Assembly: GCA_026706025.1 (NCBI GenBank)
Contig: JAPOZO010000020.1
Coordinates: forward strand, 1-64,000
DNA length: 64,000 nt
Source: Candidatus Poribacteria bacterium
GTDB lineage: Bacteria; Poribacteria; WGA-4E; WGA-3G
Direction of reading: 5' to 3'
The notes below the pieces were generated by a model. It searched no databases. It was not told the origin of the DNA and was given only the letters and a program-made list of their open reading frames with translations. The translations under genes were made by a program, and so were the position numbers. Numbering within the stretch: position 1 is the stretch's first letter; the number at the start of each line of letters is the position of its first letter. Shown here one piece after another: positions 1 to 64,000 of this stretch.

Positions 1-2
1 AC

Positions 3-719
3 TTGGTATTGCAAGCGAAAGATTACGCCTTCACGTGGATCGGTTCGCAGCTGCGTGATGGAAAAGCGATTACCGAATATGATGTTCAGCAAGAGATTCT
101 CGGACAGTTTGATGCGATGGACCTTGTTACAGACCATCCACCCATAGTTGCTGTGAATGCAAAGAGCAGCGACCCGCATTATGCACCCACTGCAACGGAT
201 ACCCAAGCGATTAAAACAGGTGATTTCATCTTGATTGATTTGTGGGCGAAGCAGAAGGAGTCAGACGCGGTTTTTGCGGATACGACATGGGTGGCTTATG
301 CCGGGGAAACCGTTCCACCCCGATACGTTGAAATCTTCGATATTGTCAAGGAAGCGCGGGATAGAGCGATACGGTTCATCCGGGAAAAATGGGCGGTCGA
401 TGAACCTATTCACGGTTATGAAGTCGATGATTGTGTCCGTGGATATATCACTGAAAAGGGATACGGACAATTCTTTATTCACCGGACTGGACACAACATC
501 GGCACTGTTATCCACGGAAACGGCGTAAATTTAGATAACTTAGAGACGCGTGATGCACGTGCCTTAATCTCTGGCATCTGTTTCTCAATTGAACCCGGTA
601 TCTACCTCACCGATTTCGGCGTTCGGACAGAAGTTGACGTTTTCTTAGCCGGTCCAGGGAGAGGCGGCGTAAAAGTGACAACCGCGCCCGTTCAAAATCA
701 GGTATTGTCACTGCTGTGA
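3..719 (+). CDS. M24-family metallopeptidase (Xaa-Pro aminopeptidase-like), C-terminal part
   Basis: Creatinase/aminopeptidase P fold (family M24), which removes N-terminal residues preceding proline or cleaves related substrates in the cytoplasm using two metal ions. The expected ligands are visible: the Asp pair in ILIDLWA and FADTTWV, the His in FIHRTGHNIG, and the two Glu in SIEPGIY and RTEVDV. About 238 residues are present, the size of the catalytic domain alone. The first in-frame TTG is at the window edge, so the N-terminal domain and the true start are probably outside. The 3' end overlaps the convergent gene on the other strand by about 113 bp. Confidence 0.85.
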   Translation: MVLQAKDYAFTWIGSQLRDGKAITEYDVQQEILGQFDAMDLVTDHPPIVAVNAKSSDPHYAPTATDTQAIKTGDFILIDLWAKQKESDAVFADTTWVAYAGETVPPRYVEIFDIVKEARDRAIRFIREKWAVDEPIHGYEVDDCVRGYITEKGYGQFFIHRTGHNIGTVIHGNGVNLDNLETRDARALISGICFSIEPGIYLTDFGVRTEVDVFLAGPGRGGVKVTTAPVQNQVLSLL

Positions 720-1458
720 TCTGATAATTCCGCTTTTTCAGATCTGTGAGGATGTGTGACAGATAGAGGCGCGCGTTGAGGATCCACTGATCAGCGTAAG
801 CTGCAGCGAGCAGCGGGAGTGCAATTGTCAAACGGGGTGAATCGAGCAGCCACTGCTCAGCGTATTCGGCAAAGTCTGTATCCACAAGTCCATTACTTCC
901 GAGTGAATAGACGACATAGCGTTTATCCTCCCGCGTCTCCATTCTCGGATTGAGCGGCGTGTTTAGTGTGAGGCGTTTTGTGCCATCAATCTCAAAAACC
1001 CAGAAAAAATAGTCTTCATTGTGTCCAAGATAACCGATTTCTACGTCAAGCCGGTGCGCGGCTTCAGTCGTAATTGGGCTTGTCACCATATCGCGTTTGA
1101 GTAAGGCGGGATAGATAGCCGCAAAAAAGATTTGTTCAAATCCGAGCGGTTGATCGGTATGTGCCAGCGTATCCAAGAGAATCTGCTCTTGTTCTGGACG
1201 TTTCAGTTCTAAGCAGCTTTTTGCGAAGACTTCATCCCTAAGCGCACGCATTTCAGGCGGGGCGTTTGGGTGAAGCGGTTGGAGTTCTTGTATGCGCCTA
1301 AGAATACGGCGGCGTTTGGGTATCGTGCGCCAAAGCACCCAATGCCATAAGGTTCGCCATGTTTCCCTTTCACGCAATTGGCTAAGGAGTGCGATCACGC
1401 TCGTCAAGAAGCGTTGGAATATGCTGTCGGAGGCAAGGTTTCGTTGTTGGTTCGCCAT
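607..1458 (-). CDS. hypothetical protein, convergent with the M24 peptidase
   Basis: 283-residue protein that I do not recognise. The N-terminal third is rich in Arg and Trp and amphipathic (around ETWRTLWHWVLWRTIPKRRR). The middle looks globular (GYLGHNEDYFFWVFEIDGTKRL), and the C-terminus is basic. No signal peptide or clear membrane span is visible. It starts with ATG 88 bases from the tRNA-Leu gene, which lies on the opposite strand. Its last 37 codons run antisense into the end of the peptidase gene, an unusually long 3' overlap, so the C-terminus may be artefactually extended. The body of the reading frame has natural protein composition. Confidence 0.6.
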   Translation of the reverse strand: MANQQRNLASDSIFQRFLTSVIALLSQLRERETWRTLWHWVLWRTIPKRRRILRRIQELQPLHPNAPPEMRALRDEVFAKSCLELKRPEQEQILLDTLAHTDQPLGFEQIFFAAIYPALLKRDMVTSPITTEAAHRLDVEIGYLGHNEDYFFWVFEIDGTKRLTLNTPLNPRMETREDKRYVVYSLGSNGLVDTDFAEYAEQWLLDSPRLTIALPLLAAAYADQWILNARLYLSHILTDLKKRNYQITAVTIPDFERARLSLLRRLSLDRLRKRQLLSERRNR

Positions 1459-1500
1459 GGTTTTTTAGTTGTCAGTTTTCAGTCTGAAAACTATAAAAAT

Positions 1501-1529
1501 TTGACCTTTTGCTGAGAGTGTGCTATAAT
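1501..1529 (+). promoter_or_regulatory. sigma70-type promoter of tRNA-Leu
   Basis: TTGACC (-35, 1501-1506), a 17-bp spacer and a perfect TATAAT (-10, 1524-1529). The predicted start is near 1536, about ten bases before the tRNA acceptor stem. Confidence 0.85.
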
Positions 1530-1546
1530 ATATGTTGCTGAGCAGA

Positions 1547-1631
1547 GCCGGAGTGGTGAAATTGGTAGACGCACGGGACTCAAAATCCCGCGGGCCCTAG
1601 GTCCATGTCGGTTCGAGTCCGACCTCCGGCA
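1547..1631 (+). tRNA. tRNA-Leu (anticodon CAA)
   Basis: Class II tRNA with long variable arm. The acceptor strands GCCGGAG (1547-1553) and CTCCGGC (1624-1630) pair perfectly, with discriminator A at 1631. The anticodon stem CGGGA/TCCCG encloses loop CTCAAAA, giving anticodon CAA (1581-1583), which reads UUG. The T arm has GGTTCGAGTCC and the D arm has the leucine-type TTGGTAGACGC. CCA is not encoded. Confidence 0.95.
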
Positions 1632-1676
1632 TCAGGCGATGGTTTCTCGTAAAGCCATCGCCTTCTCTTTTCGTGG

Positions 1677-2468
1677 TTACATCGAAACGATTTTACGCAT
1701 CCGTTGTGCAAGGTCAATCTGAGCTGCCCTGTCACCACCCACTTCATGGATGACGTAACCGTCGTAACCGATTGCCCGAAACGCTTCCATGACTGCTTTC
1801 CAGTCCGTATCGCCATCTAAGAGATTAACGAACTGGTGTGCACCGCGGGCGAAATCTTTGAAATGGACCCGTTTGATGCGGTGTGCGAGTTCACGGATCC
1901 AGTGCTCCGGGTAACCGTAAGCCATCATGTTTGCGGTATCAAGATAGGTGCCTACCCATTCGCTATCTATCTCATCTACAATATCGCGCATCTCTTTAGG
2001 ACTGAGCAGGAATTTGTTCCAGACGTTTTCAAGCCCGATTGCAACCTTGTGTGCTTCTGCTGAAGGGGCTAAGTCTTTCAGGATACCGACGAGGTTATCC
2101 CAAACTTCTTGGTATGTCCCCTCAGCGGTGAGTTGACCGGGGTGCAGTAGAATCCCGCCGACACCGAGTGCGCCTGCGACTTCCAAACCACGGGCGAGAG
2201 AGACCGCCCCTTTTTCGCGCTGCGTTGCATCCAAACTGAGAAGGTTACCACGGTCGGCGTAACCTGCTGTGATACTCCCAATTTCGATACCTGCCGTCTC
2301 ACACTTCGCTGCGATGCCGCCAAGTTCCGTGTCGCTCATATTGATGTCGGTATCTTTTCCTTCACCGAATGTGAGTTCAACGGCATCGTATCCGGCATCT
2401 TGGCAGAGGGAGAGCGTATCGTCTAACGACATGCCTCCAAGTATAATTTGGGTAACACCTATCTTCAT
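1677..2468 (-). CDS. sugar phosphate isomerase/epimerase-like TIM barrel
   Basis: 263-residue xylose-isomerase-like/AP-endonuclease-2-type TIM barrel, a superfamily that isomerises or epimerises sugars and inositols using a divalent metal. Candidate metal ligands in the usual order are Glu in GLENVWN, Asp in TYLDTANM, His in RVHFKDFA and Glu in YVIHEVGG near the C-terminus. The ATG overlaps the stop of the upstream 82-codon gene by four bases (ATGA), so the two are translationally coupled in the hflX operon. The substrate cannot be named from sequence. A second, divergent family member lies at 32074-32988. Confidence 0.82.
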   Translation of the reverse strand: MKIGVTQIILGGMSLDDTLSLCQDAGYDAVELTFGEGKDTDINMSDTELGGIAAKCETAGIEIGSITAGYADRGNLLSLDATQREKGAVSLARGLEVAGALGVGGILLHPGQLTAEGTYQEVWDNLVGILKDLAPSAEAHKVAIGLENVWNKFLLSPKEMRDIVDEIDSEWVGTYLDTANMMAYGYPEHWIRELAHRIKRVHFKDFARGAHQFVNLLDGDTDWKAVMEAFRAIGYDGYVIHEVGGDRAAQIDLAQRMRKIVSM

Positions 2469-2713
2469 TGCTTTTCCTTTTCGTTATGAAACTGTGTAGC
2501 CGTTAGAGATTGTATACAGAGGTGTCGGGTTTCGAGGCATTGCGGACACCGAATCGCGACATAATACATATCGTTGAACACGGCATCAATCCAGTTGTGC
2601 GATTGTTCTGACGACGGGCTGCCCAAAAACTGATCAAGCACCTCGTATGCCCTGTCGCAGTCCGGGCAGATTTGCAGGTCGTGTCCGATGTCAGTCTGGT
2701 CAAGCCATCGCAT
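2465..2713 (-). CDS. small zinc-ribbon-like protein
   Basis: 82 residues with two CxxC knuckles about 35 residues apart (ICPDCD and RCPQCL), the layout of a small zinc ribbon. There is no signal peptide, so it is probably cytoplasmic. It starts 8 bases after the hflX stop and ends in an ATGA overlap with the TIM-barrel gene, so it is the middle gene of a three-gene unit. Function is unknown. The tight spacing on both sides and the CxxC pairs argue that it is real. Confidence 0.65.
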   Translation of the reverse strand: MRWLDQTDIGHDLQICPDCDRAYEVLDQFLGSPSSEQSHNWIDAVFNDMYYVAIRCPQCLETRHLCIQSLTATQFHNEKEKQ

Positions 2714-2721
2714 CTTATCTG

Positions 2722-4020
2722 CTATCCTTCAGAAGAGACCAAAAATTCGGAGACCGATTTGAGGTAACGGTTCGGCAGGCGTGCCTCAACGTGAATGGCT
2801 TCGTCTGTGTATTCTGTGTTAAGCACGGTGCCGTGTTTATAGAGTAAATCGAGGGTTTTTCCTTCTGTGTATGGAATACTGAAGGAGAGGTTCGTACCGA
2901 GTTCAGCAAACCGCTTTGATAGTGTATCCATTAATGTCTCAACGCCATCGCCGCGTTGCGCGGAGATTGGAAACGCATCTGGATGTTGGCACTGTAGCAG
3001 GTGTAGGTCGTTTTCGGTTTTAAGCCGGTCAGTTTTATTGAAAACCATAAGCGTTGGAATCTCCGTAGCATCCAATTCGTCAAGGACTTCGTTTACGGCG
3101 GCGATCTGTGCTTCTGCTTCTGGATGACTTACATCAATAACGTGAAGTAGCAGGTCGGCTTCCGTTACCTCTTCGAGTGTTGCCTTGAATGCTGCGACTA
3201 ACTGGTGTGGGAGTTTCTTGATGAATCCGACAGTGTCGCTGAGGAGGATTTGCTGTTTTTGTGGCAAATTCACCTTTCGTGTGGTTGAATCTAAGGTTGC
3301 GAACAGTTTATCTTCAACCAAGACACTCTCACCAGTCAAACGGTTGAAAAGTGTCGATTTTCCGGCATTGGTATAGCCGACGAGAGAAACTTTGACTTTT
3401 TCGGAGCGGTTTCTGCGTTGGACAGTGCGCTGCTTTTCAACGGCTTGAAGTGCCTTTCTAACCTGTCCAATGTTCCGACGCACCCAGCGTCTGTCCATTT
3501 CGAGTTGTGTTTCACCGGGGCCCCGGAGGTGTCTACCACCGCCACCGCCTGTCGCGAGTCGTGAAAGGTGCGTCCACATCCGAGTGAGGCGTGGAAGTGC
3601 GTATTCGAGTTGTGCCAAGGCTACTTGTAACCGTGCCTCTTTAGTCAGTGCGCGTTGCGCGAAAACCTGAAGGATAAGCCCCGTCCGGTCAATTGTAGCA
3701 ACATCAAGTGCCTGCTCAAGGTTCCGGTTTTGTCCTGGCGACAGTTCTTCGTCAAAGATGATTGCGTCCGCGTTGAGTTCTTCGGTAAGCGGTTTGAGTT
3801 CTTCAACCTTTCCTTCGCCGATAAAATACGTCGGATTTGGCATGTTACGCGGTTGAATTGTCTTACAGACGACTTCAATGCCGGCAGTCTCTGCGAGTTG
3901 TTGAAGTTCTTGCAGCGATTCTTCTGTTTCGTCCATCAGCATATTTCGTAGTTTTACACCTACCAAGATCGCACGTGAAGGTGGATTCGGTGCACGTGTG
4001 TCGTAAAGTTCTGGCATCAA
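2722..4020 (-). CDS. hflX: GTPase HflX
   Basis: 432-residue Obg-like translational GTPase that binds 50S/70S ribosomes and helps split stalled or hibernating ribosomes. The N-terminal HflX domain includes the family signature NPTYFIGEGKVEEL, followed by the glycine-rich ATGGGGGRHLRGPGE linker. The G domain has G1 GYTNAGKSTLFNRL, G3 DTVGFIKKLP and G4 NKTDRL. Length is normal for the family. It heads an operon with the zinc-ribbon and TIM-barrel genes. Being next to smpB and ssrA, it sits in a small ribosome-rescue neighbourhood, although smpB is on the opposite strand. Confidence 0.95.
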   Translation of the reverse strand: MMPELYDTRAPNPPSRAILVGVKLRNMLMDETEESLQELQQLAETAGIEVVCKTIQPRNMPNPTYFIGEGKVEELKPLTEELNADAIIFDEELSPGQNRNLEQALDVATIDRTGLILQVFAQRALTKEARLQVALAQLEYALPRLTRMWTHLSRLATGGGGGRHLRGPGETQLEMDRRWVRRNIGQVRKALQAVEKQRTVQRRNRSEKVKVSLVGYTNAGKSTLFNRLTGESVLVEDKLFATLDSTTRKVNLPQKQQILLSDTVGFIKKLPHQLVAAFKATLEEVTEADLLLHVIDVSHPEAEAQIAAVNEVLDELDATEIPTLMVFNKTDRLKTENDLHLLQCQHPDAFPISAQRGDGVETLMDTLSKRFAELGTNLSFSIPYTEGKTLDLLYKHGTVLNTEYTDEAIHVEARLPNRYLKSVSEFLVSSEG

Positions 4021-4258
4021 AAGACCCCTTTCTCAGTTTTGGAGCGCAATCGAAGTACCGTGCTTGGCACTTCCAACAACGCGGTATCTATGATATAGTT
4101 TATCAGATATACTTTCAGTTTTCAACTAAAATCCCGTTTTAAGAAAAAACTTCAATTTTTTCCACAGGAATCTGTTTAGGTCAACGTTTTAGGCGAATCC
4201 TCGTTGCAACTGATAACTGAGTACTGACTGCTGGCGACTAACAACCAACAGTTTTTTC
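4021..4258. repeat. divergent intergenic region with CAACTGATAACTGA-type repeat
   Basis: The hflX-smpB divergent gap holds a degenerate run of CAACTGATAACTGA / ACTGACTGCTG / GACTAACAACCAACAG units around 4207-4251. This belongs to a repeat family that recurs near 1470, 4875, 31925, 40705 and 63345. No gene is seen here. Confidence 0.5.
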
Positions 4259-4287
4259 TTGCATGTACATTAATACTATGGTATACT
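4259..4287 (+). promoter_or_regulatory. promoter of smpB
   Basis: TTGCAT (4259-4264), 17-bp spacer, TATACT (4282-4287). The predicted start near 4294 is only about four bases before the smpB ATG, so the transcript may be leaderless. Confidence 0.65.
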
Positions 4288-4297
4288 TAAAATCACC

Positions 4298-4756
4298 ATG
4301 AAAAGTGCCAAAGATTCTGCAACCCCAATGATTACCCTTAATCGCAAAGCGCGATATGACTATCACTTACGTGACCGGTATGAAGCGGGTGTCGTTTTGC
4401 AAGGCACTGAAGTGAAGGCGATTCGCGCAGGACGGCTTAACCTAACAGACAGTTACGCACAAGTAACTGACGGCGAGGTATTTCTGATTGATGCGCACAT
4501 CGGTCCGTATGAACACGGAAATATCGCTAACCATGAACCAAAACGCAAGCGCAAACTCCTGCTAAATCGCCGAGAGATCACGAAACTTGAACGGTCAATC
4601 CGTTCAAAGGGGATGACGATCGTTCCGACGCGCGCGTATTTCAGCAACGGTAGAGTGAAGGTAGAATTGGCTGTTGCAATGGGTAAGCGGCTTTACGATA
4701 AACGCGATAAGATTGAACGTGAAGCAACCGCAAATGAAATCCGATCATACAATTAA
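4298..4756 (+). CDS. smpB: SsrA-binding protein SmpB
   Basis: 152 residues, the usual SmpB length. It binds tmRNA and delivers it to stalled ribosomes in trans-translation. Family hallmarks are the N-terminal NRKARYDYHLRDRYEAG, GTEVKAIRAGRLNL, the DAHIGPYEHGN strand region, and the basic C-terminal tail MGKRLYDKRDKIEREA that enters the decoding site. Translation starts at ATG 4298, very close to the predicted transcription start and with no visible Shine-Dalgarno. An internal ATG at 4328 (MITLNRKAR) is the alternative. The tmRNA gene follows 158 bp downstream on the same strand. Confidence 0.95.
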   Translation: MKSAKDSATPMITLNRKARYDYHLRDRYEAGVVLQGTEVKAIRAGRLNLTDSYAQVTDGEVFLIDAHIGPYEHGNIANHEPKRKRKLLLNRREITKLERSIRSKGMTIVPTRAYFSNGRVKVELAVAMGKRLYDKRDKIEREATANEIRSYN

Positions 4757-4914
4757 CAACGTTCTGAAAAACCATCAATCGCAGAACGGTTATCGGTTTC
4801 AGGTAATGTTGCTACACCACCTTTTTAGCCGTTGATGTGTGGGATCAAGAATATACGTCACTACCACAAAATTCTCTTGCTGACTGCTGATGGCTGACCA
4901 CTGACTACTATTTT

Positions 4915-5265
4915 GGGGGTGTCAAGGTTTCGACGAAGGTAAATGAGATATAGGTTGCATGCCGAGGTCTCCGCAGGCCTCGTTAAATAGGCGGAACACT
5001 TATAATTGCTGATGAAGAATTAGCACTAGCTGCCTAAACGCGGCTACGCTTGACCGACCTGCTGCCCGTCAGGGAAGTTAAAGCGTCGTAATACGGGCTA
5101 GCCGCTCGCTCATTCTCAAGGGGCGTGCCGCGAACCACTTTTGAGATAGTCTATTCTGAATCCTGCACAGGGGAGGCTTATAGGCGAACCTTAAAACCTG
5201 TGATAAGCATGTAGTAGCCTCTGTTGAAATGCCTTCGGACGCGGGTTCGATTCCCGCCACCTCCA
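4915..5265 (+). ncRNA. ssrA: tmRNA (ssrA)
   Basis: Transfer-messenger RNA for ribosome rescue. The 5' end GGGGGTG (4915-4921) pairs with CACCTCC (5258-5264), with one G-U pair, to form the tRNA-like acceptor. The T arm GCGGGTTCGATTCCCGC is directly upstream of the 3' strand, and CCA is not encoded. The classic 5' segment GTCAAGGTTTCGAC is present. The tag reading frame ends ADEELALAA-stop (GCT 5008 to TAA 5035-5037), a proteolysis tag with the conserved ALAA end; the exact resume codon is inferred. It lies directly downstream of smpB. Confidence 0.95.
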
Positions 5266-5317
5266 TTCCCACAACTGATTCTGTTCTTGCCGACAATAGA
5301 TTTGGTCGCGAAATAAC

Positions 5318-5698
5318 ATGGCTGAATTTACGAACATGCCACCTCGTATTCAAAAAACTGTGCGAGCGCATATAGGCGAGGATGAAGATGTCTGTTTGTG
5401 CCTCCTCGGGCGTTCAGATTTGCTGCGTCCGGATTTCGTTTTTATCACGACGCGGCGGGTGCTGGTTTTAGATGAACGGTATATAGGCAGCCTCGCCGTT
5501 TCTTATGCGAATATCCGGTGTAATCTGTTGTTCACCGAGATTCGTGATGTGAAATTGGTCCGCCAGTTCAAACATAGGCTACTTAGACAAGCGAGACTTG
5601 AAATTAGCGTTCTGCGTAATGTCCATTGGATCGATAATATCAACTTCCGTTCAGCACGATGTGCCTACATCTACATTACAGATCAGATTGCAAAGTAG
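5318..5698 (+). CDS. bacterial PH-domain-like protein
   Basis: 126 residues resembling bacterial PH-like (YokE/bPH type) domains: the strand pattern around LLRPDFVFITTRRVLVLDERYIG, then SYANIRCNLLFTEIRDVKLVR, and a C-terminal helix-like end. This is a fold guess from pattern, not motif-level proof. No signal or membrane segment is visible. It begins 53 bp after the tmRNA and ends 9 bp before the YqiJ-like gene, suggesting one transcript with the YqiJ/flotillin pair. Confidence 0.55.
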   Translation: MAEFTNMPPRIQKTVRAHIGEDEDVCLCLLGRSDLLRPDFVFITTRRVLVLDERYIGSLAVSYANIRCNLLFTEIRDVKLVRQFKHRLLRQARLEISVLRNVHWIDNINFRSARCAYIYITDQIAK

Positions 5699-5707
5699 AA
5701 GAAAACC

Positions 5708-6439
5708 ATGAAAGAATTCCTGACTTATTTCCTTGCCTCGTATAATGTCTGGTTTACGGCACCGTTAACTATTGTGTTCATATTTGCGCTCTTTCGACTT
5801 GCTATGGGAGCAGTGGACTTCGGTGATGCGGATGCCGATGCCGATGTAGATGCGGATGTAGATATAGACGCGGATGTAGATATAGATGCCGATGTGGATA
5901 TAGATGCCGATGTAGACGTGGATGCTGATATAGATGCCGATGCGGATGTGGCTGTAGATGCGGGCGGGCAGGGTTTCTCTTTCGGCGACGTATTTGGGTT
6001 CCTGAATGTTGGGAGAGTCCCGTTGATGGTTGTGCTGATGTCGCTATTTGGGACATGGGGTGTTGCTGGACTTATTGCCAACGCATTCCTTAATGTTCCA
6101 GAAAGACCCGGGTGGGTTTGGATATCGTGTGTGATTGCTCTTTTCTGTTGTTTTGTCTGTACGCGCTATATATCTCTCGCCCTTTCAAAACTATTCCCTG
6201 AAAGTGAGAGAGCCATCAGCGATGTACACCTCCTCGGTTTAAGTGGACGCGTTATTAGTGGACAAATTACCACAACTTTTGGGACAGCTCGTGTCCAAGT
6301 TCCAGAGGGTCCGGAGTTAACGGTCAGTTGCCGTGCTAAATCCGATGAAGCCACTCCTGTCAAGGGAGATACTGTGATTCTCGTAAACTATGATCGCACA
6401 AAGCGGATCTTTGACGTGAGAAAGAGTGAAGTAGATTAG
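5708..6439 (+). CDS. YqiJ-like membrane protein with Asp-alternating repeat and C-terminal OB-fold
   Basis: 243 residues. One membrane helix (residues about 15-35) is followed by a strikingly acidic stretch (about 39-85) in which Asp alternates with Ala, Val or Ile, encoded by degenerate GATGTAGATATAGATGCCG-type DNA repeats at about 5822-5955. Two further helices (about 105-125 and 133-152) and a C-terminal soluble domain ([21 protein letters not shown]) resembling the NfeD/YqiJ OB fold follow. In enterobacteria YqiJ is encoded next to the flotillin YqiK, exactly as here. The likely role is a membrane-microdomain partner of the flotillin. The acidic loop is not typical and could bind Ca2+ or other cations. 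Confidence 0.75.
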
Positions 6440-6582
6440 CGTCAATTCAGCGTTTTTTGAAGATTTGTCTGCTGAATTGAACGAATTTGGGTTTGGGTGT
6501 GGTTCCCGATGTTAAAGAAGATATACTATATATACCCCGCTATCTCAGAAACGAAGTTAAACGCCATAAGGAGAAATGAAAT

Positions 6583-8475
6583 ATGAATCCCAGTATGTTT
6601 GTCACCATTATCGGCAGTGTTGTTGCGCTGATCGTTATTTTTCTGTTAGTCTATCGTTCGTTCTATAAAAAGGCACCCGCGGATGCGGCGTTAGTCATCT
6701 CTGGTGGACGCAAAAAACGCGTCGTCTTTGGTGGGACCCTTATTAACCCAATTACCAACACGCACCAACTCATTTCCTTAAATACGCTCCAGTTACCTGT
6801 TGAACGTACAGGACAAGGCGCGCTGATTACAAAAGACAGTTTACGGGTTGATATAGAGGCGCAATTCTATGTCAAGATTGAACCAAACGAACAAGATGTC
6901 CTCAAAGCTGTCGCAAGTCTCGGTGATAAAACCCTAACCCCGGAAGCAGTTAATAAACTCCTTGAAGGGAAACTTGTCGGGGTCCTACGAAGTGTCGCTG
7001 CAACTATGGCCCTCCAAGAACTGCACGAAAAACGCCAAGAATTTTCTGACCAAGTTCAGGAAGCCTGTCGCGATGATCTTGAGCAAAACGGCTTTAAATT
7101 AGAAAGCGTTGCTGTCACGAATCTTGACCAGACCCCGCTTGATGCGCTTGACGAGAATAACCGTTTTGATGTTGTGGCAATTCAGACGATCAAGCAAGAG
7201 GTTGAAGATAAGCAGACGCAAACGGCTCGGATTGAGCACGAAAACAAGGTGAAGCGTGAAGAGGATCGTCTCAAAGCCGAACTTGAGATTAAGCAGCGCG
7301 AGGAGGAGACGGAAACGGAAGGGTTAGAGGTTGAGAGACGGCTTGAGTTTGCACAAGAAGAGCAACGGAAAGCCATCGCTACGAACAAGGCAGAACAGGA
7401 ACGCGAGGTTGAAGCGCACAAACTTGAGCAACAGCAGGCTGTTGAAGAAGCGCGCATCAAACAGGAAGAGGCGGTCAAGTCCTCGGAGATTATGCAGAAG
7501 CAGCGGTTAGAGACCGCTCGGATTGAACAGGAACGCCAAGTCGAAGAGACAGAAATTGCACAAAAGCAGGCAATCGAAATTGCACGTGTGCAACAAGAAC
7601 AAACGGTTCAAGAAGCAGAAATCGAGCGTAATCTTTCTGTCGAAACTGCCAAGATTGAGCAGGAACGCGCTGTAGAGGAAACAAGCATCGCGAGTAGAAT
7701 CGTTCTCGTTGAGAAAGATCGCGAGGAAAAAGAGGCGCAGGCCGAAAACGCAGTCCAGGTTTCAATCAAAGAGAAGGAACGTGAGGCGGCACTCACTGAA
7801 CTCTTGGAGGTGAGTGCACAAAAGGCGAGAGCCGAAGCAGCTGTTTCAACAGCCGAAGCTATTGAGGAAGCGGAACGTCAAAGCAAAATCGAACTGATCC
7901 GTGCGGAGCAAGAAGCCGATGAGGAACGGATTGCCAAAGAACGCAATGCGGATGCAGAGGCATACGCTGTTATAGAAGCCGCCAAGGCAGCCCTTGAAGC
8001 CGCTGAACTTGAGGCGCAGGCACAGAGAATTCTTGCAGAGGCACTGCTCGTTGAAGCGAAAGCGAAGGCTGATGGTGAAGAGGCCTCTATTGCTGCGAAG
8101 AATCAGGCGGATTCAAAAGTTCTCGTGAGTGATGCTATATTGGCACTCGTGGAATCACTCCCTGAGGTGACAGGCGAATTGATGAAACCCGCAGAACGCA
8201 TTGAAAGCATCCGGGTACTTGACCTCGGAAACGGCAATGGTGGCGGCGGTATGAACCGGGTTCTCAGTTCGATTGTCAACGCTGGGGCAGCCGTGCCCTT
8301 GCTCAAGGAGATTGTTGGATTCAGCGGTTTAGACACCGAAAAGATTGCCCGGACTGTTCGGGATTACGCTTCCGGATTGGCGGTGGATGCGCAAGTCAGT
8401 TCAGATGGTTCACCTGATGCCGGATTGGCGGTGGATGCGCAAGTCAGTTCAGATGATTCACCTGATGCCGATTAA
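6583..8475 (+). CDS. flotillin-like protein (YqiK type)
   Basis: 630 residues. An N-terminal membrane helix (about 6-26) is followed by a SPFH/flotillin domain (about 30-200, e.g. ADAALVISGGRKKRVVFGG, ISLNTLQLPVERT). A very long Glu/Ala/Arg/Lys-rich coiled coil (about 205-500) leads to a small C-terminal domain with glycine-rich GNGNGGGGMNRV. Flotillins oligomerise at the inner membrane and organise membrane domains. A start at ATG 6583 is supported by AAGGAG just upstream. The coiled coil is made of imperfect repeats (QERxVEExxIxQKQ). The last 32 residues are a tandem duplication. Confidence 0.9.
   Translation: MNPSMFVTIIGSVVALIVIFLLVYRSFYKKAPADAALVISGGRKKRVVFGGTLINPITNTHQLISLNTLQLPVERTGQGALITKDSLRVDIEAQFYVKIEPNEQDVLKAVASLGDKTLTPEAVNKLLEGKLVGVLRSVAATMALQELHEKRQEFSDQVQEACRDDLEQNGFKLESVAVTNLDQTPLDALDENNRFDVVAIQTIKQEVEDKQTQTARIEHENKVKREEDRLKAELEIKQREEETETEGLEVERRLEFAQEEQRKAIATNKAEQEREVEAHKLEQQQAVEEARIKQEEAVKSSEIMQKQRLETARIEQERQVEETEIAQKQAIEIARVQQEQTVQEAEIERNLSVETAKIEQERAVEETSIASRIVLVEKDREEKEAQAENAVQVSIKEKEREAALTELLEVSAQKARAEAAVSTAEAIEEAERQSKIELIRAEQEADEERIAKERNADAEAYAVIEAAKAALEAAELEAQAQRILAEALLVEAKAKADGEEASIAAKNQADSKVLVSDAILALVESLPEVTGELMKPAERIESIRVLDLGNGNGGGGMNRVLSSIVNAGAAVPLLKEIVGFSGLDTEKIARTVRDYASGLAVDAQVSSDGSPDAGLAVDAQVSSDDSPDAD
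8374..8469 (+). repeat. 48-bp tandem duplication at the flotillin C-terminus
   Basis: Two nearly identical 48-bp units (8374-8421, 8422-8469), differing at one base, encode GLAVDAQVSSDGSPDA and then GLAVDAQVSSDDSPDA. Confidence 0.9.
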
Positions 8476-8497
8476 TTGACATTTTTTGTGAAGGTGA

Positions 8498-8524
8498 GTA
8501 GGGGTTGGGTTACCCAACCCCTAC
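8498..8524. repeat. GTAG...CTAC palindrome / likely terminator
   Basis: Perfect 13-bp inverted repeat GTAGGGGTTGGGT / ACCCAACCCCTAC around a single T. It lies 22 bp past the flotillin stop, so it can form a terminator-like hairpin. It also belongs to a palindrome family found at several other places in the window. Confidence 0.75.
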
Positions 8525-8609
8525 ATCCCCACCTTCTCTTTTGAATAGATACTGGCGGGGGCACCAAGCGACGGTGCCTTAAACGCTGGGCGTATGAAAG
8601 GATGCACAA

Positions 8610-9131
8610 ATGGATACTGAGAAACAGACGAAGACTGAAGTTAAAGTTCATTTTCTCTCTATTGATCGGGGGACAGGCGCGCCAATCGTAGTCCTGAAAG
8701 AGAAAGAGGACAGTCTAAACCGGATACTGCTAATTTGGATCGGCGAGTCGGAGGCGGCAGCTATTCAGATGCATTTGGAAAATGTAGAACTCCCGCGCCC
8801 GATGACACACGATTTGCTGAAAAATATGATTCAGACGCTTGCGGCAAAGGTCATAAATGTGTGTGTACACTCGGTTGAACAGTTGAATAACCGTTGGACG
8901 TTCTATGCACACATCACTTTGGAAGTGAATGATAAGCCGATTGAAGTAGATTGCCGTCCCAGTGATGCTATTGCACTTGCGTTGCGCTGCGAAGTACCTA
9001 TCTATATTGCCGAAAACGTGATTGCAGACCATGGATTCTCTGAACAAGAACTCGAGAAGGGCGAGCAGCACGACCCGAAAGATGTTTTAGAGAATTTAGA
9101 TGACGACACGCTAAAGCAGTATACGGTCTAA
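8610..9131 (+). CDS. bifunctional nuclease (BFN/DUF151) domain protein
   Basis: 173 residues matching the BFN/DUF151 family: VLKEKEDSLNRILLIWIGESEAAAIQMHLENVELPRPMTHDLL, then YAHITLEVNDKPIEVDCRPSDAIALALRCEVPIYIAENV. The GxxEAxAI and RPSDAIALALR motifs are diagnostic. Relatives have reported DNase/RNase activity, but the cellular role is poorly defined. The short acidic C-terminal tail is variable in the family. ATG 8610 is preceded by GAAAGGA. The D-aminoacylase gene begins 53 bp downstream. Confidence 0.9.
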   Translation: MDTEKQTKTEVKVHFLSIDRGTGAPIVVLKEKEDSLNRILLIWIGESEAAAIQMHLENVELPRPMTHDLLKNMIQTLAAKVINVCVHSVEQLNNRWTFYAHITLEVNDKPIEVDCRPSDAIALALRCEVPIYIAENVIADHGFSEQELEKGEQHDPKDVLENLDDDTLKQYTV

Positions 9132-9184
9132 TCTGAAATTGCATAGAACCAGACTGTCCCTCCATCCGACAAAGGAGACAAACA

Positions 9185-10879
9185 GTGCATGATCTCATCA
9201 TTCGTAACGGAACCGTCATTGATGGCACGGGTAACCCGGGTGTCAAAGCCGATGTTGCCATCAACGGTGAACGGATCACAACTGTAGGTGATGTGTCTGA
9301 AGCCGCTTACGAGACGATTGATGCCACCGGTAGACTCGTCACGCCGGGGTTCATAGATACCCATACACACATGGACGCGCAATTCATGTGGGATCCGCTC
9401 GGCACACCTGCGTGTTGGCACGGTATCACTACGCTCGTTCTTGGAAGTTGTGGTGTGAGCTTTGCACCTGTCAAGCAAACCGACCATAAGGTTTTGGCGA
9501 AAGTGCTTGAGAGCGTTGAAGGTATTCCTGCGGAAAGTATCATGTCGAGTCTTTGTTGGGATTGGGAGACCTTTGGGGAGTACTACGATGCCTTGGACGC
9601 ATGCCCAAAAGGTGTGAATGTCTGTGGTATGATTGGGCACGCAGCGACCCGTTACCACGCGATGGGTGAAGAGAGCCTGGAAAGAGACCGGAACCCAACC
9701 CCTGATGAGATGCAAACGATGCAGGCTGCTATTGATGAAGCCATGGAAGCGGGCGCACTCGGATTCTCCACTTCTCGGACCCTTACTCACAAAACCTCTG
9801 AAGGCATTCCTATTCCTGGGACTTTCGCACATCTTGATGAACTCGTCGCACTCGCGCAAGCCGTAGGCAGGCACAACAAAGGTGTTTTCCAATGGGCACC
9901 TGGCTTCGGTGAATATGAAAATTACCCGACGACAGAGTATCCAGAGACCCGAAAGGAGATTCACCGCATCGCCGAGGTAAACCGGCAGGGTGGATGTCCT
10001 GTCATCTTCAGTGCATTCACACATGAAGCCGTGCCGACGATTCAGACACTTTATTTAGGCTGGCTTGATGAAGAACGGGCTAACGGCGCACAAGCGCGGC
10101 CGATGGTGTCTTCCCGCGTCAACACTGTAATGGTTGGACTTTGCAATTGGATGCCGATTCGCGATGCCAGTGCATGGCGTGAGTTATACAGCCTCTCGTA
10201 TCCTGAGCGACTCACAGCGATTCAAGATGAAAAAACGCGTGCGAAGCTCCTGGACGTTTCTCCAGAGAGTGATGAACGTCTCGGTAAAATGCTATATCGT
10301 TTTGGACCGATGGAATGCGAGTATGTCCGTAAACCGGAAAATCTATTGCGCAATATTGCCAAGGAAAACAACGAACGTCCGATAGAGACGATTGTCCGAT
10401 TGTTCTGCGAAACCGGTGGACGACAACTCTTCGCTTTCGCAACAAACAATCATAACCTTTCACATGTTGAAGAAGTTGTACGCTACCGAGATACCCTCCT
10501 CGGTCTCGGTGACGCAGGTGCGCATGTCAACGCAATCTGTGATGCTTCCCTCTCAACGCACGCATTAACATATTGGCACGGTGAACGGCAGTTATTCTCT
10601 CTTGAAGAGACCGTCCGGCGGTTGACTTCCGATGGCGCAGAAGCCTTCGGAATTCCTGAACGCGGGCTCCTAAAGCCGGGCTACTATGCCGATGTCAATG
10701 TGATTGATGCAGATAACCTCCGCATGGAAATCCCTGAATTTGTTTATGATTTACCTGTTGGGGCAGGACGTTGGACGCAGCGAGCGCAGGGGTACGACTA
10801 CACCCTTGTGAATGGTAAGGTCGTCGTTGAGAATGACAATCATACAGGTCGTCTCATTGGAAAATTAATCAGGATTTAA
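9185..10879 (+). CDS. N-acyl-D-amino-acid deacylase (D-aminoacylase family amidohydrolase)
   Basis: 564-residue amidohydrolase predicted to hydrolyse N-acyl-D-amino acids or related amides in the cytoplasm with a Zn centre. Visible are the N-terminal beta-sandwich DLIIRNGTVIDGTGNPG, the metal motif GFIDTHTHMDAQ, MIGHAATR, the GLGDAGAHV region and the C-terminal LKPGYYADVNVID of the composite sandwich domain. Length is at the upper end for the family. It starts at GTG 9185 behind AAAGGAG. A 67-codon gene follows. Confidence 0.88.
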   Translation: MHDLIIRNGTVIDGTGNPGVKADVAINGERITTVGDVSEAAYETIDATGRLVTPGFIDTHTHMDAQFMWDPLGTPACWHGITTLVLGSCGVSFAPVKQTDHKVLAKVLESVEGIPAESIMSSLCWDWETFGEYYDALDACPKGVNVCGMIGHAATRYHAMGEESLERDRNPTPDEMQTMQAAIDEAMEAGALGFSTSRTLTHKTSEGIPIPGTFAHLDELVALAQAVGRHNKGVFQWAPGFGEYENYPTTEYPETRKEIHRIAEVNRQGGCPVIFSAFTHEAVPTIQTLYLGWLDEERANGAQARPMVSSRVNTVMVGLCNWMPIRDASAWRELYSLSYPERLTAIQDEKTRAKLLDVSPESDERLGKMLYRFGPMECEYVRKPENLLRNIAKENNERPIETIVRLFCETGGRQLFAFATNNHNLSHVEEVVRYRDTLLGLGDAGAHVNAICDASLSTHALTYWHGERQLFSLEETVRRLTSDGAEAFGIPERGLLKPGYYADVNVIDADNLRMEIPEFVYDLPVGAGRWTQRAQGYDYTLVNGKVVVENDNHTGRLIGKLIRI

Positions 10880-10926
10880 GACTCGCAGATGCAGCGAAAG
10901 GCATTTTTTCTCAGAGGATACACATT

Positions 10927-11130
10927 ATGGCAGAAGAGACACAAATTCTTGAATCAGATGAACCGAAGGGTGAGCAGTTCCGAGACTATATCCGGCACCG
11001 GCAGCTTGAAATGCTTTCTGAGGATTTATGGGACGAGTATCTCTGGGGTGAATTGGGTGCTGCAGTCCGGGATTTCGAGAATGAGCCGTGGGGCAAGCCT
11101 TCAGAGGGAGATACCCCGGAATCACCCTAA
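10927..11130 (+). CDS. small acidic hypothetical protein
   Basis: 67 residues, Glu/Asp/Trp-rich, with no recognisable domain. The start ATG 10927 has a good Shine-Dalgarno AGAGGA eight bases upstream. It lies 47 bp after the D-aminoacylase and is probably co-transcribed. A longer overlapping frame in another phase lacks such a site and was not chosen. Function unknown. Confidence 0.5.
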   Translation: MAEETQILESDEPKGEQFRDYIRHRQLEMLSEDLWDEYLWGELGAAVRDFENEPWGKPSEGDTPESP

Positions 11131-11151
11131 TTGTAAAAACGCGTAAACACT

Positions 11152-11331
11152 ATGGGCAATTCATCTAAAAAAAGCTGCATCGTCCTCCATGAAAATTGCA
11201 CGACTGCTCTGGATAGCAACGACTTTCCTGCAAGCGTAGACCTCTCCTTTCTCGATCCACCTTTTAATCAGGATAAAACTTACGTATGTACCCCGGATTT
11301 AGAAGCAATTTGGGGAAAGCTCTACCAATGA
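11152..11331 (+). pseudogene. remnant of a DNA N4/N6-methyltransferase (internal deletion)
   Basis: Sixty codons. The N-terminal half reads LHENCTTALDSNDFP...VDLSFLDPPFNQDKTY, carrying the catalytic DPPF motif of beta-group N4-cytosine/N6-adenine DNA methyltransferases and the typical upstream strand. Immediately after DKTY it reads VCTPDLEAIWGKLYQ-stop, which resembles the C-terminal end of such enzymes (TPDLxxIWG). The substrate-recognition domain and SAM-binding FxGxG motif are missing. This looks like an in-frame internal deletion of a former modification gene. A second short frame (11328-11399) overlaps its stop by ATGA. Confidence 0.65.
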
Positions 11332-11399
11332 GAGAATCTACGCTTTCTGCCTTGTCTGCTTCTAAACAGGCAGCACTTTTTGAATCGAATCCACAATAA
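11328..11399 (+). pseudogene. 24-codon tail next to the methyltransferase remnant
   Basis: Short frame (MRESTLSALSASKQ...) starting in an ATGA overlap with the remnant. It may be the frameshifted C-terminal tail of the former methyltransferase. No independent evidence of expression. Confidence 0.3.
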
Positions 11400-11411
11400 G
11401 GAAAATAGCGA

Positions 11412-12605
11412 ATGGCTTCTGAAGCGATTAAGACAACAGTTGAACTCTTTGCAGGGATAGGTGGATTTCGTTTAGCTGCTGCCCAGAAAAGTCTTCAGAC
11501 GTTGTGGGCAAATGATATTTGTCCAAAAGCCTGTCAAGTCTATCGGAGTCAATTTGGCGATGCTGAAATTCGTCAAGGCGATATTCGGGAATTGACACAT
11601 GAGATTCCTTCGCATGATCTGCTCACTGCCGGTTTTCCTTGTCAACCGTTCAGTAGTGCTGGACAAAAAAGGGGTTTTCGCGACCCAAGAGGACTACTCT
11701 TCTCTGTTATTGTGGAGGTTTTAAGAACACATCGTCCGCGCTATTTCATTTTAGAAAATGTCAAACGTCTGCTTTTAATGGAAAAGGGGGTCCATTTTGC
11801 AACAGTGCTTTCTGCACTCACAGAACTCGGTTATCATATTGAATGGCGTTTAGTCAATACGAGACACTTCGGTTTGGCACAGAACCGAGAGCGTGTGCTT
11901 ATATTAGGTTCTTTAGATGTAAAGGATAATTATCCTACAATCAGGCTTGCAAGTTTAGAAGATCTTTGTGATGGTTTGGAAAGCGATTTTCGTTGGGGCA
12001 CGGATATGTCAAACTGGGTTGCGATTGAAAAGCACCACCGAAAATTTGCCAATTGGGGTTTAGCATTTCGTCAACGTTTTTTTGCCTGTGACTTGGAATA
12101 CTTCTCGGAAGCGAAGCCATCTGTAACACTACGTAGCGTTCTGCAATCTACTGTTGACTCAACCTTTGATTTTACCGAGAGTACGCTCCAACGTTTAGAA
12201 GAAAGCACGCGGATTAATAGACTTCTTGATGGTGTTCAACTCCTCTATAATCAGAAGAGAGGGGCTCGCATGGGGTATACAGTATTTGGTATTGATGGAA
12301 TTGCACCAACACTTACAGCGGCTACCAGTCGACATTATGAACGTTACAAAGTGGGAGATCGATATCGTCGCTTAACAAATATAGAATATGCGCGTCTACA
12401 AGGTTTTCCTGATGATCACTGTTCTGCGGTTTCCATCTATAATCAGTATGCCTTATATGGTAACGCTGTTCCGCCTGTATTGGCAAGTTGGGTGCTTGAT
12501 AAGATTTTAGAGAATCGTGTGACCTCGTTAGAAAACGTTAAAGGACAACAACTCCACCTGTTTCAGGAGCCGATAATTTATGCTGACAAAAGCGGAATTG
12601 CGTAA
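11412..12605 (+). CDS. DNA cytosine-5 methyltransferase (Dcm/Type II modification enzyme)
   Basis: 397 residues with all key C5-methyltransferase motifs: I (ELFAGIGGFRLA), IV with catalytic Cys in GFPCQPFSSAGQKRGF, VI (ILENVKRLL), VIII (HFGLAQNRERVLIL), IX (PTLTAATSRHYE) and X (YALYGNAVPPVLASWV). It transfers methyl from SAM to C5 of cytosine in a short recognition sequence. The target-recognition region lies at about residues 190-290. Its 3' end overlaps the next gene by 26 bases, as in a compact restriction-modification operon. The region looks more A+T-rich than its flanks. Confidence 0.95.
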   Translation: MASEAIKTTVELFAGIGGFRLAAAQKSLQTLWANDICPKACQVYRSQFGDAEIRQGDIRELTHEIPSHDLLTAGFPCQPFSSAGQKRGFRDPRGLLFSVIVEVLRTHRPRYFILENVKRLLLMEKGVHFATVLSALTELGYHIEWRLVNTRHFGLAQNRERVLILGSLDVKDNYPTIRLASLEDLCDGLESDFRWGTDMSNWVAIEKHHRKFANWGLAFRQRFFACDLEYFSEAKPSVTLRSVLQSTVDSTFDFTESTLQRLEESTRINRLLDGVQLLYNQKRGARMGYTVFGIDGIAPTLTAATSRHYERYKVGDRYRRLTNIEYARLQGFPDDHCSAVSIYNQYALYGNAVPPVLASWVLDKILENRVTSLENVKGQQLHLFQEPIIYADKSGIA

Positions 12606-13563
12606 TTTGCTTCGAGAAAGGCTTGAGGAAACTATGATTGAATTAAATCATGCTCTTCAAGGCGTAAACCTTGAAAGGCTTGATCCGGTGCTATCGCGCG
12701 TTGGACGCGATGAGACTTTACCGCATTGGTATGAACAACTTCGCGATCAACAAACACTTCCCAATCTTGATGGAAAAACAGTTGGCAGCGTTATTGAAAT
12801 GCTTTTTGTTGCTGTTCTTGAGACTGTAATTTTGCAAGACATTGAAATACCTCAGTTTCGCTTGAACCCTGCACGAGGTGTTGATATACCAGACCTCGAC
12901 TTGGGTATAAAAGCACCTTCTCAAAATTACGCTACCAGTGAACCTTTTGTGTCAGCGTACGAGAGACTTCTTGGAAGTGAATACGATGCGCTCATTGTGT
13001 TGACTGACTATCAGAAGCGAAAATTGCATCCGCCATTGAAACTTCAAGTCATCCAATGGCACTATTTCTTAAATACGGAATTAGCGGATTTCGCTTTGAC
13101 TGCAATAGCGCGGAAACACCGGGATTGGTTGATAGTCCAAAACGAAGCGTGGACACAAAAGATTTTTCGATTTCTCGCGTACATCAATCAGAGCGATTGG
13201 CGAGCAAAGCACTTGCTTCGCATCATTGATGCAATACAAGAGGCAGATAGGATACAAGAATTGGTCCTTGAGGCAGGAATAGACTTCAGAAAGAAAAATG
13301 AACAGCGTGCCCATAAAGATAAAGACGCAATACCGGAACGTGAGATTGAGAGTCTACTTTCGATAGCCAAAGCACAACCGATAACTTTAGGAATCATTGA
13401 TGCAGCGGATAATTGGGTGGTGGAGAATTACAAAGACTTCGCGCGCTTGCCAAACGAGAATGAATGGAACCGGTTGCTCGTTAGTCCTCTAAATGGGAAA
13501 ATCGGAATGAGTTTTGCACTTCAATGGCGATACAATTTTGCGAGGGTGTTCAGAGATAATTAA
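12580..13563 (+). CDS. putative Type II restriction endonuclease
   Basis: 327 residues, overlapping the C5-methyltransferase gene by 26 bases, the classic position of a cognate restriction enzyme. The segment GVDIPDLDLGIKAPSQ followed by TSEPFVSAYERLLG is reminiscent of NgoBV/NlaIV-type endonucleases that pair with C5 methyltransferases, and DxDxGxK could be part of a PD-(D/E)XK-like site. I recognise this only loosely and the recognition sequence is unknown. The frame is open with no obvious lesion. The starting ATG lies inside the methyltransferase gene. Confidence 0.65.
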   Translation: MLTKAELRNLLRERLEETMIELNHALQGVNLERLDPVLSRVGRDETLPHWYEQLRDQQTLPNLDGKTVGSVIEMLFVAVLETVILQDIEIPQFRLNPARGVDIPDLDLGIKAPSQNYATSEPFVSAYERLLGSEYDALIVLTDYQKRKLHPPLKLQVIQWHYFLNTELADFALTAIARKHRDWLIVQNEAWTQKIFRFLAYINQSDWRAKHLLRIIDAIQEADRIQELVLEAGIDFRKKNEQRAHKDKDAIPEREIESLLSIAKAQPITLGIIDAADNWVVENYKDFARLPNENEWNRLLVSPLNGKIGMSFALQWRYNFARVFRDN

Positions 13564-13565
13564 AG

Positions 13566-13750
13566 GGGATCTGCATTTTGGGTTTCCTGTAGATGTCGTA
13601 GCGGTTCGGGGTTCCGGCGCAACACCGTCCCGCTTGAACCTTTATCGGCGGCGCGATAACATGAAGGGGAAGCGGGTTGTCGTTTGGTGCTTGAGCGTCC
13701 GAGAATTTACGGAGGGACAGGGATGGCGTCTGGTGCCTGTGATTCGGTGA
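13566..13750 (+). pseudogene. C-terminal fragment of an AlgJ/AlgX-type SGNH-like protein
   Basis: Beginning three bases after the restriction gene stop, in another frame, are about 60 codons reading GFPVDVVAVRGSGATPSR...YRRRDNMKGKRVVVWCLSVREFTE and ending GWRLVPVIR-stop. This resembles the C-terminal part of AlgX/AlgJ-type acetyltransferase-like proteins (VRGxGAT..., LxGKxVVxW...). The start and the catalytic N-terminal half are missing, so it is probably a gene truncated when the restriction-modification island arrived. It ends just before a GTAG...CTAC palindrome. Confidence 0.55.
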
Positions 13751-13751
13751 G

Positions 13752-13780
13752 GTAGGAACAGGCTTGCAACCTGTTCCTAC
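13752..13780. repeat. GTAG...CTAC palindrome
   Basis: 11-bp perfect arms GTAGGAACAGG and CCTGTTCCTAC around CTTGCAA. It lies between two convergent coding ends and could terminate both. Same end signature as the other palindromes in the window. Confidence 0.75.
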
Positions 13781-13795
13781 AGTGTTGAGAAGTCT

Positions 13796-14533
13796 CTATT
13801 CAATCTCGTAAGCTATGCTGACGTTAATAGTAACGGTGAGTTCGCCAGCTTGGATAGGGGTGGAGCTACGTGCCTCGTCGGCAGCAAATTCAGCAGCCTC
13901 AGCAAAAGCAATCGGAGGTCCCGCAGTACGCGTCGTCTCTGTGATAGTAATCGGTTTTCCGAGGATAACACCACTCGCTTCTGCTAAAGTTTTCGCCTTC
14001 GCTTCGGCGTTCTTCACTGCTAAGGCACGCGCTTGTGATTGTAAAGGTGTGGGGTCCTCAATCATAAATTGGATCGAATTTACAACGACAATGTCTCCAC
14101 CGGCTCCAATGGCATCATCAATTATATCGCTGAGGCTTTCGAGTTCTCGCGCCGTAGCACTGACAGTGTTATTGACCGTGTAGCCGCGGAGCACGCGTCC
14201 TTCATCCGTATAGTCGTACTGCGGGTAGATACTGAAATTCTCAGTTTGAATATCGTTTTCAGCGATGTCGTTGGCTTTCAGAGACGCAATTACTGCTGTC
14301 ATTGCGCTTGCGGCTATCTCGCGCGCTTCTTCGACCGATGCTTTCTCAACAGACACGCCTAAATAGAGCGTTGCTATATCCGGTTCACCTGTGACCGAAC
14401 CGCTTCCGTTAACGTGGATGCTCCTGCTCTCCGGTGATGGAACTATTGGTGATATGATTTGTGGATCACATCCGGTGAGGATTATGGCGAGTAGCGAACT
14501 AAAACCTAAACACAAGCATTTAAATTTATCCAT
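13796..14533 (-). CDS. SIMPL-domain (DUF541) lipoprotein
   Basis: 245 residues from ATG 14533, chosen because AGGAGATTT lies directly upstream and the lipoprotein signal (LLAIILTGC) then starts near the N-terminus; an upstream in-frame start at 14590 would add a non-signal-like prefix. The body is a SIMPL/DUF541 domain: IHVNGSGSVTGEPDIATLYLGV, NDIQTENFSIYPQYDY and the C-terminal AGELTVTINVSIAYEIE. Relatives are periplasmic or surface proteins of unclear biochemical role, some linked to oxidative stress. It lies just downstream of the Gld-like ABC operon. Confidence 0.88.
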   Translation of the reverse strand: MDKFKCLCLGFSSLLAIILTGCDPQIISPIVPSPESRSIHVNGSGSVTGEPDIATLYLGVSVEKASVEEAREIAASAMTAVIASLKANDIAENDIQTENFSIYPQYDYTDEGRVLRGYTVNNTVSATARELESLSDIIDDAIGAGGDIVVVNSIQFMIEDPTPLQSQARALAVKNAEAKAKTLAEASGVILGKPITITETTRTAGPPIAFAEAAEFAADEARSSTPIQAGELTVTINVSIAYEIE

Positions 14534-14589
14534 AATAAATCTCCTTTGATGCAGTATCTGTGCCGAGATTTCCATATCTGATAGGTCCA

Positions 14590-15555
14590 CTACTCGGTCT
14601 CGACTGCTGGCGCGGGATCCTCCGCTTTGAGTGTATCAGATTTTTTTATGAGCCTATCTACATTTGATTTGAAGAGTCTAAAGATGGTCTCTTTGTCGTC
14701 GCGTTTGACGTAAAGTTTGCCCTCCTCCTCTTTTCCGATGTACAGTGTCGCCGTTGTGCCATCATTCAGCGTAGCGGCTATAACGGACTGTGGTGTATCT
14801 AAGCCGTAATCGGAAAGCGTGCTTGTCGCTTCAGCGAAGTCGTCTGTATTCAATCCGCTGAGGGTTGTAAGAAGGTTGTCAACCTCAGTTGTATTGGCTG
14901 CAGCGGTTTCAGGTTTAAGCATCTGCCATGTCCCGTTTGCATCGAGACGCAGTTCGACCATTTCCTCTGGTGAAGAGATGTTAAGTTCGGTAACATTTCC
15001 CTTGCTAAAATCGAAGATGGTCCGATCTTTCCAGGTGCGCGTGCCTTTGTTAAAAACGGATTGGAGGTAGCCTTGTGCGACATAGACATCGTTGGAATCC
15101 GCTGGGCGTACGTAACTACTCAGAAAGCCGGGGGTTGTTTTACCGACGAACAGATGCGCCAACAGTTTATCGTTTTCATCCATCAGTTTCGCTTCGACAC
15201 CGGTATTATCCACCTCGAATTCCGCCTGTTTTTCCGGGTTGTTGGAGACGCGCTGCGTATTCTTGAATTCCCCGACTTTGGTCAGCAGTTCGGCAATACC
15301 TTCGCTATCCGCCGGGTAGTTGTCCATTGAGGCGACTATCCATGTCCCGTCTTGTTTTGAGAGCGTTGCCGTTCCATCAATCGCGATGATTTCTATTTTC
15401 GCAACCTCTTCTTTGTTGAAACCTGGAAACAGGGGCGTCGCTGTCTCAACTTTCTTTTCGTGCTCGCTCTTCCCAAACGGGTTCTCAAAAATTAGGACGA
15501 CGAGTAGCAACAAAACAAAAACGCCACCTAAAATCAGAAGTTGTTTTGTTTTCAT
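14590..15555 (-). CDS. DUF4340 domain protein, ABC-transporter associated
   Basis: 321 residues. An N-terminal membrane anchor (about 6-24) is followed by two DUF4340-type repeats with the hallmark pattern (IDGTATLSKQDGTWIVAS...YPADSEGIAELLTKVGEF and a second in DANGTWQMLKPE...LLTTLSGL). Proteins of this type regularly follow GldF/GldG genes and are thought to be extracytoplasmic accessory subunits. It is the fourth gene of the ABC unit, 31 bp after the GldG-like gene. Confidence 0.85.
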   Translation of the reverse strand: MKTKQLLILGGVFVLLLLVVLIFENPFGKSEHEKKVETATPLFPGFNKEEVAKIEIIAIDGTATLSKQDGTWIVASMDNYPADSEGIAELLTKVGEFKNTQRVSNNPEKQAEFEVDNTGVEAKLMDENDKLLAHLFVGKTTPGFLSSYVRPADSNDVYVAQGYLQSVFNKGTRTWKDRTIFDFSKGNVTELNISSPEEMVELRLDANGTWQMLKPETAAANTTEVDNLLTTLSGLNTDDFAEATSTLSDYGLDTPQSVIAATLNDGTTATLYIGKEEEGKLYVKRDDKETIFRLFKSNVDRLIKKSDTLKAEDPAPAVETE

Positions 15556-15586
15556 TTTTTACTGTTAAAATCTCCTCTATCTGTTC

Positions 15587-17233
15587 TTAATCCGTACTCA
15601 TAGATCGCGTGCTAAAGGTTTCTACCATCCTTTTGGCTCGACTTTTTAAGAAATATCGCAGAAGTCCGAAGATGATAACTATCAGCGGGATACCTGCAAT
15701 ACACAGATATTTAATTAGGTTTTTCTCGATTTCAGAAGCATCGCGGAGTGGTCGATTTGTGATCGTTTGTGAGCGAATACCGATGAGAGCATCGCCAAGC
15801 GTCAGCCAATCTACAGTGTTTAAGAAAAAGTTAACACCGTCGGGGCGCATCTGTGTTAGAAATTGTGCGTTGCCTACCACAACAATTTGTGTCTGTGCAC
15901 TTTCGGTTATAGTGGTTCGTGCTGGGTCTGTTTGTACTGAGGTGGCGGATTCGCCGTCCTCTGCACTCATAGCATTGTCGCTTGCGGCTGGCGGGATCTC
16001 TTTATCGGCGTAGAAACTTTTGAATGTTCCTTCCAATCCGATAGCGACAGGATAGGCTTGTGTCTGTGTATCGGGGATCGGAAAATTCGGCATAAGGTTA
16101 TAATAACCTTGAAGCGTCTGTCCGAATTCGCTTGTTTTCGCTAACGTCGTTGCTGTGATGCCTTCTTTGGTTATGATCTCTAAGGAACTCGTCCAAGGTA
16201 ACGTCAATGTCTCTAACTGGTTCGTAACCGCGTGTTCTGCCGAGAAATTCGGTTTTCTGATTTGGACAAAATACGGATACGGTTGAAAAACTGTCATAAA
16301 ACCTTGTTGGAACCGAGCGTTGTCGTGGAATTTTCTATCAATAAGCAGATTATTACCGAGTTTGGCTCCGTAATGTTCCAAGAGGTCATTGAGTCCTGTG
16401 CTCAGCGGTGTCGCTTGCATTGTACCCGGTTGGAGCTGAATCGGATCAACTAAGAAGATCGCTCTGCCACCACGCATGATAAACTGGTCAAGCTCATATT
16501 TCTCGCGTTCTGTCAAGGGTTGCTTCGCGCCAGCGATGACCAGCGTCGTGACAGTATCATCAACCGCTGTTCCACCTTGCAGACTGACAGAGGTGACATT
16601 ATATTGTCCTTTTCCGTTTTTATCCAAGAGTTGGCGGAACTGCTGATAGTTTTGATCGTTGATATCAAATTCACCGTGCCCCGTCAAAAATCCGACCGTT
16701 TTTGCCTCTTTTGTAGTGACTTTAAGGATAGTGGAGGTAAGGTCATATTCAAGATTCGCTGTTGATTGCACAACCGGCAAAGCCTCCTCTTTACCGCTGT
16801 AACCGATTGAAACACCCATATAGACGTTAGCGATTTCCGCTTTGTCTTTTTTCATAACGTTGATTTGCACTTCGGGGATGCCCTTGAAACGGAGTTCCTG
16901 TTTCTGGGCATCGTCAAAGTTTGCTGGGTTCACAAAATCGATCTGAAGATTTTTTGAGAATGCCTTGTATTCGTCGAGCATATCTCTCACATTACGTCCG
17001 ACTTGCGCGACTTCAGCTGGCGATGTAGAGAAGTAAACAGTGATTGTAACAATATCATCTAATGCTCGCAACACATCTTTGGTTGCTTTCGAGATGGTAT
17101 AGCGTTTGTCCTCAGTGAGATCAGTCCGAACAAAACGGCGTGTTGATAGAAAATTAATCAACACGAGAATACCGAGGATGATTGCTACAAAGGCGAGGGT
17201 GTTGCCACCGTGTGTGATCCGTTTATTAACCAA
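15587..17233 (-). CDS. GldG-family ABC transporter auxiliary protein
   Basis: 548 residues. An N-terminal helix (about 12-27) is followed by the GldG-type region RRFVRTDLTEDKRYTISKATKDVLRALDDIVTITVYFS. A Rossmann-like part contains KTVGFLTGHGEFD and MRGGRAIFLVDPIQ. A C-terminal membrane helix (about 508-528) precedes a basic tail. In Bacteroidota GldA/F/G is needed for gliding; in other phyla its homologues form uncharacterised ABC exporters. It lies 18 bp after the permease gene. Confidence 0.88.
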   Translation of the reverse strand: MVNKRITHGGNTLAFVAIILGILVLINFLSTRRFVRTDLTEDKRYTISKATKDVLRALDDIVTITVYFSTSPAEVAQVGRNVRDMLDEYKAFSKNLQIDFVNPANFDDAQKQELRFKGIPEVQINVMKKDKAEIANVYMGVSIGYSGKEEALPVVQSTANLEYDLTSTILKVTTKEAKTVGFLTGHGEFDINDQNYQQFRQLLDKNGKGQYNVTSVSLQGGTAVDDTVTTLVIAGAKQPLTEREKYELDQFIMRGGRAIFLVDPIQLQPGTMQATPLSTGLNDLLEHYGAKLGNNLLIDRKFHDNARFQQGFMTVFQPYPYFVQIRKPNFSAEHAVTNQLETLTLPWTSSLEIITKEGITATTLAKTSEFGQTLQGYYNLMPNFPIPDTQTQAYPVAIGLEGTFKSFYADKEIPPAASDNAMSAEDGESATSVQTDPARTTITESAQTQIVVVGNAQFLTQMRPDGVNFFLNTVDWLTLGDALIGIRSQTITNRPLRDASEIEKNLIKYLCIAGIPLIVIIFGLLRYFLKSRAKRMVETFSTRSMSTD

Positions 17234-17251
17234 AATAGTTTACCTCCTTTC

Positions 17252-17968
17252 CTAACGCCATTTGCGGCTTTCAACTGCCAATGTGCTGAGATAAAGAAAA
17301 AAGCCGATCAGCGACAGATAGTAGATAATGTCGCGAGAATCAAGCACACCCCGTAGAATGCTACTGTAATGTGCACCGAGACCAAGATAGCTGAAAATCG
17401 GGAACAGCCAGTCCGGGGTATTGAAAAGCACAATATCTTCACCAATGATGAGCAACACAAAACAGGTGAAAATTCCCAAAATAAAGGCAATAATTTGATT
17501 CTCAGTCAGTGTTGAGGTGAAGAGTCCTATCGCAAGATATGCCGCACCCATTAGCAGGAGTCCGATATATCCGGCAAAAATAGTACCGCCATCTGGGTCC
17601 CCGAAGTACATGACTGAAAAAGGGATAACAAGTGAGAGGAGGACGGTTACGGTAAGCAGCACAAAACTCGCCAAGAATTTCCCGACAACGACCTCATAAT
17701 CTCGAATTGGCAGCGTCATCAAGATTTCTATTGTACCGATCTTTTTCTCTTCAGCCCAAAGTTTCATGGTAACAGCAGGAATGAAAAATAGAAAAATCCA
17801 CGGCATTAACCCAAAAAAGCCGCGCATTTCTGCTTGGTTACCGAAGAAAAAGCCACGGAAGAAAAGCCATGAAGAGAGACCGAGGAAAAATGTGATGAAG
17901 ATATACGCGATAGGTGAATTGAAATAACTTCTGAATTCCTTTTTAAAAATTGCTGTAATATTCGTCAT
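17252..17968 (-). CDS. ABC-2 type permease (GldF-like)
   Basis: 238 residues with about six membrane helices and the ABC-2 family start NITAIFKKEFRSYFNSPIAYIFITFF. KLWAEEKKIGTIEILMTLPIRDYEVVVGKF is the conserved coupling segment of this family. It is the membrane subunit partnering the ATPase encoded 6 bp upstream. Substrate unknown. Confidence 0.9.
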   Translation of the reverse strand: MTNITAIFKKEFRSYFNSPIAYIFITFFLGLSSWLFFRGFFFGNQAEMRGFFGLMPWIFLFFIPAVTMKLWAEEKKIGTIEILMTLPIRDYEVVVGKFLASFVLLTVTVLLSLVIPFSVMYFGDPDGGTIFAGYIGLLLMGAAYLAIGLFTSTLTENQIIAFILGIFTCFVLLIIGEDIVLFNTPDWLFPIFSYLGLGAHYSSILRGVLDSRDIIYYLSLIGFFLYLSTLAVESRKWR

Positions 17969-17974
17969 GGTTTT

Positions 17975-18967
17975 TTACGATGCGTCATTACTATCGTCCG
18001 CCCGTTCTGCGGATCGTTGGTTTTGGACGTGTGTCTGTTCTTTATCTGTCAAATTAAGGAAAACATCTTCTAAATCTGCGGATTCTTGGCGGAGTTCTGT
18101 CAGACTCCACCCGTTTTTCACAACCACATGAAAGAGAGCCTCGGCGGCATTACTATCTTGTGCAGCGTTGATCTGGTAACCCACAATGCCGTCCGCCGTT
18201 TCGACATGTGTCCACTGCGAAACAAAGTCTAATTCATTCAGCTTGGCTTCAACGGCTTCTTGGGTGCCCCGGATGGCGATATGAACAATTTCCTCGCCCT
18301 TTGCCTGACTGGCGAGTTCGTCCGGTGTGCCGTTCGCGACAATCTCGCCATTGTTAATGATCAGGACGCGACTACAAGTCGCAGAGACTTCGGACAAAAT
18401 GTGTGTGCTGAAGATCACCAATTTCTCCTGCCCGATGTCTCTAATCAGATTCCGAATCTCAATGATCTGGCTCGGATCTAACCCGGAGGTCGGTTCATCT
18501 AAAATTAGGATGGGAGGATCGTGAATGAGGCTTTGTGCCAGTCCTAAACGTTGGCGGTAACCTTTGGAGAGTTCACTGATGTCTTTCTGGATGACATCCT
18601 CAAGTCCACAGGTATCAATAACTGAACGGATTCGCTCTTTCCGCTGGCTTTTAGGGAGCTGCCGCACCTGGGTCATGAAATTCAGATATTCAAGGACCCC
18701 CATATCGGTGTAAAGCGGTGCGCTTTCGGGGAGGTAACCAATCTGTTTCCGGACTTCAATGGATGCCTCAAATATATCGTATCCTGCGACAGTAGCACTG
18801 CCCGCGTCGGCGGCGAGATAGCAGGTGAGGATACGCATTGTAGTCGTCTTTCCGGCACCGTTGGGACCGAGAAAACCTAATACTTCACCGGCGTGTGCCT
18901 CGAACGAGACTTTGTTGACAGCAACCGTAGGTCCATAGGATTTTGTGAGTTCTCTGACTTCAATCAT
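17975..18967 (-). CDS. ABC transporter ATP-binding protein (GldA-like)
   Basis: 330 residues from ATG 18967 (MIEVRELTKSYGPT), the family-typical N-terminus; a TTG 20 codons upstream is less likely. Walker A GPNGAGKTTT, signature LSKGYRQRLGLAQ, Walker B PPILILDEPTSGLDP and H-loop IFSTHILSE are intact. The C-terminal DUF4162-like extension (GEEIVHIAIRGTQEAVEAKL) is normal for this subfamily. It drives the GldF/GldG-like membrane complex encoded directly downstream. Confidence 0.93.
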   Translation of the reverse strand: MIEVRELTKSYGPTVAVNKVSFEAHAGEVLGFLGPNGAGKTTTMRILTCYLAADAGSATVAGYDIFEASIEVRKQIGYLPESAPLYTDMGVLEYLNFMTQVRQLPKSQRKERIRSVIDTCGLEDVIQKDISELSKGYRQRLGLAQSLIHDPPILILDEPTSGLDPSQIIEIRNLIRDIGQEKLVIFSTHILSEVSATCSRVLIINNGEIVANGTPDELASQAKGEEIVHIAIRGTQEAVEAKLNELDFVSQWTHVETADGIVGYQINAAQDSNAAEALFHVVVKNGWSLTELRQESADLEDVFLNLTDKEQTHVQNQRSAERADDSNDAS

Positions 18968-19188
18968 TTTTTTATTACGGGCCCGTTGTTCGTTTTTCTC
19001 CGTTGTCGAAAAAACGGTTTCCTTCAAAAAAGTGAGTTTCTGTCTTTTCCAATGGAGAATTAAGGGATATAAACCTCCCGAGGTGCTTTAAAAAAGCAAA
19101 ATATATTTATAAAATATTAGCATAGAATTTGCCGAATGTCAAGAAAAAATTGATATATCAAGTCGCAGTGCCTCAAGCAGTTGAAATG

Positions 19189-21120
19189 CTAAATCCAACT
19201 ATACACTGCCGACCTGAGTATAAGACTCAACAGGGGCCAAAAACACCCCATCAATGCTTCACCTAACACCAGGCCGATGAAGAAGGGTACTGCTTTCCGA
19301 TAGGCATTGATTCCGCCATGTTTTAGAATGAGCCATTTCGTTACCATCGCAAGGAGCAGCGGAAACCAGATCACATCTGTTGTCCCTGGCGCGACGCCGA
19401 TAACATATCCTGCTGGGTGCAATGGACACCACACAAAACGCGAGCGCAAGAACATGATGCCCAAATTCCCCGCAAATGCTAAACCTAACACCGAGGTCGC
19501 GAGCCAATCCGTTGGTTTCGGGTTCACTAACCATGACGAAAGGAAGTTATATGTATCCGCGCCACCCGCATGAATCTGCTCCGAACCAGCAGCCACCCCT
19601 TCACTATAAATCGCGTAAGGATAGAGAATCAGACTTGATAGGATACCGACGAGACTCGCGATAACTAATACGGCAAACATCGTTCGGTTTCGGATACCGG
19701 TACGCTCGGCAAGTTTGAATGCCTCTAACTGGTCCGGCATCGGGTGGGTTCGGAAGGAGGCATAACTCGCACCGCTGAGCCAATTCATGAGCGAGAGCAT
19801 CGTTAGGTTGCCTGGGCGTAAACGCCGTGTACCGAGTAGCGAGATCATCATATACTGCGGCGTAAGATAGCCGATAGCGTGTATCGGGGGTCCCAGTTCT
19901 GCTCGCATCCGAGTTAATCCGACGACGATCATCAGATAGATACTGATGTAAATCGCGAATGCCCACAGCGACATCCCGCCACGGATACAGAAAACAGCGA
20001 GAAGTAAGAGGCAGATCCCAAGCGTTATCACCGCGCTCCGATATGAGAGTGCTTCAGTTTGTGATTCCCTGCGATTCGGATGAACCACTTGTCTCAGCAC
20101 GGATGCAAAGTGTTTTCGCGCATGCCAACACGCAATCGCGAGCAGTGCCAACAACGCGCCTGCCCCCTGTTCACCCAAAAATGGGTAACCCTGTAACGTG
20201 GCGATCCCGACGGCACTGCCAACCAGCAGCTGGACCTTCTTCATCAAGTAGAAGAAGGCACACGAGAAGGCTAAATCCAACGGTAGAATGAACGAGAAAC
20301 CGATCAGATATGGGTGGAACCGCAGGGGCATGCTGCCCATGGCGTTCCACGGTTTCTGTGTAAAGTAGATATTCAGATTGTACTTTCGGACTGGAATCTC
20401 TGGAAGTACCGGAAAAAAGAACTGCAGCCCATTGAGTAGATTGATACCCATAGCTATCCCGAAACCGATCCAGAGCAAGCGATTCCTGAAGATATGGCGG
20501 TTGGTGGTAATTTCTAATGGAATCTGGATAATCGGATACGCGAGTTTTTCATTTTCGATCCACTGCTTGCGAAGCAGGGCAGTCAAGCAGAGAAAGATGA
20601 GCATCAACAGAAAGATTACTGCTGACCAAGAGAGGATCGGTACAATCCAGTACTGTACATAACCTTCCGTAAAGAAGTTTACCTCACCTTCGTAGAAATC
20701 GGTGACTGTTTTCGGATGTTTCACGACAAGCCATTCGGGGAGATGGTGAAAGAGGAGTGCCTCCCAATCGTTTTCCGGTGTAGCGAAGCGGAAGGCATAG
20801 GGGATAAGTCCCATCAGGCGCGGAATACAATCGTGTCCTGAAAACGCGCTCCCCACAGCGAGCATACTGTATACCACGAGGAGGTCGCGCGGTTCCAAGG
20901 CGATCCGTGGAAAGATACGCCGTACACCGATGTTCAACAGTGTCATCGCCAAAATGCCGAACATGACATTGACGGACATCGCGACTGTCGTCAGATGCGC
21001 AGTGTGCCAAATCATCTCGACGTAAGCGATCCAGTAACTATTTCCAATGATAAGGATGGTGCCAATCAGTACTGCGCGTTTCGCGATTGCATGCGAGGTG
21101 TGTGGAGCCGTAGTGTGCAT
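19189..21120 (-). CDS. OPT-like multi-pass membrane protein (DUF6785/6784-type), copy 1
   Basis: 643 residues with roughly 14 hydrophobic segments. The conserved pattern includes SGHDCIPRLMG, AFRFATPENDWEALLFHHLPEWLVV, NEKLAYPIIQIPLEI, RAELGPPIHAIGYLTPQYM and FRTHPMPDQLEAFKLAERTG. It is a paralogue of the gene at 38771-40699, sharing the motif order F(A)GHD, FRFATxEN, EKLAYPIIQ, HPMPxQxEAFKLAE. I recall this as an uncharacterised family distantly like oligopeptide transporters; transport function is inferred. Stand-alone gene. Confidence 0.75.
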   Translation of the reverse strand: MHTTAPHTSHAIAKRAVLIGTILIIGNSYWIAYVEMIWHTAHLTTVAMSVNVMFGILAMTLLNIGVRRIFPRIALEPRDLLVVYSMLAVGSAFSGHDCIPRLMGLIPYAFRFATPENDWEALLFHHLPEWLVVKHPKTVTDFYEGEVNFFTEGYVQYWIVPILSWSAVIFLLMLIFLCLTALLRKQWIENEKLAYPIIQIPLEITTNRHIFRNRLLWIGFGIAMGINLLNGLQFFFPVLPEIPVRKYNLNIYFTQKPWNAMGSMPLRFHPYLIGFSFILPLDLAFSCAFFYLMKKVQLLVGSAVGIATLQGYPFLGEQGAGALLALLAIACWHARKHFASVLRQVVHPNRRESQTEALSYRSAVITLGICLLLLAVFCIRGGMSLWAFAIYISIYLMIVVGLTRMRAELGPPIHAIGYLTPQYMMISLLGTRRLRPGNLTMLSLMNWLSGASYASFRTHPMPDQLEAFKLAERTGIRNRTMFAVLVIASLVGILSSLILYPYAIYSEGVAAGSEQIHAGGADTYNFLSSWLVNPKPTDWLATSVLGLAFAGNLGIMFLRSRFVWCPLHPAGYVIGVAPGTTDVIWFPLLLAMVTKWLILKHGGINAYRKAVPFFIGLVLGEALMGCFWPLLSLILRSAVYSWI

Positions 21121-21598
21121 ATTTTAAGGAGAAGAACGATACCGGTTAGTTTGCTTGTCACTTCGGTTGGGACCTATAAAAACTAACGGTTCGGGTGTAT
21201 ATCTTGTCAGGAAACTTGGGTTGTAAAGTGGACGCGGTGTTGTAGAACTTGTCTTAAAAACTTGTTAAGATTACTAAAATTTTTTCTTTATTGTATTCAC
21301 TGAATATGTTATACTAAATAGAGACGTTTGTCAAGATTTTCGTCCAAATTAGACAGAGCCATTCAATTGTCCGATAATTTCGATTTTTTTCCGTAAAACT
21401 CTTCCTTGTAGGAACGATCTCTAAAACTGGATGGCTCTGCCAAATTAGATTCGGTCGGCATCGCTTGTAAAATTCTCGGTTGGTGCGACTAAAACGGAGA
21501 GACACAGTTTTATTAACTACAGTACACATTGTCCGTATTAGCGGTAGACAAAAATTAGCGTAAATTCTATTAGCAATTCTTGATATGGAGATTTTGGG
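21121..21598. other. 478-bp intergenic region upstream of dnaN
   Basis: No gene seen. It contains an extended -10 element (21307-21315) and a symmetric arrangement: direct repeats CCAAATTAGA at 21344-21353 and 21440-21449 bracket inverted repeats CAGAGCCAT (21354-21362) and ATGGCTCTG (21431-21439). No DnaA-box cluster was found, so this does not look like oriC. Confidence 0.55.
21307..21315 (+). promoter_or_regulatory. candidate extended -10 promoter for dnaN
   Basis: TGTTATACT gives a TG-N-TATACT extended -10 with only a weak -35. The resulting leader to dnaN would be about 280 nt and would contain the 9-bp inverted repeat. Low-certainty call. Confidence 0.4.
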
Positions 21599-22711
21599 AT
21601 GGAATTAACTTTTCAAAAAGATGACCTGTTATACGCCTTACAGGTCCTGCAAGGGGTAGCCGGTGGGCGGAATGCCTTACCTATCCTCTCGAACGTTCTT
21701 ATCCGAGCGGAGGATGGCACGATTGAGTGTATGGCGACAGATTTGGAAGTCGGCATCAAAATGAAGGTCGATGGAGAAGTCAAAGAAGGCGGGGCAATTA
21801 CTGTTTCCGCCAAGAAATTGGGCGATATTGTCAAAGAATTGCCCGTGGATAAACCGATCGACTTGGTAACGACAGCAAACGACCGCGTTGAAATTACGTG
21901 CGGCGATGGTGTTTACAAGATTATCGGAATGCCGGATGAAGAGTTCCCGCAGCTGCCTTCTGTTGAAGGCGAAGCCTTGTCGATCGGCGGAGAAACGTTG
22001 ATTGATGTCATCCAGAAAACGGAATTTGCTGCATCTACGGAGGAGGTCCGCTATTTTCTAAACGGGCTCTACTTTAATCTCCTTCAGGACAGGACCGAAG
22101 TCGTTGCGACTGATGGGAAACGTCTCGCGCTCACACACTGCGAGTCGCTTAACGCATCCGGCGAAGCCAATGGATTCATTGTCCCACTCAAGGCGGTTCG
22201 AGAGATCGCGAAGACCTTTGCTGATGCTGGCGAGGTGGAAGTCTCCGTTTTTGAAAACCAAATCCTCTTTACCGATGGCAATGCGACTTTGACAACCCGG
22301 CTCGTGGAGGGAGAGTATCCGAAATATGAGAAGATTATTCCCGAATCCACTGAGGGGCGAACGGTCGTTTCAAGAGACCAGATCTTGAGCGCAACACGGC
22401 GTGTGGCACTGCTGTCAAATCCAAAGAACTATTCGATCTGTTTAGAGATTGATACCGAACAGGTTCGGGTTTACGCAAGAACTCCCGAATTGGGAGAGGC
22501 ACACGAGACAGTGCCAGTAGAGTCTGGCTCCGGAAATGTGAGGATCGGTTTTGATGCGCGTTTGTTGATAGAGGCGTTGGCACACATTCAAACCGAGTCT
22601 TTGGCGATTGAATTTACAGGCGAGTTGAATCCTGTTCTTATTAAGCCGGTCAGCGAGGATGAGTATATTTCCCTCATCATGCCGATGCGTCTGGAAGCCC
22701 CTGCAGCATAA
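21599..22711 (+). CDS. dnaN: DNA polymerase III beta subunit (sliding clamp)
   Basis: 370 residues, normal length for the three-domain clamp that tethers polymerase to DNA. Family landmarks: LQGVAGGRNALPILSNVLI, CMATDLEVG, the MPDEEFPQLP linker, ATDGKRLALTHC, VEGEYPKYEKIIP and the C-terminal LIKPVSEDEYISLIMPMRL. It starts at ATG 21599 with GGAGATTTTGGG upstream. dnaA, recF and gyrB are not adjacent, so the usual replication cluster is broken up here. It converges with an acidic minus-strand frame and overlaps it by 35 bp. Confidence 0.96.
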   Translation: MELTFQKDDLLYALQVLQGVAGGRNALPILSNVLIRAEDGTIECMATDLEVGIKMKVDGEVKEGGAITVSAKKLGDIVKELPVDKPIDLVTTANDRVEITCGDGVYKIIGMPDEEFPQLPSVEGEALSIGGETLIDVIQKTEFAASTEEVRYFLNGLYFNLLQDRTEVVATDGKRLALTHCESLNASGEANGFIVPLKAVREIAKTFADAGEVEVSVFENQILFTDGNATLTTRLVEGEYPKYEKIIPESTEGRTVVSRDQILSATRRVALLSNPKNYSICLEIDTEQVRVYARTPELGEAHETVPVESGSGNVRIGFDARLLIEALAHIQTESLAIEFTGELNPVLIKPVSEDEYISLIMPMRLEAPAA

Positions 22712-23042
22712 GAGATATGCTTCTTGGCGTACCCGATAGCATACGCGCCATTGGCGGGAAAAATAAAGGATCGAGTGCGTCCGCTGAAACAACATCATCG
22801 GGTAGGAACGCATCCGCCATATCAAGCATCTCGGTCTCATCTATCGTATCCGCCTCGGTTTCATCGGACATCGGTGTGTCCGCTGTATCGTCAGGCGTGT
22901 TCGTAACGCCTTCGGTTTGAAAATCAACAGGGGCAGTGTTTCTCGACGGCGGCTTTTCGAGCGGCGACACCACCGTTTGCGGTATCGGACCCAAATCGCC
23001 TTCTTCGGAAACCACACAACCCCAAAATCTACACTTAATCAA
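22677..23042 (-). CDS. acidic Thr/Asp-rich hypothetical protein (possible)
   Basis: 121-codon frame with a TTG start. The middle is strongly acidic and Thr-rich (TNTPDDTADTPMSDETEAD). No domain recognised. It is the last minus-strand frame of the envelope cluster, 147 bp after the GspC-like gene, and its 3' end overlaps the end of dnaN. The start codon is weak, with no Shine-Dalgarno, and the frame may extend upstream. Composition looks protein-like rather than random, but the call is uncertain. Confidence 0.4.
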   Translation of the reverse strand: MIKCRFWGCVVSEEGDLGPIPQTVVSPLEKPPSRNTAPVDFQTEGVTNTPDDTADTPMSDETEADTIDETEMLDMADAFLPDDVVSADALDPLFFPPMARMLSGTPRSISLMLQGLPDASA

Positions 23043-23115
23043 CCACTGAACCCTAAAAAAATGGCAGTCCGCGTCTGGCGCGTGCTGCCACTTTTCGACT
23101 ATTAGTTTTCACCAT

Positions 23116-23133
23116 GCAGCGAGGTCTCGCTGC
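23116..23133. repeat. GCAGCGAG-GT-CTCGCTGC palindrome
   Basis: 8-bp perfect arms in the gap after the GspC-like gene. A second weaker hairpin (TGGCAG...CTGCCA) lies near 23060-23092. Possible terminator of the envelope operon; no T-run is obvious. Confidence 0.5.
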
Positions 23134-23189
23134 GTTTCAGGGTTAGACGACTGTGAGGGGAAATCGTTTGAGTCAAAATCTGCTAATCG

Positions 23190-23900
23190 CTATCTGCGCT
23201 GCAATCGCCACTTTTCAGGGTTTTTCAGCCGTGCATCGCCAATCGGTATCGGTTGACCTTCGCGGGTCTCCCAGTCGGAAAGCGGCGGTCGGCGGTCGGG
23301 CAGCGGTGCGGAGACAGCGGTCGGTGCTGGCGTGGCTCTGCTTCTCACCGGTGCGGGTCTCGGTGTCGCTCGGTGCGGTGTGTGGGTTGTCCGTCTCGGA
23401 GAACGGGTGGCAGGCGAGGCGTTGAGGTAGACTCCTGTGTTGAGTCTCAGCGTTCTTTGCTGCCCGTTGGTGGAAAGCGTTACCCGCTTCGGCTGGATGT
23501 CTACAACTTCGGTCTCTGCGTCGAGTGTCTCACCGGTGGTCACGATATATGTTTTCTCTCCTGCGGTGGATTGAATGATTGCCTGTGGCGGTGTGTTGGC
23601 ATCTGTCGCAAGTTTCGTGCCAATCAAGCGATAGGGTTCAATCGGCACAGGCGGTCGCCAACCGAGCGGTCGGAACAGGTTATTGTCTATAATCGTGCGG
23701 TAGAACGACTCGGTATCAAAGACGGCGGGGCGGGCGAGACGGACGCGGTCCGGTTCGCGGTCGGTTCTCTCATTGACAGCGGAAGGTGTTGAGGGCGGGC
23801 GAAAACTCACGACAACGACAATCCATACGAAAAGCAACGCGCCAGCAATCCAAAGACCACCGGCGCGTCGGTTGAAAAGGGTGGATTGTGTTTCAGACAT
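23190..23900 (-). CDS. GspC-HR-like membrane-anchored protein, copy 1
   Basis: 236 residues from ATG 23900 (MSETQS...); an in-frame start at 23948 would overlap the previous gene. A membrane helix (about 14-34) is followed by a periplasmic domain starting FYRTIIDNNLFRPLGW and ending VVDIQPKRVTLSTNGQQRTLRL. This matches the homology-region layout of type II secretion GspC / pilus PilP-like proteins: NNLF motif, then IGT, AII, LDAETEVVDI, V-L-NGxxRxLRL. The tail is Pro/Arg/Thr-rich with no PDZ domain. A shorter paralogue with the same core lies at 47791-48255. It is in the sigma54-linked operon. Confidence 0.7.
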   Translation of the reverse strand: MSETQSTLFNRRAGGLWIAGALLFVWIVVVVSFRPPSTPSAVNERTDREPDRVRLARPAVFDTESFYRTIIDNNLFRPLGWRPPVPIEPYRLIGTKLATDANTPPQAIIQSTAGEKTYIVTTGETLDAETEVVDIQPKRVTLSTNGQQRTLRLNTGVYLNASPATRSPRRTTHTPHRATPRPAPVRSRATPAPTAVSAPLPDRRPPLSDWETREGQPIPIGDARLKNPEKWRLQRR

Positions 23901-23911
23901 CGCTTTGAAGG

Positions 23912-25087
23912 CTACTCCCGACACCGCCAGCTTGACGAGGCACCACACGTCTCAGGCTTACCACCGCTACAGAGTTGCCACGATTGACCGCAGGCAGGAC
24001 GCATACACGTCCGAACGCGGTGGCGATTCACCAACGAACTGTTATTTGAATTATAAGGCGCATTACACGTTGAACAGGTCGCCGTATTGCTCGATGGCGG
24101 CGTGCTACCACCTGAACTGCCACCGTTGTTACTGGGTGGCGTGCTACCTGTCGAACTGCTACTCGACGGCGAACAACAGCAGTGGTTATGACCACAGATG
24201 GGACCCGGAACCCCTGAAGTCGAACCCTCCGAACATGAGCCTTGATCGTCGCAATAGTCATAGGTCTCGTTGTTCGCACACCCCGATGATGAACCGCTAT
24301 TTGACGTGCAGCTCCCCGGATGCCCTGAGCAGGCATAAACATTTGAGGCGTTACAACTCGAACACGTCGCCAGCAATGCATGACTCGCGGGAACACCGTA
24401 ACAATTCCAATACGACCCGCCTGCATTGCAGTTTGAATTCGGACACGTCACATGATGTGCTGTCGGTGATGAGACACCTGTCCGCTTGCAGAAACTACAG
24501 ACGTTCGTCTTTGCCACCGTCCAACTCCCAGAAGTCGATGTGGTATGTGTGTATGCGGGATCCGAGGTGTCATTATGAACCACCCACTGCCCTCCATCCC
24601 ATCTGGCGATTTTTCGCACTGCCTCTCCGCTGGCAGTCCAATCGTAAGTGCCAGAATCATCATCCCAAGCAGAAGCTTTCTCAACAGTGAACGAGAAGTC
24701 ATCGTTTTCTGCACTATCCGAAAGGGGGAGCCCACCCACTACCGCCATGTAGCCGATTGTCTCTGTGGGTGCTTCGCCATATTGAGCATTTGTCAGATGA
24801 TTGCTGCCATTAATTGTGATCGCTGTGATTCTAAAATCAATCCACCCTAGTCCCCTCGCGGCTCCTGAAATCGTCATCTCAACAGGGTCCGGATGCGACG
24901 GCACGGTTGTCCCCGTTTCCCGAATATAGTAGGTATATGTGCCAGAGGCATTCGCCGAGATTGACGGGCCACTGTGAATGACCATATACGGATTGGGGTC
25001 CCCGATGCGCGGCAGACCCCAAACACACAGACCGACACCGAGACATAATAAAAACAGAATGCTGAGTAAAAGAACTTTTTTATTTAT
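23912..25087 (-). CDS. Cys-rich secreted protein with putative AUA start
   Basis: 391 codons if translation begins at ATA 25085-25087. That codon follows GGAGG by six bases and opens a textbook signal peptide (INKKVLLLSILFLLCLGVG). The first in-frame ATG, 34 codons later (24985), would omit the signal. The N-terminal half (about 40-180) is beta-rich and tolerant of Gly/Ser/Thr. The C-terminal half holds many cysteine knuckles (CSFCKR, CPNSNC, CSSCN, CSTCN, CMRPACG) and a Ser/Gly/Pro linker. The knuckles resemble serial zinc ribbons or disulfide modules. Function unknown; it lies 20 bp after the His-rich protein gene in the same operon. Confidence 0.6.
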   Translation of the reverse strand: MNKKVLLLSILFLLCLGVGLCVWGLPRIGDPNPYMVIHSGPSISANASGTYTYYIRETGTTVPSHPDPVEMTISGAARGLGWIDFRITAITINGSNHLTNAQYGEAPTETIGYMAVVGGLPLSDSAENDDFSFTVEKASAWDDDSGTYDWTASGEAVRKIARWDGGQWVVHNDTSDPAYTHTTSTSGSWTVAKTNVCSFCKRTGVSSPTAHHVTCPNSNCNAGGSYWNCYGVPASHALLATCSSCNASNVYACSGHPGSCTSNSGSSSGCANNETYDYCDDQGSCSEGSTSGVPGPICGHNHCCCSPSSSSSTGSTPPSNNGGSSGGSTPPSSNTATCSTCNAPYNSNNSSLVNRHRVRTCMRPACGQSWQLCSGGKPETCGASSSWRCRE

Positions 25088-25107
25088 GAGAAACCTCCAT
25101 AAAGGGT

Positions 25108-25917
25108 TTAATCTTCAAGCGGCAAAGGTCTGGGTCTGGGAACTTGTCCCCCAATATCATTACCGACCAGATGTCCAAGCCCTAATTCAACAAGGGCTTT
25201 TTCATGGGCTTCTTTCGTTCGTTGAGCCACTTTGCTTCGTGCTTTCTTCCCAGAAGCTGACGCTGTAATGAGCGGATATGGTCCTTGTGCCTCGTCTTGA
25301 ATCCGATACATTTTAGTACGGATTTGTTCCAGTTTGTTTGGATCGGTTGTACGAAGCCTTTGTGCCTTCAACTCCAAGTATCTTCTGGTTTGCTCGGGAT
25401 TGGGTGCGAATGCGGTAATCGTAAAGACTTGGATATAAGGTTCACCGATCTTGTTGATGACGGGTTGTCCGTTCTCATCGCGTTTGACGACCCACGCATC
25501 ATCCCAAATATATTCATAACCTCTTGGCGGTGGCGGAACACCGGCTTGTTCAAACCACGCCGACATTGCCCGTTTCGCCTCTGCGGGCGAGAATTGCGAC
25601 AGATATTTCTCAAGGAACGAACCCGGACGCGGTTTGAGTTCGCCAGCGTCCGCGGCATCCGATTCTGGCACGGGGGGCACTTCTGCCTCATGCGGTTCAG
25701 CATGCCAAGTGCCATCGGCGTGGAAGTGTCCGCCTTGCGAGGTGTCCCCTTCAGGCACTTCTGCGGTCGGTTGTTCGGTCGGTTTCTCTATGGGTTCAAC
25801 AGGCTTGTAAATCACAATCGGCTCTTTCGGTGGCTGTGTCGCGAGCAGGTAAAGCCCGACGGCACAGATCGCCACGATGAACACCGATAACGGTAGCCAA
25901 TATTTTCGTAAAAACAT
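25108..25917 (-). CDS. membrane-anchored protein with His-rich segment
   Basis: 269 residues. A single N-terminal membrane helix (about 6-27) is followed by a Pro/Glu-rich linker and a short His-rich box (about 62-77: GGHFHADGTWHAEPHE) that could bind metal. A conserved-looking globular part follows (EKYLSQFSPAEAKRAMSAWFEQAGVPPP, GYEYIWDDAWVVKRDENGQPV). It starts with ATG 25917 behind AAGGAG. Second gene of the sigma54-linked operon, 47 bp after the HMA lipoprotein. No named family recognised; topology implies an extracytoplasmic soluble domain. Confidence 0.65.
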   Translation of the reverse strand: MFLRKYWLPLSVFIVAICAVGLYLLATQPPKEPIVIYKPVEPIEKPTEQPTAEVPEGDTSQGGHFHADGTWHAEPHEAEVPPVPESDAADAGELKPRPGSFLEKYLSQFSPAEAKRAMSAWFEQAGVPPPPRGYEYIWDDAWVVKRDENGQPVINKIGEPYIQVFTITAFAPNPEQTRRYLELKAQRLRTTDPNKLEQIRTKMYRIQDEAQGPYPLITASASGKKARSKVAQRTKEAHEKALVELGLGHLVGNDIGGQVPRPRPLPLED

Positions 25918-25964
25918 GTTTTCACTCCTTGAGTTTCACACCGGTACACGTCTGCATCGGGTTC

Positions 25965-26249
25965 TTATTTGACGACTTCCGCACCAAACCCTGCATCTGC
26001 TAACGCAGTGATTAGCACCGAGCTTTTGATTTGACTCTTGACAACGACCGTTCTATCCCGGAGAGAGACCGAGACGATCTCCAATTCACCATCAACTTGA
26101 CCGAGTGCAGACCGCACTTTTGCTGCACACCCGCCTTAGTCCATGCCAGCCACTGCCAACTTGATTTCCTCTGTCTGCTGACCACAACCGATGAAGAACA
26201 CAACAACGGTGAGTAACAACACAACAGACGAGAAACGGATAACAGACAT
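25965..26249 (-). pseudogene. HMA-domain lipoprotein with in-frame UAA at the first metal-binding Cys position
   Basis: 95-codon frame interrupted once. ATG 26249 follows AAGGAG by eight bases. A lipoprotein signal (VVVFFIGCGQQ) leads into an HMA fold: IKLAVAGMD-stop-GGCAAKVRSALGQVDGELEIVSVSLRDRTVVV, ending LADAGFGAEVVK. HMA proteins bind Cu, Zn, Hg or similar through GMxCxxC. Here the first Cys codon is TAA (26136-26138) and everything after stays in frame and well conserved. One base separates TAA from TGA, the selenocysteine codon; two separate it from a Cys codon. A GTGCAG/CTGCAC stem lies ten bases past the stop. It may be a decayed selenoprotein, a simple nonsense mutation, a sequence error, or readthrough. 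I label it pseudogene because it cannot be fully translated by standard rules. Confidence 0.7.
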
Positions 26250-26357
26250 AAAAATCACTCCTTGTTATCCTTTATCAAAAGCTTCCGCGACTAAAACCCC
26301 GTCCTTGGTAGCACTATTGGTGTTCCTACGTGCTACAGTTGAGCTCACGTTTATAGT

Positions 26358-26373
26358 GGCAAGTATCATGCCA
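26358..26373 (-). promoter_or_regulatory. sigma54 (RpoN) promoter
   Basis: On the minus strand TGGCATGATACTTGCC matches the -24/-12 consensus TGGCAY-N6-TTGC with exact GG-N10-GC spacing. The start would fall near 26347, about 98 bases upstream of the HMA lipoprotein ATG. Confidence 0.8.
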
Positions 26374-26416
26374 ATGTGAGAAACCTGACTATTAGGGGAT
26401 CCCACGATTTTTCTAC

Positions 26417-26433
26417 TGTAAAGATTCTTTACA
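26417..26433. promoter_or_regulatory. 17-bp palindromic operator / enhancer site 1
   Basis: Perfect palindrome TGTAAAGATTCTTTACA centred about 78 bp upstream of the predicted sigma54 start. Identical to site 2. Position fits a binding site for the activator encoded upstream. Confidence 0.75.
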
Positions 26434-26458
26434 ATTGTCAATATTTTTTACACTGGAC

Positions 26459-26475
26459 TGTAAAGATTCTTTACA
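26459..26475. promoter_or_regulatory. 17-bp palindromic operator / enhancer site 2
   Basis: Second identical copy of TGTAAAGATTCTTTACA, 42 bp (four helical turns) from site 1 and about 120 bp upstream of the predicted start. A half-site-like TTTTTTACA lies between the two. Confidence 0.75.
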
Positions 26476-26623
26476 TTTGATACACTGAACGCGTGATTCT
26501 GGCTCGAATGCCGAGCCTCGTAATACCCAGTCTCCTGAGAAAGACGAACGGACGCACTGCATCAGCAAACCTTCCTGCTGTAGGCGCACGGACATAAAAG
26601 TCTCTACTACATTTGCGTAAGTC

Positions 26624-27667
26624 CTATGCCTCACCACTATAGGTGCGTAACTTGATGTGCAAGGTGACCCGGCTAATTCCTAAAACCTCCGCCGTTTTTG
26701 CCTTATTCCCCTCCTCTCGCGCCAAAGTCGTCAAGATCGCTGACTTCTCTATCTCTTTCAAGGTTGTATCCATGGGAAAGCAGGGAAAGCACAGCACGAA
26801 ACGTTCTGCGTCGTTAGAATTTGCTGCGGCTGTTGCATCGGTCAACGGTAATGGGTCGGCTTGAGGTGTCCGCACATCTTGTGGTAAGTGGTGCGGTAAG
26901 ATTTCACCCTCTTCCGCTAAGAGGACGGCACGACCGATGACACCTTCTAACTCCCGGATATTCCCAGGCCAGCTGTAGGCATCAAATAACGAGAGGACTT
27001 CTGGATTTATGTCGGCTATCTTTTGACTGCAACCGTTGGTTTCCTTTTTCAAAAAATGTGTTGCCAACGCGGGAATGTCTTCCCGCCGCTCCCGTAACGC
27101 CGGTAACTGGATATGAAGCGGTTTCAATCGCTCATAGAGATCTCGGCGAAACCTACCTGCTGCAACCGCTTCTATAAGGTCGATATTTGTAGCTGCAAGG
27201 ACGCGCACTTTCACCGGAATCTGTTTTGTCTGTCCCACACGGCGAATCTCGTTTTCCTGAAGGACCCGCAACAATTTCGATTGTAGGCGTATCGAAAGTT
27301 CCCCGATTTCGTCGAGGAAGAGTGTCCCTCCCGATGCGGTTTCAAACAGTCCAATGTGTTGATTATCTGCACCGGTAAATGCGCCCTTCTCATGTCCAAA
27401 GAGTTCACTTGCTATCAGGTTCTCTGCAATCTCCGCGCAGTTCACGATGACGATCGGGTGTATTGCATAAGGACTCTCTGCGTGCAAGGCACGCGCGACC
27501 AGTTCTTTACCGGTTCCTGTCTCGCCAGAAATAAGCACTATTTTATTAGATTTTGCGAACCTGTCAATACGTTTCAGTACTTTAAGATGCACGGTACTTT
27601 CACCGATAAGATCGTCGTAATTCCCATGCAACTTCTCTCTTGATAACAGCATTCCGGACGGTGCCAC
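26624..27667 (-). CDS. sigma54-dependent transcriptional activator (PspF-like, no receiver domain)
   Basis: 347 residues from GTG 27667 (AAAGG eight bases upstream; ATG 27652 is the alternative). It is an AAA+ enhancer-binding protein that remodels RNA polymerase-sigma54: Walker A GETGTGKE, the sigma54-contacting GAFTGA loop in KGAFTGADNQHIG, Walker B GGTLFLDEIGEL, arginine fingers in FRRDLYERL, and C-terminal Fis-type helix-turn-helix (AKTAEVLGISRVTLHIKLRTY). The N-terminal receiver or sensor domain is absent, as in PspF, so activity may be controlled by a partner protein. It is transcribed toward the palindromes and sigma54 promoter that follow it. Confidence 0.92.
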   Translation of the reverse strand: MAPSGMLLSREKLHGNYDDLIGESTVHLKVLKRIDRFAKSNKIVLISGETGTGKELVARALHAESPYAIHPIVIVNCAEIAENLIASELFGHEKGAFTGADNQHIGLFETASGGTLFLDEIGELSIRLQSKLLRVLQENEIRRVGQTKQIPVKVRVLAATNIDLIEAVAAGRFRRDLYERLKPLHIQLPALRERREDIPALATHFLKKETNGCSQKIADINPEVLSLFDAYSWPGNIRELEGVIGRAVLLAEEGEILPHHLPQDVRTPQADPLPLTDATAAANSNDAERFVLCFPCFPMDTTLKEIEKSAILTTLAREEGNKAKTAEVLGISRVTLHIKLRTYSGEA

Positions 27668-27921
27668 CTCTTCTGCCTTTGGGGCGGTTGTGTAAGTCTT
27701 GAAGGTATCCTATTCATCAAACACTTCTTTTACTGCCGACTCAAAACTGAATGATGCTTTTTATTTTTTGAAATGGATAATACCTTCTCTATAATTAAAA
27801 GACACAGTTTTTTGGCGAAAGGGTGCATACCGTTAAAAATTTAGGTTTTATTCCAACAGGAGAATTCGGTGGTTTGTGCTTTAGGGTTTTCTGAATATGG
27901 ATGGGTTACTATATAAGGCGT

Positions 27922-28040
27922 TTATAGTAAAGCCCATAATTATTTGGACATGCAGTTGCTCGTAGGGGCTGGGTCACCCAGCCCCTACGAGCGGGCGACG
28001 TTATCGTGGAGTGTCAACTTATTTTCGTGCTTTACTATAA
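27922..28040. mobile_element. MITE-like element, copy 1
   Basis: 119 bp bounded by inverted termini TTATAGTAAAGCCC... and ...GCTTTACTATAA. It encloses the palindrome with arms CGTAGGGGCTGGGT/ACCCAGCCCCTACG (27961-27989) and the motif GTGGAGTGTCAA. A second copy in opposite orientation lies at 58251-58366. Too short to encode a transposase, so it would move in trans. Confidence 0.7.
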
Positions 28041-28626
28041 GGTGGGCAAAACGGTCACTTTGATGTGAAAAAAATGCTTTTTTCTGCGAGAATAGGATGG
28101 GATGCCGTATCGCGTCTGGGCGCGATACAGCACTCACGCCTAAATCCTACCACCATAGATGTCAATTTAGGGTTTCCGTAGATTGGGTTGAACGGATGCC
28201 GCCAAAACCCTGAAAATCATAGGAAAACACAACTTTCTCCAGAGACACCACAGCCACCAGAGACCGAGTGAAACCCAACGCTTTCGCTTTGACGCTCCTC
28301 GGACGATGAACGTGTAAAGTTGGGTTTCACTACGTTCTTGAATAGATAAGGCAGGATATTAACTTTCAGGTGTGTTTGGTATATCAATATCCAACTTTTC
28401 AACGCCGTTCAACCCAACCTACCGGACTGAAGAGGGCTTTGAAGTCTTCAAGGTTTCCGCGGAGTATCGGGTTCGGTTGGGGGATTTAGTCTGGGAATAG
28501 ACTGGATTTAGTCTGGGGTTAGACTAAATCCGTTCCTTGTATTACATTTCCATTCCTTGTATTACATTCCGAACCTACCGGACCTGGGGAACCGAGACGA
28601 TTATTATTTCTAAAATTGACACCTAT

Positions 28627-28763
28627 GGTTCGGTTGCATGAAGATTGATTTTTTAATTCGGTAATATTGGAACGTGCGATGAATCGCACTACTACGAACC
28701 TGTCTGTTTGTAGTAGGGCAATTCATTGCCCGTTATTACCGAAATATTTCATCAAACCGAACC
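28627..28763. repeat. nested inverted-repeat (cruciform-like) structure
   Basis: Outer arms GGTTCGGTT (28627) / AACCGAACC (28755); middle arms AATTCGGTAATA (28655) / TATTACCGAA (28734); two inner hairpins GTGCGAT-GA-ATCGCAC (28674-28689) and GGGCAAT-TC-ATTGCCC (28716-28731), joined by ACTACTAC/GTAGTAG pairing. As RNA or cruciform DNA it would fold into one compact branched structure. Confidence 0.65.
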
Positions 28764-28838
28764 TACCGGGCTTGGCGGCGAATTAGAATTGCGGCGTACT
28801 CGCCCAGATGCGACGTGCATCATGCTGCAAGTGAAACT

Positions 28839-29741
28839 TTAGTCCATTTCCACGCCAGACATTTGTTCCAACGCCAACATCAGTGCCTGTGTGCCTAACC
28901 TACTGTGTCCTTGTGCTTGCACTGCCGTGTAAAGTTGGTGCACTAATGCGAGGCCCGGTAAGCTGAGATTCATCTTACGCGCCTCGTCCAAAGCGATACT
29001 CATATCTTTGATGAAGTGCTCTACGAAGAAACCGGGATCGAAGTTCCGTTGCAGGACGCGTGGCGCGAGGTTATCCAAGGACCAGCAAGCCGCTGCGCCG
29101 CCACTAATTGACGACAGCATCGTTTCCAAATCCAGGCCGGCTTTGTGTCCATAGATGAGTCCTTCACAGACCCCGATCATTGTGCCGGAAATCGTGATCT
29201 GATTGCACATTTTCGTGTGTTGTCCCGCACCCGCGCCGCCTTGGTGGACGATATTCTTTCCCATCGCTTCAAAGAGCGGCATCACGGCTTGAACTGCGTC
29301 CTCGTCGCCACCGACCATGATAGAGAGGCGTGCCTCTTTCGCACCGACATCGCCACCTGAAACAGGGGCATCTACCGATGAGACATTTTGTGCTTGTGCT
29401 GCGGCGTGAATCTCTTGTGCGAGTGAGGGTTCCGTTGTCGTCATATCAACGATGATGCTTCCGGGTTTCGCGCCTTTTAAGATACCGTTATCACCGAGGT
29501 AGACTTCACGGACATCGGGTGGGAATCCGACAATCGTAAAAACAATATCAGAAGCCGCTGCGACATCACTGGATGTGTCTGCCCATGCTGCGCCTGCCTC
29601 CAAGAGTGGGTCCGCCTTCGCTTTTGTCCGGTTATAAACCGTCATTCCATAGCCCAAGTCCATTAGATGTTGGCACATCCAGCGTCCCATCACGCCGGTA
29701 CCGATCCAACCGAGTTTCGTCGTTGTAGGTTCAATTTTCAT
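28839..29741 (-). CDS. NAD(P)-dependent beta-hydroxyacid dehydrogenase (3-hydroxyisobutyrate / tartronate-semialdehyde type)
   Basis: 300 residues. N-terminal Rossmann fold with [16 protein letters not shown], substrate signature [16 protein letters not shown], and catalytic Lys in [11 protein letters not shown]; all-helical C-terminal domain. It oxidises or reduces beta-hydroxyacids such as 3-hydroxyisobutyrate or glycerate; the exact substrate is not evident. Normal length. Monocistronic between the repeat-rich gap and the flippase-like gene. Confidence 0.92.
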
Positions 29742-29941
29742 AATATTCCTTCTTTTTAATGATTAGGTTTTCGCGCCGATTTTTCCGTTGTCAAAATCGG
29801 GTTTCTGGTGAGTCTGTAGTCATCATAGGGTGATTAACGGGTATAAAGTTCTTGTCAGGAACAGACAACGGACATTCCTTTTGAACTTAAGTCTTATTTG
29901 TATCCGTTTTTATCCGTTAATTTTCAGATAAGTGGGCAGAT

Positions 29942-31006
29942 TCACGGCATAGTGTCTTTCACTATATCCTTTTTATTTCTAAAATCTCTTGCGACTTGCG
30001 CCCCGATGATAATACCGCCCACAAGGACGGCGCAATAGATACTGAAGAATCGTGTCAGCAATACAAAGAGTGGTATCAATTCTTTGGAGATCAGATTTTC
30101 CATCAGACCGACCGTTACAACCTCTGCGACACCACTTGCACCGGGACTCGGTGCGAACAGCACGACAAAGTTCAGCACCAAGCCAGTAACACAGAGTTCC
30201 CAGAGCGTTGTGTCTCCATTAAGTGCTTGGGCGACGATGTAGCTACCGACGATGCGTGCACCGATGAAACCGCAGGTTAAAGGTATACTCAACACGCACG
30301 TCCATTTGTGATCGCGGAGGAACATGGTCGCGAACGTTTTGTGTTCAGTCGTTAGTTGTTCCACTTTTAATGTGACGCGTTCTAAAAAAGGTGCGATGCG
30401 TGTGAACCTTCGTTGCGCAGCGTTACAAAGCCAATGAAAAAAACGGAAGACGATTTCTGGCTTGAAAAGCAGCAAGATAAATAGTAGGAATACCACGCCG
30501 AATGTCAAAAAACTAAATAGACTTACCCATGTAGCCCCTTCTGGTAGAAAAGGTGGATCTAACCAGAGGATCGTACCCGCACCCAGGATGAGGGTGATGA
30601 GTGTTGAGAAAAAGCAGATGAGACCTGATGTAATCGCACCTGACAGCGGGACACCTGTCCGCACATAGATGTAGAGGTGCCCGACCCCACCCGTCTGGAA
30701 AGGCGTAATAGCAGAGACGCAGAGGGTCGCTAAATTCGCACGGATGCTGTCACGGAAGCGGATCGTTGGTGTCAATTTCCGGATGAAAATGTGGAAACGC
30801 AGTGCTCCGAACAGCCAATCTACAAACATACACAGGCAAGCACCGAGAAGCATCTCAGTCTGCATCTCGTGAAAAACTCGCTTTATATCTTGACCACCGC
30901 TCCACAAAAAACTGACGAATAACCCAGCGAATGTACACACCACAAAAAGAAGCGTCCCGCGAACCACGTTTTCTCGGTTCAGGGAGCGGCTCAAGAATTC
31001 CTGCAT
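29942..31006 (-). CDS. flippase-like integral membrane protein (UPF0104/YbhN type)
   Basis: 354 residues with about eight membrane helices. The family core is visible: WLFGALRFHIFIRKLTPTIRFRDSIRANL, ITPFQTGGVGHLYIYVRTGVPLSGA, and FAPSPGASGVAEVVTVGLM near the C-terminus. Relatives include the lysyl-phosphatidylglycerol synthase membrane domain and putative lipid flippases. It follows nadC by 67 bp on the same strand. Confidence 0.85.
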   Translation of the reverse strand: MQEFLSRSLNRENVVRGTLLFVVCTFAGLFVSFLWSGGQDIKRVFHEMQTEMLLGACLCMFVDWLFGALRFHIFIRKLTPTIRFRDSIRANLATLCVSAITPFQTGGVGHLYIYVRTGVPLSGAITSGLICFFSTLITLILGAGTILWLDPPFLPEGATWVSLFSFLTFGVVFLLFILLLFKPEIVFRFFHWLCNAAQRRFTRIAPFLERVTLKVEQLTTEHKTFATMFLRDHKWTCVLSIPLTCGFIGARIVGSYIVAQALNGDTTLWELCVTGLVLNFVVLFAPSPGASGVAEVVTVGLMENLISKELIPLFVLLTRFFSIYCAVLVGGIIIGAQVARDFRNKKDIVKDTMP

Positions 31007-31073
31007 TGAAGATTAAGTTTCCTTTGTTAGACAGTTTGCCCGAGCAGTTTCCAACGGCACACAAGGCCCTATC

Positions 31074-31919
31074 CTACTTGGCAACGAGCGTCAGGTTTAG
31101 GCTGATATCCATCGGCATTGCCGAGTGCGTCAACGCGCCGACGGAGATGAAGTCTACACCCGTCGCCGCCACGGCTTTTACGCTGTCAAGTGTGATTCCA
31201 CCGGAGGCTTCCGTTACGGCACGATGGCTCACCTCTTCGACAATGCGCTGCATGATACCCGGAGGCATATTGTCAAGGAGTAAGATGTCCGCGCCTGCTT
31301 CGAGTGCTTCGTCTACCTGTTCGACGGTTTCGACTTCAACCTCAATCTTGGCTGTGTGTGGAACGATTTCTCGTGCGCGTTGTACAGCGTTACCGATACC
31401 GCCTGCGGCGACGATGTGATTGTCCTTAATCAGGACACCGTCGTAGAGTCCAAAGCGATGGTTTTGCGCACCGCCGACGCGCACGGCGTATTTCTGAACT
31501 GCCCGCCACCCCGCTGCAGTTTTCCGAGTGTCCACAATTTTGGTATCATAACCAGCAACTGCTTCCACAAATTGTGCGGTGAGTGTGGCGATCCCAGAGA
31601 GTCGCTGCAGAAAGTTGAGTGCCGTCCGTTCACCAATTAGAATAGTTTTAGCACTGCCTTGGACCTCGGCGATTGAAGTGCCTGCGACGACTGCATCGCC
31701 ATCTTTGACAAGCGTGCGAAATGTCAACGTCGAATCCAACTTCTCGAATACTCGCTCGGCGACCGGTAATCCTGCGACAATACCTTCACTCTTCGCAAGA
31801 AGTGTTCCTACCCCCATTTGTGTAGGCGGTACTGTCGCATCTGTCGTTATATCACCGATACCGATGTCTTCCCCAAAGGCGAGTTCAATTAAAGGATCTA
31901 ATGAACGCAAATTCAGCAT
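31074..31919 (-). CDS. nadC: nicotinate-nucleotide pyrophosphorylase (quinolinate phosphoribosyltransferase)
   Basis: 281 residues, the usual length. Converts quinolinate and PRPP to nicotinate mononucleotide in NAD biosynthesis. Visible motifs: FGEDIGIGDITTDATVP, ALNFLQRLSGIATLT, VDTRKTAAGWRAVQKYAVRVGG, HRFGLYDGVLIKDNHI, EVEVETVEQ and ASGGITLDSV with VDFISVGALTHS. nadA and nadB are not nearby. A repeat-rich leader (31925-32068) separates it from the upstream TIM-barrel gene. Confidence 0.95.
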   Translation of the reverse strand: MLNLRSLDPLIELAFGEDIGIGDITTDATVPPTQMGVGTLLAKSEGIVAGLPVAERVFEKLDSTLTFRTLVKDGDAVVAGTSIAEVQGSAKTILIGERTALNFLQRLSGIATLTAQFVEAVAGYDTKIVDTRKTAAGWRAVQKYAVRVGGAQNHRFGLYDGVLIKDNHIVAAGGIGNAVQRAREIVPHTAKIEVEVETVEQVDEALEAGADILLLDNMPPGIMQRIVEEVSHRAVTEASGGITLDSVKAVAATGVDFISVGALTHSAMPMDISLNLTLVAK

Positions 31920-31924
31920 TTTTA

Positions 31925-32068
31925 ATCATTGTCAGTTATCAGTTTTCAGAGGGAATAGTTATCGGTTTTCAGTAAAAGAGGTTTGCTGTTGTTTGCACAG
32001 TCAATTCAACTGTCACAAAAACCCTCTTAACCGATAACCGACAACTGACGACTGATAACTGACAACTA
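31925..32068. repeat. TTGTCAGTTATCAG-type intergenic repeat block
   Basis: A run of TTGTCAGTTATCAGTTTTCAG on the left and inverted ACTGATAACTGACAACT on the right enclose GGTTTTCAG...AAGAGG and CCTCTTAACCGATAACCG. The whole block can fold on itself. Same family as blocks at about 40705-40760 and 63345-63500. Confidence 0.7.
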
Positions 32069-32073
32069 TGGTA

Positions 32074-32988
32074 CTAATACCGTTCAAGATAAGGCGTTAG
32101 GAATTTCTTCGCATCTTCTGTGACATCCCACGCATTGGGCCAGAAACAGAGATCGATAGAGAACCAATCACCATCGTACCCGGTTTCGTCCATGATGACA
32201 GGGATAATTGCGTCGAAATCCAGCACGCCGTCTCCGAAGGGGGCATGTGTGCTTGTTTCATCGCCATGGAGCGTATTGTCGGAATCGATGAGGTGGAAGT
32301 GCCCGATTTGCCCCTTGAGTTGCCGTGCGAGATCAATAACGCCATTATCGCCAAGCGTTTCCTTTTCTCCGCGCTGCCGAGAACCGACAACAGCACACAT
32401 CTGCGCGTGGCATGTATCGAACATCACTTTGAAGTTTGGATGATCAACAGCCTTTGGCATATTAATAATATCGCTCGGTTTGTTGAACATGAATCCGGGT
32501 TCAAATTCCCAGAGCATCAGCACACCGTGGTCTTCAGCGACTTGGGCACAGCGTTTCCAAACAGAGACGATCCGATCCCATGCTTTCTCCCATTCAACGC
32601 CTGGAATTCCTTCCTCGGGGTCATCCACTGTATCAACCCGGATAGCAGGCGACCCGAGGTCCAAGGCGAGTTGAAGATTCTCTTTGAACAGTTTGAAATA
32701 TTTATCGTCCTCTTGCGCTTCGTCTGTGGCGGGACCCGGGTGCGACCAGAAGTCGGCGGCTAAGCCAGAGACTTCCAAGCCGTAATAGGAGATTAAACCT
32801 TTAACGGCATCCCGATCGCTTTTCATCGGATAGTCGTTGATGTCAATGTGTGGTTTGAACGCCCCGATTTCAACGCCGTCAAATTCCAGTTCGCTGAGAC
32901 GTTTGACGACATCATCGAACGGAACAGGGTTATCTTCATAAGGACCAAATGCGTAAGCCCAACTTCCAATAGACAATTTTTTTGCCAT
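32074..32988 (-). CDS. sugar phosphate isomerase/epimerase-like TIM barrel
   Basis: 304 residues from ATG 32988 (MAKKLSIGSWAYAFG), with GGAGAG five bases upstream; an in-frame TTG 12 bases earlier lies within the ribosome-binding site. Xylose-isomerase-like TIM barrel with candidate metal ligands Glu in LWEFEPGF, Asp/His in MFDTCHAQM, His in GHFHLIDSDNTLHGDE, and an acidic C-terminal strand. Such proteins are numerous in this type of genome and substrates vary. Single gene ahead of the nadC leader repeats. Confidence 0.85.
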   Translation of the reverse strand: MAKKLSIGSWAYAFGPYEDNPVPFDDVVKRLSELEFDGVEIGAFKPHIDINDYPMKSDRDAVKGLISYYGLEVSGLAADFWSHPGPATDEAQEDDKYFKLFKENLQLALDLGSPAIRVDTVDDPEEGIPGVEWEKAWDRIVSVWKRCAQVAEDHGVLMLWEFEPGFMFNKPSDIINMPKAVDHPNFKVMFDTCHAQMCAVVGSRQRGEKETLGDNGVIDLARQLKGQIGHFHLIDSDNTLHGDETSTHAPFGDGVLDFDAIIPVIMDETGYDGDWFSIDLCFWPNAWDVTEDAKKFLTPYLERY

Positions 32989-33055
32989 GTTTCTCTCCAA
33001 ATTTTAAGCGCGGTTTTAGTTGGCAACTTACCGCGCGTTTTTCGGTAGAGTATTC

Positions 33056-34273
33056 CTATGATACGTCCGTCACCAGCGTCCGAACCGCCGTTTCGAGGTC
33101 AAGGGTTATCTGCTCTACCATTTCTCTTTTCTGTGTTTTGTAGGTATCATAGCATTCCCGGAGATTTTGGGGTTCACCGACACGGAGTGATGCGACCCGC
33201 GGTCCCCGCATTTTTGCTGTACCAAACACTTCTCTTTCCAGACGGATAATTACCTCAAGAAACCGTTCCGGTGAAGGTTCCTTGGCGACATACCCGTCCG
33301 AAATTGCTATAAAGTTAATTAACCGCTCCAGATCCGGATAGAATTGTTGGAATTTCTGGAGCAGTTCTTCATGTATCTTCTGTTCGTACTCGGTCATCTG
33401 CTCAATGTCTTTATAGACTTCGGCATCAACCAGATTTTTCAACGCACGTACGCGTGTAAGCACATCCGCTTCAGTATGGATGCCCATAATTTGTTCCGCA
33501 TGGGACAATATCTGTTCTTTCAGCTTTTGGATATGCACATCAAGTGGCACGGTTTCGTCCACCTTATATTGATATTCCGCAGCAAGTGTCCGAAGAACTG
33601 CGACACCGATGTGTCTCAATCGTTCGTAACGTTCTGTTGACGTTCTTCCAACAGGCGGGAGAATAGCACGTTCTAACCGCGTGAGGGCGGCATCAATAAC
33701 GTCCCACATGTTTTGTGGGTAATGATATTTGATCCCGATGGGAACGACATAGAGAGGTTTGCTGATGCCCGCTTTTTGCATATCATCCAAAGCCCAGAAG
33801 CAGAGTTGGGTAACGCCTCTCTCAAAGCGCATGATGGTATCGTTCTGCCGTGAAATTTCTCCCTCTCCGAAGATAACAATAGGTGCATCACCTTTCGTTA
33901 AAATTTCACGTGTTGTGCGGAAGGCGTTTCGGTCCGCGGTGCCACGTACAATTGAATACGCGCCGCACCACTGCAACAAAAGACTGCATAAGCCGCCGAA
34001 TTTCCCTTGGTCGAATGTCTCTCGGGCGGTCATGTAATAGTACTGCTGAGAGAGGCGTTTGGACAAGAGAAACATAACGGCTGGATCCGCGTGCGCCGCG
34101 TGGTTCGGAGCCAGCACGGTCGGATGTCCATCCGTCGTTTTCAAACGGGCAATGGACTCGGTGTCAATATCTAATGTTAACCCCTTCAAATACAAACGAT
34201 TGATGAGCGGCATGAGGGCTTTGACAACCTGAATCGCGGTCGTATTCGGTTTAGCAGGTTTAAAGTCTAACAT
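33056..34273 (-). CDS. PlsC-like acyltransferase
   Basis: 405 residues. Glycerol-3-phosphate/1-acylglycerol-3-phosphate acyltransferase domain at about 40-230, with catalytic NHAAHADP (NHxxxxD type), the substrate motif IVRGTADRNAF, and GEGEIS in place of the usual PEGTRS. The C-terminal ~170 residues are helical, charged and not part of the canonical domain. Probably membrane-associated and involved in phospholipid or other acyl transfer; acceptor unknown. A 45-bp gap to the upstream cupin suggests co-transcription. Confidence 0.8.
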   Translation of the reverse strand: MLDFKPAKPNTTAIQVVKALMPLINRLYLKGLTLDIDTESIARLKTTDGHPTVLAPNHAAHADPAVMFLLSKRLSQQYYYMTARETFDQGKFGGLCSLLLQWCGAYSIVRGTADRNAFRTTREILTKGDAPIVIFGEGEISRQNDTIMRFERGVTQLCFWALDDMQKAGISKPLYVVPIGIKYHYPQNMWDVIDAALTRLERAILPPVGRTSTERYERLRHIGVAVLRTLAAEYQYKVDETVPLDVHIQKLKEQILSHAEQIMGIHTEADVLTRVRALKNLVDAEVYKDIEQMTEYEQKIHEELLQKFQQFYPDLERLINFIAISDGYVAKEPSPERFLEVIIRLEREVFGTAKMRGPRVASLRVGEPQNLRECYDTYKTQKREMVEQITLDLETAVRTLVTDVS

Positions 34274-34318
34274 TGCGTACTACCGTTTGCGCCATACAGC
34301 AAGTTGTTGTCTACTACT

Positions 34319-35425
34319 TTAGAGGCTTGGTGGATAGCAACAGATGATCTCCATCGGGGTGTCGCTGGTGCTAACGATGACGTAGCTGGACAAGCAACGT
34401 GGGATGAAAACAGATTTGCCACGTTTGAGCGGGACATCTTCAAAATCGCCGCGCAGTACGCCTTCGCCACCCAACGTCACAAGCGCATAGAAGCCTTTAT
34501 CTGCAGGCATGCTCAACGTTGAGTCCACTGTCAGGCGTGAGCATCCGAAGAATTTTGAGGCTTCCGCTGGCACGATTCGGTCTTCGCGATTATCGCCTTC
34601 TGCTCGGACGAGTTCTGGGGTGCGGCGGATGTAGTTATTGAGGTAATCCAATTCGAGTTTATCGAACTCAGCGGCATCCACTGCGAGGTCCCATCCGAGA
34701 CCGAGGTGTCCATCATCTCTTTCAAACGGGAAACCTTCCCATTCAGCGAGGATATTCCAATCGGTAGGTTCCTGCGGTTCGAGGACACATAACCCTGTAC
34801 CGAGTGAATGGACGATCGGTGTGCGTAAGAAGTAGACTTCTCCGACCTTCGGTTCAACGACGTGCATGAGACTTCGGAGCGTTGGCACATCTTGTGCCTC
34901 CATCAGACGGCGGAATTCTGCTTTATCTATTGCTTCTTTCCATCCGATCCATGCCTTCGCGCCCGGACGCGTGCCGATTAAAATCCACGCCTCATTTTTC
35001 CCAAAGGGTGAGTTGAGATGTTCTTGTGCGAAATCCGGGTTGGGGTGCCAATGGATAGGGATATGCGCGCCTTCACCGACATCGAAAATCTTAAGAAGCA
35101 CGCCTAATTCAGTGCCATATTTAGCGACGTGCGCGCCACCGAGTGTCTCTTCCGGGAATGCGTCCAACAGTGCTTTCAGTAACACAACCTCACCGCTTGG
35201 AAGTTCGATACGGCTAAGTCCTTTGTCGGGCGGATTGTCTCTACCGGGGGTGATTGCGCGGTTTGTGGAGAAGATCCATTCTTCGGAGTAATAATCATCT
35301 TTCGGATCGGGGTCACCCATAAACTCAGCACGGAGTTTCCCGCCGTTATAGAAGTGCAGGTAGGTGTTCGGTGCTAAGCCGATGGGTGCGTCTAACATTG
35401 ACTGTAGTTCGTTTTGTGATGCCAT
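34319..35425 (-). CDS. mannose-6-phosphate isomerase-like cupin (class I)
   Basis: 368 residues with the two-cupin architecture of class I phosphomannose isomerases. Zinc-site elements are HIPIHWHPNPDFAQEH, the Glu in GKNEAWILIGT, and the His in TPIVHSLGTG. The C-terminal cupin has LGGEGVLRG and IPRCLSSYVIV. It may interconvert mannose-6-P and fructose-6-P or act on another sugar phosphate. Followed at 45 bp by the acyltransferase gene. Confidence 0.8.
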   Translation of the reverse strand: MASQNELQSMLDAPIGLAPNTYLHFYNGGKLRAEFMGDPDPKDDYYSEEWIFSTNRAITPGRDNPPDKGLSRIELPSGEVVLLKALLDAFPEETLGGAHVAKYGTELGVLLKIFDVGEGAHIPIHWHPNPDFAQEHLNSPFGKNEAWILIGTRPGAKAWIGWKEAIDKAEFRRLMEAQDVPTLRSLMHVVEPKVGEVYFLRTPIVHSLGTGLCVLEPQEPTDWNILAEWEGFPFERDDGHLGLGWDLAVDAAEFDKLELDYLNNYIRRTPELVRAEGDNREDRIVPAEASKFFGCSRLTVDSTLSMPADKGFYALVTLGGEGVLRGDFEDVPLKRGKSVFIPRCLSSYVIVSTSDTPMEIICCYPPSL

Positions 35426-35651
35426 ATTGCTATCCTTTCTTTATCTTTACGGACTAAGGGTGTCGTTTGTGGGTTCCCTTATTTGCAGTAAGTTTATCAT
35501 TTTGGACGGGTTTTGTCAAGTCAATTTTTGGGAGATTAGGGTTGTTGAGTTTTCAGTTTTTTGGTGGTTTTGGAAGGAAGTCGCTCTTACAGGTTGCATT
35601 TGGAAGGATAGGTTGGGAGGACGGTGCTGTTGCCTCGTTAGTATGCGTTTG

Positions 35652-36044
35652 TTACAAAATCCATGATTGTATGTGGTCGGCAATCACTTCAATATCCGTT
35701 ATGGTGCCATCCGCAATTTTAAGACCGAGTTCAATGATGGAATCGTTAATGTTGAGAGATAGGGTGCAACCATTAAATTCTAAAAACAGAATTGCACAAT
35801 GTAAACCGACACGCTTATTTCCATCGAAAAATATATGCCCTGTGATAATGTGATGTGCATATACAGCGGCTTTTTGGGGCAAAGTTGGGTACAGTTCGGT
35901 ATCACCGAATTTTCCACTCACTGCCTCAACCAGATAGCGTAGTTGATTTTCATTCAACAATTGATAGTCACCGACATGTCCCGTAGCAACCTCCAGAATT
36001 TCCGCAATTGTCAAATATCTGAAATGTTGCCGAGAGTTTTCCAT
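35652..36044 (-). CDS. Doc/Fic family protein (death-on-curing toxin-like)
   Basis: 130 residues, the Doc length. The active-site loop HIFFDGNKRVG matches HxFx(D/N)GNKR of Fic/Doc enzymes, which transfer phosphate or nucleotidyl groups to proteins such as EF-Tu. The N-terminal RYLTIAEILEV is typical of Doc. The upstream partner, overlapping by 34 bp, is not a recognisable Phd antitoxin but a TPR protein. The active site looks intact, so a neutralising partner would be expected. Confidence 0.88.
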   Translation of the reverse strand: MENSRQHFRYLTIAEILEVATGHVGDYQLLNENQLRYLVEAVSGKFGDTELYPTLPQKAAVYAHHIITGHIFFDGNKRVGLHCAILFLEFNGCTLSLNINDSIIELGLKIADGTITDIEVIADHIQSWIL

Positions 36045-36316
36045 GCGCGATCGTAATTTCGTAGTATTTCCTTTGAGGCTGTGGTACTGTTTATCCCAAT
36101 ACTGCTGGCAGCTGCCATGTCAGATTTCGCTTTTTCCGTTTCTCCGAGGCGTAACCAAGTCTTGCTGCGGTTGTAAAAGGCATCGGCATAATCGGGTTTA
36201 AGTTCTATCGCTTTGGTGTAGTTTTTAATAGCAGGTTCCAACTCACCTTTTTTGCTGTGAGCCAATCCACGATTGTAATACGTCTCGGCACATTCTTGAT
36301 TCAGTTCTGGCATCAT
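36011..36316 (-). CDS. short TPR protein overlapping doc
   Basis: 101 residues from ATG 36316, chosen because GGAGG lies immediately upstream; the longer frame lacks this. Two TPR motifs: AETYYNRGLAHSKKGELEPAIKNYTKAIELKP and ADAFYNRSKTWLRLGETEKAKSDM. The C-terminal ~35 residues are unique and overlap the doc frame. Translational overlap suggests coupling. Possible regulator or unconventional antitoxin of the Doc protein; that role is inference. Confidence 0.7.
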   Translation of the reverse strand: MMPELNQECAETYYNRGLAHSKKGELEPAIKNYTKAIELKPDYADAFYNRSKTWLRLGETEKAKSDMAAASSIGINSTTASKEILRNYDRAWKTLGNISDI

Positions 36317-36421
36317 TTTTCCTCCACAATGCGGTTTACTTGAGGGTAATGATAACATGCAAAACGAGTAGATGTCAATCGAATCTCACAGTGTAGTCAG
36401 GGACGTTTCGTTTTCGGTTTT

Positions 36422-37474
36422 TTAGGGACTGCTGCTAAAAAGTTTAGCGATTTCGTCTGCTTCAAAAACGGGTAGCGGTTGTCGTGTACGGGTGGTATCT
36501 TCCAACCATAACCCGTGTGCAGATGGCAAAAATTTTCCGATGATGTCCGCGCGGATACCTGATTTGCTAAGAGCCTGACAAATTGCGTCGCTTTTTTCAG
36601 GTGCCGATGCAATCAACATAGCACCCGATGAAATGACACCGAGCGGATTAAGCCCGAACATATCACACAATGTCCGTGTTATGTCGCCATACAATACTGG
36701 CGATCCTAAAAGTTTATCTGAATAAACAACTACACCTAACTCGGCTGCGGTTGCCAACTCATATACAGCAGTTGAGACACCGCCCTCTGTGACATCGTGC
36801 ATCGCGTGTACGCCGCCCGTGGCAATTGCAATTTGCGCATCCTTTAGCACAGAAATCCCTGGATCCACGAGATAGTTCTTCGCCTGCGCTAAGAATACGG
36901 CATCGTACTTTTCCCGCAACTGCGCTTCACACTCGCGGGCGATGATTGCGGTTGCTTCAATACCGATGCCTTTCGTGAGAATTAAGGCATCTCCGACACA
37001 AGCACCGGCTGAAGTGAACAAGGCATTTTTATCGGTAACCCCCATCATTTGACCTATGACGACGGGTTGTTTTACGGCGGGTGTAACTTCGGTATGTCCA
37101 CCACACAGTGCGATGTCAAACGCTGTACATGCTCGTGTGATTTGTGTCATGATGTCGCGAACCATCGCAGGTGTCGTCGCATCTTCGGGTAACAACAGGG
37201 TTACGAGCAACCATTTCGGCACGGCACCCATCGCTGCAATATCATTGCTATTGACGCATACCACATACCACCCAATATCTTCAGTCGCAAAGGTAATCGG
37301 ATCGCTGGTTGCAACGAGATAGTTATCCCCTAACGCAATGACCGCTGCATCTTCACCAAGTTGTGGACCGACAACCACACCCGTGCTGTTATTGGACGTG
37401 GGCAAGAGTTCCTTTAAAAAATCGTGTTTCAGTTTCCCAACGGGCAGCTGTACACTTATGAGTTTCTTTTGCAA
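36422..37474 (-). CDS. AIR-synthase-fold protein (HypE-like)
   Basis: 350 residues of the PurM/HypE/SelD/ThiL superfamily. Visible are the N-terminal GPQLGEDAAVIALGDNYLVATSDPITF (GxDAAV), the VNSNDIAAMGAVP helix, ALCGGHTEVTP, LTKGIGIEATAI, HDVTEGGVSTAVYELA and ISSGAMLIA. It resembles stand-alone HypE-like proteins of unknown role; no other hyp genes are nearby. It is not SelD: the N-terminal Sec/Cys-Gly-Cys motif is absent. Located 50 bp after the solute-binding protein gene. Confidence 0.82.
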   Translation of the reverse strand: MQKKLISVQLPVGKLKHDFLKELLPTSNNSTGVVVGPQLGEDAAVIALGDNYLVATSDPITFATEDIGWYVVCVNSNDIAAMGAVPKWLLVTLLLPEDATTPAMVRDIMTQITRACTAFDIALCGGHTEVTPAVKQPVVIGQMMGVTDKNALFTSAGACVGDALILTKGIGIEATAIIARECEAQLREKYDAVFLAQAKNYLVDPGISVLKDAQIAIATGGVHAMHDVTEGGVSTAVYELATAAELGVVVYSDKLLGSPVLYGDITRTLCDMFGLNPLGVISSGAMLIASAPEKSDAICQALSKSGIRADIIGKFLPSAHGLWLEDTTRTRQPLPVFEADEIAKLFSSSP

Positions 37475-37524
37475 TTCTGATGATCCTACGGAAAAGATGA
37501 ATATATCAAGAGTTTTTGGGAGTG

Positions 37525-38625
37525 TTATTGTTTCTTAGCATTCCACATCTCGGCGCGAGTTATGAATATCTTGGAATCCTGTAACCATTCTGCATAACTG
37601 ATGTTTTCGCCATCAGTTAGATAGTTAAATCTTTCATCAATACACGCGGCAAGTTCAGCATCTTCCACCGCGAGGGTGAAACCTCCGTACTCGACCTGAC
37701 TGTCGAGGGCGGTGACAACAAATGCCGCATCAGCATAGGCGGCACCGCGGTTACCAATTTCACCTCTGGCGATCGCGTCAATCCTGCCTTCGGCGAGTGC
37801 TTCAAGCAATTCTGACTCACCGAGTTCATCTCCGAGATAGACGACCTGCGGCATGTCATCTGAAGGCGGGTGGAGATACTCCCTACCGACCAAATTCGGT
37901 GAGGTATCAGCGGCGGTAATTTTGTAGGCTGTTGTTCCATCAGCAATAAGTGTGCTTTGGAGTGTCTCAATGCGCGTTCCATTGGCGAGAACGCCATTCG
38001 CATCAATAATACCCGTGAGTTCAAGCAAGCGCGCTTCCCCGGTTGTGCCGGAAAGCACACCAACGCGGACATCACGCGTGAGAGCAGCATGGTCCGAAAG
38101 GCGTTTTGCGTCGTGGGCACGGACCAAAAGTGATTGACGGAACTTGATATGTCCGGATGTAAAGACGACGATTGGAGTGCCTGTTGCGTTCCGAGTTCGA
38201 GAATTAAGTATCGTGATGCCGCCCCCGATAATATCATATTCCGGCTCGGCAGCCTTGAGCCAGATGCCCGACCATTCGGGGATAGCCCTTCGTGAAAAGG
38301 AGAAGTTCGTGCCCTCCATCGCCTCAAGTGCAGTTAAGAGATCAGCTTCATAACCCTGATGTGTGTTAAACTCATCAGAAGTTGGATTAGTGTTGGCACT
38401 ATAACTTATAGGTGGGAAATAGGCATAGAAACCGAGGTTGAGAACTCGTTTCTCATTTGGACAGGTTTCGCGCATCGTTGGTTTGTCAGCAGAGATAACC
38501 TTTTGAATCTGTTGACACCCTAACAATATAGCCATCAGGAACAGTAAAACTAAAATGCTATAAAATGTCGAGTATCTGATGAAGGTCGTTTGAAATCTCT
38601 CTGCTTTAACTGAGGTGATTTTCAT
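37525..38625 (-). CDS. solute-binding lipoprotein (PBP2, amino-acid/GltI-like)
   Basis: 366 residues from ATG 38625, with GAGGAA upstream; the frame upstream of this lacks a signal. Lipobox MAILLGC anchors a type-2 periplasmic binding fold: RVLNLGFYAYFPPISYS near the N-terminus, GYEADLLTALEAMEG, EYDIIGGGITILNSRT, VRVGVLSGTTGEARLL. Such proteins capture small solutes for ABC import or sensing. No permease or ATPase gene is adjacent, so the partner is elsewhere or it acts as a sensor. Confidence 0.8.
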   Translation of the reverse strand: MKITSVKAERFQTTFIRYSTFYSILVLLFLMAILLGCQQIQKVISADKPTMRETCPNEKRVLNLGFYAYFPPISYSANTNPTSDEFNTHQGYEADLLTALEAMEGTNFSFSRRAIPEWSGIWLKAAEPEYDIIGGGITILNSRTRNATGTPIVVFTSGHIKFRQSLLVRAHDAKRLSDHAALTRDVRVGVLSGTTGEARLLELTGIIDANGVLANGTRIETLQSTLIADGTTAYKITAADTSPNLVGREYLHPPSDDMPQVVYLGDELGESELLEALAEGRIDAIARGEIGNRGAAYADAAFVVTALDSQVEYGGFTLAVEDAELAACIDERFNYLTDGENISYAEWLQDSKIFITRAEMWNAKKQ

Positions 38626-38770
38626 CGCTCTATTCCTCGTATCCGTTCCAATAGTTGTTCGCTCTGGGGCGAATTTGCACATTTTTAGTATAGAACATTT
38701 TGGGCAAATTGTCAACTTTCAAAAGGAGGGGATGGGGCTATTCAGTTTGGGGAGTTGAATGACATTGGGG

Positions 38771-40699
38771 TCAGATAAAAATCTTGTAGGTGCGTAAGCC
38801 GGATAGGGGACCTATGATTGCCCAGATGCTGCCGATGACGTAATCGCCTAAGATTAATCCCAAGAACAGTGGGGCGACCTTACGATGTAGCCGCAAACCG
38901 CCGTGTCGTAGAATCATTAACTTCAGAAACCACGCCACGAAGAAGGCGAACCAGAAATAGTCCATCGCAAAACTGATAGCGAGTGCGTAACCCGCGGGGT
39001 GGAAGGGCCACCACAGGAAATGCATCCGCATATACATCATCACAAACGTCAGGAGCGCGCCGATCCCCATAAAACCGATACCGACTACGTTTGGCTCCGT
39101 TGGGTTATGGAGCCACCGTTGGAGCCGACCGAACGACTCTCTGCCGACCCAGCCTTTGAAGCCACCCGCTTTCGCCACGGCACCGTTTCGGAAGGTGACA
39201 TCCAGATTTGCCCAAAAAGTCGCCAGAATACCGATGATAATCGCTATGAGCATCGCGACCCATAAACGCCGGTTACCCATCCCCGTCGATTCTGCGAGTT
39301 TAAACGCCTCAATCTGGTTCGGCATCGGGTGGTTGCGGTAACCACGGTTGAACCAGTAGAACAGCGACATAATCGTAAGGCTGCTCGTGTCAAACCGTCG
39401 CGTCCCCCCGACTGTCGCCAGCATATCGTGTGGGTTGACATAGTAAATTTCATGTGGCGTGCCGAGTTCCGCTCGAACACGCGTGATGGCGAAAGAGAGC
39501 AGGAAATAGACCCCAAAGAAGATGCCCGCGACCCATAACGTCATCCCCGCAATGGAGGAAAAGATTCCGAGCGCGACGAGCGATCCGAGAATCCCCAAGG
39601 AGGCAGCACGATACGGCATCGGTTCATTTGAATCATCAAGACGCGATTTAAACCCGAACACCTTTTTGAACACCTCGGTCAGATGTCGTCGCGTGACCCA
39701 GACAGCAAGCAGAAAGAGCGCGATCCACGCGCCGTACGCCTGCTCGTTCAACGCTGGGAAGTAACGGGTGCCGAGTGCCGCGGCGATGACGAATTCTGCT
39801 AAACGCACTACAAAGAAGAACCAACACGAAAAAGAGAGATCCAAGGGTAAGAAAAAGGCTAACCCAACAGCAAACGGGTAGACGGAGATGCGCGTTCCAC
39901 GGATAGCACTCCACGGACGATCCGTGAAGATATTCTGGAATACAGATGTCCGTTTGATATAAGGGATCTCTGGAAACTGTGGAAAGAGATAGTGAATCCC
40001 GTTAATCACACCGATAACTACGGCGATACTGAATCCCATCCACATCATCCGGTTTTTCAGCAGGGTTATCCCTCCATCTTCTGACAATCCCAAGGGGAGT
40101 TGAATAATCGGATATGCGAGTTTCTCTTGTTCTGCCCACCGTTTCCGGACGAGTGTATTGATGCAGAGCATCATGAACATCATAATGAGGAAAAAAAGTC
40201 CCCAGAACATCAGCGGCTTTAGCCAAACCGAAAAGTTATGCTGTGTGTAGAAGGTTGCTTCTCCCTCGTAAAAGCCTTGCAAACTTTGCGCATCGGAGAC
40301 GGTAAGCCATGCCGGTAGGTACCGAAAAAAGAGTGCCTGCCATTCGTTCTCCTCCGTTGCGAAACGGAAGGGATGTGCGATGCTGCCGAACATGTTCTGC
40401 ATTGTGTCGTGCCCCGCAAACGTACAGGAGATCGCCACCATAATGTAGATGGTGAGCAGTTCGCCTTGCTGGAGCATCTGCCGTGGTGCAAAACGTTTCA
40501 ACACGCAGTTGGCGACGACACAAACAAACATAATGAAAACGGGTTGGATAAAGAGCGGTAGGCACGAACCGTCAAGTGAGTAGTACTTTACCTCAACAAT
40601 CGTCATCCAATAGACATTGATTGGGATGAATAAAACGCCTAAAAGAAGTGAACGGCCTGTAACACGTGCTGATGAGATTAAAGTTTTTTGTCCATGCAT
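38771..40699 (-). CDS. OPT-like multi-pass membrane protein (DUF6785/6784-type), copy 2
   Basis: 642 residues, co-linear with the 643-residue paralogue at 19189-21120: shared FAGHD, AHPFRFATEENEWQALFFRYLPAWL, EQEKLAYPIIQLPLGL, TRVRAELGTPHEIYYVNPHDML, NHPMPNQIEAFKLAESTGMGN. About 14 hydrophobic segments. Probably a transporter, substrate unknown. Its leader contains a TTGTCAGTTATCAG-type repeat with the distinctive TTTGCCTCGCAGTGAGAG core. Confidence 0.75.
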   Translation of the reverse strand: MHGQKTLISSARVTGRSLLLGVLFIPINVYWMTIVEVKYYSLDGSCLPLFIQPVFIMFVCVVANCVLKRFAPRQMLQQGELLTIYIMVAISCTFAGHDTMQNMFGSIAHPFRFATEENEWQALFFRYLPAWLTVSDAQSLQGFYEGEATFYTQHNFSVWLKPLMFWGLFFLIMMFMMLCINTLVRKRWAEQEKLAYPIIQLPLGLSEDGGITLLKNRMMWMGFSIAVVIGVINGIHYLFPQFPEIPYIKRTSVFQNIFTDRPWSAIRGTRISVYPFAVGLAFFLPLDLSFSCWFFFVVRLAEFVIAAALGTRYFPALNEQAYGAWIALFLLAVWVTRRHLTEVFKKVFGFKSRLDDSNEPMPYRAASLGILGSLVALGIFSSIAGMTLWVAGIFFGVYFLLSFAITRVRAELGTPHEIYYVNPHDMLATVGGTRRFDTSSLTIMSLFYWFNRGYRNHPMPNQIEAFKLAESTGMGNRRLWVAMLIAIIIGILATFWANLDVTFRNGAVAKAGGFKGWVGRESFGRLQRWLHNPTEPNVVGIGFMGIGALLTFVMMYMRMHFLWWPFHPAGYALAISFAMDYFWFAFFVAWFLKLMILRHGGLRLHRKVAPLFLGLILGDYVIGSIWAIIGPLSGLRTYKIFI

Positions 40700-40704
40700 T
40701 GTTA

Positions 40705-40760
40705 ATAGTTGTCAGTTATCAGTTTGCCTCGCAGTGAGAGTTAAGAGGTTTTCTGGGATT
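40705..40760. repeat. TTGTCAGTTATCAG repeat with TTTGCCTCGC core
   Basis: Between the OPT-like protein and the methyltransferase. GTTGTCAGTTATCAGTTTGCC and following CTCGCAGTGAGAG match, in inverse orientation, the block near 63400-63440. Confidence 0.65.
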
Positions 40761-40852
40761 TCATATTTCTTGGTAAAGGTTGGTGTATCAATTGGGTAAC
40801 GACGGTTACAGAGAGATGATCAAACATCAGAAACCAGACTTATAACTTATAA

Positions 40853-42733
40853 CTACTCACGGTAGGTTTTAACGATTTCTGAGATGACTCGTGCTCTGTT
40901 TTTCCAATTCATACGCGCAGGCGGGATGAGATAGATACCATCAATCTCACATTCATCTTGATTGCGGATGTCTCGCACTAATTCCAAGCATAGTCGCATA
41001 CCGAGTTCCTGTCCAGCGGTATCTCCGAGGTCCCGGAATTTGTCAACGATAAACTGCGGAATGTAAAGTCCCAAATTGTCGCGGAGGTAGGATGCACTGC
41101 GAAAACTTGTAAGCGGTAATATGCCATAGAGGATCTTTATACCAAGATGTGCCGTCGCCTGCTGGGAGCGTACGACATCTTCATAGGTCCAAACCGGCTG
41201 TGTATAGGCGAAATTAGCCCCTTGTGCCACCTTATTTGCGAGATGCTTGACGTGCGGTTGTAAGTTCTCAGCAATCGTGAAGCCCCCGCCATAATAGAAC
41301 CCACACGGTTCACCGATGGATGAACCGTCAGCGAGTTCTCCGTGATTTAATCGAGCAATGAGTTTCATCAATTGAACCGCGCCACGGACATCTGGAACGA
41401 GACTCGCTGTCTCATAAGGACCGGCTTTCGGATGGTCACCGGATAAGGCGACGATACCGCGGATACCCAACGCCTCCGCCTCCAGTAAATGCGATTGCAT
41501 ACTGATGAGGTTCCGAGATCGGGTTGTCCAATGGATGAGCGTCGGAATTTGGGTCGCCTGCTGCAGCCGATACGCGGTGCCGACCGCCCCGATGTTCACC
41601 GCTGCCCCGGAATTGTCGGTCACATCAAACAGGTCTACGCCGATTGCGGCAAGTCCCTTTGCTTCCTTCAACATCGCTCGCAATTGCGGGAATGTATTGG
41701 CGCGCATCTCTACACTCACGATGCGTTCGCGTGTTTCAAACACCTGCTGCACGGGGTTATCGTACGGACGAGGTGACCTCGCCCCTACTGACCTGATTTT
41801 AGGAAGAACGAAGATGCGCGACTCCCGTTGGACGGGTTTGCGTCCTGCGATCGCCTGTCGGACCTTCGCCGTATAGGTCGGTGTCGTTCCGCAACAACCG
41901 CCAATCATGTTCGCGCCGAGTTCGACCAGTTTTCCGACGTAGTCGCTGAACACCTCAGCCTCGACTGTGTAGGAGACCGCCACTTCTCCTTGCTCGACTC
42001 TCGGATTACCGGCGTTCGGTTGAACTGCAATCGGTACTTTGATGACAGGCGCAAGGAGTTCCATCGCTTCAACGAGATCGTGGGGTCCCCTGCAATTGAT
42101 ACCGACTGCATGCGCACCGAGCTGCTCCAGTTCCTGTGCAAAGACACGTACATCTAACCCCGCACCGACGGTTCCGCCTGAAACGCCGCTAATTTCAACA
42201 ACGACAGGGACACCGTAGGTGAGTGCCTGTTTCGTCGCGATTTCTGCCTGTTTAGGGGAAACAAACGTTTCGAGTACGAGGAGATCGACACCCGCATCAA
42301 CAAGCGCATCCATCTGTTCCTTGAAGATCCGTCGAATCGTTTTGGTAGATGGAGCAGGCGAGTCTAAGCCTTGGAACGAAACTTGTCCGACAGATCCAGC
42401 TACGTAGCACGTCTCTGGTACTGCTTCGCGCGCCAGCACCACACCCGTCTTGTTAATTTCGTCAACCTGTTCAGCTAAACCATGGACCGATAACGCTTCC
42501 CTATTCGCCTGATAGGTATTCGTCTGGATAACATCGGCACCCGCGTCGGCGTAAGCGCGGTGAATAGCCGTGACCTTCTCAACATGTTCCGTAGAAATAT
42601 TGCAGGCATCAACGCACTGCAGATATGCCGGTATCCGTTTGCGGAGTTCGGTTCCGATAGCACCATCACACACCAGTATCCGGTGTGCTAAAGCTTCCAT
42701 GAAGTGGTCTTTTTTTCTTAAAGTAGTAGTCAT
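40853..42733 (-). CDS. bifunctional homocysteine S-methyltransferase / methylenetetrahydrofolate reductase
   Basis: 626 residues from ATG 42733 (MTTTLRKKDH); ATG 42700 is also possible. Residues about 15-310 form the homocysteine methyltransferase domain (LVCDGAIGTELRKRI, with Zn Cys motifs VGINCRGPHD and IGGCCGTTPTY). About 350-620 is an MTHFR-like domain (SVEMRANTF..., GIVALSGDHP, FAYTQPVW). It makes methionine and supplies methyl- or methylene-THF, as in YitJ-type fusions. The interdomain linker SVGARSPRPYDNP is encoded by a GTAG...CTAC-family palindrome (41762-41788). Confidence 0.88.
   Translation of the reverse strand: MTTTLRKKDHFMEALAHRILVCDGAIGTELRKRIPAYLQCVDACNISTEHVEKVTAIHRAYADAGADVIQTNTYQANREALSVHGLAEQVDEINKTGVVLAREAVPETCYVAGSVGQVSFQGLDSPAPSTKTIRRIFKEQMDALVDAGVDLLVLETFVSPKQAEIATKQALTYGVPVVVEISGVSGGTVGAGLDVRVFAQELEQLGAHAVGINCRGPHDLVEAMELLAPVIKVPIAVQPNAGNPRVEQGEVAVSYTVEAEVFSDYVGKLVELGANMIGGCCGTTPTYTAKVRQAIAGRKPVQRESRIFVLPKIRSVGARSPRPYDNPVQQVFETRERIVSVEMRANTFPQLRAMLKEAKGLAAIGVDLFDVTDNSGAAVNIGAVGTAYRLQQATQIPTLIHWTTRSRNLISMQSHLLEAEALGIRGIVALSGDHPKAGPYETASLVPDVRGAVQLMKLIARLNHGELADGSSIGEPCGFYYGGGFTIAENLQPHVKHLANKVAQGANFAYTQPVWTYEDVVRSQQATAHLGIKILYGILPLTSFRSASYLRDNLGLYIPQFIVDKFRDLGDTAGQELGMRLCLELVRDIRNQDECEIDGIYLIPPARMNWKNRARVISEIVKTYRE
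41762..41788. repeat. GTAG-family palindrome inserted in a coding linker
   Basis: GTACGGACGAGGT / ACCTCGCCCCTAC arms, imperfect palindrome of the same family as the intergenic copies, lying in frame inside the methyltransferase-MTHFR gene between its two domains. Confidence 0.75.
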
Positions 42734-42734
42734 A

Positions 42735-42765
42735 TTAAGAGAAAAGCGCGCCGATGAAGCGCGCC
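42735..42765 (-). terminator. likely intrinsic terminator
   Basis: On the minus strand GGCGCGC-TTCATC-GGCGCGC is followed by TTTTCTCTT, between the dockerin-monooxygenase gene and the methyltransferase gene. The GCGCGC arms are self-complementary. Confidence 0.55.
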
Positions 42766-42788
42766 TTCCAATGTTTTCGAGATAGACG

Positions 42789-44405
42789 TTATCTAATGAT
42801 AGAGCCAGCACTTTCAGTCGGGATATAATAATAGCCAAAGATGATACACATCTCATCCTCAGAGGTGAGTCCAAATACGAGCGGTTCATTCGTATCGTAG
42901 TTGTTGTGGACACACTGAAAGCTGAGGGCATCATCTACATCTAAGAGAAGCACCGGATCAAAGAGATCAATCGGCGCATCGTCGTAAGCGATACTCCGGT
43001 GGAGTAGCTCACCTGTCGATTTTTGGAAAATCTCAAACAATTCACCGTGTCTGTGCATGTGAGATGTGAGTAAAAAGACATTCAACTCCGTATCTGGGGT
43101 GTGTCCTCGGCGTTCCAATTCGTCTTCAACATACCACGTCAATTTAGCGACGCGCGTTGTACCCGGTGGCACGTTAATTGCGCGATTGGAGACGAAAATC
43201 TCAAGTGCCTCGTATTTTACCTCCGCCTCTGGAATCGTATAGATATTGACATAGGTTTCGCCAATCAGGGTCTCATCACCGAGCAGATTGATATAGTGGG
43301 AATTGAGGTCGTAAACAGTATCGCCTGGCAGTCGCAACCCCACGCCTTCAGGGAATTGAAATAGGGTATCATCGGTTTGTGTTCCGACAACGAAAAATCT
43401 GTCGCCACCAAAGATACCAAATACTGGATCTGGGTTATCAGTGTCAAGTTCGCGGAAAGTATCCTCAGGATTAACGGCGATATCGGGTATGATCCCATTA
43501 TTCAAGAGTCCCTTCGCCAAACCTTCTTCTGTCATACGATACATGATGAAGTGATGGCTGCCAGCGGGATAGAAGATCTCGACTCTATTAATAAAAATGT
43601 CGCCTTCTACCGGATTCCCATTTTCATCTTTGATTTGAGTGGCGTAGTAGACTTCGCGTTCGGTGCCGGGTTCAATCTTGAAAGACGGTAAATGGAGTTG
43701 ATACCCTTCACCGGGCGGCGGTGGTGCAGGTGGCACAAAGATTTCACCAGGATCGCGTAAGACACCGAGGTCACCGATCCCGGCGACTTTACCTGTCTCT
43801 GGCGCGCCTACTTCAATCCATGTCCGAATCGCTTCTATTTTAGCGTCGTGGATCAGCCCACCCCCGAACGGCATCCGAGAACCTTGATCTGTGGATTCCG
43901 GTCCTATAAGTTTCGTCAAAAGGAAACTGTTCTCTGGATTCTCCGGATCCACGAGTTTCATACCGGCAGCTGCAGCTGCGGGATTCTGTGGTACGACCCC
44001 CACTAAAGCGTCATAAGAGAGCCCGTACTCCAGGCTCAAACCGCGAGAGTTTGAGGGGGCTGCGTGGCAAGCACTGCTCGCACAACTCTTATCAAAGACA
44101 TATTCCTGGATATCATGATACGTGGAATTTTCATCCGGGACTGTTTGCCCGAGACTGTTGCTCACACGAACCAGGTCCAACACATTGATGACCCCATCGC
44201 GATTCACGTCAGGATTCTGTTCAGCAGTACGATCCACGGGCTGCCCGAATGCATTAGCGACAAGCACCAGGTCGCGAATGTCCACGATACCGTCGTTGTT
44301 CACATCCTCTAAAAGGGTCGGATTATCACCGTGCCCAAGGGCAGAGAGGGATACACCCATCACCAGTAAGAGGATAAGCGTGGCGTAAGTTAGTTGTTTA
44401 AACAT
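42789..44405 (-). CDS. secreted dockerin-cytochrome-copper monooxygenase-like protein
   Basis: 538 residues with a signal peptide (to about residue 24). Two dockerin-type Ca2+ loops (about 34-86: EDVNNDGIVDIRDLVLVAN, PDVNRDGVINVLDLVRVS) come first. A planctomycete-type cytochrome segment follows with C108-x4-CH (SCASSACHAAP) and distal MPFGGGLIHDAKIEAIRTW. The C-terminal half resembles Cu type II ascorbate-dependent monooxygenases (PHM/DBM): PAGSHHFIMYRM, LNSHYIN, TSHMHRHG and a late Met in EDEMCIIFGYYY. Probably extracytoplasmic oxidation of an unknown substrate. All three modules in one chain is unusual. Confidence 0.75.
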   Translation of the reverse strand: MFKQLTYATLILLLVMGVSLSALGHGDNPTLLEDVNNDGIVDIRDLVLVANAFGQPVDRTAEQNPDVNRDGVINVLDLVRVSNSLGQTVPDENSTYHDIQEYVFDKSCASSACHAAPSNSRGLSLEYGLSYDALVGVVPQNPAAAAAGMKLVDPENPENSFLLTKLIGPESTDQGSRMPFGGGLIHDAKIEAIRTWIEVGAPETGKVAGIGDLGVLRDPGEIFVPPAPPPPGEGYQLHLPSFKIEPGTEREVYYATQIKDENGNPVEGDIFINRVEIFYPAGSHHFIMYRMTEEGLAKGLLNNGIIPDIAVNPEDTFRELDTDNPDPVFGIFGGDRFFVVGTQTDDTLFQFPEGVGLRLPGDTVYDLNSHYINLLGDETLIGETYVNIYTIPEAEVKYEALEIFVSNRAINVPPGTTRVAKLTWYVEDELERRGHTPDTELNVFLLTSHMHRHGELFEIFQKSTGELLHRSIAYDDAPIDLFDPVLLLDVDDALSFQCVHNNYDTNEPLVFGLTSEDEMCIIFGYYYIPTESAGSIIR

Positions 44406-44531
44406 GTTAAGAATTCAACCTCCAAATATTTGTTAGATACAATTCAAATTACAACTTAAGTAAAGTTATATCATAACAGTAATACGATTTCTAAAAAAAT
44501 TTATATCGTATTAACCATCTTGTTAATGTTC

Positions 44532-46034
44532 TTATTCTTTATCCTTTCTAAACCCAAAAAAACCGCTCCACTCGCCTCTATTCTCATAAACCGCGACCAA
44601 TAAGACGTTTCTGCCCTGTTTGAGGGTAACAGGAAAATAGTCTTGGTAGTTGATAGACGACCGATTCACGGGGTTCTTATGAACCAATTTTCCATTGAGT
44701 CAGATCTTAACGGCATCATCGCTACCGGCGAACATCGTTGTTCGTTGTTTTCTTGGTGACGTGAGTGTGATGCTGCCGTAAGCAACATGGTTGTTTATAT
44801 CACTGGTTCCCAAGCCGATCTTTGCCAGCATGTCGTGGATATTATTCCTTCCCGTTGATGTGAGCCTGCCGCGCCTCCATGCTTTGTTCCCGATGGTCTC
44901 GCCAGCGATTGCACCTTTGATAGCGATCTGTTTTTCTGTCACCTTGCCTTTACTTGCCTGTTTGAGATAATCTATACCGGACTTAGCCGCAGCCGCGCCG
45001 CCTCGCTCACCTGTCGGAACAATCACCCATAACCAGGGGTCTCCTATTTTCGGTCCTGGAGTCGAACCTCGCTGTATGGGAAACGTCTGCGAAGCGACGT
45101 TACCTTTTTTGTCCAACACCTGTAGCGAAACGACCTCCACAGGACGGACTGCCAGTTCATTGGTAACAAACGTTATAATGCTACGTTTGCCGGTTAAAGG
45201 TTGACAGGCAATCAACTCTGTGTCTCCGACAGCAGCAGGTTCAGCCGTTGTTAAGGTAAGTAACTGCGCTTGAACGAGTCTATCGGCATCGGAGACCAGA
45301 AAACGGAACCGGATTTTGTCGGGTGGCTCTTCTTGGAGCGAAAGCATCTGAATTGCCGTTGGTCGGTTGACACCTGTTCGGGGCCAGTTAAAGTACGGAT
45401 GTGCCTTTAGCCATTCAGCGGCACATCGCGAGAATTTGCGTCTTAAGTTCCCGCCATAGGACATAATGTAGGCGTTGTCACGAAAATCGTGTTTCAATCC
45501 GAATACATGACCAAGTTCGTGCGCCGCTGTTCTTGAAGCAGCACCGGCGCGAATCATAGCATATCCGCCCGTTCTACCGATTTGCCGTGCCTTTCCAGTG
45601 ATCCTGCTCCCACCCTCAAAGGTACTTGTTTCTACAACAATAAGATAAGCATGCTTTGAGCCGTCAAACTGTTCGGAGATTTCTTTGATGACTTTGGAAA
45701 ACGTCCTTTGATGATAATGTGCTTCGCTGGATAGACCGTCAACGTGGTGAACAACAATTTTACCGTTGGCATCGGTTTCAATCTGGAAGGTTTTTCTCCC
45801 AAACCCATACGATTCCAGCGAGTCAGCGCAAATCCGCTGAACGTCTTTTATCAAGGTATCAAGTTTTACCTTGATATCCGGTTGTGCTCGACTGTCTTTC
45901 GGCAGAAAATAGATGAGTCGAACCATGCCCTCAGGCACAGTTCCGTCTTGTGAGAAACCGTTTGCCAGACATGTCACTACCCAAAAAGTAACGAGTGTAA
46001 CTGTAAATAGGAATCTTGTTTTCATAAGTCTCAT
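44532..46034 (-). pseudogene. metzincin metalloprotease with in-frame UGA
   Basis: Signal peptide, then a metzincin domain with Zn motif HELGHVFGLKHD (about 172-183, HExxHxxGxxHD) and Met-turn AYIMSYG. The 444-residue frame stops at TGA 44700-44702, but the same frame continues for 55 more codons: DDAVKI-(stop)-LNGKLVHKNPVNRSS...FGFRKDKE. This completes a carbohydrate-binding-like C-terminal domain (expected VKxWLNGxxVH). The stop therefore sits on an expected Trp (TGG to TGA). The rest of the gene is intact and the start overlaps the GT2 gene by four bases. The N-terminal two thirds parallels residues 320-500 of the WD40-fused protease at 51649-54150. Confidence 0.75.
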
Positions 46035-46765
46035 CGTTTTTTCGGATTTACCGTATGCACAGTACTTTTGAAAAGTTCTGTTTTAGAAATAAATCGGTAT
46101 TTTAAGAGTGTCCATGCAGCGAATAACCCGTCCGACCAGAACCGAAGTTTCTTGCCCTCCTTCTTCGTGCGCGGAAAATAGGAAACGGGTACCTCATGAA
46201 TGCGATGCCCCGCGCGTAAGATTTTTGCCGTGACTTCGGGACAGAATTCAAAGCCTTCACATGTCAAATTCAGTCGCATTATCAGTTCTGTGGAAAAGGC
46301 TTTATAGCCCGTAGATTCATCCGTAATCCGGCACCCGTAAAGGAGGTTCGTGTAAGTGGCAAGGAGACGATTTGCTATGAAATTATGAAAACTCGCATTC
46401 CCGCGCCCATTTAGAAACCTCGACCCGTAGACGACTTGAATATCTTCTTGTTCAAGTGGTCTTAGGAGTTCAGATAAATCTGTAGGAGACAACTCCATAT
46501 CGGCATCCTGAATAACGACCGCTTCCCCTTCCACATGCGGAAGCCCGCGCCGGATCGCAAAACCTTTGCCGCTATTCTCTTGGCAATGCACAACAGTTAA
46601 CTTATAAACTGATCGTAGTTCTTCAAGTGCTTTGTGTGTACCATCAGTGGACCCGTCGTTGACAACAATAAGTTGTTTTTCAATCGGTAGTGAATGCACA
46701 GCCTCGACGACTTGCCTAATCGTTTGCTCTTCGTTGAACGCGGGAATGATTACAGATACCAACAT
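46031..46765 (-). CDS. family 2 glycosyltransferase (dolichol-phosphate-sugar synthase-like)
   Basis: 244 residues, GT-A fold: VSVIIPAFNEEQTIRQVVEAV, VVNDGSTDGTHKAL, DxD-type QDADMELSP, VYGSRFLNGRGNASFHNF, and TDESTGYKAFSTELI. This is the DPM/polyprenyl-phosphate sugar transferase subgroup, which makes lipid-linked sugars in the cytoplasmic leaflet. No membrane helices, so soluble or peripheral. It is coupled by ATGA overlap to the metzincin gene. A lipid-linked sugar would suit the STT3-like enzyme encoded nearby, but this link is inference. Confidence 0.88.
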   Translation of the reverse strand: MLVSVIIPAFNEEQTIRQVVEAVHSLPIEKQLIVVNDGSTDGTHKALEELRSVYKLTVVHCQENSGKGFAIRRGLPHVEGEAVVIQDADMELSPTDLSELLRPLEQEDIQVVYGSRFLNGRGNASFHNFIANRLLATYTNLLYGCRITDESTGYKAFSTELIMRLNLTCEGFEFCPEVTAKILRAGHRIHEVPVSYFPRTKKEGKKLRFWSDGLFAAWTLLKYRFISKTELFKSTVHTVNPKKR

Positions 46766-46792
46766 CGTTCATCACACCCCCGTCCAAGCATG

Positions 46793-47593
46793 TTAGAGTA
46801 ACGACCGGACCATACCGCCATCTACTTGAATAGTTGTCCCTGTTATGTAACTCGCGCGTTCCGATGCGAGAAATACAACTAAGGTTGCGAATTCATCTGG
46901 ATCCCCGATTCTGCCGAGCGGGATGTCCGCCGTCATCTTTTCGAGTGCTTCATCAAACGTGATACCCGCCTCTTCGGCACGTACCGTTGCAAGCTGCTGG
47001 ATACGATCCGTGAAGATAATACCCGGGCAGACGTTATTAACCAAGATTTTGTCCGGTGCCAACTCCGTTGCAAGCGTTTTCGCAAAACCAATCACACCTG
47101 TCCGTGCCATATTCGATAACATCAGGTTATCTACGGGTTGTTTAACAGAGACAGAAGTGAGATTGATAATCCGTCCACCGCCGCGTGCGCGCATTGACGG
47201 GACGACAGCACGGCAGAGGTTGATTGTACTCATCAAGTTCAAGTGGACCGCGTCTTGATAATCCTGAGCATCCAAGTCATCGAACCGTCCCGCTCTGGGA
47301 CCGCCTGCGTTGTTGACTAAGATATCAATACCGCCAAAACGATCAATCGCTGTGTGAATAAGGCTTTCAACCTGCGCTGGCTGACTAACGTCGGTCGGTA
47401 CCGCTAACACCTCAGTGCCAGTCTGATTCCGAATGTCATCCGCTGTTGCTTCGAGTGCATCCCTATTTCTGGCACAGATGGTGACTTTTGCACCTTCCTG
47501 TGCTAAACCGAGTGCGATTGCGCGCCCAAGTCCTTTACTTGAGGCACCGACAACTGCAACTTTGTCCGTGAGTCCGAGGTTCATACGTTTCAA
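46793..47593 (-). CDS. SDR-family oxidoreductase lacking the classical YxxxK
   Basis: 266 residues. Rossmann start VAVVGASSKGLGRAIALGLAQ (TGxxxGxG-like), NNAG motif VNNAGGP, the Ser-containing INLTSVS, and the C-terminal ITGTTIQVDGGM. Where YxxxK is expected it reads LMLSNMARTGVIGFAKTLA: no catalytic Tyr or paired Lys at the usual spots. Related FabG-like proteins with LSNxxRxGV are known to me as a distinct subgroup whose chemistry is unclear. Upstream leader has a GTGGGCT/AGCCCTAC palindrome. Confidence 0.85.
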   Translation of the reverse strand: MKRMNLGLTDKVAVVGASSKGLGRAIALGLAQEGAKVTICARNRDALEATADDIRNQTGTEVLAVPTDVSQPAQVESLIHTAIDRFGGIDILVNNAGGPRAGRFDDLDAQDYQDAVHLNLMSTINLCRAVVPSMRARGGGRIINLTSVSVKQPVDNLMLSNMARTGVIGFAKTLATELAPDKILVNNVCPGIIFTDRIQQLATVRAEEAGITFDEALEKMTADIPLGRIGDPDEFATLVVFLASERASYITGTTIQVDGGMVRSLL

Positions 47594-47594
47594 T

Positions 47595-47612
47595 GTGGGC
47601 TTGTAGCCCTAC
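47595..47612. repeat. GTGGGCTTGTAGCCCTAC palindrome
   Basis: Short member of the GTAG...CTAC-like family located directly upstream of the SDR gene start. Confidence 0.5.
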
Positions 47613-47790
47613 AACCTTTCAAAAACAGAATCAATTTTTCAAAGTTAAGTATAACACTATGGCGGTGTAATGTCAAACGTAATTTCCGAGCGGGGTGTAT
47701 AATTGTTTGAAAGTGGTTCATTGATAAGCAAGTCTGCCGATGTGCTTTGTAAAAAATGCCAAATTTTGCAGAAAAAATGCTTGTGCTGTT

Positions 47791-48255
47791 TCAAAACGCG
47801 GATAAGAGGCGCAATATCCGATGATGGCCGTTGATAGAAATCGTAACAGATTTGTTCTTTATCGAAATAACTTTCGTGTCTGCGTCAAGATTATCGTTGA
47901 TGGAAACAATGCGCGTTGTGTGTTCTATAGTGGTTTCAATTATCGCGGTCGGGGGTGTTCTGTCATCTTTCGGCAGAATTGTACCCAGTAAACGATAGTG
48001 GTCTTGAGGATGTGGCGGTGTCCAACCGAGCGGACGAAATAAATTATTGTCTATGATGGTGCGGTAGAAATCGGTCTTCTGAAATTGCTTTAAGGTGTCC
48101 GGGTCTTCATTCCGCGGTGGCGTGCGGGCCTTTCGGTGCGTTTGTGTTTTGACGGTTCGCGCGATGCTTTCCCGGTGTGTCCGCGTGGCAGTGTAGAGAA
48201 CACTGAAGAAGAGTGCGATGGCGAGACTGGCGGCGATGTATTTTCGGTATTTCAT
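47791..48255 (-). CDS. GspC-HR-like membrane-anchored protein, copy 2
   Basis: 154 residues: membrane helix (about 7-23), basic linker, then the same core as the protein at 23190-23900. Shared motifs are FYRTIIDNNLFRPLGW, PxxxYRLxGT, TPPxAII, LDADTKVISIKNKSVTISINGHHRILRL. Length and order match the GspC homology region without a PDZ domain. It lies 23 bp after the STT3-like gene, so it is part of that operon. A role as an assembly or scaffold subunit for a secretion or pilus machine is inferred. Confidence 0.7.
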   Translation of the reverse strand: MKYRKYIAASLAIALFFSVLYTATRTHRESIARTVKTQTHRKARTPPRNEDPDTLKQFQKTDFYRTIIDNNLFRPLGWTPPHPQDHYRLLGTILPKDDRTPPTAIIETTIEHTTRIVSINDNLDADTKVISIKNKSVTISINGHHRILRLLSAF

Positions 48256-48278
48256 GGAATAAAAAAGAGACGAAGGTT

Positions 48279-50713
48279 TTATTGGATTTGTAAATGGTCG
48301 TCTATTTCGGGGAACCCTGTTTTGAGATATTTCACATCGGGGTGGATGTTAGGGGGATAGTGGATCTCCCAGATTTTGATTTTCGGGGGTGCGTCGCTCT
48401 GGACAGGGTAGACAGGGACAAAAGCGGTGCTGTGTTCTCCCCGAAAGTAGAGTTTGACAGCGAGGCTGTTCCAACCGGGGGCTGGAACACTGTAGGCTTT
48501 CTGAAGTCTAACGAGATGATCGGATGTATTCTGATCAAAGTAGAGGATTGCCCCGAATGTCCCAAAATCGAGAGCGGTTTGTATATCCTTATGGTAGGGT
48601 ATGTATATCTCTTTAGAAACCACCGAATTGTTGCCCAAGACAGCGGTTACCTCCAGATGTCTGGGTTCGGTGTTAACAATATCAAGCAAGTAAAAGGTCT
48701 CTGCCGCGATCTTGTGTGGCGATACCCATCGGTGTGGTGAACCGATGGGGGAGACTTCATATTGAAGTTTGTGTGTTTCAAACGATCTATCCGATTCTGC
48801 ATCACTGCCAATGAATGAATAGCTCCCTGCCTTAGAGAGTATACCGTTTTCACTGAGCATCAGGTGCGTTGCACCGTGGGTTTTCAGGAATTCCAGTGCT
48901 TCTCGTTCGGATTGTGCACAGAAAACGTGTCGGTAATAGAGGTGTATCCAGTGCGGGAGATAATGGTCAGGGTCGATGATGGTTTGGACATCGCCGAGGA
49001 CGTTAATTCTGTTGCCAGAACCCCAGTTTGCGGCGACAACCGCGTTTTCGGGGAGTGTCTCTTTCATCCAATAGATTGCTTTTGCTTCGCTGCCTTCGCC
49101 GGGGGTCGGGTTCTTCATACGTGCTGCGGTGTCGATGGATAGGGTTGCATGTCCGCCAATAGGTGTCCAAAAGAGAACCGGTATAAGCACGAGGACGGCA
49201 AAGATCGTTTTTGCGAGCGTTTCGGAAACCTGCGGATACACGAGATTTCTATCCTTGAGCCATTGTATGAGGTGTGTTGGTGAGAGGTAGAGGAGCCATG
49301 CGGTGCCGTAAGCGAGCGGGATGCCGATAAAGAGGTCGCTTCGTTTCGCACCCCGGGAGAGACTCACCCAGACGAGGAACCATGCAAGCATTGCAAGTGT
49401 CACAAGAACATTTTTCGTTGTCTCTTTCTGCGATTCTTTTTCCGTCGGTGTCCCGACAGAGCGGAGTGCTATGAAGCCGAGGGTGAGGACAGTGAGCATG
49501 AATGAAGCGATAAACAAGGTATCGCAGAGATTTTCGCCGATGACATCGCTCAATGGTTCACGGAAGAAGGTTGTCGCGGTGAAGAGGGTCAGCGAGAGTG
49601 CTGCGGGTAGCCCGTTCCACTTCCACAAATGTAGGGGGCGACGATTAAGCCAAGACTCCCTAAGACAAAGATGGCACCGTGTCGGCGCTGCCAAAACCTG
49701 AAGTGTGGATCGCCTAATTCACCAACATCTTTTATGAGTCGGCTCTCATCAAACGGATATGCGGTTTCTGCGAAGGTCCCTGCTTGGACGAGGATATAGG
49801 CGACTCCTGTGAGAATACCGAGACAGGTTAAGCCCCACGCGAGTTTTCTGCCGTGGGTTCGCAGCAGTGGGTAATAATGCAGCAGTAGGTATCTTATGCC
49901 ACGTAGTGCGTAAACGGTCAGTGGTGGAAAGAGCATCAGGGCGGTGACGTGTGTGGAGAAGCCATATCCGCTGTGATATGCAGGACTGATGAGATAGAGC
50001 CACGGCACGAACATGACCAACCAGAGGAGATATTCTTTCAGGTGCTGTTCTGTATCCGTGGTGCAGAGCTTATAGAGTTCGAGAGCAATAATCATCAGGA
50101 CGAAAACGCCGAAACCTTCCCAACTCATGCCACCTAAGAAACAGGTAACCCCCGCGAGTGCGGTGGCAATCCATCTGCGTCGCCCGGGGTCCATCTGTTC
50201 TTTCCATAAGTAACTGGTGACGACGAGGACACCTATCAGATAGTACCATGCGTCCCTGTCTCCGAAACCCACAGCACTGCGACTGATACTACCGGGGAGC
50301 GTTGCTAACAGCACGCCCACAATCGCGGCAAACATCACCCCATAGCACCGGGTGAGAAAAAGAAACAGCATACCTATTGCCAAGGTAAAACAGAGCACAG
50401 GGAGATACAGTTGTATCTGATATAAAGACCACCACGGGAACACTTTGTGCAGCGCAGCGATGGCGTAGGGATAGAGCGAGAGCAGCTGCTGGTTATCTCT
50501 ACCGAGGGGCAGCCACCGATCCATATCGCGGGCAGGTAAAGACCCCTGTTCCGCGATGATATTTGCTTGCCTGTGAAAGAGATAGGCATCGTTTTCGGTG
50601 AACTGTCCGTCAGGGATCCGTTCTACACCTTGAATCCGAATCAAAAAGTTGAGGCATAAGAGACCGAAAAGGATCAGACCGGTGCCGATGCGTTTGAAAG
50701 GCAGCGTTTTCAT
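48279..50713 (-). pseudogene. STT3-like oligosaccharyltransferase split by a one-base frameshift
   Basis: Reading from ATG 50713, a multi-pass protein has STT3 hallmarks: FTENDAYLFHRQ (first acidic motif), SRSAVGFGDRDAWYYL (second), and CFLGGMSWEGFG. The frame breaks at a run of five G (plus strand 49634-49638). Adding one base joins LGSLGLIVAP to LHLWKWNGLPAALSLTLF, and the C-terminal frame continues to 48279. After the break, ANWGSGNRINVLGD lies at the place of STT3 WWDYG. STT3/AglB/PglB enzymes transfer lipid-linked glycans to Asn. The WWD Asp equivalent is replaced, so activity is uncertain. Frameshift may be a homopolymer sequencing error. Confidence 0.7.
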
Positions 50714-50732
50714 CTGTAAAAACACGGTGGAG

Positions 50733-51269
50733 TTACACCTTTTCCTTATCGGTTTCAGCGTCGGTTTCAGAAGGTGCACCTGAAACAACCATATTGAACT
50801 CCTTTAAGACTTTTTCGCGGATTGCACGAGGAAAAGGCCGCAGCATCTTTTCCACCAGCTTAACAGTCTCAGCGCGCTCTTCTGGGCTTTCTTCTTGGAA
50901 ATCCTTTTCAATAGCTTTCTTTAGGAACGATCCCTGTTCCGCTAATGCTGATTCCTCTTTCTCCGAAAGTGGCTTCCCTGCGTACTTTTTGAATCCCCCT
51001 TTCATGGCAGTCGCGTGATCCGCTATGAAACTATAGTCTACCCCTATTTTTTCGCCAGCCGCTTTTACCTTTTCGGGGTCCTTCTCGGCTTCGCTGAGGA
51101 ACTGGTCAACATCCTGCAGGGTTGGTTCCTCATCACATACCTTTGCACATGCCTTTGCATGTCCGTCTGCGGATGCTTGTTTCTCTGCTTCGGCGGCTTC
51201 CGCCGCGGCTTTCCTTTCGTCTGCCTCTGCCGTCGTTTTGGGTCTGATAAGCAGTTTTTTCGGATCCAT
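50733..51269 (-). CDS. hypothetical charged helical protein
   Basis: 178 residues from ATG 51269 (MDPKKLLIRPKTTAEADERK), with GGGAG upstream; an upstream extension is less likely. Very rich in Ala, Glu and Lys, probably helical with possible coiled coil; two Cys in KACAKVCDEE. No signal or membrane span. The gene ends 20 bp before the STT3-like start, so it heads that operon. No family recognised. Confidence 0.6.
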   Translation of the reverse strand: MDPKKLLIRPKTTAEADERKAAAEAAEAEKQASADGHAKACAKVCDEEPTLQDVDQFLSEAEKDPEKVKAAGEKIGVDYSFIADHATAMKGGFKKYAGKPLSEKEESALAEQGSFLKKAIEKDFQEESPEERAETVKLVEKMLRPFPRAIREKVLKEFNMVVSGAPSETDAETDKEKV

Positions 51270-51648
51270 TGCTGTGCTCCCTTCCACTGATGTGGGTATG
51301 TGGAGACACCCAACAAACATCAGGAGTGAGTATCTCCACACGGAAAAATTAATAGAACTTAACTGTCGTTAGTTGAGCGAACCTGTTAGGAACTCTAGCA
51401 GTATGGGCAATCGTCACCGCATTAGCTATCGTTCTCTTCATCGTTCTCTTCATCGAAAAAAACACATTTACGCCTAATATGGCATCTTTACATAGCACTC
51501 CGCTGGAGTGCGTCCTGTGCAGCCTGATGTCTCTATAGATATATCACGCCACTGGCGTGAGAAGATAGAGCCCTGCTGGTATGGATAAACATATTAGCGA
51601 TGTCTTGATAACAGATCGGTTTGTGTTCGCGTTTTTGTCGTATGTCTT
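51270..51648. other. 379-bp intergenic region with two hairpins
   Basis: No gene. Two GC-rich hairpins, GCACTCC-GCT-GGAGTGC (51495-51511) and TCACGCC-ACT-GGCGTGA (51544-51560), and a short GTTCTCTTCATC direct repeat near 51431. The hairpins could be terminators or a leader for the gene at 51269. Confidence 0.55.
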
Positions 51649-54150
51649 CTACTTCCGAATCAACATTTTACGCGTCGCTGTGAAATCCCCTGCCGTTAGC
51701 GTATAGAAATAGACACCACTCGCAACCGCCTCACCCCGCGCATTCCGCCCATCCCAATACGCTGCACGGTTTTTGTTATGATACATTCCTGCAGATTGAT
51801 GCCCTAACGCCAATGTCCGCACCAATGCCCCCTTCACAGAATAGATGTGCAATACCACATCCGCTGGCTCGGCGAGTTGATACGGTATCCACGTCTCTGG
51901 GTTAAACGGGTTCGGATAGTTGACGAAAAGAACGGTTTCTTTCGGCATCAAGAGAGCAAGAAGCTGCTCCAACACTGCTATCCCCTGCAAATAAGTGGGA
52001 TCTGTGAGTGCCATTTGGCGCGCTTGCATCAGCATATCTTCCACCTCTGCTGCGGTGAGCCCTTCAAGAACTGACGGATGTAAGGTAGGTGCAGCAGCCG
52101 CACCCTCTCCTAACGCGCTGGCAACCAAGACGAGGTCCGAGATATTGACGATTCCATCGCCGTTCACATCCGCACTACTTCTCCCTGTCTGCCCAAAGCT
52201 TGAGGCAACTAACACCAGGTCCTGGATATTCACTACACCATCGCCGTTGACATCCAGCGGATTTTGAACAGTTAGGGTATCATCCGCCCTAAGCGTGTAG
52301 TCCTGACGTGTGATATTTCCATACACATCAATCACTTGGAGTGTTACGGTGTTCATTCGGTGTGCTGTTAATGTCGGTGTGTCAAATTCAAAGGGACTAC
52401 TTTGGGCATGTCCGTCCTTACAACTGTGCAATTTGGGACCAGATGCGGGGTCTTCTGCAGTCGTTGGAACAAGTAACTGGATTTGATGGATACCATCTAC
52501 ATCGGTCACCTCAAATTGGAGGCGAAGGTTTTCAGCGTTCGGCGCGTAAGACGATGCCGTGAGCATCTGTAGCATTGTGGGTTCATTGAAGGCGGTTTGA
52601 TCAGTGTTAAAGAAGCGACCCGCAGCTAACCAACCCGCGGCACATGGAGATAGCCGATCAGGTGCCGCGCCATAGGACATAATAAAGGCATCGTTGCGGA
52701 AGTCGTGCTCTAAGCCAAAGGCGTGCCCAAGTTCATGTGCCGTCACTTGTGTGCCAATTTCGCCATCAAAACACTGCCCGGATGCTGGGACGACTGCGTA
52801 TCCGCCACGCGTTCTTACTACGGTTTCATCTTCAAGCCAATGACCGCCACCGACCCCGCATGTATTCTCTTCTTCAATGGCTTCACTGCTGATGTCCACA
52901 ACGATAAGATAGGCGTGCTTCTCCATATCAAACTGAGACGCAACTTCGGTATAGACCTTGTTTTGTGTTTCTGTATGATAGTGCCAATCGTTAAACTGTC
53001 CATCAACGCGATAGACAAGTGTATCTCCGTTCTCATCGGTTTCATAGGTGAAGGTTTTTCTACCGAATCCGTTGATTTCCATCTGGTTGGCATAGAAACT
53101 TTGCACATCTCTTATGAGCGTATCCAGTTTATTCCAAATATCGGGTTGCATGCTGCGATCGCGGGGGAGGAAATAGATAATCCGTACCATATCCTGAGGC
53201 ATGGCATCGTAAGGTGTGATGTCCCAGATTCGGAGTGTTTCGTCGTCGCCACCGCTAATGAGCGTATCCGCCTCTGGGGAAAAAGCGACAGCATTCACCC
53301 ATCCGATGTGTTCTGTGAGCGTGGCTATTTTTTCGCCGCTCTCAACTTTCCAGAGGTTCACAGATTCGTACCCTGTGCTGGCGAGGGTTTTGCTATCGGG
53401 TGAAAAACTGATTGTATAGGCCGTTCCGTGAGAGTTAAGCTTGCCGAAGCGTTCCCAACTCTGGACTTTCCACAAATTGACATTTCCATCGTATCCGGCC
53501 CCAGCAAGGACTTTGCCATCAGGAGAAAATTTAACAGTATAGATAGACGTAGAATCCGCTTCAAATTGGACAACAATGCTCCGCTTTTGAATATCCCAGA
53601 CGTTAACCTGTCCCATCTCGTCCCCTGTGGCGAGAACCTGTCCATCCGGCGAGAAGGCGACTGCCAACACCCATCTACCGTGTTCAAACGTGGCTATCTC
53701 CTCACGCGTGTGGATATCCCATAACTTTACATCCACCCCTGCGGTCGCGAGCATCTGTCCGTCACGGGAAAAGTCAACCGCTTTGACTTGTGAACGACTT
53801 CTGTTGACAATATGTTCAAAGGTCGCAACACGCCTTTTGCGTGGAATGTCCCATAATTTACAGGCGTAGTCATCACCGCCACTCACAAGTAATTGACCAT
53901 CTGGCGAAAAAGCAACGCTATTGACAGTATCAGCGTGTGAACCTAACGTCGTCACGGTATCGTTTTGCAAGTCCCATAACTTTACCGCACGATTACCGCC
54001 GCCACTCGCAGCAACGGAAGCATCTACTGGGGAGTATGCCACTGTTTTAACACTACCGTTATCCCTAAAGTAGGTGTGTTCTTGGGCAAATACAGTGAAC
54101 GGAAACATCAACAAAAGGATTATTGTAAAAAAGAGATGTTTGAACGGCAT
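51649..54150 (-). CDS. secreted WD40-metzincin-dockerin-sorting domain fusion
   Basis: 833 residues. Signal peptide (1-22, ...FTVFAQ). Seven WD40-type repeats (about 30-312), ending in VKLWDL, CKLWDI, VKLWDI, VNVWDI, VNLWKV, VNLWKV and LRIWDI. Metzincin protease (about 320-500) with Zn motif AHELGHAFGLEHD (472-483) and Met-turn FIMSYG. Ig-like segment, then two dockerin Ca2+ loops (DVNGDGVVNIQDLVLV, DVNGDGIVNISDLVLV, about 633-680). C-terminal FlgD/type IX-like sorting module (about 740-833: YPNPFNPETWIPYQLAEPADV...). A cell-surface or secreted multi-domain protease, probably with protein targets recruited by the WD40 propeller; substrate unknown. Confidence 0.88.
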   Translation of the reverse strand: MPFKHLFFTIILLLMFPFTVFAQEHTYFRDNGSVKTVAYSPVDASVAASGGGNRAVKLWDLQNDTVTTLGSHADTVNSVAFSPDGQLLVSGGDDYACKLWDIPRKRRVATFEHIVNRSRSQVKAVDFSRDGQMLATAGVDVKLWDIHTREEIATFEHGRWVLAVAFSPDGQVLATGDEMGQVNVWDIQKRSIVVQFEADSTSIYTVKFSPDGKVLAGAGYDGNVNLWKVQSWERFGKLNSHGTAYTISFSPDSKTLASTGYESVNLWKVESGEKIATLTEHIGWVNAVAFSPEADTLISGGDDETLRIWDITPYDAMPQDMVRIIYFLPRDRSMQPDIWNKLDTLIRDVQSFYANQMEINGFGRKTFTYETDENGDTLVYRVDGQFNDWHYHTETQNKVYTEVASQFDMEKHAYLIVVDISSEAIEEENTCGVGGGHWLEDETVVRTRGGYAVVPASGQCFDGEIGTQVTAHELGHAFGLEHDFRNDAFIMSYGAAPDRLSPCAAGWLAAGRFFNTDQTAFNEPTMLQMLTASSYAPNAENLRLQFEVTDVDGIHQIQLLVPTTAEDPASGPKLHSCKDGHAQSSPFEFDTPTLTAHRMNTVTLQVIDVYGNITRQDYTLRADDTLTVQNPLDVNGDGVVNIQDLVLVASSFGQTGRSSADVNGDGIVNISDLVLVASALGEGAAAAPTLHPSVLEGLTAAEVEDMLMQARQMALTDPTYLQGIAVLEQLLALLMPKETVLFVNYPNPFNPETWIPYQLAEPADVVLHIYSVKGALVRTLALGHQSAGMYHNKNRAAYWDGRNARGEAVASGVYFYTLTAGDFTATRKMLIRK

Positions 54151-54311
54151 AGGATGGGTTTCCTAAATCAGGCGTGGGATGGAAGAACGGAAGGTCGGAA
54201 GAAAGGATTTTCCGCGCACCCTTGCAACCTTCCACCTTTCCGACCAAGTGTCTTCTAATGTTTCAACTGCCGCGCGAAGGAAGGAATTTTGTATAAGTCG
54301 CAGTTCATAAA

Positions 54312-55349
54312 TTACTGCGCTTCTGCCATAGGGATATCCCACTTTTCGGCACACTCGCGAAGCTGCTGGTAAATGGTATCCGGTATATCAATACCGTTTG
54401 CGAGGCGGTCTGCTCGTGAATTGGCTTCAAAATCACCGGGAACTAACACCTCATCAAATCCGTGGGCAGGCGGTGTCGCTTTGATAGCATCCAAGAAGGC
54501 GCGCACACCTTTCTGGTATTCCGCAAGCGGTGTGAACGCGTTGACATCTATCACTTGGATATGGAGACCACTCATCTGCCCCGCCTCAATATTAAACGTT
54601 CCACCCAACCCACCAATCAGTGCGACGAACAAGGAAAGTGCATAACCTTTGTGTCTACCAAATGCGAGCAGGTTACCGCCATCGTTGTATTCAGCAGTTT
54701 TAACGGTAGGATTCCCATGTTTGTCCACAACACAGCCTTCGGGGATGTCCCGATTTTCACTGACCGCGACGTAGGTTTTGCCATTTGCGATCACACTCGT
54801 CGCGAAATCGATCAGAAATGGTCTGTCATCACCGGTCGGGATACCGATAGAAATCGGGTTCGTACCGAGCGCGCCAAGGGCACCACCAAAGGGAAGAATC
54901 CGCCCACCGCCCTTTGAACCGCCACCGACAGTGATAATTCCAATACATCCAGATTCAGCGGCTTCCTGACCGTATTCACCGAGTCTGCCGATATGTCCCG
55001 TCCGGATGAGTGTCGCGAAGCAGGTACGTCCGCTTTTCGCCTTCTCAATAGCGCGTTGGATTGCATAGCGGGCGGTATAGTGTCCGAAACCGCCCTCGCC
55101 ATCAATGTGCAGTGTGTTGTCGGTTTCTCGAAGGACATTCGGTTCGGCAGCAGGGCGGAGACCACCGTTTTCAATCCCTTCAAGATAGGAGGGGATCCGA
55201 AGCACACCGTGCGAATCGTGTCCAGCGAGATTGGCTTTTATCAAAATTTCGGCAACGTTATCCGCGATGTGCTGTGGCGTGCCTGCCGCGACAAAGAGAT
55301 TGTTTGTGAATTTCTGGAGGTCTGCGGCTTCAAATATGTGCCTCTTCAT
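54312..55349 (-). CDS. Ldh2-type malate/L-lactate dehydrogenase family protein, copy A
   Basis: 345 residues of the Ldh2/YbiC/ureidoglycolate-dehydrogenase family (NAD(P)-dependent, unrelated to Rossmann LDH). Landmarks are LAGHDSHGVLRIPSYLEG, RTGHIGRLGEYG, ALGTNPISIGIPTGD, PFLIDFATSVIA and AFGRHKGYALSLFVALIGG. It oxidises a 2-hydroxyacid; the specific substrate is not evident. Near-tandem paralogue of the gene at 55410-56489. Confidence 0.92.
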   Translation of the reverse strand: MKRHIFEAADLQKFTNNLFVAAGTPQHIADNVAEILIKANLAGHDSHGVLRIPSYLEGIENGGLRPAAEPNVLRETDNTLHIDGEGGFGHYTARYAIQRAIEKAKSGRTCFATLIRTGHIGRLGEYGQEAAESGCIGIITVGGGSKGGGRILPFGGALGALGTNPISIGIPTGDDRPFLIDFATSVIANGKTYVAVSENRDIPEGCVVDKHGNPTVKTAEYNDGGNLLAFGRHKGYALSLFVALIGGLGGTFNIEAGQMSGLHIQVIDVNAFTPLAEYQKGVRAFLDAIKATPPAHGFDEVLVPGDFEANSRADRLANGIDIPDTIYQQLRECAEKWDIPMAEAQ

Positions 55350-55409
55350 ATTTTTAATTTTCCTTGCGGTTCATTTTACAGGCGGAGTTTCTAAGCCTAC
55401 TAAGCAAAT

Positions 55410-56489
55410 TTACGAGAGCGGACCGTAGTGTGCTCTGTCATCATCTTCAACGGCATCTTCACCGATGGAAACTTCTAATTCTTCTGCACACTCTTGAAGT
55501 TGATCGTAGATCGTATCGGGTATCTCAATCCCTTCTTTTAATCGCGCTTCACGGGAACGGAATTCAAAATCACCGGGGACCAATACTTCGTCGAAACCTT
55601 GTGCCGGTGGTGTCGATTTGATGCCATCTAAGAAGGCGCGCACACCTTTCTGGTATTCTTCAACCGGTGTGAAGGCGTTAACATCAATTACCTGCATAAA
55701 GGTGCCGTTCATTCTGCCGCTCTCTACATCAAACGTTCCTGCCAACCCACCGAGGAGGCATGTGAACATCGCAAGCGCATAACCTTTATGCCTCCCGAAT
55801 GCGAGAAGCGCGCCGCCATCATAGAAATCGGCAGGTGTGGTGCTTGGCATTCCATCTTTGTCAAGGATGCAACCCTCCGGCAAATCTATCCCTTTACTCC
55901 GGGCAACTTGGATCTTTCCTTCCGCAACCATACTCGTGGCGTAGTCAACGATAAAAGGAGAGTCGTCGCCAGTCGGTACGCCTATAGCGATAGGGTTCGT
56001 ACCGAAAGCACCTTGTGCACCGCCGTAAGGCACTGTCGGTCCCGCCCTTCTACCGCCATTTCCAACGGTGATCAGTGAGATACATCCAGCTCTCGCTGCT
56101 GCTTCCGCATATTCGCCTAAGCGACCGATATGTCCAATGTTACTGATGCTGACGCTACAGGAGACAGCGGATTTTGCCTTCTCAATGGCTCTATGGATTG
56201 ACCAACGTGAGACGTAGTGTCCAAAGCCGCGTTGTGCATCAATGCGCAAGGTATTCGGCGTCTCTGCAAGGATTTCGGGTTCTGCAGTAGGGTTTAGATG
56301 TCCGGCATCAATACCGCGTAAATAGGCAGGGACGCGTAGGAGACCGTGTGAATCATGCCCCGCAAGGTGGGCATTGACAAGGATTTCGGCAACATCCTCC
56401 GCGATGTGCCGTGCCGTGCCTGCGGCGACAAATATGTTTCGTGCAATCGCGTGGAGGTGGGGTGCCTGAAGTTGATGCGTCTTTTCCAT
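55410..56489 (-). CDS. Ldh2-type malate/L-lactate dehydrogenase family protein, copy B
   Basis: 359 residues, same family: AGHDSHGLLRVPAYLRGIDAGH, SNIGHIGRLGEYAEAA, AFGTNPIAIGVPTGDD, IVDYATSMVAEG, AFGRHKGYALAMFTCLLGG. The C-terminus is extended by an acidic tail. It is co-directional with copy A, 60 bp apart, and probably arose by tandem duplication followed by divergence in substrate-facing regions. Confidence 0.92.
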   Translation of the reverse strand: MEKTHQLQAPHLHAIARNIFVAAGTARHIAEDVAEILVNAHLAGHDSHGLLRVPAYLRGIDAGHLNPTAEPEILAETPNTLRIDAQRGFGHYVSRWSIHRAIEKAKSAVSCSVSISNIGHIGRLGEYAEAAARAGCISLITVGNGGRRAGPTVPYGGAQGAFGTNPIAIGVPTGDDSPFIVDYATSMVAEGKIQVARSKGIDLPEGCILDKDGMPSTTPADFYDGGALLAFGRHKGYALAMFTCLLGGLAGTFDVESGRMNGTFMQVIDVNAFTPVEEYQKGVRAFLDGIKSTPPAQGFDEVLVPGDFEFRSREARLKEGIEIPDTIYDQLQECAEELEVSIGEDAVEDDDRAHYGPLS

Positions 56490-56676
56490 GTATTAGGTCC
56501 TTTGATACAAATTTAGTTAGCAGTGTGATAGATACTCAAAACTGTGTATCTTATTTTATGGCATCTGCTTTTTTTGTCAATAGGAAAAAGAAAGTAGGGC
56601 TGTTCAGTTACCTTTGATGATAACCGAACAACCCTCAGTAAGGTGCGCGATTTAGCTGCACAGTGTAATACAAATG

Positions 56677-58155
56677 TTACTCAAAATCACTGACCCGCGC
56701 GGCTTGGGGTGGGCGTGTCGGAAGTTCTCTCTCGGCTAACCTGTGTTCAGGAATATAGTCGGAGTAATCGGAAATCGAACCGTGTGTCAATGCATACACC
56801 GCGACGTTCGTCATGAAACGGTAGACACCCGGTGAATAGTGCACACTGCGTGTTGGGATACTCACTGTCTCCATCGCGCACATATAGTCACGGCGGTTAA
56901 CAATCACCGCCAACCTATTACCGACGGAAACACCTTCAAGGTAGTTCCGTTTCGGTGGCCGTGTGCCCCACCAAAAGATATCAAAACCGATAGGTGGCCC
57001 CCCCATTCGATAGAAGTTATTATAGATTTCGTGATTGTTGGAGATCCGTTCAACTTGATACTCAGGCATGACGTAGCGCATCTGTGCGAGAAAGAGGCGC
57101 ACCATCGCTTGGGCGGGTGCATTCACACCACAGTCGTCAAAAACGAGAAATCCACCTTTCTCAACAAGGTAGCGACGCAGACCAGCGGCTTCAGACTCAG
57201 TAAGACTGCCAGCCATTTTACCAGTACCGTACCGCCATCCAAAGAGGTTCCGAGAGCGGACGAGTGATGGATCATGTCCTGTCATAAAGGCGAGCGGCGT
57301 TTTGAAGAGGTTGGCATCGTTGAGTTTTACCGCTCCCCCGTCAACGTTCATATCAGTTCTAATTTTGGTGCGTTCGTTGAGCCAATGTGTCAATGCGTTG
57401 AGCGCGGAAGCATCCGCCCACCAGTCGGAAAGATCGTGCCGTACCCGTGCAAAGCGGAGGACACCGCGAATATCCTTTCCTTTACCGATGACGCGTCCAC
57501 CCGGTTCCCCTTTTGGTAATGGCAGCACTTCGTCATTACCGAGTACAATGTTCTCAACGACATCGCTGAGTGCTTCACGTGCGGCACCAACGTTTTTAAC
57601 CATTGAGAGTCCAGGGGGGTGTTGGAAAGCGATTTTTACTTGTACGGGGCTGCCTGCAACACCACGATTGATGTTCGCCAATCTAACGGAAGGTACATTC
57701 GCCACGGGTGCGGAGAACGCCAAAGCATCGAGGGTATCCGATACTGTTAGATTTGCCTGTGTTAAGACTGTCGGTACGGGTTCGTTCGGTGTAACGACTC
57801 TCGGCACATTCGGATCAATGGGTGGATTGGCCTTGAGCGTCTGTTTTGAAATTTCAAGCACCGTTCGCGGTTGGAAAACGAGTTTTTCGGCGAACACAGC
57901 CGTTACACGCCGTTGCATCTGAACTTGATCAACAACAACGCTGTTTCTCGCTGGCACAGTCGGCTTAATAACGGATTTGACGATAGGCTTCCGCACCTTC
58001 GGACTCGGCGGTGCTTTGGGTTGGAGCACTTCGGCATTTATGAGTTCTCGGAATCGTGGCGTTTGCGTGATTAGATAAATACCTGTAACAAATGCTATGG
58101 CAAGGTGGAGTACTACGGAAATCATGAGAGCACTTGCAGTCCTTTTCTTAGGCAT
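56677..58155 (-). CDS. TonB-like anchored DUF4159 protein, copy A
   Basis: 492 residues. N-terminal membrane helix (about 9-30) and a Pro/Lys-rich, TonB-like periplasmic stretch (PKAPPSPKVRKPIVKSVIKP). C-terminal ~230 residues are DUF4159: FARVRHDLSDWWADASALNALTHWLNERT, PLAFMTGHDP, GFLVFDDCGVNAPAQAM, MGGPPIGFDIFWWG. DUF4159 is a predicted class I glutamine amidotransferase-like extracytoplasmic fold of unknown activity. Same length and layout as copy B, so a recent duplication; the MITE lies between them. Confidence 0.82.
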   Translation of the reverse strand: MPKKRTASALMISVVLHLAIAFVTGIYLITQTPRFRELINAEVLQPKAPPSPKVRKPIVKSVIKPTVPARNSVVVDQVQMQRRVTAVFAEKLVFQPRTVLEISKQTLKANPPIDPNVPRVVTPNEPVPTVLTQANLTVSDTLDALAFSAPVANVPSVRLANINRGVAGSPVQVKIAFQHPPGLSMVKNVGAAREALSDVVENIVLGNDEVLPLPKGEPGGRVIGKGKDIRGVLRFARVRHDLSDWWADASALNALTHWLNERTKIRTDMNVDGGAVKLNDANLFKTPLAFMTGHDPSLVRSRNLFGWRYGTGKMAGSLTESEAAGLRRYLVEKGGFLVFDDCGVNAPAQAMVRLFLAQMRYVMPEYQVERISNNHEIYNNFYRMGGPPIGFDIFWWGTRPPKRNYLEGVSVGNRLAVIVNRRDYMCAMETVSIPTRSVHYSPGVYRFMTNVAVYALTHGSISDYSDYIPEHRLAERELPTRPPQAARVSDFE

Positions 58156-58250
58156 TTGTCATCACCTCCAAAAGAGAATGGTTGCTCGGATAGGGCTATC
58201 CAGTTGTCCGCAATAGATAACTGAACAGCCCTGAATAAAGTGAGCGGATT

Positions 58251-58366
58251 TTATAGTAAAGTCCGCAAATAATTTGACACTCCACGGTAGTATTGCCCGC
58301 TCGTAGGGGCTGGGTGACCCAGCCCCTACGATCCGCGTGTTTAAATAATTATGGGCTTTACTATAA
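58251..58366. mobile_element. MITE-like element, copy 2
   Basis: 116 bp with termini TTATAGTAAAGTCC... and ...GGGCTTTACTATAA. It contains TTGACACTCCACG and the GTAGGGGCTGGGT palindrome core, in opposite orientation to copy 1 at 27922-28040. The flanks GTGAGCGGA / TCCGCTCAC are also inverted, so the insertion site is itself palindromic. Confidence 0.7.
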
Positions 58367-58386
58367 CTCCGCTCACACACAAAGTA

Positions 58387-59865
58387 CTATTTAAAGCCAC
58401 TAACCCGCGCTGCTTGCGGTGGACGCGTCGGGAGTTCCGTCTTAGCCAATGTGTCTTCAGGCACATAACCGGAGTAGTCAGAGATCTGACCGTGCGTCAA
58501 AGCGTACACCACGACGTTCGTCATGAAACGGTAGACACCCGGTGAGTAGTGGACATTACGCGTTGGTAGACTCACCGACTCCATCGCGCACATATAGTCC
58601 CGACGGACAACGATAACAGACAACTTGTCACCGATGGAGATACCTTCAAGGTAGTTCCGTTTCGGTGGTCGTGTCCCCCACCAGAAGATATCGAAGCCGA
58701 CCGGCGGCCCGCCCATCTCATAGAAGTTGCTATAAACTTCGTGATCGTTGGGAATCCGTTCAACCTGATACTCAGGCATGACGTAACGCATCTGTGCGAG
58801 GAAGAGACGAATCATCGCCTGCGCGGGGGCGTTTACACCGCAGTCGTCAAAGACAAGAAATCCGCCTTTTTCGACGAGGTAGCGACGCAGCCCTGCTGCT
58901 TCCGCTTCACTGAGCCGACCGTCCAGCTTACCACCGCCATATTGCCGTCCAAGAAGGTTACGTGAACGGACGAGTGACGGATCGTGTCCTGTCATGAAGA
59001 CGAGTGGTGACTTGAGAAGATTGGCATCGGTGAGTTTCAATGCACCGCCTTCAACGTTCATGTCAGTTTTGATTTTTGTCCGTTCGTTGAGCCAATGTGT
59101 CAATGCGTTGAGCGCAGAAGCGTCCGCCCACCAATCGGAGAGACTGTGCCGGATCCGTGTGAAACGGAAGACACCCCGGATGTTTTTCCCTTTACCGATA
59201 ACATGTCCGTGCGGTTCACCTCTGGGGGCAGGTGGTACTTCGACAGAACCGAGGTTGATCCTTTTATTCACATGGTCAATGCTGCTGTTGACTGCACCGA
59301 CATGTTGAACCATTGCGAGTCCAGGTGAACGTTCAAAAGTAACTTTCACTTGGACTGCGCTGCCCGCGACACCGCGTCCGATGTTAGCCGGTCCAGCAGA
59401 AGGTGCGCTTGCTACAGGCGCAGAGAACGCTAAAGCATCAGGCGCATCTGATACGGGGATGTCTGTGCGTGTTACAGCCGTTGGCGCGGGGGCGTTGGGT
59501 GTAACGACTTTCGGCACATTTGGATTGATGGGTGCCTTGACTTTAACAGTCTCATTTGAAAATTCAAGTACTGTTTTAGGTTGGAAATTTAGCTTATCAT
59601 TAAACACAGTTGTTACACGAGGTTGCACTTCCACCGGTTCAACAACGACAGTACTTTGTGTCGGGACAATCGGTTTAAAATTCTTCTTGATAATAGGGTC
59701 CCGAACCGTAGGCTTTTTTGGTTTTGTAGGTTCGAGAATTTCCACACCTATGAACTCTTGGAACTGCGGTGTTTGTGTGATCAGGTATACGCCAACCAGG
59801 AACGCAGCGACCGCGTGGAGTACCAAGGAGGTCATGAAGGCACTTGAGGTTCTTTTCGCACGCAT
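58387..59865 (-). CDS. TonB-like anchored DUF4159 protein, copy B
   Basis: 492 residues: N-terminal helix (about 9-30), Pro/Lys-rich linker, and the DUF4159 domain (FTRIRHSLSDWWADASALNALTHWLNERT, PLVFMTGHDP, GFLVFDDCGVNAPAQAM, MGGPPVGFDIFWWG). It is highly similar to copy A and the same length. Conservation is much stronger in the C-terminal domain than in the linker. Both copies probably act in the periplasm with an unknown envelope complex. Confidence 0.82.
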   Translation of the reverse strand: MRAKRTSSAFMTSLVLHAVAAFLVGVYLITQTPQFQEFIGVEILEPTKPKKPTVRDPIIKKNFKPIVPTQSTVVVEPVEVQPRVTTVFNDKLNFQPKTVLEFSNETVKVKAPINPNVPKVVTPNAPAPTAVTRTDIPVSDAPDALAFSAPVASAPSAGPANIGRGVAGSAVQVKVTFERSPGLAMVQHVGAVNSSIDHVNKRINLGSVEVPPAPRGEPHGHVIGKGKNIRGVFRFTRIRHSLSDWWADASALNALTHWLNERTKIKTDMNVEGGALKLTDANLLKSPLVFMTGHDPSLVRSRNLLGRQYGGGKLDGRLSEAEAAGLRRYLVEKGGFLVFDDCGVNAPAQAMIRLFLAQMRYVMPEYQVERIPNDHEVYSNFYEMGGPPVGFDIFWWGTRPPKRNYLEGISIGDKLSVIVVRRDYMCAMESVSLPTRNVHYSPGVYRFMTNVVVYALTHGQISDYSGYVPEDTLAKTELPTRPPQAARVSGFK

Positions 59866-60060
59866 TCGTCTTTACCTCCAAACAAATAGTAGTTGTTGAG
59901 GTAAACGCAAGTTCTGTGCCAATGCTAAAACGCTAAATTTGGGGGTAATATGTAGTTTAACTGCACGAAAAGGGACAGATGCCGCTTTAAACTGCACAAA
60001 AACGGGCTATTTTTGGTGGATTATTTAGGAGGGAACAAGGACAAAGATGTCCGGGAAGAA

Positions 60061-61221
60061 CTATCCTCTATATAGGGTCCGCATCTGTTGGATGACTTTG
60101 GGTAATTTGGCAATGACTGTATCAATTTCCGCTTCGGTTGTATTTCTACCGAGGGAGAAGCGGACAGTGCCTTGCGCTAAACGTGGCGGTAAACCGAGCG
60201 CGGCAAGGACATGTGACGGCTCCATGGAGCCAGAGGTACACGCGGAACCCGTCGAGACACATATACCCTCCATATCTAACCGTAAGATGAGGCTTTCGCC
60301 CTCCACATTTTCAAAGGAGACGTTAAGGGTGCCGGGCGCGCAGTGATCGGGATGTCCATTGTAGTGCAGCCGATCAATGTGTGTATCTAAACCTTCGCGC
60401 AACCGATGGGTTAAGGCGGCGAGATGTTGCGCATAGGTGTCCTGCTCCTGTTTCGCAAGTTCAGAAGCAACGCCGAGTCCGACAATTGCGGGGACGTTTT
60501 CGGATCCAGCGCGGCGGTTGCGTTCATGGGCACCACCGTGGACGAGGTTCGCCAGTCGAGTACCGCGGCGGATGTAAAGGACACCAATCCCTTTGGGCGC
60601 GTAAATCTTGTGTCCGGAAAATGCGAGAAGGTTCACACCGTGTGCTTGAACATCCATCTCCAATTTGCCGATCGATTGCACTGCATCGGTGTGGATGGGA
60701 ATATCGTGTTCTTGTGCGATCTCACAGATCTCCGCAAGCGGTTGGATCGTGCCGTTCTCATTATTGACGTGCATAATGGAGATCAGCACTGTGGTATCGC
60801 GGACTGCATTACGGAGTTGTTCAACGCTAATCCGTCCGTGTCTATCAACGGGAAGATAGGTTATCTCGAAACCGCGTTGCTCCAAATACTGGCAGGTATG
60901 CAAAACGGCGTGATGCTCTACTGAGGAGGTGATGATATGGTTGCCTTTGCCACGACTCTTTTGCAGCTCAGTGAGTCCTTTGATGGCGTGGTTATCTGCT
61001 TCGGTACCGCTCCCTGTAAAGACGATTTCACTCGGACTTTTAGCACCGATGAGTTCGGCGACTTGTTCGCGTGCGGTGTCAATGGCGGTGCGCGCTTCGC
61101 GTCCGTAGGCGTGAATGCTGGAACCGTTGCCGAATGCCTCGGTGAGATACGGCATCATCGCATCTCGGACTTCGGGACGGAGCGGTGTTGTGGCGTTGTA
61201 GTCTAAATAGATACGTCTCAT
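60061..61221 (-). CDS. iscS: cysteine desulfurase (NifS/IscS type)
   Basis: 386 residues, PLP enzyme that abstracts sulfur from cysteine for Fe-S clusters and thio-modified tRNA. Visible are IYLDYNATTPLRPEV, TGSGTEADNHAI, HHAVLHTC, MHVNNENGTIQPL, PLP-Lys in FSGHKIYAPKGIG, RAGSENVPAIVG, and the catalytic-Cys loop STGSACTSGSMEPSHV. No iscU, iscA or iscR nearby. The upstream gene is on the same strand 30 bp away. Gene name by family; NifS is also possible. Confidence 0.95.
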   Translation of the reverse strand: MRRIYLDYNATTPLRPEVRDAMMPYLTEAFGNGSSIHAYGREARTAIDTAREQVAELIGAKSPSEIVFTGSGTEADNHAIKGLTELQKSRGKGNHIITSSVEHHAVLHTCQYLEQRGFEITYLPVDRHGRISVEQLRNAVRDTTVLISIMHVNNENGTIQPLAEICEIAQEHDIPIHTDAVQSIGKLEMDVQAHGVNLLAFSGHKIYAPKGIGVLYIRRGTRLANLVHGGAHERNRRAGSENVPAIVGLGVASELAKQEQDTYAQHLAALTHRLREGLDTHIDRLHYNGHPDHCAPGTLNVSFENVEGESLILRLDMEGICVSTGSACTSGSMEPSHVLAALGLPPRLAQGTVRFSLGRNTTEAEIDTVIAKLPKVIQQMRTLYRG

Positions 61222-61251
61222 GTTTTACTCTATGTTGCGATCTGGAGAAGT

Positions 61252-62589
61252 TTATTCATAAGTTCGATGGTTCCAAAAGGTTATCCGATTCGGATAAATC
61301 TTAATATCCGGTACGGATTGACTTCCGCGGACCTGTCCGTTCGCGTCCAAAAAAGAGAGATTGAGTGTATGCGTACCCGCGGGGAGCGGCATCCGCACCA
61401 TAAAAATCTGGTTCGGCAGTGTTCGCCATGAACGCGTATCCGCCTGCTCTGTCAAAACGCCAACGAGATTCGTAAGCAAACCTAAAGTCTCATTTTTCTT
61501 CCCCGCCTGCCGGGTGAGCAAGTACTTTCCTAAAGCACGCGCTAAGGTTCGTAAGAGGATGATAGGGCGTTCTGCCTTGAAGGTTTCAATCGCGATAGTT
61601 TCTACATCCTCTACAAGCACACCACTCACTGGCTCCTGTTTTTCCACTGCAACCTTAATTCCTGCGAAGCGCGGGCGGTGTGAGTCAATTGTCGGAATCG
61701 CAACACGTAAGAGATATTCCAATTCGACATCTTCAAAGACCATCCCTTCGCGTCCTATCAGTGTCGGAACAAACTTTTCATCTTCCACATCGTCTTTTTT
61801 AAGGATCGGAAACATCAAAGTTTCCTGACCCTTAGGTGGAACGTAGCCACTTTCGTAAAAGAGAATCAGTTCACCGGTGTCTTTAGAATGTAGTGGTGGC
61901 TCGCCGTACTCGTCTCGGTAGCGTTCAAATTCATCGGTAAATCCAAGCCTGCGTGTCAATCGGACCAGGGCGTTACCGATGTCTTTTGGCGTTTCCACAC
62001 CGGTTTTCTCCGAGGCATTTTTATAGTATTCGGCGGCTTGTTTGTAAGATATGTAAGCGTCATTCAACTCACCAGTAGCTTCAAAGAACATACCAGAAAG
62101 GTGTGCAAGGAACCCTGTTCCGAAGAAATCGTATTTCTCGTCTTCACCCTTGAAATAGTTGATGAGTGCCGTAGCGCGGCGACACTCTACCAATGCATCA
62201 TCCTGTTGATTTAGGTAGAAGTAGTTGAGCGCGCGATAGTAGTGACTCAAAAGCCGTTCATACTGCGTAGCAGAATATGGACGTAATTTGTCGGAGGTGA
62301 CCAGTGAACCCAACTCTTTTGAAACGCTTTTGGTATAGCGATCTTCCGCGATATCCTCGGCTGTGCCAAGTGCCTTACTGCTCTCCGCAAAGTTGTTAGC
62401 ATAATGGGCGACCAGCCCCAGTTCAAATTGGTACGGGATATCCGGTTCTTTCGGTGCTTTTTTTTGAAGATAGATGTAGGCATCTTCTGGCTTGCCTGTT
62501 TCCAAAGGTTCTATGACTTCTTGAAACTTATAGCCAGCACAGCCTATCATCAAACAGGTAATAAGCAGAAAGGGGAGTGTTTTGATCAT
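61252..62589 (-). CDS. COG3014-type lipoprotein
   Basis: 445 residues. Lipobox LMIGCAG near residue 17. Helical TPR-like repeats (about 30-220) such as YERLLSHYYRALNYFYLNQQDDALVECRRA and GTGFLAHLSGMFFEATGELNDAYISYKQAAEYY. C-terminal beta-rich domain (GELILFYESGYVPPKGQETLMFP, MVRMPLPAGTHTLNLSFLD). This matches the COG3014 family, which often accompanies LpoB-like genes; here LpoB is the next gene upstream. Proposed role in outer-membrane control of peptidoglycan synthesis is inferred from that pairing. Confidence 0.8.
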   Translation of the reverse strand: MIKTLPFLLITCLMIGCAGYKFQEVIEPLETGKPEDAYIYLQKKAPKEPDIPYQFELGLVAHYANNFAESSKALGTAEDIAEDRYTKSVSKELGSLVTSDKLRPYSATQYERLLSHYYRALNYFYLNQQDDALVECRRATALINYFKGEDEKYDFFGTGFLAHLSGMFFEATGELNDAYISYKQAAEYYKNASEKTGVETPKDIGNALVRLTRRLGFTDEFERYRDEYGEPPLHSKDTGELILFYESGYVPPKGQETLMFPILKKDDVEDEKFVPTLIGREGMVFEDVELEYLLRVAIPTIDSHRPRFAGIKVAVEKQEPVSGVLVEDVETIAIETFKAERPIILLRTLARALGKYLLTRQAGKKNETLGLLTNLVGVLTEQADTRSWRTLPNQIFMVRMPLPAGTHTLNLSFLDANGQVRGSQSVPDIKIYPNRITFWNHRTYE

Positions 62590-62617
62590 CGGTCTCCGTG
62601 GATTTTAAAGAGCGTCG

Positions 62618-62640
62618 TGGGCAGGCACGGGACCTGCCCA
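62618..62640. repeat. TGGGCAGG / CCTGCCCA palindrome
   Basis: Perfect 8-bp arms around CACGGGA in the gap between the COG3014 and LpoB-like genes. Possibly a terminator or attenuator; related in style to the other palindromes. Confidence 0.55.
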
Positions 62641-62699
62641 AACAAATAGGATCAACAAATCAGGCGTAGGGGCCGCCAAACAGAAGTGTCGCGAACGTC

Positions 62700-63332
62700 C
62701 TACATTTTAAACTTGCTTCGTCCAATAAACTTTTTAATCTTTTCCTGACCGATCCAGATCTTCTCGTTGGTCTCAATATTTGTCAAGGTGAGATCTGTCT
62801 GATAGAAGACGACCTGATCGCCGCCCTCGCGGTCCTCAATGGTGTTAATTTCACCTGTCATCATGTAATCGGCACCGAGTTCGCGCCCCATCCGTTTAAC
62901 GGTTTCGAGTGCAGCGAATTCTCCTTGGTCGGCGCGTTCTTCGCGAATCTCGCTACGTTCACTCGAACTTGATACAGTGCGGACCTTCCCCGAATTAATG
63001 AAGGCACGCTCAATATCGGTTATAAATGTAGCGACAGGGATATGTTCCATGCTTTTATTGCGAATGCCGCCCACAATCACAACCGGTTTCCCACCGGTAT
63101 TTATACCGTGATCGTTTATCCATGGATGATTCAAGCAATCGCCAATAATTTTATTAGCAACCATGCGAGAATCTGTGTCATTCCAACGTCCGGACAAGTC
63201 TATTGTGGTGTCGGCAGCAACACGGGTAACTTGTTTAGAGGAACTACAACCGCTAAAAACTATTATTCCGATGAGGAAGGCACAAATTGTAAGCCTATAA
63301 ACGATAGACTTGACTGTCAAAATTTTATCCAT
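62700..63332 (-). CDS. LpoB-like penicillin-binding-protein activator lipoprotein
   Basis: 210 residues. Lipoprotein signal ending IVFSGCSSS. LpoB-type domain: IDLSGRWNDTDSRMVANKIIGDCL, KPVVIVGGIRNKSMEHIPVATFITDIERAFINSGKVR, GRELGADYMMTGEIN and the late TNIETNEKIWIGQEKIKK. In Gammaproteobacteria LpoB activates PBP1B from the outer membrane; distant homologues like this one usually co-occur with COG3014, as here. Target PBP unknown. Confidence 0.85.
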   Translation of the reverse strand: MDKILTVKSIVYRLTICAFLIGIIVFSGCSSSKQVTRVAADTTIDLSGRWNDTDSRMVANKIIGDCLNHPWINDHGINTGGKPVVIVGGIRNKSMEHIPVATFITDIERAFINSGKVRTVSSSSERSEIREERADQGEFAALETVKRMGRELGADYMMTGEINTIEDREGGDQVVFYQTDLTLTNIETNEKIWIGQEKIKKFIGRSKFKM

Positions 63333-63344
63333 TAGAAATACTCC

Positions 63345-63500
63345 TTTTTTAATAGTTTTCAGTTGTCAGTTATCAGTTTTCAGTTAAGAGGCCTCTTTTA
63401 ACTGACAACTCTCATTGCGAGGCAAACTGACAATTGACAACTATTCCTCTGACAACTGAAAGGTTTTTCGCAGAAAAACCGAACTGACAACCGACAACCC
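63345..63500. repeat. TTGTCAGTTATCAG-type repeat block with hairpins
   Basis: Several CAGTTGTCAGTTATCAG and ACTGACAACT units arranged as inverted pairs (…AAGAGGCCTCTTTTAACTG…), then TCTCATTGCGAGGCAAACTG, inverse to the block at 40705, and a GGTTTTTC/GAAAAACC hairpin. Lies between thrS and the LpoB-like gene. Confidence 0.7.
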
Positions 63501-63503
63501 TCG

Positions 63504-64000
63504 TTAGAAATCCAAGTCGGCTTCCTGAACGATTTTGTCGACGAAGGTATCAAGTGCCATCGCGCCGATGTCGCCTTCATCTCGGCTTCGGACGCTAACC
63601 GTGCGACTCTCCTCCTCACGTCCACCGATAATTAACATATACGGCACACGTTGCAAACGGGCTTGACGGATCTTCGCGCCGATCTTATCATCGCTGTTAT
63701 CCAACGTAACGCGACACCCCTTTTGCAGCAGGAGTTGCTCGACCTCTCTACCGTAGTCAACGAAACGTTGGCTAATCGTCATCACAACGCATTGCACCGG
63801 AGAGAGCCATGTCGGGAAGGCACCCGCATAATGCTCAATGAGCATCGCAATGAACCGTTCAAAACTCCCACAAATCGCACGGTGGATAACCACAGGACGC
63901 TTTTCAGACCCGTCGGATGCGACATAGATCAGATCAAACCGTTCAGGGAGTTGGAAATCGAGTTGCACGGTGGCACACTGCACATCTCTGTTCAGTGAAT
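63504..64000 (-). CDS. thrS: threonyl-tRNA synthetase, C-terminal part
   Basis: About 165 residues, open to the window edge, so the gene continues upstream. They cover the end of the catalytic core (CATVQLDFQLPERFDLIYV, PVVIHRAICGSFERFIAMLIEHYAGAFPTWLSPVQ) and the anticodon-binding domain (VEQLLLQKGCRVTLDNSDDKIGAKIRQARLQRVPYMLIIG, TVSVRSRDEGD). The enzyme charges tRNA-Thr. All visible residues fit the family; nothing odd. Confidence 0.95.
   Translation of the reverse strand, partial: SLNRDVQCATVQLDFQLPERFDLIYVASDGSEKRPVVIHRAICGSFERFIAMLIEHYAGAFPTWLSPVQCVVMTISQRFVDYGREVEQLLLQKGCRVTLDNSDDKIGAKIRQARLQRVPYMLIIGGREEESRTVSVRSRDEGDIGAMALDTFVDKIVQEADLDF

Follow-up and report, generated by a model that had tools for sequence, protein, structure and literature searches.

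A gene on the reverse strand of the window (the whole stretch of 64,000 nucleotides analysed here, taken from contig C20 in a genome of 6.27 Mb) encodes a lipid-anchored HMA protein whose frame is broken by UAA exactly where its relatives carry the Sec codon UGA. The reading that we favour, at a probability of roughly three in four, is that a dispensable Sec-HMA lipoprotein gene recently suffered a nonsense mutation from UGA to UAA. The genome is that of Candidatus Poribacteria, a sponge-symbiont-type bacterium.

Translation of 26249-25965 on the reverse strand yields MSVIRFSSVVLLLTVVVFFIGCGQQTEEIKLAVAGMD, a stop, GGCAAKVRSALGQVDGELEIVSVSLRDRTVVVKSQIKSSVLITALADAGFGAEVVK and the terminal stop, and the TAA at 26138-26136 is the sole interruption of the 94-codon frame (Table 1). 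The first-pass annotation had described the frame as HMA-like on both sides of the UAA, with the stop in place of the first metal-binding Cys, and translation bears this out: the lipobox FIGC precedes the stop and, when the stop is read as Cys, the HMA domain PF00403 spans it (E 3e-10, 40.7 bits, cut-off 24.8). It had also correctly counted one base change from UAA to UGA and two from UAA to a Cys codon. At its own Sec position the window copy thus has TAA and not the UGA of a bacterial selenoprotein. The combination of stop, Cys and hairpin occurs once in the window and in none of 100 shuffles, and a chance origin of the pattern is excluded.

Table 1. Features of the interrupted gene and its neighbours (window positions), and broken copies of the same family in other genomes.
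Feature	Position	Strand	Basis or defect
HMA selenolipoprotein gene, 94 codons + stop, interrupted at codon 38	25965..26249	-	translation, profile match, alignment
Shine-Dalgarno-like AAGGAG before ATG	26258..26263	-	sequence
Lipobox F-I-G-C, lipidated Cys22; Cys22 invariant in alignment	26184..26195	-	translation, alignment
UAA stop, codon 38, GMD-stop-GGC; UGA (Sec) in all relatives	26136..26138	-	translation and homologue codons
Second metal-ligand Cys codon (TGT), GMDUxxC motif; invariant in relatives	26127..26129	-	alignment
Bacterial SECIS hairpin GUGC-GGUCU-GCAC, intact	26105..26117	-	alignment, shuffles, class-wide pattern
Partner gene, 269 aa: membrane anchor and His-rich GGHFHADGTWHAEPHE	25108..25917	-	ORF, locus comparison
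357-aa Cys/Ser-rich protein, further downstream	23912..24985	-	ORF
Broken copy	G002:C144		frameshift
Broken copy	G002:C411		extra stop and altered SECIS loop
Broken copies	G011:C63, G019:C60, G020:C92		5' end lost

Orthologues of the read-through protein, with 60-77% identity, are present in G002, G003, G011, G019, G020, G025 and G029, and wherever the equivalent of codon 38 is retained it is TGA (12 of 12 aligned orthologues). The copy at G002:C144 is identical to the window over the 31 nt after the stop, with TGA versus TAA the sole difference there. The last domain of a tandem HMA paralogue has Cys at the equivalent site (GMVCDAC), and because the orthologues have TGA and the tandem protein has this Cys equivalent, the position was Sec. 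Comparison of homologues had been proposed as a check on whether the residue is Cys or Sec elsewhere, and it returned in-frame UGA in every orthologue and Cys in one paralogous domain, the pattern expected of an ancestral selenoprotein. A class-wide search for stop, Cys and hairpin, in which TAA, TAG or TGA was allowed and one mismatch tolerated, recovered 25 stop-SECIS sites in 83 genomes, 24 with TGA and one, that of the window, with TAA; no second UAA in this layout was found in those 83 genomes. A scan of viral contigs gave no match to the stop-SECIS pattern.

The SECIS hairpin begins 18 nt 3' of the stop codon and has the conserved form GTGC-GGTCN-GCAC, with codons 45-48 reading GTG CGG TCN GCA in 13 of 13 aligned copies. 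The codons for V, R and A are degenerate and yet are fixed within the SECIS, whereas many degenerate codons nearby vary; by this synonymous-site invariance, the ancestral gene had a SECIS hairpin shortly 3' of its Sec codon. The window element has GGTCTGCAC in common with the SECIS of E. coli type whose sequence PMC3834832 gives. Covariation is uncountable because the stem never varies among the copies, and energy folding of single sequences did not always choose the conserved hairpin. With single-sequence folding, a check proposed in the first-pass annotation, ambiguous, the case for the SECIS rests on synonymous-site invariance and the known loop. The stem proposed there, GTGCAG/CTGCAC, does have its complement; as the SECIS, however, it is ruled out because its GTGCAG 5' arm varies among homologues, and the true element is GTGC-GGTCT-GCAC at 26117-26105.

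The complete set of Sec machinery genes is present, as would be expected of a genome that harboured the ancestral selenoprotein: the proposed search for selA, selB, selC and selD found all four, with selB on contig C84 adjoining the gene for a single, normal tRNA-Sec (anticodon TCA in the DNA), selA on C89, and selD with an in-frame TGA of its own. The genome looks rich in selenoproteins. Sixteen other Sec-like sites were found (7 HMA, 7 AhpC-TSA, 1 CMD and 1 selD), all of them TGA, with neither TAA nor TAG among the sixteen. Two adjacent AhpC-TSA peroxiredoxin-like matches lie at G000:C63:293682-294503, each with an in-frame TGA. Model RF00005 located 42 tRNA places, and among the tRNAs found (anticodons by ARAGORN; genome about 96% complete) there was no UUA anticodon and hence no tRNA-Sec of the type that UAA-to-Sec recoding would call for. 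UAA is the commonest stop in the window, where it terminates 21 of 45 large ORFs, and it also ends the EF-Tu gene of the genome. A selB-profile match on C40 "with 1 TAA", considered as a second recoded gene, proved to be this EF-Tu with its normal terminal UAA.

The genome keeps other Sec-HMA proteins, three on C30 and one on C10. At locus L172, about 7350-8576 (about 77350-78575 of G000:C30, forward strand), one open frame encodes five tandem HMA domains, with UGA at the metal site in four and Cys (GMVCDAC) in one, and with a separate TGCAGGATGCA hairpin after each UGA. In G032 and G006, relatives have versions of this tandem protein with three Sec and one Cys. A 2026 review gives a maximum of two to three Sec per prokaryotic selenoprotein family (PMC13188914). 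At L171:1847-3508 (G000:C10, forward strand) a 553-aa protein combines an N-terminal cytochrome-like CxxCH and WD40-like repeats with a terminal Sec-HMA domain (GMTUGAC), and frames with TGA that resemble it recur across the genus and order.

The partner gene starts 47 nt past the terminal stop of the HMA gene. Its product has no Pfam match, and its N-terminal part is kept beside most Sec-HMA copies; when the window gene was compared with those at L018, L020, L022, L024, L058, L060, L062 and L065-L067, the membrane anchor and a His-rich GHxHADGTWHAEPH segment were conserved and the C-terminal part differed. The block as far as the 357-aa gene is partly syntenic with the copy at G002:C371 (window 24466-26144).

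The Sec-HMA lipoproteins form a multicopy, accessory family: 8 of the 38 genomes of the genus have the subfamily, with one to seven copies in each, and no fewer than five copies besides that of the window are broken (Table 1). The same turnover would have claimed the window copy as well. At L024 (G011:C63), stretches that match window 25688-26136 and 24984-25473 abut; they meet at the Sec codon, and it looks as if a tandem duplication broke exactly at that point. In a branch test of the whole gene, omega on the window branch was 0.22 and neutrality was rejected (2dlnL 13.9). We do not read this value as ongoing selection, as a split test, a branch codon model of 13 copies, puts the signal mainly before the stop: there omega was 0.08, a tight constraint, with neutrality rejected, and after the stop it was 0.42 against a background of 0.28, with neither background nor neutrality rejected. 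These values are consistent with a mutation that arose late on the branch, and tell us hardly anything else.

Of the options left by the first-pass annotation, a decayed selenoprotein is the best supported, given UGA in all relatives and the presence of the SECIS and the sel genes. The ancestor would have been a selenoprotein with a lipid anchor, one HMA domain and Sec as first metal ligand (GMD-U-G-G-C), in which a single G-to-A transition in this strain would have turned the Sec codon UGA into UAA. Release factors, and not tRNA-Sec(UCA), would be expected to read this codon, so that translation would stop after 37 residues and the only product would be a short lipopeptide that lacks the metal site; by analogy, the UAA probably terminates here as it does in E. 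coli. The mutation being recent on its branch, the SECIS, the frame, the ribosome-binding site and the partner gene would still be intact. We take the UAA allele to be real, and loss of the gene is probably tolerated, since the family is an accessory one with multiple copies and the genome retains further Sec-HMA proteins. Two observations sit less comfortably with a nonsense mutation: the gene, SECIS included, is otherwise undamaged, and the post-stop omega of 0.42 is indistinct from the background. A random nonsense mutation would land on the Sec codon in about 1 of 28 cases by count, or in 9% if transitions are weighted, and this coincidence mildly favours readings in which UAA is special at this site; a nonsense mutation falling exactly there is unusual, not remarkable.

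The main rival is an error in the consensus or assembly, or a minority strain variant carried into the consensus, with UGA as the true codon and the gene intact. The assembly consists of 103 contigs and is put at 96.4% complete and 5.0% contaminated, the close relatives in the collection (those named are Candidatus Poribacteria) are metagenome assemblies, the gene is undamaged elsewhere, and a single C-to-T change on the forward strand would be enough. However, at any given base a single-base consensus error is rare, UGA stands at all 16 further Sec-like sites, true decay is seen in other copies of the family, and the rise in omega from 0.08 before to 0.42 after the stop is a non-significant hint of a non-coding period. 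We therefore consider an error unlikely, if clearly the most serious competitor to a genuine nonsense allele.

Reading of the UAA as Sec, whether by SECIS-directed misreading with SelB and tRNA-Sec(UCA) or through an unassembled tRNA-Sec(UUA), would be a genetic-code exception, with two stop codons for Sec in one bacterium. The intact SECIS and the position of the stop exactly at the Sec codon speak for such recoding, and UAA and UAG have been reviewed as recoded to Sec in some species where the tRNA-Sec anticodon is complementary (PMC10778597). Here, however, the sole tRNA-Sec has anticodon UCA, no UUA was found among the tRNAs, every other Sec site seen in the genome is UGA and no further UAA turned up in the 83 genomes. 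With UAA at the Sec position, E. coli made nothing but truncated protein, as mass spectrometry showed; activity was no higher when a SECIS and extra selA, selB and selC were supplied, and UAA with a SECIS and tRNA-Sec(UCA) likewise gave truncation alone (PMC3834832). This evidence speaks against translation of the UAA, and the recoding raised in the first-pass annotation is improbable. Less credible still is separate expression of the two halves, with a lipopeptide (MSVIRF...GMD) from the first and, restarted at the GTG at 26117, an HMA remnant of 50 residues from the second: a mechanical ORF does run from 26117 to 25965, but its GTG serves as the 5' arm of the SECIS and is present in all the UGA relatives, and the remnant would have neither of the two metal ligands and no signal peptide.

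If the nonsense allele is genuine, the UGA-to-UAA change has left a readable selenoprotein fossil, with SECIS and frame intact, which annotation pipelines would show as a mere short ORF. The locus also brings to light, in Candidatus Poribacteria, a family of Sec-HMA lipoproteins whose copies are born and lost and which scores below the cut-offs set for existing Sec-HMA families.

Sec-containing HMA and mercuric-transport-type proteins have been grouped under a "metal-binding protein" entry (PMC13188914). NF041115 (UxxU_metal_bind) and NF045683 (MerT_CopZ_Se) share with the window family the HMA fold and Sec in a metal-ligand motif, but the profile matches are weak (E 1e-8 and 1e-5) and the window protein, at 35.1 of 95 bits and 24.8 of 375, is a member of neither; its family consists of single-domain lipoproteins with one Sec in GMDUxGC, replaced by UAA in the window copy. 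The SECIS resembles that of E. coli fdhF in its GGUCU loop, its GCAC 3' arm and its place close 3' of the Sec codon, and differs in lying, at its 18-nt distance, within the V-R-S-A-L codons of the HMA domain. A non-UGA codon before a SECIS is also found in natural recoding by variant tRNA-Sec (PMC10778597), but those species have the matching anticodon, in contrast to the UCA that alone was found here. The CopZ/MerP metallochaperones (NF047957, the best NCBIfam match at 49 bits, and TIGR02052) have the same HMA domain and GMxCxxC geometry; the window protein lies below their cut-offs (85 and 92.55), and its family, unlike them, is lipid-anchored and has Sec for the first Cys.
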